Origin: Sphingomonadaceae bacterium
GTDB lineage: Bacteria > Pseudomonadota > Alphaproteobacteria > Sphingomonadales > Sphingomonadaceae
Reading direction: 5' to 3'
Length of the DNA stretch: 32,175 nucleotides
NCBI GenBank assembly: GCA_947476425.1
Contig: CANJQJ010000035.1
Coordinates: 1 to 32,175 of the forward strand
The notes beneath the pieces were generated by a model. That model saw nothing but the letters and a program-made list of their open reading frames with translations, ran no database searches and was not told the DNA's origin. Below are positions 1 to 32,175 of this stretch, one piece after another. Each line of letters opens with the position of its first letter. Position 1 is the first letter of the stretch. Both the position numbers and the translations under genes were made by a program.

Positions 1-132
1 AAGGCCATGCTCAGAAAGATCGGTGAGCGGACCGTGAACGGCCTCTGGGACCTGATCGGCAGGCTCATCGATATCTTCAAGCCAAACGAATGCGCAAACT
101 ACTTCACATCGTGCGGCTATGATCCAGACTGA
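1..132 (+). CDS. IS630 family transposase, C-terminal fragment (cut by window start)
   Basis: Frame 1 is open from the first base to TGA at 130-132 and gives 43 residues. It ends in the motifs ERTVNGLWDLIGRLIDIF and ECANYFTSCGYDPD. This is the usual C-terminus of alphaproteobacterial IS630-family DDE transposases, which cut and paste the element at TA dinucleotides. The catalytic DDE residues lie upstream of the window. Whether the full gene is intact cannot be seen. The family call rests on recognising the tail, which is characteristic. Confidence 0.8.
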   Translation, partial: KAMLRKIGERTVNGLWDLIGRLIDIFKPNECANYFTSCGYDPD

Positions 133-145
133 TCGAAAATCGCTC
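1..145 (+). mobile_element. Right end of an IS630-family insertion sequence (partial)
   Basis: The window opens inside a transposase reading frame that stops at 132. The frame is followed by an AT-rich end, GAAAATCGCTC (135-145), and then a TA dinucleotide at 146-147. IS630/Tc1-mariner elements insert at TA and often end within about 20 bases of the transposase stop, so the element probably ends at 145. The left end and its inverted repeat are outside the window, so the boundary is inferred. Confidence 0.6.
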
Positions 146-179
146 TAAAACAATCGTCTTCAAATAACACTAATATAAA

Positions 180-204
180 GGGCCGGAACATCGAGTTCCG
201 GCCC
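180..204 (+). terminator. Intrinsic terminator hairpin
   Basis: A perfect 10-bp GC-rich stem, GGGCCGGAAC (180-189) paired with GTTCCGGCCC (195-204), encloses a 5-nt loop. A T-containing stretch follows on the plus strand (TACTTGTTTG). It lies between the IS630 end and the convergent small gene ending at 264, so it could stop transcripts from either side. The T-tract is weak. Confidence 0.65.
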
Positions 205-263
205 TACTTGTTTGTTTGCCTTCACATGGCAAGAAGCTGCCGTATGCGACTGGCGTCACGGTT

Positions 264-461
264 TCAGTCACTCGTTGGCTGCGGCACCCGATTTTCCATC
301 ATCAACGCCTTAAGCTGCCGACGTATGGTCGAACCGCTGAGATGCTCTTCGACAGCATCATGCCGCTCGCGCTTCAATTGCGCCCTTATCTCATCGACAC
401 TGTTGCACAATCCAGATCGCGCAACTTCGTAAGCTCGCTCAATAGTCGTGATGCGATGCAT
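264..461 (-). CDS. Small conserved hypothetical protein (65 aa)
   Basis: The 65-residue product starts MHRITTIERAYEVARSG and ends near QLKALMMENR. It is charged and predicted mostly helical, with no membrane segment or signal peptide. The start at 461 is preferred over the upstream ATG at 500 because AGGGA lies about 9 bases before it. The pattern ERAYELA.SG.....DIR..L..E.......L.G..I...L resembles a short protein family seen across sphingomonads, by recollection and without a known function. A short DNA- or protein-binding role would be only a guess. The roughly 270 bases upstream to 733 contain no other gene I can support. Confidence 0.6.
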   Translation of the reverse strand: MHRITTIERAYEVARSGLCNSVDEIRAQLKRERHDAVEEHLSGSTIRRQLKALMMENRVPQPTSD

Positions 462-733
462 AATCTTGTTTCCCTCTCGGTCGAAACCGCCGTCGGTCAC
501 GTCAATGTGGATTCGTGCCGAAGCCGATTTTCACAAAACATGCTGCATCCTGATACGAGGCACATGAATATGACATGACCAACTACACTATATGCATTGG
601 ATAAAGTCGTAGCAATAACTATCCCGGAGCTATGCCGAAGTGATTACCAAAACTAAATTTCTTACTTTTGAACTTTATCCAGATACATGCGTTATGGGAA
701 CGGGCTCCGATCTGGCGCCATGGAGATTATCAG

Positions 734-1216
734 ATGCGGAAGTTCATCCTTGCGGCGTCGCTAATGGCGATTGCCGTGCCTTTTGCTGCCGTGCAGGCAG
801 ATCCGCCGAGCTGGGCTCAGAACGACAAGCATGACCGAGGCCGCGGCAATGAGCGGAATCATCATGATCGCGATCGTGGCGATAGGCATGACGGTAGGGA
901 AATCAGCCGATACGACTATAACCGCCCCGATCCGCGCTACGGCGATTATCGCGCCGAGCGATATTATACCCAGAACCAACGTTATGGCGCCCGACACCTC
1001 GGCCCTAACGACCGGATCTATCGTGGGCGGGACAATCGCTATTATTGCCGCCGTGCAGATGGCACTACCGGCCTGATCATCGGCGGCCTTGTGGGCGGCG
1101 TCCTCGGCAACGCCATCGCACCCGGCGGGTCCAGGACGCTCGGAGCATTGCTCGGTGGCGGTGCCGGCGCTCTCCTCGGTCGCTCGATAGACCGGGACAA
1201 CGTGACCTGCCGATAG
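734..1216 (+). CDS. Exported glycine-zipper 2TM domain protein
   Basis: This 160-residue protein begins with a clear Sec signal peptide (MRKFILAASLMAIAVPFAAV, cleavage likely after the A of VQA at residue 22). A very polar region rich in Arg, His, Asp and Tyr follows (about 23-105). A glycine zipper lies at about 110-155 (TTGLIIGGLVGGVLGNAIAP, then GALLGGGAGALLG). That zipper matches the Rickettsia 17-kDa surface antigen / glycine zipper 2TM family of envelope proteins. There is no lipobox, so it is probably periplasmic or outer-membrane associated rather than a lipoprotein. The start at 734 has GGAG (722-725) upstream and opens directly into the signal peptide; the longer frame from 668 would bury it. 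A weak sigma70-like pair (TTGAAC at 668, TTATGG near 692) is possible. The exact role is unknown. Confidence 0.8.
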   Translation: MRKFILAASLMAIAVPFAAVQADPPSWAQNDKHDRGRGNERNHHDRDRGDRHDGREISRYDYNRPDPRYGDYRAERYYTQNQRYGARHLGPNDRIYRGRDNRYYCRRADGTTGLIIGGLVGGVLGNAIAPGGSRTLGALLGGGAGALLGRSIDRDNVTCR

Positions 1217-1268
1217 GCCGAAGGAGCCTTCCCGCCTCGATAGATCCTCTCCCGGAAACGGGGAGGAT

Positions 1269-1703
1269 CTATGCGCCACTCGCAGCAGTTGCCATGTCGA
1301 TCGCAAATCCGATCCACATCGCCGAAAGCGCCACGCAGGACGCCAAATAAGCGAAAAAGCGCGGACGAACCTTTTTAGGGCCGATGTGAATGAAGCTGTG
1401 AACTGCACGCAGGATCACGAAAATCCAGGCAAGGATAACCTGGATGTGATCGGCGTGATGCAAAAGCATCAGCAGCGGCACGAGCGCAAAATAAAGTACC
1501 GGCATTTCGAACAGATTCGCCAGGTTGTTGGCAGGCATCTCGACCGGTCGGAAATAGCGCATAGCCGCTTCCCCATCGGCAAAATCGCGCCCGGTGGGAG
1601 GGTTGCGCCGCATATGATCCATACGCTGGACGAACAATGTCAGCCACACCACAAATACCAGCGCCACGAGCGCAAATGTCGGCCATAATATTGCTATCGG
1701 CAT
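1269..1703 (-). CDS. MAPEG family membrane protein
   Basis: The 144-residue integral membrane protein has about four hydrophobic helices: MPIAILWPTFALVALVFVVW at the N-terminus, ANLFEMPVLYFALVPLLML, IQVILAWIFVILRAVHSFIH and a C-terminal segment around YLASCVALSAMWIGFAI. The arrangement, with N-L-F-E-x-P near the second helix and a conserved R-x-x-H-S-x-x-H after the third, fits the MAPEG family (membrane-associated proteins in eicosanoid and glutathione metabolism). Bacterial members are largely uncharacterised. The start at 1703 has GGGAGAG seven bases upstream. A longer frame reaching 1931 would overlap the divergent oxidoreductase and is not supported. The 166 bases to 1870 presumably hold both divergent promoters. 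Confidence 0.8.
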   Translation of the reverse strand: MPIAILWPTFALVALVFVVWLTLFVQRMDHMRRNPPTGRDFADGEAAMRYFRPVEMPANNLANLFEMPVLYFALVPLLMLLHHADHIQVILAWIFVILRAVHSFIHIGPKKVRPRFFAYLASCVALSAMWIGFAIDMATAASGA

Positions 1704-1869
1704 CCAATCTCTCCCAAGGCGCAGTCCTGCATTGATATTGCCGATCTGTCGCATCCTGTCGAATGCAGGAAGTCGTTCCGGGCCTGCGACGAGAAATCCT
1801 GCCGTCAGAGAGGTTACGGCACAAGCGAAGGCGATATTGAGTGAGCCTCGCCTATTCGAAGGGATCACC

Positions 1870-4002
1870 ATGCGCGAAGCCAAGTCCTTCTGCCGCACCT
1901 GCATCGCCCAATGCGGGCTGGTGCTGACCATCGACGAGGAACGAATCGTGTCGGTGCGTGCCGATCGCGATCATCCAGTGAGCAATGGCTACGCCTGCTT
2001 CAAGGGGTTACAGGCGCCGGACACCCATTATGGGCCCGGCCGATTGCTGCATTCCCTCAAGAAGATGCCAGACGGCAGCTTCCAGACGATACCGGTCGAA
2101 CAGGCCTTCGACGAGATCGCCGAAAAGCTCTCCACCATTCGCGCCACCAACGGCGCAGAAGCGATCGGCTTGTTTCGCGGCACAGGTCTTTTCCACAACA
2201 GCACGGGGCTTGGCATCCAGGCTGGGTTTCTTGGCGCACTGGGCACGCCGTCACTATTCACCACGCTTTCAATCGACCAGTCAGCGAAGGGAATTGCGGC
2301 ATGCCGGATGGGCTCCTGGCAGGCCGGGCGCGACAATCTGGAGGATTCGGACGTTGTCCTCGTCGTCGGCAGCAACCCGCTCATCTCGCATTCGGCGGCG
2401 GGTTTCCTGGTCAGCGACCCCATCAAGCGGCTGAAGAAGGAACTGGCGCGGGGGCTCAAGCTCATCGTCATCGATCCGCGCAAAAGCGAACTCGCCAACT
2501 TCGCGACGATCCACCTCCAGCCCTATCCGGGCGAGGATGCCGCGATTGCCGCCGGCCTGCTCCGGATCATTCTCACCGAGGGCTGGCATGATCAGGCGTT
2601 CTGCGAGAGCCACGTCAGCGGGCTCGATGCGTTGCGTGAGGCGGTAATGCCTTTCACCCCCGAGCGCGTTGCGGCCCAGGCTGGCATTTCCGCCGCCGAC
2701 CTACGCGCCACCGCCGAATTGTTTGCGCTGCAATCGCGTCGTGGCGGCGTCAACACCGGCACCGGGCCGAACATGGCGCCGCGCTCGAATCTGTCGGAAC
2801 ATCTCATCCAGTGCATCGAGGTCGTTTGCGGGCGCTTCAAGCGTCCGGGTGATCGTGTCACCAATGCTGATCCGCTCGGGATCCAACAGGATTATTTCGC
2901 CGAAGTCGTGCCGCCGTTCGCGCCCTGGGATTTATCGCCGCCGAGCAGGATCCGTGGTGTCGGCAATCTTTTCGGCGAAAAGCTGACTGGCACGCTGGCC
3001 GAGGAAATACTGACGCCTGGACCCGGACAGATCCGCGCGATGATCGTCGATGGCGCCAATATCGCGAACTCGGTGCCTGGCAAGGCGGATATAGTTGCCG
3101 CGCTGAAGTCGCTCGAGTTGCTGGTGGTGATCGACCCCGGCCTTACCCCAACCGCCCAACTCGCCGATTATGTGATCGCACCGAAGCTTCAGTTCGAACG
3201 CGACGACCTGCCGCTCACGCTTGGCATCAACCTGCATATGGACTCATGGGTCCAATATACGCCCGCCATCGTTCCGCCACCCGCCGGCTCCGAAGTTGTC
3301 GATGATTGGTATATATTCTGGTCGATCGCGAAGCGAATGGGGCTCGCGCTTAACTACGGCGAAACGCTCCTCGACATGGAAACCCCGCCTACCACCAATG
3401 CGCTCCTTGCCATTGGAATGCAGCATGCTGCCCTTTCGTTCGACGAACTGGTCGAACGGCCCGGCCACATCGCGGTTGATCCAGTACCACCACGCATCGT
3501 GCAGCCCGCGCGCTCGGGAAACAATGCCCGCCTTCGCGTCAATCCAGAAGGAGTGCTCGACGAGCTGTCGGATGTTGCCCGCGAAATGGCGCTGGGCGAA
3601 ATGCCCGCCTTTGACTTCCGCCTTCAGTCTCGAAGGATGCGCGACGTGAATGGCTCGATCGGAATGCAGGCTCCGTCGATACGACACCGCAATCCACGCA
3701 ATCCATTGCACATGCATCCGATCGACATGGCGCGCCTGGGACTGGAACCGGCGACTCCAGTCGAGGTCGTTTCGGCCGATGGTCGGATCCGCGCGGTGGT
3801 TCAACCCGACGACAGCCTCCGCGAGAGGGTTGTCTCGATGAGCCATAATTGGGGAAGCCTCGAAGAGGACCCGGAGGACTGGACCATGGTCGGATCATCG
3901 ACCAATGCGCTGATCAGTCCCACCAACAACTATGAGGCGCTGAACGCCATGCCCCGCATGTCGGCTATTCCGGTTAATGTTGCGCGCCTTGCAGCCAACT
4001 AG
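1870..4002 (+). CDS. Molybdopterin-dependent oxidoreductase (formate dehydrogenase alpha / BisC-like)
   Basis: This 710-residue protein belongs to the DMSO-reductase superfamily. An N-terminal [4Fe-4S] motif has Cys8, Cys11, Cys15 and Cys43 (C-x2-C-x3-C-x27-C). The bis-MGD-binding domains follow (for example VVLVVGSNPLISHSAAGF and LIVIDPRKSEL). The C-terminal molybdopterin dinucleotide-binding domain occupies about 590-700 (PLHMHPIDMARLGL, VSMSHNWGS). Where formate dehydrogenases carry Cys or Sec, the aligned segment here reads TTLSIDQSAKG (about 131-141), so the metal ligand may be Ser or Asp and the substrate cannot be deduced. There is no Tat signal, so it is probably cytoplasmic. GAAGGGATC precedes the ATG at 1870. 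No partner subunit or cofactor gene is adjacent. Confidence 0.85.
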   Translation: MREAKSFCRTCIAQCGLVLTIDEERIVSVRADRDHPVSNGYACFKGLQAPDTHYGPGRLLHSLKKMPDGSFQTIPVEQAFDEIAEKLSTIRATNGAEAIGLFRGTGLFHNSTGLGIQAGFLGALGTPSLFTTLSIDQSAKGIAACRMGSWQAGRDNLEDSDVVLVVGSNPLISHSAAGFLVSDPIKRLKKELARGLKLIVIDPRKSELANFATIHLQPYPGEDAAIAAGLLRIILTEGWHDQAFCESHVSGLDALREAVMPFTPERVAAQAGISAADLRATAELFALQSRRGGVNTGTGPNMAPRSNLSEHLIQCIEVVCGRFKRPGDRVTNADPLGIQQDYFAEVVPPFAPWDLSPPSRIRGVGNLFGEKLTGTLAEEILTPGPGQIRAMIVDGANIANSVPGKADIVAALKSLELLVVIDPGLTPTAQLADYVIAPKLQFERDDLPLTLGINLHMDSWVQYTPAIVPPPAGSEVVDDWYIFWSIAKRMGLALNYGETLLDMETPPTTNALLAIGMQHAALSFDELVERPGHIAVDPVPPRIVQPARSGNNARLRVNPEGVLDELSDVAREMALGEMPAFDFRLQSRRMRDVNGSIGMQAPSIRHRNPRNPLHMHPIDMARLGLEPATPVEVVSADGRIRAVVQPDDSLRERVVSMSHNWGSLEEDPEDWTMVGSSTNALISPTNNYEALNAMPRMSAIPVNVARLAAN

Positions 4003-4114
4003 GCCGTAATCCTTCCTGATCGGTATTGCGTTCCAGCCCGAACGGGCAGACGCTGTCGACTCCGAACGTCCTGTCAGCGGCATATCCGAGGCAGGAGATA
4101 AGGAGGCAGAGGTC

Positions 4115-6145
4115 ATGGAAGGAAACGCTGACCGCGCCAGGCTCGTGGCGCTCGTTGGTCCCGCAGGCGCAGGCAAGACGTCGCTTGCCGAGGCCCTGCT
4201 TTTCGCCGCGGGCGCCATAATGCGACAAGGAACCGTCGAAGCGGGAACTAGCGTGGGAGACGGCAGCGCTGAAGCCCGCGCGCGCGGCGGTTCGACCGAA
4301 CTGAACATGATGCGCTTCGCCGCGCAGGACGATAATTTCATCGTCGTGGACGCCCCGGGCTCGGCAGGCTTTTCCGCCGATGCGAGCAGTGCAGTTCTGG
4401 CATCCGATCTCGCCGTGGTGGTCATCGATCCCGATCCCGCTCGCGCCCCACTTGCTGAACCGGTCCTGCGCTGGCTCGAAGCCAATGGCATCCCACATGC
4501 GCTGTTCGTCAACAAGATCGATCAGGCACGCGGCAGCATCGAGGAACTGCTTGCGGCACTCGAACCGATGAGCGCGGCGGCGCTGGTCGCACGACAGATT
4601 CCGATCCGCGAAGGCGATCATGTCACGGGCTTCGTCGATCTCGCGCTTGAGCGCGCCTATCACTACGAGCTCGGTAAACCTTCTCAGCAAATTCCACTCG
4701 CCGAAAAGCTCCGCGAACAGGAGCTCGCCGCGCGCGCCCATTTGCTCGAACAGCTGGCCGACCATGACGACAGCTTGCTCGAACAGCTGATTTCCGACGA
4801 GGTGCCAAGCCTCGAGACAATCTTCGGCGATCTCGCGGACGAGACCCGCGCGGGCTTCGTCGTGCCAGTGCTCTTTGGGTCGGCGCTCAAGGGATTTGGC
4901 ATTCGGCGCCTGATCAAGATGCTGCGCCATGATACGCCGTCGCCCGCTGCAACTGCATCCAGGCTTGCGATCGACGGGCCCGCCGCGCAGACGCTCAAGA
5001 TCCTGCATGGCAGCACGGTGGGCAGGCTGGCGCTCGTTCGGGTCTTCGGTGCGCAGTTGGCGGAGGGCGCGGATCTCACTGCCGCCGATGGCCGCACGCT
5101 GCGCAGCGGCGCATTGTTCACGCTCCAGGGCAGCAATACCACCAAGGTCGGCCAGGCGATGCCGGGCGACGTCGTCGGCATCGCCAAGGCCGATACGCTC
5201 GAAGTCGGCGATCGAGCCGGGCTGTCGGGCCATCGCCCAGACGCTGCGCCACCGATTGACCGACCAACCACCCATTGCGCGCTGGCCATCGGCGCTGCCG
5301 ATCACAAGGACGACGTCCGCTTGTCCTCGGCGCTGGCGCGGCTGACCGAGGAGGATCCAGGGCTTCATTGGGGGCAGGATCAAAGTTCCGGCGAAACATT
5401 GCTCCACGGCGTGAACGACGAACATCTCACCGTCACGCTTGGACGGCTGAAGCGACGCTACGGCGTGACCGTGACTTCACGGACACCACGGATCGCCTAC
5501 AAGGAATCCATCCGAAAGCCTGCAAGCTGCCGGGGACGTCACAAGAAGCAGTCGGGCGGCCATGGCCAATATGGCGATGTCGTCATCGAGATCCGACCGC
5601 TCGAGGCCGGCGAAGGGTTCCGGTTCGAGGAGAAAATCACCGGGGGCGCCATTCCCAAGCAGTGGATACCTGCGGTGGAGCAAGGCGTCCGCGACGCCAT
5701 GACGAAGGGACCCTTGGGATTCCCCGTAGTCGATGTTGCCGTGACGCTCATCGACGGCTCATTCCACAGCGTCGATAGTTCCGAGCTTGCCTTCCGCACC
5801 GCCGGGCGGATCGCCATGGCCGAAGCGCTCGGTGCCGCGTCGCCATATCTGCTCGAGCCGATCTGCCACGTGGCAATCCACGCACCGGGCAGCGCGACAT
5901 CGCGGATCAGCTCGACCGCGTCGAGCCGTCGTGGACAATTGCTGGGGATCGCGCCGCTTGCCGGCTGGTCGCGCTTGGATTCGATCGAAGTCCTATTGCC
6001 CGAAGCCGAACTTCACGGTCTCGAGACGGAATTACGTTCAATGAGCCAGGGCATGGCGCGATATGACGTCCGCTTCGATCACCTTGCGGAGCTTACGCCA
6101 AAGCTTGCCGGGGAAATCGTCCAACGCTCCAAGGAGCTTGCCTGA
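4115..6145 (+). CDS. Elongation factor G-like GTPase with degenerate G motifs
   Basis: The 676-residue protein has the EF-G domain order: G domain (1-265), domain II (about 280-370), then domains III, IV and V, with the domain IV-like segment around SGGHGQYGDVVIEI and the tail MSQGMARYDVRFDHLAEL. G1 is GPAGAGKT (15-22), G4 is NKID (133-136) and the G5-like segment is GSALKG. G2 has become ARGGST, and G3 is DAPGS (79-83) instead of DTPGH, so the switch II catalytic histidine is missing. It resembles the EF-G-like (EF-G2) paralogues rather than the main translocase FusA, and lacks the str-operon context of fusA. An AGGAGG about 9 bases before the ATG gives a strong start. Its role, in translation or otherwise, is unproven. 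Confidence 0.85.
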   Translation: MEGNADRARLVALVGPAGAGKTSLAEALLFAAGAIMRQGTVEAGTSVGDGSAEARARGGSTELNMMRFAAQDDNFIVVDAPGSAGFSADASSAVLASDLAVVVIDPDPARAPLAEPVLRWLEANGIPHALFVNKIDQARGSIEELLAALEPMSAAALVARQIPIREGDHVTGFVDLALERAYHYELGKPSQQIPLAEKLREQELAARAHLLEQLADHDDSLLEQLISDEVPSLETIFGDLADETRAGFVVPVLFGSALKGFGIRRLIKMLRHDTPSPAATASRLAIDGPAAQTLKILHGSTVGRLALVRVFGAQLAEGADLTAADGRTLRSGALFTLQGSNTTKVGQAMPGDVVGIAKADTLEVGDRAGLSGHRPDAAPPIDRPTTHCALAIGAADHKDDVRLSSALARLTEEDPGLHWGQDQSSGETLLHGVNDEHLTVTLGRLKRRYGVTVTSRTPRIAYKESIRKPASCRGRHKKQSGGHGQYGDVVIEIRPLEAGEGFRFEEKITGGAIPKQWIPAVEQGVRDAMTKGPLGFPVVDVAVTLIDGSFHSVDSSELAFRTAGRIAMAEALGAASPYLLEPICHVAIHAPGSATSRISSTASSRRGQLLGIAPLAGWSRLDSIEVLLPEAELHGLETELRSMSQGMARYDVRFDHLAELTPKLAGEIVQRSKELA

Positions 6146-6193
6146 CCGACATTCCGGCGCAAGCTGCCATGACGACAATTGCCGAAGCACGGA

Positions 6194-6415
6194 TCAGTAG
6201 TGACGCGATCCGGACGAACTGCGCGTGCTGATGTCCTGCAATGGGAGCGCGGTGGCGCAGAAGGCGCATTCGGCCGTCATGCGGCCGATATACCACTGCA
6301 CGCGACCACATCCCGGGCAATGATTGATCTCGTCGAGATGATAGACTGGATGATAGCCTCGAGCCAAAAGGTCGGAGGCATTTACCCGAGTGGAATGCAA
6401 AGCTGGAGTGAACAT
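6194..6415 (-). CDS. Small zinc-ribbon protein (73 aa)
   Basis: The product is 73 residues with two CxxC knuckles (Cys33/Cys36 and Cys50/Cys53) in the segment NHCPGCGRVQWYIGR...AECAFCATALPL. This is a plausible single zinc-ribbon site. The start at 6415 is chosen because AAGGGGA lies just upstream; the longer frame to 6706 has atypical composition and no such site. It is soluble, with no signal peptide. I recall near-identical short proteins, annotated hypothetical, in sphingomonads. A nucleic-acid or protein contact role would be a guess from the fold. It converges on the EF-G-like gene, with 48 bases between them. Confidence 0.7.
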   Translation of the reverse strand: MFTPALHSTRVNASDLLARGYHPVYHLDEINHCPGCGRVQWYIGRMTAECAFCATALPLQDISTRSSSGSRHY

Positions 6416-6591
6416 TAGCGGTCCCCTTGTCCGCGTTCCAACGCGCGAAAAGGGAAAGCGTATCCATCCGTAACGATGAAAATCCGAAATGGCGGTAACG
6501 ACTCCACTGGAACGCAAATCCGCCGTCCCCGCGCCGCCAGCCGCCGCTCGACGCAAGGCGCGATCACGCGCCCTGCGGAGCGAATTTGCGA

Positions 6592-7596
6592 TTACTTCGC
6601 GGTGTTGGAAGCACTTTCCATGATCGCCTTGCCGGTGGCTGGATCGATCGGGAAGGAAAGCATTTCCATGAAGGAATACCAGCGATCGCCGACACGACGC
6701 ATGCAATCGCTCTGGCGAAGCGCGATATTCTTGATGCTGCCGTCCTTCATCGTCAACGTGATGTCTTGCGTGTCGATCTGGACGCCAAAGGCACCGTCCG
6801 AATCCACCACCAGTTCGGGCAGCTTGACCGTAATGCCCTTGTAGCTGTTCATCATCGCCGCATAATAGTCGCTGACTTCCTTCATTCCGCGCATTTCGCC
6901 CGGATAGAAGCTATCATAGACCAGAATATCGTCGCCCGGCCCATAATAGCTCATGAGCTGCTCAAGACTGGTCGAAGCCGCGCCGACTTCCATCCAGTTC
7001 CGGATCGCGGCAATGCCAGCCTCCGGGGTAGATGCAGGTCCTGGCATGGCGTTTGCGGTCCATGCGATCGGTCCGCGAACCTTCACTGGAGCGTTCATGA
7101 GACCCATGCCGGTAGCAGCGTCAACCGGCAGCGAGATATGCTGCTGGACGATCTGCCACTTGCCGCCGACCTTCTTGAAGGCATCAAGCTGTCGGATGCT
7201 GACCGATACCGACTTGCCGTCCTTCAGGACGGTATCGAAATGAAGCTGCATCGCCGCACAGGCGAAGTTGCCATTGGTTGCGACGTTGATGTCGGAAATC
7301 TTGTGCTTCATGTCCTTGATCATCGCGAACTGCGGCTCGAAGCCCGCCCGGATCTGGTCACGGCCCTTGAAGATGCCGGGTGCGTAGATGTCGAGCACCA
7401 TCGCGTCGGGCGCATAATAGCCGATCAGCTTGTCCATGCTGGTTTCGGTGGCGAGGACTTCCTCGATCCGGTTGATTTCTTTCACGTCGCCGGGCGCATT
7501 GAAATTTGCGGCCGTGGCGGCGCCGAAAACGCCCGTCACCGGCAACATGCAGGTCGTCAGCGAGATCGCCGCGACAAATGCCTTCGAGAACCGCAT
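6592..7596 (-). CDS. Exported tandem SnoaL-like / NTF2-like protein
   Basis: A signal peptide occupies about 1-29 (MRFSKAFVAAISLTTCMLPV...ATA), so the 334-residue product is probably periplasmic. It holds two copies of a SnoaL/DUF4440-type cone fold. The first is at about 38-160 (YYAPDAMVLDIYAPGIFKGR, later WQIVQQHISLPVD). The second is at about 195-325 (YYGPGDDILVYDSFYPGEMR, later WYSFMEMLSFPID). Both repeats share the order 'yy.p.d.l..y.pg...G...v', a long strand region and a terminal W...Q/E..S.P.D, which points to internal duplication. The family binds small molecules or acts as isomerase or lyase, but the function here is unknown. AGGGGA precedes the ATG at 7596. The gene diverges from the kinase-fold gene across a 220-base region. 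Confidence 0.75.
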   Translation of the reverse strand: MRFSKAFVAAISLTTCMLPVTGVFGAATAANFNAPGDVKEINRIEEVLATETSMDKLIGYYAPDAMVLDIYAPGIFKGRDQIRAGFEPQFAMIKDMKHKISDINVATNGNFACAAMQLHFDTVLKDGKSVSVSIRQLDAFKKVGGKWQIVQQHISLPVDAATGMGLMNAPVKVRGPIAWTANAMPGPASTPEAGIAAIRNWMEVGAASTSLEQLMSYYGPGDDILVYDSFYPGEMRGMKEVSDYYAAMMNSYKGITVKLPELVVDSDGAFGVQIDTQDITLTMKDGSIKNIALRQSDCMRRVGDRWYSFMEMLSFPIDPATGKAIMESASNTAK

Positions 7597-7816
7597 CACT
7601 ATCCCCTTTTCGACTGTATTTATGAAGCAGAGGCGATTGCATAACCGGGATGGTCCAGCAAGTCCGGGTTTTTTCCATGGCGTAAAGACCACATCGTCGA
7701 GCCGATGGCATCTCTTTCGGACTCGGTGTCAAATCGCGATGGGGAAAGGTTCATTAATCGTGCGGCCACGCCTATCACGTCCCGGCCGGCAACGGATTCG
7801 GCAGGAGGATAGTGTG

Positions 7817-9178
7817 ATGGCGGCCGACGCGGATACGACGATATCGATGGACCAGAAGGTGCATGACTGGCTCACCGCCAATCTCGGGCCCGTGATTGCC
7901 CTCGAACGTCAGCCCCGCTGGCGTCCCGGCTGGGACGCGACCGTCACCCGCGACGGCAATCCGCTGCGCCTCTACATTCGCGGACCACGCGGGGACAGCT
8001 ATGTCTCTCCTGTCGACATGTACCAGGAGGCGCAGATCCACCACGCATTCGAGGCAAGCGGCATACCGGCCCCGCGCGTCTTCGGGATGATCGAGGATCC
8101 GTTGTCGATCGTGATGGAGCGGCTACCCGGCCGCATCAACACCGACGCGATCGAGGATAGCGGGGTTCGCCAGAAGGTCCGTGACGATTTCATCCGCATC
8201 GTCGCCGATGTCCACAATTTGCCGCTCGAGACGTTCGAGAAGGTCGGCCTTGAAATCCCGAAGACCCCAGACGAGATCGCCGGCGCGACGTACCGTCTTT
8301 CGGAAACGATCTTCGAACGCCAGATGCCCCGCCCCTTCCCGCTGATGCGCTTCATCGGCCTCTGGCTGCGCCGCAACACCCCGCAGGATCGTACCCGCAT
8401 CGCATTCGTCAATTTCGACGCGGGACAGTTCCTGTTCGACGGTGACCGGGTGACCGGGCTCATAGATTTCGAAGTATCCGGGCTGGGCGATCCCGCCGGC
8501 GAGCTTGCCGGGATGCGACTGCGCGACACCTCAGAGCCGCTGGGCGATCTTTCGGCGATGATCGATCGCTACGAGGCGCTGACCGGCGATCGAATCTCCA
8601 AGCGCTTGATCGAATACCACACCGCCGCTTTTTGTGGCGTCAACGGCTTCCTGATGTGGCCACTCGCCTTCAACACAACCATGGAGCAGGATTACACCGC
8701 CTACATGCAATATATGGTCGCGACGACGCGTTGGTCGATCACCGCGATCGCCGCGCATATCGGCATGGAATTCTCCGAACCCCGCGAACCGCGCCTCGCC
8801 CCTCTGGGCTATGTGCGCGCCGCAAACCACCTCATCGAGCAAATCGGCATGATGCCCGGTGGCAGTCTCGCGGATGAATATGCGCGCGATTCGGCCGCGG
8901 GCCTCGCCCGCTACCTCTCGCGCTGGAACGACTATGGCCGCGACGTGCTGGCTGAGAATCTTGCCGATGCCTCCGCGCTTCTCGGCCGCACGCTCGACGA
9001 TTGGGATGAGGCGCAAGCGGCGGTCGAAGCCTATGTGCTCGCCGCGCCGCCGGAAGAAGACCAGAAGCTTGTGCAGCACTTCCACAACTGGCTGCGCCGG
9101 CAAGCCTTCCTCCTGCAGGGCTGTGGTGTCGCCGCCCCCTTTGCCGATCTCGACCTCCAGGTCATTCCGGAGCGTTGA
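7817..9178 (+). CDS. Phosphotransferase (APH/choline-kinase fold) family protein with altered catalytic loop
   Basis: The 453-residue protein has the APH kinase-like fold in its first 300 residues: a nucleotide-binding strand near LYIRGPRGD (52-60), a helix-C glutamate (Glu71 or nearby, in YQEAQIHH), the hinge segment SIVMERLPGR (97-106) and the metal-binding IDFE (216-219). The catalytic loop, normally HGDxxxxN, reads NFDAGQ (199-204). It keeps the aspartate but lacks His and the usual Asn and is two residues shorter. The C-terminal 180 residues are helical with no recognised domain. Physiological substrates of such proteins are seldom known, and antibiotic resistance should not be assumed. 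The start at 7817 has AGGAGG nine bases upstream. DUF1003 and AI-2E genes follow on the same strand at gaps of 78 and 86 bases. Confidence 0.75.
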   Translation: MAADADTTISMDQKVHDWLTANLGPVIALERQPRWRPGWDATVTRDGNPLRLYIRGPRGDSYVSPVDMYQEAQIHHAFEASGIPAPRVFGMIEDPLSIVMERLPGRINTDAIEDSGVRQKVRDDFIRIVADVHNLPLETFEKVGLEIPKTPDEIAGATYRLSETIFERQMPRPFPLMRFIGLWLRRNTPQDRTRIAFVNFDAGQFLFDGDRVTGLIDFEVSGLGDPAGELAGMRLRDTSEPLGDLSAMIDRYEALTGDRISKRLIEYHTAAFCGVNGFLMWPLAFNTTMEQDYTAYMQYMVATTRWSITAIAAHIGMEFSEPREPRLAPLGYVRAANHLIEQIGMMPGGSLADEYARDSAAGLARYLSRWNDYGRDVLAENLADASALLGRTLDDWDEAQAAVEAYVLAAPPEEDQKLVQHFHNWLRRQAFLLQGCGVAAPFADLDLQVIPER

Positions 9179-9256
9179 TCCAAGGACCCGACGATCCCTG
9201 TTTCGATGTGACGACGGCTGATCTACAGACGGTGCCTGCCGCCCGAGGCGTGAGCG

Positions 9257-9781
9257 ATGGAGATCATGATGTCGAACGACGATAACCAACGCCACGGTCT
9301 TGGCAAGGAAGAACGGGCGCTGCTCGCCAAGCTCCGCGAGGTGCGGCGCAAGCAGCGCGCGAAGGGCCCGGAACCGGACGAGCCCCCGCTGACCCCCGGC
9401 CAGCGGATCGCCGATCTCGTCGCCGCGACAATGGGGTCGTGGCGCTTCATCATCGTCCAGACCACGATTCTGCTTTTCTGGATCGCCCTCAACGTCGCGG
9501 CCTATATCCAGCACTGGGATCCCTATCCCTTCATCCTGCTCAATCTGGCGCTGTCGTTCCAGGCAGCCTACGCTGCGCCGTTCATCATGATGAGCCAGAA
9601 TCGGCAGCAGGACATCGATCGGCTCCACGCGGCTGCGGACTACCGGATCAACATCAAGGCGGAACTCGAGATCGAGCTGCTTCACCAGAAGCTCGATGAA
9701 CTGCGCGAGAAGGAAGTCCTCTCGCTCACGCAGGCGGTCGAATCCCTCACGGCCCTGCTTCAGAAACAGGACAAGAACTGA
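9257..9781 (+). CDS. DUF1003 domain membrane protein
   Basis: The 174-residue protein has a charged N-terminus, two transmembrane helices and a coiled-coil-like tail. The helices are at about 64-84 (FIIVQTTILLFWIALNVAAY) and 91-112 (PFILLNLALSFQAAYAAPFI). The segment MMSQNRQQDIDRLHAAADY is the typical DUF1003 signature that follows the second helix, and the Glu/Leu-rich tail (about 130-170) probably forms a coiled coil. The family has no settled function. The start is uncertain: 9257 has GAGG about 8 bases upstream, while ATG at 9269 (MSNDDNQ) is spaced 6 bases from a GGAG inside the longer form. Both give the same domain. Confidence 0.85.
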   Translation: MEIMMSNDDNQRHGLGKEERALLAKLREVRRKQRAKGPEPDEPPLTPGQRIADLVAATMGSWRFIIVQTTILLFWIALNVAAYIQHWDPYPFILLNLALSFQAAYAAPFIMMSQNRQQDIDRLHAAADYRINIKAELEIELLHQKLDELREKEVLSLTQAVESLTALLQKQDKN

Positions 9782-9867
9782 AAATCTCTTTTAGCAGGAT
9801 CAGCTTTTCGGTCGGATCGCCACGGGTATCCTGCCCCAAGGCTCCCGACAATCGCTAGGCTTCGCCG

Positions 9868-10938
9868 ATGACCATGACAGAACAGTCGCCCGACCTGCAG
9901 ACCCATTGGGCAAGAATCATCGTTGCGTGCCTGCTCTCCCTGTTCGGGCTCTGGATCATCTCGGGGTTCCTGCCCGCGCTTGTCTGGGCAGTCGTCATCG
10001 CCGTCGCGATCGATCCGCTCCATGTCAGGCTGCGGAACCGGTGGCCGACCAAGAGCGGCCACGTCCTGATTGCCGCCCTGATTACGACGGGTATCGCGTT
10101 GCTCGTCCTGGTTCCGCTTGCCGCCGGCCTGACACGCGCCGTTACCGAGGCGCAAGCGGTGGGAAGCTGGGTCAACGCAGCCCGCCTCAACGGCGTGCCA
10201 ATACCTGCCTGGCTGCAGGATCTCCCATTCGGCAGCGAGATGGTAACCGGCTGGTGGCAGGATAATCTGGCCAGCCCGGAAGCGGCGGCGCTCCAACTGC
10301 ATCATCTGGCCGGCGCGGACTTGGTGACTCACACGCGCCTGATCGGCAGCAATGTCCTCCACCGAACCGTGATCTTCGCATTCACCTTGCTGACGCTGTT
10401 CTTTCTGCTGCGCGATCGGGACGCCATCATCGCTCAGGGACTGCGCGCCGGCGACCGACTGCTCGGCCCGGCCGGCGAACGCATCGGCCGCCAGGCAATC
10501 CTCTCGGTTCGCGGCACGATCGATGGGCTTGTGCTGGTCGGCATCGGCGAGGGTGCGGTCATGACGCTGGTCTATATATTGGTAGGCGTCCAGCATCCCC
10601 TGCTGTTCGGCATGGCGACTGCGGTGGCGGCGATGATACCGTTCGGCGCTGCGCTAATCTTCGCGCTGGTTTGCCTGCTCCTCCTTGGCCATTCCGCAGT
10701 TACGGGAGCGATCGCGGTAATGTCAGTCGGTCTGACCGTGGTCGGCATCGCAGATCATTTTATTCGTCCTGCGCTAATTGGGGGCGCTACCCGTCTCCCC
10801 TTCCTCTGGGTGCTGATCGGCATCCTGGGAGGCGTCGAGACACTCGGCCTGCTCGGGCTTTTCGTGGGGCCTGCGACGATCGCAGTGCTCATCATGCTGT
10901 GGCGCGAATTTCTGGAAACTCCGGCCAGCGCAGCCTGA
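9868..10938 (+). CDS. AI-2E family transporter
   Basis: The 356-residue polytopic protein has about eight hydrophobic helices arranged as in the AI-2E transporter family (TqsA/PerM/YdiK-like). These include IIVACLLSLFGLWIISGFLP near the start, VIIFAFTLLTLFFLLR-type helices in the middle, and the C-terminal signature GLTVVGIADHFIRPALIGG followed by LPFLWVLIGILGGVETLGLL. Family members export varied solutes, including autoinducer-2, and some work as Na+/H+ antiporters, so quorum sensing cannot be assumed. No strong ribosome binding site is visible before the ATG at 9868; ATG at 9874 is an alternative. It converges on mgtE with 22 bases between the stops. Confidence 0.88.
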   Translation: MTMTEQSPDLQTHWARIIVACLLSLFGLWIISGFLPALVWAVVIAVAIDPLHVRLRNRWPTKSGHVLIAALITTGIALLVLVPLAAGLTRAVTEAQAVGSWVNAARLNGVPIPAWLQDLPFGSEMVTGWWQDNLASPEAAALQLHHLAGADLVTHTRLIGSNVLHRTVIFAFTLLTLFFLLRDRDAIIAQGLRAGDRLLGPAGERIGRQAILSVRGTIDGLVLVGIGEGAVMTLVYILVGVQHPLLFGMATAVAAMIPFGAALIFALVCLLLLGHSAVTGAIAVMSVGLTVVGIADHFIRPALIGGATRLPFLWVLIGILGGVETLGLLGLFVGPATIAVLIMLWREFLETPASAA

Positions 10939-10960
10939 TGAGGGATTTGCGGGCAGAATT

Positions 10961-12391
10961 CTAACCCGCCAACCCAGCCAGCGATGCCAGGCCAAGGAAA
11001 GAGAAAAAGCCCATGATGTCCGTCATCATGGTCACGAATACCGCGGACGACACGGCGGGATCGATTCGGAAGCGATCGAGCGTCACCGGGATAAGGATGC
11101 CGGAAAGTCCCGCTACGAGATTGTTGATTACCATCGCCGTGCCCATCACCACGCCGAGCGCAGGGTAATGGAACAACCAGCCAACACCTATCCCGATCAT
11201 CGTACCGAGTGCGCAGCCATTGGCGATTGCGATCCGGAACTCGCGCAGGATGATGCGCACGGTATTAGAATCGGTAAGCTGATTGGTGGCCAGGGCTCGA
11301 ACCGCTACGGCCATCGTCTGCGTGCCCGCGTTGCCACCCATCCCCGATACGATCGGCATAAGCACGGCAAGAACGACGAGGTGGGAGATCGTTCCCTGGA
11401 ACAATCCGACCACCGACGATGCCATCACCGCCGTCCCGAGATTGATCACCAACCAAGTCAGCCTAACCTTGACGGTCTGGACGATTGGCTCGTTGATGTC
11501 GCCGTCGCCTGCGCCGGAGAGCTTGAGAATATCCTCGCCGGCCTCTTCCTGGATGATGTGGACGACATCATCGACCGTGATCATGCCGACCAGCCGGCCC
11601 GACTGATCCACCACCGCCGCTGAAATGAGTGCATATTTCTGGAAGCGCAGCGCCACCTCCTCCTGGTCCATGTCGACCGGGATGAGCGATTGCTCACGCC
11701 GCATGACATCGGCCATGCCGATCGATCGCGGCGTCCGCAGGATCCAGCTCAAATGGCAGACACCAACCGGCTTGTGACCGGGATCGACGACAAAGATTTC
11801 CCAGAAATCGGTGGTCAGGTCCTCATTGCCCCGCAAATAATCGAGGACATCGCCAACCGTCCAATGCTCGGGTACCGCGATCAGGTCGCGCTGCATCAGG
11901 CGCCCGGCCGATTCCTCCGGATAGCCCAACGCCTCCTCGATCGCGGCGCGATCGTCAGGCGCCAGGGCGCGCAGGACTTCGCGCTGCTCGTCCGCATCGA
12001 GCTCCTCGATGATCGCGACGGCATCGTCGGATTCTAGCTGGGAGGCGATTTCGGCGACCTGATGGGGCGCCAGCGCATCCATCAGCTCGTCGCGCACCCA
12101 CTCGTTCATTTCCGAAAGCACGTCGCCGTCGAGAATATCCGCGAGTGCGGCTGCAAGCGGCGCGCGGGCATCCGAACGCGCAAGTTCGAACAGGTCTGCG
12201 ATATCGGCGGGATGCAGGGGCCTGACGAGATCTCGGGCAGCACCGACCTCGCCCGCTTCGACAAATGCGATAACCGCAGCCACGAAATCGGGACTTAGCC
12301 GGTCATCCTCGTCGTGCAGGGGCTGAGAAGGGCTGACGGCCTCATCGACCGGACCGGAGGGCGCAGCGGCTTCTGTCTCGATTTCGCTCAT
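10961..12391 (-). CDS. mgtE: Magnesium transporter MgtE
   Basis: The 476-residue protein has the full MgtE order. An N-terminal helical domain (about 35-150) contains LVRPLHPADIADLFEL and repeated acidic helices. A CBS-domain pair follows (about 155-275, with VDDVVHIIQEEAGEDILKLS at its end). Five transmembrane helices make up about 300-476, including the pore segment GMGGNAGTQTMAVAVRALAT. MgtE is a homodimeric Mg2+ channel whose cytosolic domain closes the pore when Mg2+ is high. GGAGG lies 6-7 bases before the ATG at 12391. Only 55 bases separate it from the upstream DHA2 gene, too short for an M-box riboswitch, so regulation is probably through the protein's own Mg2+-sensing domain. Confidence 0.93.
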   Translation of the reverse strand: MSEIETEAAAPSGPVDEAVSPSQPLHDEDDRLSPDFVAAVIAFVEAGEVGAARDLVRPLHPADIADLFELARSDARAPLAAALADILDGDVLSEMNEWVRDELMDALAPHQVAEIASQLESDDAVAIIEELDADEQREVLRALAPDDRAAIEEALGYPEESAGRLMQRDLIAVPEHWTVGDVLDYLRGNEDLTTDFWEIFVVDPGHKPVGVCHLSWILRTPRSIGMADVMRREQSLIPVDMDQEEVALRFQKYALISAAVVDQSGRLVGMITVDDVVHIIQEEAGEDILKLSGAGDGDINEPIVQTVKVRLTWLVINLGTAVMASSVVGLFQGTISHLVVLAVLMPIVSGMGGNAGTQTMAVAVRALATNQLTDSNTVRIILREFRIAIANGCALGTMIGIGVGWLFHYPALGVVMGTAMVINNLVAGLSGILIPVTLDRFRIDPAVSSAVFVTMMTDIMGFFSFLGLASLAGLAG

Positions 12392-12446
12392 CCACGCCTC
12401 CGTTTTGGAACAGCGGTTCCTAGTGGGGGAATCGGCGCTTGTCAGC

Positions 12447-13979
12447 CTATTCCATCACCACGGGCATCTCACTGTCATCCCCTTCCTTCATCGGATTGAG
12501 GAACAGGATCAACGGCAGCGTGGAGAGAGTCATCACTGCCATCAGCCAGAAATCGTCCAGATAGGCGATCATCATCGCCTGGCGATTAATCTCGACGTCC
12601 ACCATCTTGAGCGCCGTGCCGCTTTCCATGCCCATGCTCTCGAGTAGCCCGCCCTCGACGAAGGGAAAGCGGATCGCGCTGAAATGGGCAGCTAGGTCCG
12701 AGTGGCTAACCTGGAGATTATGCGCGAGTACGGCCGTGAACATCGAGATCGCTACCGCTCCGCCGATATTGCGCGAGAGATTATAGAGTGCGGCTGCGCT
12801 CGTCCGGACGGTGGGGCTCAACGTCGAGAACGCGATCATGTTGAGCGGCACCATCACGAGGCCGAAGCCGAAGCCCTGGATAAGGCCGGTAACGATCATG
12901 GGCTGACGATCCATACCGAGGCTGAATCCCGTCATCAGCCATTGCGCCACGTTGACCAGCACCATTCCCGTGAGGATGATGATGCGAGCATCGACCTTGC
13001 CCATCAATCGCCCGGAGATCATCATTGTTGCCATGATCGCAACGCCGCGTGGGACGATCAGCAACCCGGCATCAACGGTGTTATAGCCAAGCAAGCTCTG
13101 CATCATCGGCGGCAACAGCGCCGCGCTCGACATCATGATGCCGATGATCACGAGCAGGAACAGGTTGGCAATCACGAAATTGCGATCGCGAAACAACTCG
13201 ATCGGAAGCAATGGCGCGCGGGCGCTGGCGGTATGCACCGCAAACATCCACAGCATTGCAATGCAAAGGCCTGCCTCGATCATGATCTCAGGCGATTCAA
13301 ACCAATCGAGTTGCGTTCCGCGATCAAGTACGAGCTGGAGCGAGCACAAGGCGATGGCGATCATCGCAAAGCCCATCATGTCGAATGGCGCGGCCTTGAT
13401 CTTCACCTTCGGCAGCAGGATCAGCAGGCCGACAAAGGCCGCGATGCCGAAAGGAGCGTTGATGAAAAACACCCAGCGCCAATTGTGGCTCTCGGTCAGA
13501 ATCCCACCGACGATCGGTCCGAGAATCGGTCCGACCATGATCCCCATTCCCCAGATGGTGAGGGCACGCGCTCGCTGCTCGACCGGATAAATGTCTAGCA
13601 TGATCGCCTGCGAAAGCGGCCCGATAAACGCGCCCGCCAACCCCTGGAGCAGCCGCGCACCGACCATCATCCCAAGCGACGCAGAGATTCCGCACAGCAT
13701 CGAGGCAAGCGTGAAGCCTGTCACCGAGATCAGAATCAAGGCGCGCCGCCCGACACGCGATTCGAGCCAGCCGGTCATCGGCGTCGCGACCGCAGCGGCG
13801 ATGATATAGGATGTCAGCACCCACGAAATCGTATCAGGGGTGGCACCCAGCGATGCCTGCATATGGGGCAGCGCAACGTTCGCAATCGTGCTGTCGAGCA
13901 CCTGCATCATCGTCGCGGCCATGACGACCACGGTAAGAGCGATCCGACGTTGTGGTGAAATTTCGATCGCGTCGGTCAT
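12447..13979 (-). CDS. DHA2 family (EmrB/QacA-type) MFS efflux transporter
   Basis: This 510-residue major facilitator has about 14 hydrophobic segments, as expected for the DHA2 drug:H+ antiporter family. It shows motif D1 near VLDSTIANVALPHMQASLG, motif A around GWLESRVGRR, motif C as GIMVGPILGPIVGGILTE, and the family sequence NWRWVFFINAPFG. An EmrB-like inner-membrane pump is the best call, but no EmrA-type adaptor or TolC-type gene is adjacent. The ATG at 13979 (MTDAIEIS) is preferred to the GTG at 13988; neither has a strong ribosome binding site. It lies 55 bases upstream of mgtE on the same strand and diverges from the luciferase-like gene across 63 bases. Confidence 0.9.
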   Translation of the reverse strand: MTDAIEISPQRRIALTVVVMAATMMQVLDSTIANVALPHMQASLGATPDTISWVLTSYIIAAAVATPMTGWLESRVGRRALILISVTGFTLASMLCGISASLGMMVGARLLQGLAGAFIGPLSQAIMLDIYPVEQRARALTIWGMGIMVGPILGPIVGGILTESHNWRWVFFINAPFGIAAFVGLLILLPKVKIKAAPFDMMGFAMIAIALCSLQLVLDRGTQLDWFESPEIMIEAGLCIAMLWMFAVHTASARAPLLPIELFRDRNFVIANLFLLVIIGIMMSSAALLPPMMQSLLGYNTVDAGLLIVPRGVAIMATMMISGRLMGKVDARIIILTGMVLVNVAQWLMTGFSLGMDRQPMIVTGLIQGFGFGLVMVPLNMIAFSTLSPTVRTSAAALYNLSRNIGGAVAISMFTAVLAHNLQVSHSDLAAHFSAIRFPFVEGGLLESMGMESGTALKMVDVEINRQAMMIAYLDDFWLMAVMTLSTLPLILFLNPMKEGDDSEMPVVME

Positions 13980-14042
13980 TGCAACCACGTAAGCGCAGCG
14001 CGCGACGCTTTCAATCGCGACGAAGCAATCTATATCGGCGCG

Positions 14043-15062
14043 ATGACAACCAGCTATCGCCTATCTGTTCTCGACCAGTCACCGGTTGCCGAAGGCGACA
14101 CGACCGCCGATGCTATCGCCAACACGCGCGAACTCGCCCGACTTTGCGACGACCTCGGATATTACCGCTATTGGCTCGCCGAGCATCATGCTTCGCCCGG
14201 CGTCGGGGGCACCACCCCGGAAGCACTTATTGGCCCGCTCGCGATCGAAACCCGCCGGATGCGGATCGGGGCGGGTGGAATCATGATGCCCCATTATTCG
14301 CCCTTCAAGGTCGCCGAAACCTTCAGCCTTTTGTCCGCGCTCGCGCCGGATCGCATCGATCTTGGCGTCGGTCGAGCGCTAGGGTCGGACGGCCGCACCG
14401 CTTTCGCGCTCCAGCGCGATCGCAGCAAAATGACGCCGCATGATTTTCCGGACCAACTTGCCGAGCTCCTTGCGTATCTGGGCGACGATCTTCCTGCAGA
14501 CCATCCCTTTGCATCGCTTGCCGCGACCCTGCCTTCGGGCGGCGGGACGCCCGCACCCTGGCTGCTGGGCACCTCGATGGAATCGGCGAATTGGGCGGCA
14601 AGCGCGGGGTTGCCATATTGCTTTGCGGATTTCATCAATCAGGAGGGCGCGCCAATTGCCGCCGAATACCGGCGTCGCTTTCAACCATCGCGCTGGCTCG
14701 ATGCTCCTTACCTGGCAACCGCGATCTTCACGATCGCCGCCTCGACCCAGGAAGAGGCCGAAGCCCTCGCGACGCCGGGCGCTATGATGTTTTCCTATCT
14801 TGCCAGAGGTCAGCTTATTCCCGTGCCGTCGCTTGAGAAGGCAATGGCATGGGCGGCACCCCGGGCTGGCCGACCGCGTCGGCGCAAGACCGTGGTCGGC
14901 ACCCCTGCCAAGGTACGAGCCGACCTGGACATGTTGGGCGCGCAATATGGCGCAGATGAACTGATGCTCGTAAACATCATGTCCGATCATGCGGCGCGAT
15001 TGAGAAGCTATGCACTCATTGCCGCCGAATATGGGCTGGCGGAACGCGCCGCAGCCGCTTAA
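14043..15062 (+). CDS. LLM class flavin-dependent oxidoreductase
   Basis: The 339-residue protein is a luciferase-like TIM-barrel monooxygenase of the 'luciferase family oxidoreductase, group 1' type. It begins YRLSVLDQSPV and has the typical segments RYWLAEHHASPGVGGTTPEA, RIGAGGIMMPHYSPFKVAET and PDRIDLGVGRALGSD. The C-terminus has TVVGTPAKVRADLDML and DELMLVNIMSDHAARLRSY. Such enzymes use reduced FMN supplied by a separate reductase to oxygenate small organic substrates. The substrate is unknown, and bioluminescence is not implied. A TATATC close to the ATG may be a -10 element, which would leave a very short leader. Confidence 0.88.
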   Translation: MTTSYRLSVLDQSPVAEGDTTADAIANTRELARLCDDLGYYRYWLAEHHASPGVGGTTPEALIGPLAIETRRMRIGAGGIMMPHYSPFKVAETFSLLSALAPDRIDLGVGRALGSDGRTAFALQRDRSKMTPHDFPDQLAELLAYLGDDLPADHPFASLAATLPSGGGTPAPWLLGTSMESANWAASAGLPYCFADFINQEGAPIAAEYRRRFQPSRWLDAPYLATAIFTIAASTQEEAEALATPGAMMFSYLARGQLIPVPSLEKAMAWAAPRAGRPRRRKTVVGTPAKVRADLDMLGAQYGADELMLVNIMSDHAARLRSYALIAAEYGLAERAAAA

Positions 15063-15105
15063 TCGACGCATCGATTTTAAACGATCCCATTCACAGGAGA
15101 TTCGC

Positions 15106-15573
15106 ATGGCCACCGATCCGGAAAACACGTTGATCATGACACTCGAAAGCGGCGACGTCGTAATCGCCCTGCGTCCCGACATTGCCCCAGGCCATGTCGA
15201 GCGCATCAAGGAGCTCGCGCGCGAAGGCTTTTACGACGGTGTCGTCTTCCATCGCGTAATTCCGGGATTCATGGCGCAGGGCGGCGATCCCACGGGCACC
15301 GGCATGGGCGGATCGAAAAAGCCCGACCTGGCCGCTGAATTCTCGGCCGAGCCACATGTTCGCGGCGTCTGCTCGATGGCGCGCAGCGCGAATCCCAACA
15401 GCGCGAATAGCCAGTTCTTCATCTGCTTCGACGACGCGAAGTTCCTTGACCGCCAGTACACCGCATGGGGCGTCGTCGAGAGCGGCATGGAGCATGTCGA
15501 TGCGCTTCCCAAGGGCGAGCCGCCCCGCGCACCCGGCAAGATCGTGTCGATGAAAGTCGCTGCCGACGCGTGA
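15106..15573 (+). CDS. Peptidyl-prolyl cis-trans isomerase, cyclophilin type
   Basis: This 155-residue single-domain cyclophilin catalyses proline isomerisation in protein folding. The active-site segment is FHRVIPGFMAQGGD (48-61), with the catalytic Arg50 and Phe55/Met56/Gln58. SQFFICFDDAKFLDRQYTAW provides the second half of the pocket, keeping the Phe residues; the usual cyclosporin-contact Trp is replaced by an Arg/Gln context typical of bacterial PpiB. There is no signal peptide, so it is cytoplasmic. CAGGAGATTCGC before the ATG at 15106 sets the start. It lies 43 bases after the flavin oxidoreductase gene, probably in one transcript that ends at the hairpin at 15580. Confidence 0.92.
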   Translation: MATDPENTLIMTLESGDVVIALRPDIAPGHVERIKELAREGFYDGVVFHRVIPGFMAQGGDPTGTGMGGSKKPDLAAEFSAEPHVRGVCSMARSANPNSANSQFFICFDDAKFLDRQYTAWGVVESGMEHVDALPKGEPPRAPGKIVSMKVAADA

Positions 15574-15579
15574 TTGAAT

Positions 15580-15603
15580 AGCCCTCTCCTCGCGGAGAGG
15601 GCT
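15580..15603. terminator. Bidirectional terminator between cyclophilin and lysR genes
   Basis: A perfect 10-bp stem, AGCCCTCTCC (15580-15589) paired with GGAGAGGGCT (15594-15603), encloses the loop TCGC. It occupies exactly the gap between the convergent stops at 15573 and 15604. The flanking T-tract on either strand is short, so efficiency is uncertain. Confidence 0.75.
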
Positions 15604-16494
15604 TTACGCCAGCGGTGCGAGCGTCTCGAACAACCAGTCGTGGAACAGACGCACCGCACGGTTCGACATTGCGCTCCTGCGACAAGCGAACCAGTAGCTC
15701 TGCGGGCTCTTCACATGGACGGCCGACAGGCTGACGAGCCGCGTGTCCTCGGCCGCGGCAAGGTGGCCATCGAGCATGAAGGCAATGCCGAGCCCGGCAG
15801 CGGCGGCATCCAGTATCACCTGCCCGGAATCGAAATAATCGATGGTCGCGGGCTCAAGATCCGGCATGCCTACGGCCTCGCGCCAAGCGTCGAAGCTGTC
15901 GTGGAGGTCATTATGGACGAGGATCGTCATCTTCCGGATATCGCGCGGTTCGAACGGACGGCCCAGCGCATCGACCAGTTTGCGCGCGCCGATCAGCACG
16001 ATTTCGCCCTGCTCGATCTTGCGTGCATATAGCGAAGGCTCGACCTCGCGGACCAGGACGATGGCGGCATCAATTCCATCATTGAGGCGCGACAATCCAT
16101 TCACCGTCGTGCTTACATCGAGGTGAAATTCGGGATTCTCGGCTTTAAGAGACCCGATTCTGGGCATCAAACGCTGCGATGCAAAAAGAGGCGGGACGGC
16201 CAGTCTAAGGCGCAGGAGTTCGGGTGCGCCTGCGGTCGTCAACTCGATCGCATCGGTGAGCATATCAATTGCGGGGGCGATTCGCTCGAGCAGCCTTTCT
16301 CCCTCGGCGGTGAGCGAAAGCGCCTGGTGGCGACGCTCGAACAACTGGAGTCCGACGAAGCGTTCAAGCGCCTGGATTCTCCTGCTAAGCGCTGGTGAAG
16401 ACAGTGAAAGGCCTTCAGCCGCAGCCTTGACGGATCCCTGCCGGGCCACCTGTACAAAGGCTTCGATAGCAGTGAGGGGTGGCAAACGCCGCAT
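15604..16494 (-). CDS. LysR family transcriptional regulator (GcvA-like)
   Basis: The 296-residue protein has the N-terminal winged helix-turn-helix (RRLPPLTAIEAFVQVARQGS, then LSLSSPALSRRIQALERFVG, about 2-60), followed by a periplasmic-binding-protein-like effector domain (about 90-290). The start PPLTAIEAF and the overall pattern match the GcvA/AmpR-like LysR subgroup. The start at 16494 opens directly into the DNA-binding domain; the upstream extension to 16602 does not belong to the family. Its target is unclear: no structural gene diverges right next to it, only the small RNA candidate and the CDC48 gene further on. The effector is unknown. Confidence 0.88.
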   Translation of the reverse strand: MRRLPPLTAIEAFVQVARQGSVKAAAEGLSLSSPALSRRIQALERFVGLQLFERRHQALSLTAEGERLLERIAPAIDMLTDAIELTTAGAPELLRLRLAVPPLFASQRLMPRIGSLKAENPEFHLDVSTTVNGLSRLNDGIDAAIVLVREVEPSLYARKIEQGEIVLIGARKLVDALGRPFEPRDIRKMTILVHNDLHDSFDAWREAVGMPDLEPATIDYFDSGQVILDAAAAGLGIAFMLDGHLAAAEDTRLVSLSAVHVKSPQSYWFACRRSAMSNRAVRLFHDWLFETLAPLA

Positions 16495-16554
16495 GAGCCA
16501 ATCTCTCTCGATTTTTACCTTCGTGCCCCCGGCAATGGAGCCGGCCCAGATCAA

Positions 16555-16582
16555 TTGGCAACGCGGTAGTATTGGAGATAAT
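16555..16582 (+). promoter_or_regulatory. Sigma70-type promoter for the small RNA candidate
   Basis: TTGGCA (16555-16560) and GATAAT (16577-16582) are separated by 16 bases, each with one mismatch to the TTGACA/TATAAT consensus. Transcription would begin at about 16588-16590, right at the first hairpin of the candidate RNA. The minus-strand lysR start at 16494 is 60 bases to the left, so the lysR promoter probably overlaps this region. Confidence 0.55.
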
Positions 16583-16588
16583 GCAAGA

Positions 16589-16719
16589 TGCAAAAATTGC
16601 AACTAGGAATGTTCACTTCGCACTTGCAGAAAAACCGTTGCGGTCGCAAAAAGATCCTGCCTTTCAGGCATCCTCTCCTAAAACTTTTACGGGGCCGGTT
16701 TTTCCGGCCCCTTTTTTTT
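16589..16719 (+). ncRNA. Candidate small RNA (about 130 nt)
   Basis: The stretch between a good promoter (16555-16582) and a perfect intrinsic terminator (16691-16719) contains no closed reading frame: the frame opening at 16610 runs through the terminator without a stop. It can fold into a series of small hairpins: TGCAA/TTGCA (16589-16601), ACCG/CGGT (16634-16644) and TGCCT/AGGCA (16658-16670). A single-stranded pyrimidine stretch CCTCTCC follows (16672-16678), then the terminator stem. An exposed CCTCTCC next to an intrinsic terminator is the layout of trans-acting alphaproteobacterial sRNAs that pair with ribosome binding sites. An alternative is an attenuated leader of the CDC48 gene, 122 bases downstream. 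I do not recognise the RNA family. Confidence 0.5.
16691..16719 (+). terminator. Strong intrinsic terminator
   Basis: GGGGCCGG (16691-16698) and CCGGCCCC (16704-16711) form a perfect 8-bp GC stem with a 5-T loop, followed by eight T residues (16712-16719). It is the clearest Rho-independent terminator in the window and acts on the plus strand, although no protein gene ends upstream of it. Confidence 0.85.
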
Positions 16720-16841
16720 GTCCCGCGATCTACGTATTTTTCCGGCCTTCCCAGTCTTTTTTTACGCAGACGGGATCGAAACCCCATCGAAACATCTTAT
16801 CTGTTTTCCCATCGGACAATCCGACGGACGGGGAGAGCTTC

Positions 16842-19145
16842 ATGGCAGACGGCGAAACTCCAGCAAAACGACTTCAGGTGGCCAACGCCCGACCAGATGA
16901 TGCCGGGCGCGGGCTCGCCCGATTGTCGCGCGCCGCAATGGCCGAAATCGGCATCGCCGAGGGCGATGTCATCGAAATTCTCGGCAAGCGTCCAACGCCC
17001 TCGCGCGCCGTCCACACCTATCCGGAGGACGAGGGCCTCGACATATTGCGCCTTGATGGCCTCCAGCGCGCCAACGCCGGCGTAGGCTCGGGCGATTTCG
17101 TCGAGATCCGCAAGGCCGAATCCCGCCCGGCCACGCGCGTAGTGTTCGCTCCGGCCCAGCAGAATCTCCGCCTCCAGGGCTCGGGCGAGGCATTGAAGCG
17201 CAGCTTCGGCCTCCGTCCGCTGACCACCGGAGATGTTGTTGCTACCGCCGGACAGCAGCGCGTCGATCGCGGCGACATGCCTCCCGCGCTCCAGCAGATG
17301 CTCAGCGCCCCCGCTTATGCACTCCAGGAAATCCGCCTGATGGTCGTTTCGACGAATCCCAAGGGGATCGTCCACATCACGCCGGAAACCGAAGTCGAAC
17401 TGCGTCCTGAATTCGAGGAAATCCACGAGGTTCGGCGCGCGGACGTAACTTATGACGATCTCGGCGGGCTCGGCACCACCATCGACCAGGTCCGCGAGAT
17501 GGTCGAGTTGCCGTTGCGCTATCCCGAACTGTTCCAGCGGCTCGGCGTCGATCCGCCCAAGGGCGTGCTGCTCCACGGCCCGCCCGGCACCGGCAAGACC
17601 CGGCTCGCCAAGGCGGTGGCCAATGAAAGCCATGCCGAATTCTTCCACATCGCTGGCCCCGAAATAATGGGTTCCGCCTATGGCGAGAGCGAGAAACGCC
17701 TGCGCGAAGTGTTCGAACAGGCTGCCAAGGCTGCGCCGTCGATCATTTTCATCGACGAGATCGATTCGATCGCTCCAAAGCGCTCGCAGGTGACTGGCGA
17801 GGCTGAAAAGCGGTTGGTCGCGCAGTTGCTCACCCTGATGGACGGGCTGGAGCCGCGACAGAATACGGTTGTCATCGCCGCCACCAACCGTCCGGAAGCC
17901 ATTGACGAGGCATTGCGTCGGCCCGGCCGGTTCGATCGCGAAATCGTCATCGGCGTACCGGACGATCGCGGCCGTCGCGAAATTCTCGGCATCCACACCC
18001 GAGGCATGCCGCTCGGTGAAACCGTTGATCTCGATGAACTCGCGCGCACGACCTACGGCTTTGTCGGCGCCGATCTCGCGGCACTGGTGCGCGAGGCGGC
18101 GATCGAGGCCGTACGTGGCATCATGCCGCAGCTGAACCTTGCGGAGGGCACAATCCCCCCCGAGGTGCTCGATACGCTCTCAGTAACGCGTGATGACTTC
18201 CTGGGTGCACTCAAGCGCGTCCAGCCATCGGCGATGCGCGAGGTGATGGTCCAGGCACCTGACGTTCGCTGGACCGACGTGGGCGGGCTCGATGCGGCGC
18301 GCGAGAAGTTGCGCGAAGGCGTGGAGTTGCCGCTGAAGAACCCCGAGGCATTTCGTCGGCTCGGTATCCGCCCAGCCAAGGGCTTCCTGCTTTACGGCCC
18401 ACCCGGCACCGGCAAGACATTGCTTGCCAAGGCGGTGGCTCGTGAAGCGCAGGCCAATTTCATCGCGACAAAGTCGAGCGACCTGCTCTCCAAATGGTAT
18501 GGCGAGAGCGAGCAGCAAATCGCCCGGCTGTTTGCCCGCGCCCGCCAGGTCGCGCCGACGGTGATCTTCTTCGACGAACTCGATTCGCTTGTACCGGCAC
18601 GCGGCGGTGGCCTCGGCGAGCCACAGGTCACGGAGCGCGTCGTCAACACAATTCTTGCCGAAATGGATGGGCTCGAGGAGTTGCAGTCGGTGGTGGTGAT
18701 CGGGGCAACCAATCGACCGAACCTGATCGATCCGGCGCTGTTGCGGCCAGGGCGGTTCGACGAACTTATCTATGTAAGCGTTCCAGATCGCGAAGGCCGC
18801 AAGCGCATCCTGGGCATCCATAGTGCCAGCATGCCACTGGCCGACGACGTTGATCTTGACGACCTCGCCGATCGTACCGAGCGCTTCACCGGAGCTGACC
18901 TCGAGGATCTGGTGCGTCGCGCCGGGCTGAATGCCCTGCGGGAATCGATCGATTCGGCACTGGTCACCGCCGCGCACTTTGAAGCGGCGCTGGGCGATAC
19001 GCGCGCGTCGGTCACGCCGGAGATCGAGCGTGAATATGAGCAGATGGCATCACGCCTGAAGCAGGATTCGATCTCGCTTCAACCGATCGGTTTCGTCAGC
19101 CCGGGGATGCTAAAGCCACGGGATGCGACCAAGGCCGACAGTTGA
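16842..19145 (+). CDS. CDC48/p97-family AAA+ ATPase
   Basis: The 767-residue protein has the complete CDC48/VCP order: an N domain (double-psi-barrel plus CDC48 domain 2, about 1-205), a D1 AAA module and a D2 AAA module. D1 has Walker A GPPGTGKT (246-253) and Walker B IIFIDEID; D2 has Walker A GPPGTGKT (519-526) and Walker B VIFFDELD. Both modules keep the second region of homology with arginine fingers (TNRPEAIDEALRRPGRFDRE and TNRPNLIDPALLRPGRFDEL). p97-type hexamers unfold and extract proteins; the bacterial versions, present in some groups, are poorly studied. No ubiquitin-like partner or adaptor is adjacent. GGGGAG before the ATG at 16842 sets the start; the extension to 16572 crosses the terminator and is rejected. 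Confidence 0.93.
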   Translation: MADGETPAKRLQVANARPDDAGRGLARLSRAAMAEIGIAEGDVIEILGKRPTPSRAVHTYPEDEGLDILRLDGLQRANAGVGSGDFVEIRKAESRPATRVVFAPAQQNLRLQGSGEALKRSFGLRPLTTGDVVATAGQQRVDRGDMPPALQQMLSAPAYALQEIRLMVVSTNPKGIVHITPETEVELRPEFEEIHEVRRADVTYDDLGGLGTTIDQVREMVELPLRYPELFQRLGVDPPKGVLLHGPPGTGKTRLAKAVANESHAEFFHIAGPEIMGSAYGESEKRLREVFEQAAKAAPSIIFIDEIDSIAPKRSQVTGEAEKRLVAQLLTLMDGLEPRQNTVVIAATNRPEAIDEALRRPGRFDREIVIGVPDDRGRREILGIHTRGMPLGETVDLDELARTTYGFVGADLAALVREAAIEAVRGIMPQLNLAEGTIPPEVLDTLSVTRDDFLGALKRVQPSAMREVMVQAPDVRWTDVGGLDAAREKLREGVELPLKNPEAFRRLGIRPAKGFLLYGPPGTGKTLLAKAVAREAQANFIATKSSDLLSKWYGESEQQIARLFARARQVAPTVIFFDELDSLVPARGGGLGEPQVTERVVNTILAEMDGLEELQSVVVIGATNRPNLIDPALLRPGRFDELIYVSVPDREGRKRILGIHSASMPLADDVDLDDLADRTERFTGADLEDLVRRAGLNALRESIDSALVTAAHFEAALGDTRASVTPEIEREYEQMASRLKQDSISLQPIGFVSPGMLKPRDATKADS

Positions 19146-19245
19146 GTCATCCACCGCAAGATACTGCGCCCGGACCGGCGATGGCTTGCCTTTGTGCGCC
19201 GCATTTGCCAACGCTTGTCCGCAGCAGGATTAATCGGGAGCGTTC

Positions 19246-19872
19246 ATGACCATGTCGACCGGCGAAACGGCGCTAAAATCTCGCCGAAAGCTCCGGCTGC
19301 CGAACCTGCAAAACATTCCGATTGCATTGTTTTTCAAGGAATTTTGCAAGCACCCGGCGATGATCGGCTCGATCATTCCGTCTTCCGACAGGCTGATCGA
19401 GCGGATGCTTTCGCGCGTCGATTGGGAAAGAACGCGCGTGTTCGTCGAATATGGCCCGGGTGTCGGCACCATCACTCGCCCAATATTGGAACGGCTCAAG
19501 CCCGATGCGATGCTCATCGCGATAGACACCAATCCGGATTTTATCGCCTATCTTAAACGGACCATCGCCGATCCTCGCATCATCCTCGTCCATGGCTCGG
19601 CCGCCGACATCCGCTCGATCCTGGCGAGCCATGACCTCGAGCATGCCGATTATGTGCTTTCCGGCCTTCCTTTTTCGACGCTGCCTGCCGGCGTTGGGCC
19701 AGCTATCATGCGCGAAACCTATGCGGCGCTGCGCACGGGTGGCGCCTTCGTGGTCTATCAATATGCGCTCAAGGTATTGCGCCTGATGCGGCCCTATTTT
19801 GCCAATATCGACCGGGATTTCGAGCCGATCAACATCCCTCCTGCCCAGGTGTTCTGGGGCTGGAAGGACTGA
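19246..19872 (+). CDS. SAM-dependent methyltransferase, PmtA-like (phospholipid N-methyltransferase type)
   Basis: The 208-residue class I methyltransferase has motif I VEYGPGVGTIT (68-77), the acidic post-I residue Asp94 in LIAIDTNPDF and the motif IV region YVLSGLPFSTLP. The N-terminal segment FFKEFCKHPAMIGSIIPSS is the part typical of the rRNA-dimethylase-like PmtA family. Rhizobial-type PmtA converts phosphatidylethanolamine towards phosphatidylcholine; many sphingomonad homologues are simply annotated as methyltransferases, so the substrate is not certain. GGGAG lies 5 bases before the ATG at 19246. It ends three bases from the convergent cardiolipin synthase-like gene, which also points to phospholipid metabolism. 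Confidence 0.8.
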   Translation: MTMSTGETALKSRRKLRLPNLQNIPIALFFKEFCKHPAMIGSIIPSSDRLIERMLSRVDWERTRVFVEYGPGVGTITRPILERLKPDAMLIAIDTNPDFIAYLKRTIADPRIILVHGSAADIRSILASHDLEHADYVLSGLPFSTLPAGVGPAIMRETYAALRTGGAFVVYQYALKVLRLMRPYFANIDRDFEPINIPPAQVFWGWKD

Positions 19873-19875
19873 CTT

Positions 19876-21042
19876 TTAAGGCCACCGCCAGCGGAAATTG
19901 AGCCGGCGTGTTATCCGCGAATCGATCACCCCGACCAGCAGATACGCAAGCGACCATCGCAACCGCACGAGCCACGTTGACCGGCGGCGGTGAAGCGCCC
20001 GCGTAATACGCTTGGCGTCGCCACGCTCTTCAGCGGCATAGGCGCGCATGTGATCGGCAAATGCCCGATCCTCGATCCTGAGCATCAGTTCCAGATTGAG
20101 GAACAGGCTTCGCATGTCGAAATTTGCCGATCCAACATAGACCTCGTCATCGATGATGAGCAGCTTGGTGTGCAACCAGGCCTTTTCATATTCCCAGATC
20201 GCAACCCCATTGCGCAGCAGCCTGCGAAAGCTGTGTCGCGCCGCAGCGACCGTTATGTCGCTGTCAGATCGCCCTGCAGTCATCAGCCTCGCCTCGCCAC
20301 GCCTGGCGATCATCTCGATCCGGCGAAGCATGGCGGGATTGGGAATGAAATATGCGGAGATCAGATCAACGTTGGTCGCGGCGCCCAGATCTTGCTTGAC
20401 CGCACGAACCCAGGGATTGAGCCAGCGCGTCGGGCCGCCCATCAGCCAACGAACGCGGCCATTGGGTTCGCTCCATTCGCGCAACGCTCGCCGCAGTTCG
20501 CGCATTGGCGCGCGGGGCCGTACCGACCAGCGATTTAGAACGTCGTAATAGCCTGCCAGGCGCGCCGCCGCATGTCCTTCGACGAGCAGTCCGAGGTCAC
20601 GCCAGCGATCGGGGCCTTGATCGGTAAAATAGCGATCGGAGACGTTGAAGCCACCAATGAGCGCACGGTTTTCGTCGGCCAGTGCCATCTTCTGGTGATT
20701 GCGCAACAGATAGCGGCGACCGAATCGTGGAAGAAACCGACAGACGCTCGCTCCATTATCCTTGAGCGGAGCAAGGAAGGCATCGCTCACGCTGCTACCG
20801 AAACCGTCGATGGTCAGCGATACGGTGACGCCGCGCGATAGAGCCGCAACAAGCGCATCGCGCACCACCGTGCCCGACGCGTCCTCTGCGAATATGTAGT
20901 AGAACAGCCGCAGGCTGCTCCGTGCACCCTGGATCAACTCAGTCAGCGCACCCAGCAACTCAGGCCCGTCGGAAATCGGGGTCAGCACGACATCGTCGAC
21001 AGTGAACCGGGCAGGGCTAGTCAGGACCGTTGGCATTGACAT
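19876..21042 (-). CDS. Phospholipase D-like protein, cardiolipin synthase type
   Basis: This 388-residue protein has two PLD catalytic HxKxxxxD motifs: His116-Lys118-Asp123 (HQKMALAD followed by GGFN) and His291-Lys293-Asp298 (HTKLLIIDD followed by VGSANFD). The spacing and the partner sequences DRWRDLGL and [12 protein letters not shown] match ClsB/ClsC-type cardiolipin synthases, which transfer phosphatidyl groups between phospholipids. It lacks the N-terminal pair of membrane helices of ClsA, which supports the B/C type. The C-terminus has a short hydrophobic stretch ([12 protein letters not shown]) that may anchor it to the membrane. Two ATGs (21042 and 21036) follow a GGGA. It diverges from rpoZ by 65 bases. 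Confidence 0.87.
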
Positions 21043-21107
21043 TCCCGGTCCCGGCTGGTAGCCGCCCCGCTTCCAATAAGCCCTGTAATACAGCGGAGCG
21101 TTTCAAT

Positions 21108-21449
21108 ATGGCGCGCGTAACCGTCGAGGATTGCGTCGACAAGGTCTCCAACCGGTTCGATCTGGTTTTGCTTGCCGCTCAGCGTGCACGGCAGATCTCG
21201 TCGGGTGCCGAACTCACGCTCGATCGCGATCGGGACAAGAATCCCGTCGTCGCGCTTCGCGAAATCGCCGAGGAAACTGTCATTCCCGACGATCTTCACG
21301 AAGCCGTGGTCTCCGGACTGCAGCGGCTCCGCGTCGACGATGACGATGCCCCGGATGAAATCGGCTCGCTCAGCGCGTCGGCTGAAGCGCTGCGGCTCAC
21401 CGCCGCCGCGCCGCCGCGCAACCAGAATGTCGGTCCCGACTACGATTGA
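21108..21449 (+). CDS. rpoZ: RNA polymerase omega subunit
   Basis: The 113-residue protein starts [20 protein letters not shown] and continues [20 protein letters not shown] and [15 protein letters not shown], the standard omega core. Omega supports assembly of the beta-prime subunit and forms part of a ppGpp-binding site in proteobacterial RNA polymerase. The tail beyond residue 75 is acidic and then Ala/Pro-rich, as is common in alphaproteobacteria. GGAG (7-8 bases upstream) sets the start at 21108. The rel gene, whose product makes ppGpp, follows 600 bases downstream with an hxlR gene wedged in between on the other strand. The last 10 bases overlap the end of that gene. Confidence 0.96.
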
Positions 21450-21901
21450 TCGATCTCTTGGCGATCGACCCAAGCTAGATCGTTAGGTCCCAGCGGGCGG
21501 CCATCGGCTGCCTGCACTAGGATTTCACGGACTGGCTTGCGATCGCGGGAATCGACCAGCACTGGATTGCTGGGAGAGCAGGATTCCCATCGCTCTCCCC
21601 ACTGGCGAAGCGCAAGCAAAGTCGGCAGCAGCGCCTCGCCTTTCGGAGTCAGCTGATAATTGACTTTGCGGCGATCGCCCGGAAAGGCGCGCCGTTCCAA
21701 TATGCCATGATGGACGAGCTTCGCCAGTCGGCTGGCGAGGATGTTCCTGGCAATGCCGAGCTGGCCCTGGAACTGCTCGAAATGGCTGAGGCCGCGAAAT
21801 GCCCCGCGCAGGATCAAGAACGCCCAGCGTTCCCCCATCGCCTCCAGGGCCGGGGGAAGGCCACATTCGCCCAGACTGCGTTTCAGGTCCTCGTCATCCA
21901 T
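21440..21901 (-). CDS. HxlR family transcriptional regulator
   Basis: The 153-residue winged-helix regulator shows the HxlR/DUF24 pattern: a Cys near the N-terminus (Cys13 in [16 protein letters not shown]), [18 protein letters not shown], then [20 protein letters not shown] and [21 protein letters not shown] roughly 40-residue C-terminal extension follows the usual domain ([17 protein letters not shown]). HxlR proteins are homodimers that often sense thiol or carbonyl stress through the N-terminal Cys. The start at 21901 opens directly onto the domain; longer antisense extensions run through rel and are not real. It diverges from rel over 150 bases and overlaps the end of rpoZ by 10 bases. 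Its target gene is not evident. Confidence 0.85.
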
Positions 21902-22051
21902 ATTGTAACCTAGATAAGGTCTATTGCCTCGGGGACCAAGCGCTAAGGTAGCCCTAGCGGTGCCGTTGAAATCCTCCATCGCGATGCCAGTATCCCATAC
22001 CAAAGCTTCTTTTTGTTGCATCTGCGAGCCCATGCGCCCCATCATGGCGCC

Positions 22052-24145
22052 GTGCTGAGACAATATGAACTTGTAGAACGCGTGAAGGGCTATGACCCGG
22101 ACGCCGATGAGGCGTTGATCAATCGCGCCTATGTCTTTTCGATGCAGGCACATGGCAGCCAGAAACGGGCAAGCGGGGATCCTTATTTCAGCCACCCGAT
22201 CGAGGTGGCGGGCATTTTGACTGATCTCCACCTCGACGATGAATCGATCGTTACGGCACTGCTCCACGATACGATCGAGGATACGCTCGCCACGGCCGAG
22301 CAGATCGAGAAGAGTTTCGGGCCCAACATCGCGCGGCTGGTTGACGGGGTCACGAAACTTTCGAAGATCGAGGCGCAGACCGAAAACGAGCGCGCCGCCG
22401 AAAATCTGCGCAAGTTCCTTCTTGCCATGTCCGACGACATCCGGGTCCTGCTCGTCAAGCTTGCCGACCGCCTGCACAACATGCGGACGCTGCATTATAT
22501 TCCTTCCGTCGAGAAGCGGCGGAGGATCGCCCGCGAGACGCTCGATATCTATGCACCGCTTGCCGAGCGCATCGGCATGTACGAGTTCATGAAGGAAATG
22601 CAGGAGCTCGCCTTTCGGGAGATCGAGCCCGATGCCTATGCTTCGATCGTGAAGTGGCTCGAGCATCTCCACGAGGGCGGCGGCAATCTGATTGCGCGGA
22701 TCGGCTCGGGGGTTCGCCTGCTGCTCGGCCGGAGCGGGATCAAGGCCGAGGTCCAGGGGCGCGAAAAGCATCCCTACTCGATCTGGCGCAAGATGGCGGA
22801 ACGCCACATCAGCTTCGAGCAATTGTCCGACGTGATGGCGTTCCGGGTGATCGTCAACAATGTCGAGGAATGCTATCAGGCGCTCGGCCTGATCCACCAG
22901 AAATGGCCGATGGTTCCCGGCCGCTTCAAGGATTATGTCTCGACGCCGAAGCGCAACGGCTATCGATCGCTCCACACTTCGGTGATCCATTCCGAGAAAA
23001 TGCGGATCGAGATCCAGATCCGCACCGCCGAAATGCATGCCCAGGCCGAATTCGGGCTCGCCGCCCACTGGGCGTACAAGCAGGAGGACATCTCCCAGCC
23101 GGACGCCCATGTCAGCTGGATCCGCGACCTCATCGAGATTCTGGATCATGCAGATACGCCCGAGGAGTTGCTCGAACATACCCGCATGGCGATGTACCAG
23201 GATCGCATCTTCGCCTTCACGCCGACCGGCGAACTGATCCAGCTCCCCAAGGGCGCGACCCCGGTTGACTTCGCCTATGCCGTCCACACCGATCTTGGCG
23301 ACCAGACCGTCGGCGCTAAGGTCAATGGCCGGGTCGTCCCGTTGCGCACGCCGATCGAGAATGGCGACCAGGTCGAGATCCTGCGTTCCAAGGCGCAGGA
23401 GCCCGAGGTCGGATGGCTCAATTTCGTGACGACCGGCAAGGCGCGCGCAGCGATCCGGCGCTATGTTCGCCACCGCGAGCGCGACGAACTCGTCGCGCTT
23501 GGCCGCAAATTCTACGACGAGATCGTCCAGCGGCTGCCCGCGCAACTCGGCCAGGAAGCGCTCGCGCTTGCCTGCCGCCGGCTCAACCTGATCGATGCGG
23601 AAGCGCTGATGGAGGCGATCGCCCGGCGCACGCTGACCGACGCGCAGGTGATGGAAGCGCTGATGCCCGGCTCGGTTGGCAGCGACGCCAGCGCCCCCTT
23701 CCAGGGCCAGCGGCAGGCAATCTCGATCCGCGGCCTCACCCCGGGCGTTGCCTATGATCTTGCGACCTGCTGCCACCCAGTGCCGGGCGATCGAATCGTC
23801 GGGTTGCGCAAGCCAGGTGAATCGGTCGAGGTCCACGCGATCGACTGTCCGAAGCTGGCGGACGGAGTCGATGCCGACTGGGTCGATCTCGCCTGGGGCG
23901 ACGGATCGGACGGCGGCACCGCCCAGCTTTCGATGATCCTCAAGAACGAAGCCGGCGCACTCGGCGTGGCATCGAGCATCCTTGGGGCGCACGGCGCGAA
24001 TATCGTCAACCTGACGATGTCGCACCGCGACTCGAGTTTCCACACCTACCTCGTCACGATCGAGGTGCGCGACGTCCAGCACCTGATGCGAATCATTGCC
24101 GCGCTGCGCGCTGCCGAGGCGGTAAGCCAGGCGGAACGAGTCTAG
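22052..24145 (+). CDS. rel: Bifunctional (p)ppGpp synthetase/hydrolase (Rel/SpoT)
   Basis: The 697-residue RelA/SpoT homologue has all domains. The HD hydrolase (about 20-180) shows His48 in FSHPIEVAG and the His72-Asp73/Glu76-Asp77 motif of LLHDTIEDT. The synthetase (about 230-380) shows HPYSIWRKM and RFKDYVSTPKRNGYRSLHTS. The TGS domain shows RIFAFTPTGELIQLPKGATP, and a C-terminal ACT domain shows IRGLTPGVAYD and the tail LKNEAGALGVASSILGAHGA. The RFKD motif marks the bifunctional class rather than the synthetase-only ExDD class. It controls the stringent response by making and degrading ppGpp. The GTG at 22052 (MLRQYELVERVK) matches the usual N-terminus; a TTG at 22013 would add 13 unconserved residues. 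Confidence 0.95.
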   Translation: MLRQYELVERVKGYDPDADEALINRAYVFSMQAHGSQKRASGDPYFSHPIEVAGILTDLHLDDESIVTALLHDTIEDTLATAEQIEKSFGPNIARLVDGVTKLSKIEAQTENERAAENLRKFLLAMSDDIRVLLVKLADRLHNMRTLHYIPSVEKRRRIARETLDIYAPLAERIGMYEFMKEMQELAFREIEPDAYASIVKWLEHLHEGGGNLIARIGSGVRLLLGRSGIKAEVQGREKHPYSIWRKMAERHISFEQLSDVMAFRVIVNNVEECYQALGLIHQKWPMVPGRFKDYVSTPKRNGYRSLHTSVIHSEKMRIEIQIRTAEMHAQAEFGLAAHWAYKQEDISQPDAHVSWIRDLIEILDHADTPEELLEHTRMAMYQDRIFAFTPTGELIQLPKGATPVDFAYAVHTDLGDQTVGAKVNGRVVPLRTPIENGDQVEILRSKAQEPEVGWLNFVTTGKARAAIRRYVRHRERDELVALGRKFYDEIVQRLPAQLGQEALALACRRLNLIDAEALMEAIARRTLTDAQVMEALMPGSVGSDASAPFQGQRQAISIRGLTPGVAYDLATCCHPVPGDRIVGLRKPGESVEVHAIDCPKLADGVDADWVDLAWGDGSDGGTAQLSMILKNEAGALGVASSILGAHGANIVNLTMSHRDSSFHTYLVTIEVRDVQHLMRIIAALRAAEAVSQAERV

Positions 24146-24560
24146 GCTTACGATCACAATAGTCACGCATATCGCGTTACAAACGCGCGCGAATGCGCCC
24201 AGAAACATAATTATATTACAACGCAGATCGGACGCGATTTTTTGCGGGAGCGAAATGATTCCGGCGTACGAACGATGCGTCACCATGATTCGCTATCTAA
24301 CTGATTAGATTAGGTGTAGGACAGCGATTAATTGGCCTTCGCCAGTTCAGCGCGCAAAATCTGTTGCTCCTGCGAAGCGACAAAATTCGACCGATCCTCG
24401 GCCCAGCATGCCTGATTGGTAACGCATTGTGCCCGGCGCCCATTTTCGGCGCTCACAACCCTCAACTTGCCTCAAATCAAGGCAAGCGGTCGCACGCCAG
24501 ACCTTCGCACCCGCAACCGGATCGCGGTTTGCAGCGTTAGGCATTTCGGAGACAGCATTT
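24146..24560 (+). other. Non-coding leader between rel and the GT4/GH130 genes
   Basis: These 415 bases contain no gene I can support. They hold an AT-rich stretch (24206-24222), an uncertain 17-codon open frame with a GGGAG site (24255-24308), a perfect CGCGTT/AACGCG inverted repeat (24173-24187) and a 7-7-7 inverted repeat at 24466-24486. It probably carries the promoter of the downstream pair; no clear -35/-10 pair stands out. I see no intrinsic terminator for rel. Confidence 0.5.
24466..24486. repeat. 7-7-7 inverted repeat upstream of the GT4 gene (possible operator)
   Basis: CTTGCCT (24466-24472) and AGGCAAG (24480-24486) are perfect inverted copies separated by 7 bases, and sit 75-95 bases before the ATG at 24561. 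The shape suits a dimeric regulator site or an mRNA hairpin. There is only one copy, so this is tentative. Confidence 0.35.
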
Positions 24561-26882
24561 ATGACATTTCACGAAACGCGTCCGAGATCCTTCAGCCCTT
24601 TTCCGTCCGACGACCTGACTCACGACCCGAAACCCGTTCGCAAGCTCGCGATGATCGGCAATTTCGCACCGCGTCGCTGTGGCCTGGCGACCTTCACGAC
24701 CGATAGCTGGGCAGCGCTTCGTGGCCGATATCCCGGGCTGGCAATCGACGTCTATGCGATGACCGATCCGGGCCAAATCTATGATTATCCGGAGGCAGTC
24801 ACCACCAGCATCCCGGAGAATGACGTATCGGCTTATGTCGATGCTGCCCGCCAGATCGAGAATAGTGGCGCTGACCTGATCTGGCTGCAGCATGAATTCG
24901 GCATTTATGGTGGCGAGGCCGGCGAACATATCCTGCGCCTGCTCGATCGAACGAGCACGCCGCTGATCGTGACGCTTCACACGATTCTCGAAGACCCCAA
25001 TCCGGCGCAGCGCCGCGTTATCGACGCGTTGCTTCGCCGCGCGGCGAAGGTCATCGTCATGGCCGAGGCCGGTCGCGAGATCCTGATCCGCCGCTATGGC
25101 GCGCACAGCAGCCAGATCGCCGTAATCGCGCACGGCATTCCCGACTGCCCTTTTGCGGAGCCCGAAGTGCTGAAGGAAAAGCTCGACCTTGCCGGCCGCG
25201 ACGTGATCCTGACCTTCGGCCTGCTTTCGCCCGACAAGGGCATCGAAACGATGATCGAGGCGCTTCCGGAGATCGTCGCAAATGCGAAGCGCCCGGTATT
25301 GTATGTCGTGCTTGGCGCGACACATCCCCACCTCGTCGCACGCGAGGGCGAAGCCTATCGCGAACGGCTGCAGAAGCAGGCTGCTGAACTTGGCGTCGAG
25401 GAAAATATCCGCTGGATAAATGCCTTCGTCGAGCTCGACGAGCTCACCGACTATCTCACGGCATCGGATATCTACGTGACGCCCTATCTCAATCCGGGGC
25501 AGATCACGTCGGGAACGCTCGCCTACGCGATCGGACTGGGCAAGCCGGTGGTATCGACGCCCTATATCCATGCGCGGGAATTGCTCGCTGCAGATCATGG
25601 CCGACTGGTCGATTTCCGCGACAGCGCGGGATTTGCCAGCGAGATATCAAAACTGCTCGACGACGGCGAAACGCGGGACGAGGTGCGCCACCGCGCCTAT
25701 GCGCTCGGCCGGACGATGATCTGGCCACGCTATGCCGAAGCAGTGATGGACGAACTGATGGCGGCGGGCACGACGCTGGCCCCGCGGATCGCGATCGCAC
25801 CGCGCCGCGCGATCCCCGCCTCGATATCCTTCCAGGCGATCGAGCGACTGAGCGATTCAACCGGCATGTTCCAGCACAGCCTCTATTCGGTGCCCGATCG
25901 CAATCACGGCTACTGCGTCGACGACAATGCCCGCGCGATGCTGCTGATGAACATGCTCAAGGACCTGCCTGACGAAAGGCATGATCGCTGGGCACCGGTC
26001 TACGCCTCGTTCATTCAATATGCGTGGAATCCGGACACGGGCGCATTTCGCAATTTCATGTCCTATGATCGCCGCTGGCTGGAAGATACTGGCTCCGACG
26101 ACAGTTCGGGCCGAACGCTCTGGGCGATCGGCGTAACGGCGCGCGACAACCGGCTCGACCAGCTTCGCAAATGGTCTTCAGCGCTGTTCGACCAGGTCGC
26201 GGGCCATGCGATGAAGCTGGTATCGCCGCGCGCAAGCGCCTTCGCGCTGCTCGGGGCAGATGCAATACTGACCGCCCACCCCAGGCATGCACTCGCGATG
26301 GAGCTGATCCGTGCCAAGGGCGAGTTGCTGATGGCATTGGTCGCACGTAATCGCCTACCCGACTGGGCGTGGTTCGAGATCGTGCTCGGCTATGATAATT
26401 GCCGCTTGCCTGAAGCACTGCTCCGGGCGGGGTGGGTGCTGGGACGCGACGACATGATCGCGACCGGATTGGAAACGCTGAAGTGGATCGTTGGCCACCA
26501 GACCGCGAGCGAAGGCCATTTCCGCGCTGTCGGAAGCGAGAGCTTCGGCCGGGTGCTGCAGAAGCCTGAAAAGTTCGACCAGCAGCCGCTCGAGGCCTGG
26601 GCGACAATCGACGCCTGCGCGCTGGCGCACGAAATGACTGGCGATGAAGCATGGCGCGAGCATGGGCTGACCGCCTATCGCTGGTTTCTCGGCGAGAATG
26701 ATCTCGGCCTGCCGCTGGGCGATCCAATCACGGGTGAGTGCTTCGACGGATTGATGCCGGGCGGGCTTAATCTCAATCAGGGCGCCGAGTCAGTGCTCGC
26801 ATTTCACCTCGCCACGGCAGCGACAAGACGGCTTTTCGATGAAATCCGAGAGGATAGGGAGTTGAGCCTCGTGATGCGATAA
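24561..26882 (+). CDS. GT4 mannosyltransferase-like glycosyltransferase fused to a C-terminal alpha/alpha-barrel-like domain
   Basis: The 773-residue protein has a GT-B glycosyltransferase at about 25-405: MIGNFAPRRCGLATFTTD (31-48), IWLQHEFGIYGG (107-118), LTFGLLSPDKGIETMIEALP (217-236) and NPGQITSGTLAYAIGLGKPV (311-330). The last segment replaces the usual Ex7E with a form typical of the 'GT4 mannosyltransferase-like' subgroup. Residues about 420-773 form a helical region with NHGYCVDDNARAMLL (448-462), WLEDTGSDDSSGRTLWAIG (506-524) and LNLNQGAESVLAFHLA near the end. This pattern resembles six-hairpin glycosidase barrels. A fused transferase/lyase or hydrolase role is possible but unproven. 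CGGAGA lies about 10 bases before the ATG. The GH130 gene follows after 15 bases, clearly in one operon. Confidence 0.8.
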   Translation: MTFHETRPRSFSPFPSDDLTHDPKPVRKLAMIGNFAPRRCGLATFTTDSWAALRGRYPGLAIDVYAMTDPGQIYDYPEAVTTSIPENDVSAYVDAARQIENSGADLIWLQHEFGIYGGEAGEHILRLLDRTSTPLIVTLHTILEDPNPAQRRVIDALLRRAAKVIVMAEAGREILIRRYGAHSSQIAVIAHGIPDCPFAEPEVLKEKLDLAGRDVILTFGLLSPDKGIETMIEALPEIVANAKRPVLYVVLGATHPHLVAREGEAYRERLQKQAAELGVEENIRWINAFVELDELTDYLTASDIYVTPYLNPGQITSGTLAYAIGLGKPVVSTPYIHARELLAADHGRLVDFRDSAGFASEISKLLDDGETRDEVRHRAYALGRTMIWPRYAEAVMDELMAAGTTLAPRIAIAPRRAIPASISFQAIERLSDSTGMFQHSLYSVPDRNHGYCVDDNARAMLLMNMLKDLPDERHDRWAPVYASFIQYAWNPDTGAFRNFMSYDRRWLEDTGSDDSSGRTLWAIGVTARDNRLDQLRKWSSALFDQVAGHAMKLVSPRASAFALLGADAILTAHPRHALAMELIRAKGELLMALVARNRLPDWAWFEIVLGYDNCRLPEALLRAGWVLGRDDMIATGLETLKWIVGHQTASEGHFRAVGSESFGRVLQKPEKFDQQPLEAWATIDACALAHEMTGDEAWREHGLTAYRWFLGENDLGLPLGDPITGECFDGLMPGGLNLNQGAESVLAFHLATAATRRLFDEIREDRELSLVMR

Positions 26883-26897
26883 CCTATCGCAGTAACG

Positions 26898-28178
26898 ATG
26901 CTCGACCTTCATCATCACGACCTGCGGCTGCGCGCCGATCCATCACGTGTCGTGGTGCGACCCTTTCACCTGCCGCCGACCGCCGACCATAATGGCCAGA
27001 GCCGGGCTAACCGGATTGTCCAGCACGTCCTGTCGCTCGACCCGGCGGCCGTGGAAACCGAACTCACGCTGGTGTTCAAGGATTTCGAAGCGCGCCATTG
27101 GCAAACGCGCAAGGTATTCGAATCGCGCTTCGCCGAGATCGAAGCCGAGGTGGGGCTGTCCGGATCAAGGCTCGCCCAGCCGGTGCGCGAGTTGATCGGC
27201 GCCTATTTCTGCCACGAATATAGCTATGCGGCAGCGGCACTGATGAACCCGAGCGTGGTTCGCCATCCCGACCAGAGCGGATTGCGCGAAGGATCGGTTC
27301 GAATCCTGATGTCGCTTCGTGCAGTCGGCGAAGGTCATATCTCGTCGATTGCGTTTCGCGAGGGCATCGTCTCGCCCAATCGCGAGTTCGAGCTGATGCC
27401 CGAGCCGCCTTTCGCGACGGCTGCCAACTCTGCCCAGGCGCACCACGCGGGATCCGACGAGATCGTGACAATTCGCCGCCGGGCGGACAGCACGATTTCG
27501 GGTACGGTGCTGTTTCCGGTGACCAATGCGCAACGCAACGGCCTCGAGGACCTGAGGCTCGTCACCTTCACCCATCCCGACGGCAGCCGCGAATGGATCG
27601 GCACCTATACGGCGTATAATGGCTATGCGATCCGTTCGGAGCTGTTGCGTACGCGGGATTTCCACAGCTTCGACATGGTGCCGATGATGGGGAGCGCTGC
27701 GCGCAACAAGGGGATGGCGCTGTTTCCCTCGGCGCATGACGGCGTGTACCGGATGATCGGCCGGCAGGATGGCGAGAATCTGTTCCTGATCGAATCGGAC
27801 GACCTCACCAACTGGGGCGAGGGCCAGCTGCTGATGAAGCCGAAATATCCGTGGGAATTCGTGCAGATCGGCAATTGCGGATCGCCGATCGAGCTCGACG
27901 AGGGCTGGCTGCTGCTCACCCACGGCGTCGGCGCGATGCGCAAATATGCGATCGGGGCAGTGCTCCTCGACAAGAAGGATCCGTCAAAGGTGCTGGGGCG
28001 GACCAAGCACCCGATCCTTTCCGCCGCCGACGAGGATCGCGAGGGCTATGTTCCCAACGTGGTCTACACATGCGGCGCGCTGCGGGTCGGGACCGATCTG
28101 TTCATGCCGTATGGCGTGGCGGACAGCGCGGTGGCGTTTGCGTTTTTTCCGTTGAAGGACTTGCTTGATTTGATGTGA
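26898..28178 (+). CDS. Glycoside hydrolase family 130 protein (beta-mannoside phosphorylase family)
   Basis: The 426-residue protein has the five-bladed beta-propeller signatures of GH130: NGLEDLRLVTF (214-224) with probable proton-donor Asp218, WIGTYTAYNG, KGMALFPS...GVYRMIGRQD (271-291), SDDLTNWGEGQLL and GNCGSPIELDEGWLLLTHGV (325-344). It ends with VLLDKKDPSKVLGRTKHPIL and EGYVPNVVYTCGAL. GH130 enzymes mostly phosphorolyse beta-mannosides to mannose 1-phosphate; some are hydrolases. The first 110 residues are a helical extension with no recognised domain. The linkage used cannot be told from the sequence. There is no signal peptide, so it is cytoplasmic. Translation is probably coupled to the upstream GT4 gene, as no strong ribosome binding site is seen before 26898. 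Confidence 0.88.
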   Translation: MLDLHHHDLRLRADPSRVVVRPFHLPPTADHNGQSRANRIVQHVLSLDPAAVETELTLVFKDFEARHWQTRKVFESRFAEIEAEVGLSGSRLAQPVRELIGAYFCHEYSYAAAALMNPSVVRHPDQSGLREGSVRILMSLRAVGEGHISSIAFREGIVSPNREFELMPEPPFATAANSAQAHHAGSDEIVTIRRRADSTISGTVLFPVTNAQRNGLEDLRLVTFTHPDGSREWIGTYTAYNGYAIRSELLRTRDFHSFDMVPMMGSAARNKGMALFPSAHDGVYRMIGRQDGENLFLIESDDLTNWGEGQLLMKPKYPWEFVQIGNCGSPIELDEGWLLLTHGVGAMRKYAIGAVLLDKKDPSKVLGRTKHPILSAADEDREGYVPNVVYTCGALRVGTDLFMPYGVADSAVAFAFFPLKDLLDLM

Positions 28179-28204
28179 GTTGGGTGGGTGCCTGGGCCCC
28201 GCTT

Positions 28205-28339
28205 CGTCATCCCGACGCCCATTTCGTCATCCCGACGGACGTCGGGATCCATGGGACCCACAGGTCTAGCGATCGAGGAAACTCCGTATCGTGGATACCG
28301 GCGTCCGTCGGGATGACGGAGGGGGGCGTCGGGATGACG
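28205..28339. repeat. Cluster of palindromic CGTCATCCCGACG repeats
   Basis: Two direct copies of CGTCATCCCGACG (28205-28217 and 28225-28237) face two inverted copies, CGTCGGGATGACG (28306-28318 and 28327-28339). Unit 2 continues with a GACGTCGGGATCCATGGG arm that makes an inner palindrome. The four copies are exact. The block sits between the convergent GH130 and crtB genes, where it can fold into a large hairpin and may act as a terminator or mRNA stabiliser. Such REP/BOX-like repeats are common in sphingomonads; this one should recur elsewhere in the genome. Confidence 0.85.
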
Positions 28340-28353
28340 GGGAGGGAGGTTTA

Positions 28354-29235
28354 CTACGGCCTGGCGTACAGACCCATCCTGCCTGGATCCGCGATGCGGC
28401 GGCGGAGTAGCGCTTGCGCGAAGGCGCGAGCGACCCAGCCGAGCTTGGCAGTTTTCGAAGTCGTGACCCGGCGATCCCAGGCGGCATCGCCGCGGGCCCG
28501 GACTTCGCGGGCGATGTCGCCGTAGATGCCGGCTGCGGCAAGCACCGCCCAGGCCGAGCGAAAGCGCAATGTGCGGGCGCCGTGGCGGGCGCTGGCTTCG
28601 TGCGCTTCGGCCAGGGCGGCGAGACGCACTGCGATGCCGGCGCGGGGCTCGCCTTGCCAATCGCGGGGCACATAGCATCGCCCGGCGGCTTCATCCTCGG
28701 CAAGATCGCGCGCGATGTTGGCGAGCTGGAAGGCGATGCCGAGATCGCAGGCGCGATCGAGAGTCGCGGCATCGGCGGGATCGACTCCCATTATCACAGC
28801 CATCATGCAGCCGACCGCGCCGGCAACATGGTAGCAATATCGGTAGAGATCGGCTTCGTCCTGCGGCCGGAACCCGTCGGCATCGAGCGCGAAGCCGTCG
28901 ACGAGATCATGGATGTAGCGCGGCGGGATGCGGCATTCGCGGGCGACCACGCCGAGCGCATCGAATGCGGGGTTGCCGGTTTCCGCGCCGGCCAGCGACC
29001 TGGCAGTCAGCGCGCGGATCGTGGCGAGCCGGGCGTGCGGATCGCTGACCTCGGTCATGCCGTGGCCGAGGACCTGGCCATCGGCGAGATCGTCGGCGGC
29101 GCGGCACCACGCGTAGAGCAGCCATGCCCGCTCGCGGGTCACCGGATCAAAGAGCGCGCTGGCGGCGCCGAAGCTCTTCGATCCGCGCGCGATTGAGTCC
29201 CGGGCGAAGGCGACCAGTTCAGTGCGCGAAATCAT
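28354..29235 (-). CDS. crtB: Phytoene synthase
   Basis: The 293-residue squalene/phytoene synthase condenses two geranylgeranyl diphosphates to phytoene. Both Mg2+-diphosphate-binding Asp motifs are present: DDLAD (48-52, in YAWCRAADDLAD) and DLAED (177-181, in FQLANIARDLAEDEAAGRCY). The segment YCYHVAGAVGCMM is also typical. It is the last gene of the crtY-crtI-crtB operon. Its ATG at 29235 lies 17 bases inside the end of crtI, so translation is probably coupled. It is soluble or peripherally bound to the membrane. Confidence 0.94.
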   Translation of the reverse strand: MISRTELVAFARDSIARGSKSFGAASALFDPVTRERAWLLYAWCRAADDLADGQVLGHGMTEVSDPHARLATIRALTARSLAGAETGNPAFDALGVVARECRIPPRYIHDLVDGFALDADGFRPQDEADLYRYCYHVAGAVGCMMAVIMGVDPADAATLDRACDLGIAFQLANIARDLAEDEAAGRCYVPRDWQGEPRAGIAVRLAALAEAHEASARHGARTLRFRSAWAVLAAAGIYGDIAREVRARGDAAWDRRVTTSKTAKLGWVARAFAQALLRRRIADPGRMGLYARP

Positions 29236-30712
29236 GCAGCATCAGGCCTGCGGTTGCCTTGGCCGAGCCGACCACGCCGGGAATGCCGGCACCGGGGTGA
29301 GTCCCGGCGCCGACGAAATAGAGATTGGGGATCTTGTCATCGCGATTATGGACCCGGAACCATGCCGATTGCGTGAGGATCGGCTCGAGGCTGAAGGCGG
29401 AGCCGAGATGCGCGTTGAGATCATGCCCGAAATCGGCTGGGGTGTAGTGGAAGCTGGTGACGATTCGCTCGCGGATATCGGGGATCAGCCGGCGCTCGAT
29501 CTCGTCGAGGATTCGATCGCGGTAGATCGGCCCGATCTCGTCCCAATCGACCGGGAGCTTGCCCATGTGGGGGACCGGGGCGAGCGCGTAGAAGGTCGAG
29601 CAGCCTTCGGGCGCGAGGCTCGGATCGCTGACCGTGGGGTGGTGGAGATAGAGCGAGAAATCGCTCGACAGCACGCCATGCTCGTAAATGTCGGTGAGCA
29701 GTTCGCGATAACGCGGGCCGAACAGGATCATGTGGTGCGGGATTTCCGGGCACGTGCCCTTGATGCCGAAGTGGACGACGAAGAGCGACGGCGAGAAGCG
29801 CTTGGCGACGAGCTTCTTCGCGACCTTCTGGCCGCGCGCCGAACCGGAGAGCAGATCGCGATAGCTATGGACGATGTCGCTGTTGCAGGCGACCGAGTCG
29901 AAGCTGTCGCGCCAGCCGCTGGCGGTTCGCACGCCAGTGACCTTGTCGCCGAGGGTCTCGATCTCGACGACCGGATCGCCGAGGCGGATGGTGCCGCCGA
30001 GCCGCTCGAACTGGGTGACCATCGCGCGGACGAGGGCATTGGTGCCGCCCTTGGCGAACCAGACGCCGCCATCCTTCTCGAGCTTGTGGATGAGAGCGTA
30101 GATTGCGCTGGTCGTCATCGGATTGCCGCCGACGAGCAGGGTGTGGAAACTCAGCGCCTCGCGCAGCTTCTCGCTCTGCACGAAGGAGGAGACCATCGAA
30201 TAGACCGAGCGCCATGCCTGGTAGCGCGCGAGCGCCGGCGCGGCGCGGACCATGCTGGCAAGATCGAGGAACGGCACCGCGCCGAGCTTGACATAGCCCT
30301 CCTCATAGACCCCAGCGGCATATTCGAGGAAGCGCTGGTAGCCCTCGACATCGGCCGGGTTGAGCTTCTCGATCTCGCGGTAGAGCAAGGGCTCATCGTT
30401 CGAGTAATCGAAGTTGGTGCCGTCGGGCCAGTTGAGGCGGTAGAATGGCATCACCGGCATCAGCTCGACATCCTGGGCCATGCTGCGGCCGGAGAGCTTC
30501 CACAATTCCTCGAGGCAGGCGGGATCGGTGATCACGGTGGGGCCGGCGTCGAAGGTGAAGCCGTCCCTCTCCCAGACATAGGCGCGGCCGCCGGGCTTGT
30601 CGCGCGCCTCGACGATCGTCGTCGCGACGCCAGCCGATTGCAGCCGGATGGCGAGCGCGAGGCCGCCGAAGCCGGCGCCGATGACCGCAGCAGTGCGTCT
30701 CGTAGCGCTCAT
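29219..30712 (-). CDS. crtI: Phytoene desaturase
   Basis: The 497-residue CrtI-type FAD enzyme converts phytoene to lycopene by stepwise desaturation. The dinucleotide-binding fold is at the N-terminus (AAVIGAGFGGLALAIRLQ, then EARDKPGGRAYVWERDGF), and the bacterial CrtI signature GAGTHPGAGIPGVVGSAKAT is at the C-terminus. The start at 30712 has the crtY stop overlapping it as ATGA (30709-30712), a classic coupling signal, and gives the standard CrtI length. A longer frame to 31156 runs into crtY and is not used. No crtE or hydroxylase gene lies nearby. Confidence 0.95.
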   Translation of the reverse strand: MSATRRTAAVIGAGFGGLALAIRLQSAGVATTIVEARDKPGGRAYVWERDGFTFDAGPTVITDPACLEELWKLSGRSMAQDVELMPVMPFYRLNWPDGTNFDYSNDEPLLYREIEKLNPADVEGYQRFLEYAAGVYEEGYVKLGAVPFLDLASMVRAAPALARYQAWRSVYSMVSSFVQSEKLREALSFHTLLVGGNPMTTSAIYALIHKLEKDGGVWFAKGGTNALVRAMVTQFERLGGTIRLGDPVVEIETLGDKVTGVRTASGWRDSFDSVACNSDIVHSYRDLLSGSARGQKVAKKLVAKRFSPSLFVVHFGIKGTCPEIPHHMILFGPRYRELLTDIYEHGVLSSDFSLYLHHPTVSDPSLAPEGCSTFYALAPVPHMGKLPVDWDEIGPIYRDRILDEIERRLIPDIRERIVTSFHYTPADFGHDLNAHLGSAFSLEPILTQSAWFRVHNRDDKIPNLYFVGAGTHPGAGIPGVVGSAKATAGLMLHDFAH

Positions 30713-31872
30713 TTGCCGCCTCCCGCGATGGCGCGAAGCGCGCGGCCGATCGGGACCGGCGGCTTGCCCATGAGCATTTCGAGCTTGTCCGACCAGGTGG
30801 AGCGAGCGCCGTAGAAACGCGCGATCAGCCGCTCGTCGTGGCGATAGAATTGATCGAGTATCTTCCAGCGCTCCGGAGGATGCGCGGCGCGAAACAGCAT
30901 GCGGGTGAGCATCCGGTAGAAGCCTCGCTTTTGCCAGAGCGCCTTGGCCTCGGCATGAAGAGTGTCGTGAAGCGTCTCGCCCGAGAGATCCGGCATCGCC
31001 GCGATTCGAGTCGCGGTGCGAACGGCATCGGAGAGGCTGTAGCCGGTCAGCGGATGGAAATTGCCGGCGCGGACGCCAGCCTTGGCGATGCCGTCGCCAC
31101 CGGATTGCCAATAGGCATCGAAATCGCCGCCCATCACGACTGGCACCATCCCGCATTCCTCGCGCACCACCTCGGCGACCTTCCAGCCCCGCGCCGCTGC
31201 GTAATGGGCGATGCGCGGGGTGATGACGCCCGGCGCGAGATGCGGCCGGCTGCTGTAGTAGGTGTCCTCGATCAGCAACCGATCGGGCGCGAAGGGCAGC
31301 ACATAGAGAAAGCGGTAGCCATCGATCTGCTCGAGATTGGCATCCATGATGATCGGACGCTCGAGCGAATGCGGCTGGGAAAGACGGACCTCCTGGCCGA
31401 CGAATTTCTGCCAGCCAAGCTCGAGACGATCGAGATCGCCCGGCCCGCGCGCGTCGATGACGCCGCCAGCTTCGATGACTCGACCATCCTCGAGCAGGAC
31501 CGACGTCGGCCCGGCAGCGTGGATTCGGCCACCCGTGACGATCGCCTCGGGCGGCAGGGCGGCCCGGACCTGCTGGTCGAGCCGTTCCGATCGCACCGAA
31601 TGATAGGCGCCCGGCAGAGTGCGACGATAATGCGGGAACACGACGTCGTGCCCGGCCCAGCTGTGGCTGACGAGCGGCGCGGCCAGCCAGCGATCGGCGG
31701 GCGCGATGTCGCTTTCGAAGAACGACCAGATGTGATTGCCGCCGATCACATCGTTCTGCTCGATGAGCAGCACCGACACGTCGGGCCTGCGCTTCGCCAG
31801 CGCAAGCGCGATCAGGCCTCCCGCCAGACCTCCACCCAAGATCGCGACATCATACTTGTCCGGCTGCACCAT
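30709..31872 (-). CDS. crtY: Lycopene beta-cyclase
   Basis: The 387-residue FAD/NAD(P)-dependent cyclase converts lycopene to beta-carotene. The dinucleotide motif is AILGGGLAGGLIALAL near residues 10-25. The bacterial CrtY segments GGNHIWSFFESDI, RPIIMDANLEQIDGYRFLY and LLIEDTYYS are present, the last containing the acid residue typical of the active-site region. ATG at 31872 is preferred to the GTG at 31887, because the GTG overlaps the probable -10 element. With that promoter the message would start at about the ATG, so crtY may be leaderless. It is the first gene of the crt operon. Confidence 0.93.
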   Translation of the reverse strand: MVQPDKYDVAILGGGLAGGLIALALAKRRPDVSVLLIEQNDVIGGNHIWSFFESDIAPADRWLAAPLVSHSWAGHDVVFPHYRRTLPGAYHSVRSERLDQQVRAALPPEAIVTGGRIHAAGPTSVLLEDGRVIEAGGVIDARGPGDLDRLELGWQKFVGQEVRLSQPHSLERPIIMDANLEQIDGYRFLYVLPFAPDRLLIEDTYYSSRPHLAPGVITPRIAHYAAARGWKVAEVVREECGMVPVVMGGDFDAYWQSGGDGIAKAGVRAGNFHPLTGYSLSDAVRTATRIAAMPDLSGETLHDTLHAEAKALWQKRGFYRMLTRMLFRAAHPPERWKILDQFYRHDERLIARFYGARSTWSDKLEMLMGKPPVPIGRALRAIAGGGK

Positions 31873-31878
31873 GTGCGT

Positions 31879-31906
31879 GGCATACACTGCGACGTCGCAA
31901 GGTCAA
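31879..31906 (-). promoter_or_regulatory. crtY: Candidate promoter of crtYIB
   Basis: Reading the minus strand, TTGACC (31906-31901) and TATGCC (31884-31879) are 16 bases apart. The -35 matches 5 of 6 consensus positions, the -10 only 3. Transcription would start at about 31872, at the crtY ATG itself. It begins right after the stop of the epimerase fragment (31919). Confidence 0.4.
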
Positions 31907-31918
31907 ACCACCTCGCGG

Positions 31919-32038
31919 TTATTCGGCGTTCCGCGTGGCGAGGTGGCGTTCCCAGCCGAGCGCGTCGCGAACGATGCCGTCGAGATCGGCGAGACGCGGG
32001 CGCCAGGCGGTGCGTTCGAGGATCCGACGATTGTAGGG
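31919..32038 (-). pseudogene. C-terminal remnant of a GalE-like NAD-dependent sugar epimerase
   Basis: The minus strand is open from the IS boundary to TAA at 31921-31919 and reads about 39 residues ending in TAWRPRLADLDGIVRDALGW and ERHLATRNAE. The pattern W-x-P-R-x-x-L-x-x-I-V-x-D-A-x-x-W-E is that of the last helices of UDP-glucose 4-epimerase-type short-chain epimerases. The rest of the gene should lie to the right, but an IS481-type sequence starts at about 32040. The gene therefore looks disrupted, and this tail alone is not functional. Too short to name the sugar substrate. Confidence 0.5.
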
Positions 32039-32039
32039 C

Positions 32040-32175
32040 TGTACAGACTCGCGGGACATCTTTCATGCTGCTGATAGGCAGCCAGGAGGATGGATCCAAT
32101 GACCAAGGAAGACCGCGACATTCAGCGCAAGCTCAAGGTGCTGCGCCATGCTGAGAAGACTGGCCATGTGGCCAG
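32040..32175 (+). mobile_element. Left end of an IS481-family insertion sequence (partial)
   Basis: From TGTACAGACTC (32040-32050) onward the sequence no longer fits the epimerase, and a transposase frame opens at 32099. IS481 elements typically begin with TGT, so 32040 is a plausible left tip. The right end and any target duplication are outside the window. Confidence 0.6.
32099..32175 (+). CDS. IS481 family transposase, N-terminal fragment (cut by window end)
   Basis: AGGAGGA (32084-32090) is followed 8 bases later by ATG at 32099. The frame reads MTKEDRDIQRKLKVLRHAEK and is still open at the window end (25 full codons). This is the start of the helix-turn-helix part of IS481-family transposases common in alphaproteobacteria; the DDE integrase core would follow. 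Completeness is unknown. Confidence 0.75.
   Translation, partial: MTKEDRDIQRKLKVLRHAEKTGHVA

Follow-up and report, generated by a model that had tools for sequence, protein, structure and literature searches.

A conserved gene pair encoding a GT4-like/barrel fusion and a GH130-family protein, with a proposed role in cytoplasmic β-mannoside metabolism

The closest described bacterial system is the cluster Teth514_1785-1796 of Thermoanaerobacter sp. X-514, which, in the part of the account available to us, combines GH130 activity on β-1,2-mannosides with a GT4 glycosyltransferase and with a mannose-1-phosphate guanylyltransferase, so that mannose 1-phosphate feeds GDP-mannose; the cluster also includes an ABC importer, and its proposed role is the salvage of imported glycans (PMC4264767). 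In Leishmania, the reserve mannogen is described, in the excerpt at hand, as a β-1,2-mannan which is made and used by propeller enzymes of family GT108 with dual transferase/phosphorylase activity (PMC8950772). In titles and abstract beginnings of the open-licence literature we found nothing on a bacterial GT4-barrel/GH130 unit or on the fusion it contains, nor any biochemistry of the fusion or of the type of GH130 protein described below.

The gene pair and its fused transferase-like and barrel domains

Two genes are confirmed as real on the + strand of the window, i.e., the whole stretch of 32,175 nucleotides analyzed here from a Sphingomonadaceae bacterium. Gene 1 (24,561-26,882) codes for a protein of 773 aa in which Pfam, predicted fold and order-level relatives reveal a GT4-like GT-B domain fused to an (α/α)6-barrel domain, and gene 2 (26,898-28,178) codes for a GH130-family five-bladed propeller of 426 aa, here termed long type and recognized by Pfam, predicted model and structural matches. 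Coordinates, start codons and the 15-base spacing are correct. An intergenic region of 415 bases (24,146-24,560, + strand) separates gene 1 from a relA/spoT gene, and no EcfG-type promoter motif is found in it. Signal peptides had been said to be lacking, and indeed no hydrophobic stretch of the kind seen in signal peptides or membrane helices is present (peak 19-residue Kyte-Doolittle mean 1.43); judged by this, both proteins are probably cytoplasmic.

The GT4-like domain, delimited by Pfam, fold and motif comparison, comprises residues ~25-400 of protein 1 (24,633-25,760, + strand). Pfam GT4/GT1 domains at residues 62-380 place it among the GT-B proteins, with 67.2 bits for PF00534 (cut-off 26.4) and 39.3 bits for PF13439 (cut-off 28.5). 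The canonical retaining GT4 site consists of an E-x7-E motif and an Arg/Lys pair for the nucleotide sugar, and canonical GT4 enzymes form α linkages. H191 and K226 are kept in the window's protein, the canonical Arg is replaced by L221 in 122/122 loci, and Q314-x7-Y322 takes the place of E-x7-E in the same number (Y in 119, F in 3), so that the canonical site (E-x7-E, Arg) is absent in all 122 loci compared. With these donor motifs lost, the earlier name “mannosyltransferase” cannot be kept as a certainty. The top-scoring families for the domain are the inositol- and lipid-glycan transferases MshA (we take structure 3c4q to be MshA) and PimA, both with weak scores.

Residues ~413-765 (25,797-26,855, + strand) are predicted with confidence as an (α/α)6 barrel, on the basis of predicted fold, structural matches and homologue comparison; no Pfam family exceeds its cut-off in residues 405-773. 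An α/α barrel had been anticipated, and structure prediction and structural search of residues 420-773 do return such barrels; the motifs named at that time are in place, DDNARA at residues 454-459 and DTGSDDSSGRT at 509-519. In the VIA structural lists, which were used for the barrel and for the GH130 protein and in which a family that is missing may still match, PDB entry 7tem ranks first, followed by an endoglucanase-related protein, cellobiose 2-epimerases (Z 29.0, rmsd 3.0, 329 aligned) and GH76 (Z 27.9, rmsd 3.2, 308 aligned). By Pfam, neither GH76 α-mannanases (1/28 barrel members, E 0.14) nor AGE/cellobiose 2-epimerases (GlcNAc_2-epim; 1/28 members, E 0.028, and no match in the window's domain) reach the cut-off. 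D454, D455, R458, and R518 are identical in all homologues compared (nine with the fusion, two solo, and three solo with a signal), and the acidic residues D454, D455, D729, and E743 are common to the barrel and to solo homologues with signal-like N-termini. One of the latter (L182) is encoded within a LacI/ABC-transporter/GH130 operon, a context that connects the barrel with substrates of GH130.

The long-type GH130 protein

Protein 2 belongs to family GH130 according to PF04041 (98.3 bits, cut-off 26, E 5.4e-28), and its predicted model (pLDDT 86.6) is a five-bladed β-propeller that superposes on Lin0857 with Z 35.0, rmsd 2.3 and 286 aligned residues. What had been called an N-terminal extension is actually a helical insert of ~75 residues (predicted helices 36-103) located past the first strand within the first blade; in the predicted model and alignment it occupies residues ~28-104 (26,979-27,209, + strand) and is a mark of the long type. 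At Gln323 (codon 27,864-27,866, + strand), short-type GH130 proteins and four solved GH130 enzymes align with Lys/Arg. Among 125 GH130 sequences, this column holds Gln in 114 and Lys/Arg in 11, and when 38 sequences were checked for the insert, 25/25 of the long type had Gln323 and 13/13 others had Lys/Arg. The long type forms one clade (support 100/99). Five loci (L049, L053, L119, L122, and L140) each encode an extra GH130 protein with Arg at position 323.

In the parts of the published accounts available to us, Asn28, Asp92, and Asp281 of Teth514_1788 hold the −1 mannose (PMC4264767), and GH130 mannoside phosphorylases bind phosphate through three basic residues (PMC4599007). The mannose-binding equivalents N117, D218, and D409 are present in 124/125 (one gap), 125/125, and 125/125 sequences, respectively, and the basic residues R289 and H342 in all 125. 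The third candidate column is that of Gln323, and its spacing against BT3780 suggests that it belongs to the phosphate-binding trio. Lys271 aligns with a Lys in the four solved enzymes and, BT3780 lying outside the alignment at this column, is a putative equivalent of Lys199 of BT3780 and thus a candidate β-1,2 marker. NCBIfam equivalogs for β-1,2-mannobiose phosphorylases are matched far below their curated cut-offs (NF050092, 136.6 of 550 bits; NF052550, 127.5 of 450 bits). Of the earlier designation “GH130-type phosphorylase,” the family assignment stands by Pfam and fold, whereas the phosphorylase part is weakened, since Gln323 replaces the Lys/Arg of the four solved enzymes. Both enzymes of the pair therefore seem, on sequence grounds, to carry altered active sites.

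Conservation and genomic context

The fusion and GH130 are both present in 80/80 of the best genome-contig relatives, and 79 of these keep the tandem order, with implied gaps of -101 to +80 bases, which is far from what chance would give. With the window counted in, 24/24 order-level loci with enough flank carry the pair and 25/25 strong order-level matches show the same single-frame GT4-barrel fusion. Eight of ten additional phylum-level loci are paired, the remaining two running off contig ends, and so are 12 of 15 plasmid regions examined, five of them chosen from GH130 matches (69 records) and ten from barrel matches (28 records, 16 predicted to be conjugative). Pseudomonadota, Fusobacteriota, and Deinococcota all possess the pair, and the barrel domain has at least 579 relatives in the genome contigs scanned. 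Rare adjacency would have spoken against a single system as originally predicted; in nearly every checkable locus the fusion adjoins GH130. The pairing persists even where the partner has changed: in family f8 and Deinococcus the fusion is still present beside a short-type GH130 protein, 26-30% identical to that of the window. The domains also occur apart. In the order draw, 5/26 near-full-length long-type GH130 matches lack an adjoining fusion and 3/28 GT4-like matches (one partial) are not part of a fusion; and two Croceicoccus plasmids carry a solo barrel with neither GT4-like domain nor GH130 partner. Set aside as weak barrel matches were L026, L027, L029, and G150, the first two of which, re-examined as L059 and L060, proved to be stand-alone proteins (424 and 436 aa); L061 and L172 contributed little or nothing to the comparison. 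In L162 the GT4 part is split over two frames, and this copy may be broken or mis-sequenced.

Genes for mannose-6-phosphate isomerase (PMI), mannose-1-phosphate guanylyltransferase (ManC) or phosphomannomutase (PMM) lie near the pair in 24/120 loci (AGE epimerase included; the sets overlap), in two of them ~5 kb off on the opposite strand. One plasmid shows the order groES-groEL-ManC-PMI-fusion-GH130-PMM, other plasmids have ManC-fusion-GH130, PMI-fusion-GH130 occurs in Devosia, Sinorhizobium, and five further genomes of the same class, and in two Rhizobium plasmids a separate AGE epimerase gene follows GH130. In the window and most relatives, no PMI, ManC or PMM gene stands beside the pair; the window's own genome encodes one ManC-type and two PMM/PGM genes. 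Among 147 order-level genomes, a ManC-type gene (E<=1e-40) is found in 24/24 unit carriers versus 102/123 non-carriers (Fisher p 0.025), an association considered weak, given the unequal completeness and relatedness of the genomes. The mannose theme proposed originally is thus backed by neighbors in a minority of relatives, which make GDP-mannose or mannose 1-phosphate the likely currency of the pair.

Replacement of glycogen was considered and rejected, as strong GlgA matches (E<=1e-20, two weaker ones left uncounted) show no anticorrelation in the same 147 genomes (4/24 carriers versus 16/123 non-carriers, Fisher p 0.74); absence of a GlgA match from the window's own genome is, taken alone, of little weight. 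PADLOC gave no match to a defence system. The spoT gene is directly upstream of the pair in the window and in L171 and within reach in 0/80 relatives, and its adjacency is therefore taken as chance.

Proposed role, alternatives and comparison with known systems

With a probability of roughly 0.5, the pair is a unit for the cytoplasmic metabolism of a β-mannose-containing glycan. Mannose 6-phosphate would be converted via mannose 1-phosphate to GDP-mannose by enzymes encoded beside the pair, as in some relatives, or elsewhere in the genome, and with this activated mannose the GT4-like domain would initiate or elongate a mannoside. GH130 would interconvert terminal β-mannosyl residues, most likely β-1,2-linked, and mannose 1-phosphate, thereby mobilizing or extending the glycan, and the glycosidase-like barrel, tethered to the transferase, would trim or re-model the same glycan. 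Along these lines we infer the substrates, bond types and direction of the pair, the activity of the barrel and a product that might serve as a reserve or in stress protection. The closed cycle of the original prediction is not established for a single bond, since GT4 enzymes canonically form α linkages and GH130 enzymes take β linkages. A more specific joint reading, unlikely as a whole, is a “bacterial mannogen,” a cytoplasmic β-1,2-mannan made by the GT4-like domain, trimmed by the barrel and turned over by GH130 in at least three phyla. The GT4-like domain may then be a new inverting β-mannosyltransferase or a mannose-1-phosphate-using enzyme, the long type would be a new GH130 subfamily with a phosphate site rebuilt through helical insert and Gln323, and the system could be viewed as a prokaryotic parallel to the reserve mannan of Leishmania.

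Alternatives concern the individual enzymes as well as the product. The insert and Gln323 might mark a change of the long type from phosphorylase to hydrolase or to a synthase dependent on nucleotide sugar or mannose 1-phosphate. The strict division at column 323, the Lys/Arg in the four solved enzymes, the single clade and the adjacency of long- and short-type genes in Ilyobacter and another class of the phylum, as though labor were divided, would fit this idea, but R289 and H342 are invariant, the mannose-binding residues are kept bar one gap, and the short type alone in f8 and Deinococcus suggests overlapping roles of both types; we regard such a change as doubtful. That the barrel is a sugar 2-epimerase, acting on mannose/glucose or on the reducing end of an oligosaccharide, and not a glycosidase, is rather improbable. 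Although cellobiose 2-epimerases match its fold and two Rhizobium plasmids carry an AGE gene after GH130, this separate gene would then be redundant, the epimerase Pfam family is matched by the one member mentioned above, and a single His (H439) is found among the invariant polar residues of nine fused sequences, whereas AGE enzymes use several.

The product could instead be a compatible solute, a small mannoside of one to three sugars formed under stress, from which GH130 later recovers mannose 1-phosphate. Cytoplasmic proteins and the chaperone, Dps and universal-stress genes close to the unit on several plasmids agree with this, as does a motif of the EcfG general-stress promoter type in 5/121 upstream regions versus 8/2420 random segments from the same loci. 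However, the motif is absent in 116/121 regions, the window among them, stress neighbors are rare outside plasmids (DnaK 1, Hsp20 1, GroEL 0 in 80 genome loci; Hsp20 3, USP 2 in 23 order-level loci; GroEL 2 in 10 phylum-level loci), and the pair includes no phosphatase or known solute-synthase family, which makes a solute unlikely. Cytoplasmic editing of precursors for LPS, exopolysaccharide or glycolipids, hinted at by the MshA and PimA scores, is quite unlikely, given that flippase, polymerase, and polyprenyl-phosphate transferase are unannotated in the 12 pair-carrying plasmid regions, the tables of which are incomplete.

The unit is common and also travels on plasmids, and if a β-mannose-containing glycan is indeed its product, a mannose-based intracellular glycan joins the known bacterial reserve and stress glycans. 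A GT4-like site devoid of E-x7-E and a GH130 site with Gln323 offer probes of how transferases and phosphorylases switch reaction type, and the mismatch between α (GT4) and β (GH130) is a concrete puzzle.

The pair is best read as a variant form of the GH130/GT4 cluster known from Thermoanaerobacter. Both combine GH130 with GT4, and ManC lies beside the pair in some relatives; the cluster, as far as the available account goes, includes an ABC importer, whereas no transporter gene is next to the pair, and here the GT4-like domain shares a protein with a barrel, while GH130 is of the long type with Gln323. Teth514_1788/1789, Lin0857, and Uhgb_MS share the five-bladed propeller (Z 34.0-35.0, rmsd 2.0-2.3, 281-288 aligned), and Lys271, Arg289, His342, and the N/D/D mannose-binding residues match those of GH130 β-1,2-mannobiose/oligomannan phosphorylases and Uhgb_MS; unlike these proteins, the window's GH130 has the helical insert in blade 1 and Gln in the Lys/Arg column. 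Leishmania GT108 shares the propeller fold at greater distance (Z 20.7-21.5, rmsd 3.2-3.3, 260-262 aligned, 12-14% identity), as does the hypothetical protein 2b4w (Z 21.4); GT108/MTPs are absent from the GH130 sequence matches (18 at E<=1, 18 at E<=10), and the excerpt on mannogen mentions no GT4-barrel partner (PMC8950772). For the barrel, the nearest fold is YPO2471 (7tem; Z 37.5, rmsd 2.7, 334 aligned, 20% identity), in which equivalents of D729 and E743 fall in a significant aligned stretch and the DD pair is matched only within a weak one (i-Evalue 680). YPO2471 is named as an exported, stand-alone protein with no transferase and no function given, whereas the barrel of the window is fused to a GT4-like domain. 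The component enzymes are of familiar kinds, although both seem to have altered active sites.

Conservation of the fusion-GH130 pair

Gene 1 (24561-26882, + strand), which encodes the fusion protein of 773 amino acids, is followed after 15 bases by gene 2 (26898-28178, + strand; 426 amino acids). Pfam assigns residues 62-380 of the gene 1 product to GT-B enzymes of the GT4/GT1 type and the gene 2 product to GH130. The 2.8-Mb genome, of which the window represents one contig, contains one match for each gene. A signal-like hydrophobic stretch is found in neither protein, in agreement with the original prediction that both lack a signal peptide.

A contig scan identifies at least 579 relatives of the C-terminal barrel domain in genome contigs, of which the best 80, nearly all from Sphingomonadales by title, were kept. 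The locus sets overlap (L089 and L039, judged by length and position, are apparently the same contig region) and counts are therefore not independent. The GT4-like part, the barrel, and GH130 are all present in 80 of these 80 relatives. A single open fused frame exists in 79 (the exception being L127). Likewise in 79, the fusion is followed by a GH130 in the same orientation, the implied spacing ranging from -101 to +80 bases; in L140, GH130 is on the opposite strand. The anticipated adjacency of fusion and GH130 is thus borne out. In an even draw of 147 genomes at the order level, barrel matches occur in 26 genomes; the 25 strong ones (E ≤ 1e-40), from 24 genomes with that of the window among them, are all fused, and three weak matches were left aside. 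GH130 adjoins the fusion in all 24 loci with enough flank (22 downstream, one upstream in L057, and one convergent in L054), the contig of the other strong locus, G048, being just 3.3 kb long. At the phylum level, 20 of 398 genomes have barrel matches, and GH130 is encoded in eight of ten new strong loci (L162-L171). As to the other two, L171 extends 0.4 kb past the fusion, upstream of which it has spoT and no GH130, and L169 begins inside the fusion, with no GH130 within 4 kb downstream. Twelve of 15 plasmid regions examined possess the pair; two, both from Croceicoccus marinus, encode a solo barrel without GT4-like part or GH130, and one a solo barrel homologue with a signal-like start. In Ilyobacter (Fusobacteriota), the fusion is paired with two GH130 genes; in Deinococcus, a GT4 gene separates the fusion from a short GH130, the latter annotated as hypothetical (L178, 11179-12150; PF04041, E 1.9e-49).

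The reverse dependence of GH130 or the GT4-like part on the fusion is looser. Among 26 near-full-length matches to long-type GH130, i.e., with a helical insert, in the order draw, five are paralogues away from the fusion, and three of 28 GT4-like matches lack the barrel, one of them being truncated. Within 9 kb, L217 (5999-14402) encodes a long-type GH130 orphan together with a universal-stress-like protein and a GT4-like protein that lacks the barrel, possibly a split version of the unit. The gene pair is real and conserved, and its two genes are very likely functionally coupled.

Genomic surroundings

Mannose-supply genes, counting AGE epimerase, neighbor the unit in 24 of 120 loci, although in two of these (L088 and L127) at a distance of about 5 kb and on the opposite strand. 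The gene order on Sphingomonas bisphenolicum pBAR3 is groES-groEL-ManC-PMI-fusion-GH130-PMM, and ManC precedes the fusion on further Sphingomonadaceae plasmids. PMI is located upstream of the fusion in Devosia, Sinorhizobium, and five other genomes of the same class; in four order-level loci (L048, L050-L052) it comes after GH130. In the window itself, no mannose-supply gene lies beside the pair; one ManC-type and two PMM/PGM genes are encoded elsewhere in the genome. Chaperone and stress genes occur near the unit on several plasmids and are rarer elsewhere (DnaK and Hsp20 in 1/80 each of the best genome-contig relatives, Hsp20 in 3/23 and USP in 2/23 order-level loci, and GroEL in 2/10 phylum-level loci). 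The unit was also considered as a replacement for glycogen, of which the GlgA test shows no sign.

Directly 5' of the fusion gene lies relA/spoT (22013-24145); spoT is also situated just upstream in L171, which comes from a different class, but in 0 of the 80 close relatives. A 948-residue open frame (21440-24286, - strand), with an HxlR regulator at residues 817-901 as sole Pfam match, overlaps most of relA. Carotenoid pathway genes of the phytoene synthase and phytoene desaturase families (28354-31156, - strand) lie just downstream of the pair, and a CDC48-type double AAA ATPase with CDC48 N-domains is encoded at 16572-19145 in this bacterial host. Paired inverted copies of the GTCATCCCGACG repeat are present at 28196-28346; its 26-base core has 163 genome matches with at most 2 mismatches (77 forward, 86 reverse; reversed-pattern control, 0), and some of the matches listed are opposite pairs 66 bases apart. 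The repeat is a REP/BIME-like family.

Known families with altered active sites

Both proteins belong to known families, with altered active sites. E-x7-E and G-R-L motifs have a role in GT4 enzymes, whose canonical chemistry is retaining. In 122 of 122 loci, Q-x7-Y/F replaces the former and Leu the Arg of the latter; His191 and Lys226 are kept. Lacking these motifs, the GT4-like enzyme may employ another donor or another mechanism.

No Pfam family scores above cut-off in the C-terminal domain. Its AlphaFold2 model, with 56 sequences as input, consists of twelve helices (pLDDT 89.5, pTM 0.89) and best matches 7tem, named as exported and given no function (Z 37.5, rmsd 2.7, 334 aligned), followed by an endoglucanase-related protein (29.1, 3.1, 345), cellobiose 2-epimerase (29.0, 3.0, 329), and GH76 (27.9, 3.2, 308), confirming the predicted alpha/alpha barrel. 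In a by-eye comparison of nine fused, two solo, and three solo homologues with signal-like N-termini, D454, D455, R458, N498, R518, W604, N613, W708, N713, D729, N739, and E743 are kept throughout; H439, Y451, and R504 vary among the last three. One of these (L182) lies within a LacI/sugar ABC transporter/GH130 operon, another (L060) has a GH130 gene within the same 16 kb, and no GH130 was found on the 7.6-kb contig of the third (L059). We infer that a glycosidase-like role on GH130-related mannosides is the likelier one for the barrel. In L182 (4110-9742) and L060 (6874-13896), the barrel homologue with its signal-like start is accompanied by a short-type GH130 (Arg271, Lys323), the two together being likely a catabolic cousin of the fusion-GH130 pair. 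GH130 genes resembling these are carried by L224 and L225, where the barrel homologue was not detected.

The GH130 model (pLDDT 86.6) resembles Lin0857 (Z 35.0, rmsd 2.3, 286 aligned), Uhgb_MS (34.4, 2.3, 286), Teth514_1788 (34.0, 2.1, 282), 5a7v, by title the hydrolase BT3780 (30.6, 2.6, 292), and the Leishmania enzyme 6q50 (21.5, 3.2, 260). The helices thought to form an N-terminal extension are present, but as they (36-103) follow the first strand, they constitute an insert. Of the 125 GH130 sequences that the loci provide, 114 have N117, E217, D218, K271, R289, Q323, H342, Y350, and D409 in common; in the 11 others, residue 323 is Arg or Lys. Among 38 chosen sequences, 25 carry an insert of 73-84 residues, every one with Gln323, and form one clade (support 100/99); the remaining 13 have Lys or Arg323 and an insert of 0-2 residues, but of about 50 in L122_2 and L053_2. 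Solved enzymes 9fj8, 7fip, 5b0p, and 9eqq possess Arg or Lys in this column. A passage of PMC4599007 describes phosphate binding by three basic residues, with glutamates there in hydrolases; judging by the spacing relative to BT3780, column 323 would be among these positions. The same source treats a Tyr/Glu change adjoining the catalytic acid as a mark of the hydrolase-rich GH130_NC group; the window protein has Glu217, and so does Lin0857, a phosphorylase.

Possible mechanism and the closest known cluster

Canonical GT4 enzymes form alpha bonds, and GH130 acts on beta bonds. Due to this clash, the originally proposed closed cycle of transferase and phosphorolytic enzyme is not supported as such. 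One possibility would be that GH130 itself lengthens beta-mannosyl chains on a primer made by the GT4, the other that beta bonds are formed by the GT4-like domain in its altered state. The unit resembles a Thermoanaerobacter cluster of two GH130 phosphorylases, a mannose-1-phosphate guanylyltransferase, and a GT4 enzyme, interpreted in a passage of PMC4264767 as salvage into GDP-mannose. However, no importer adjoins the window unit, and the simplest reading would therefore be that its glycan is made inside the cell.
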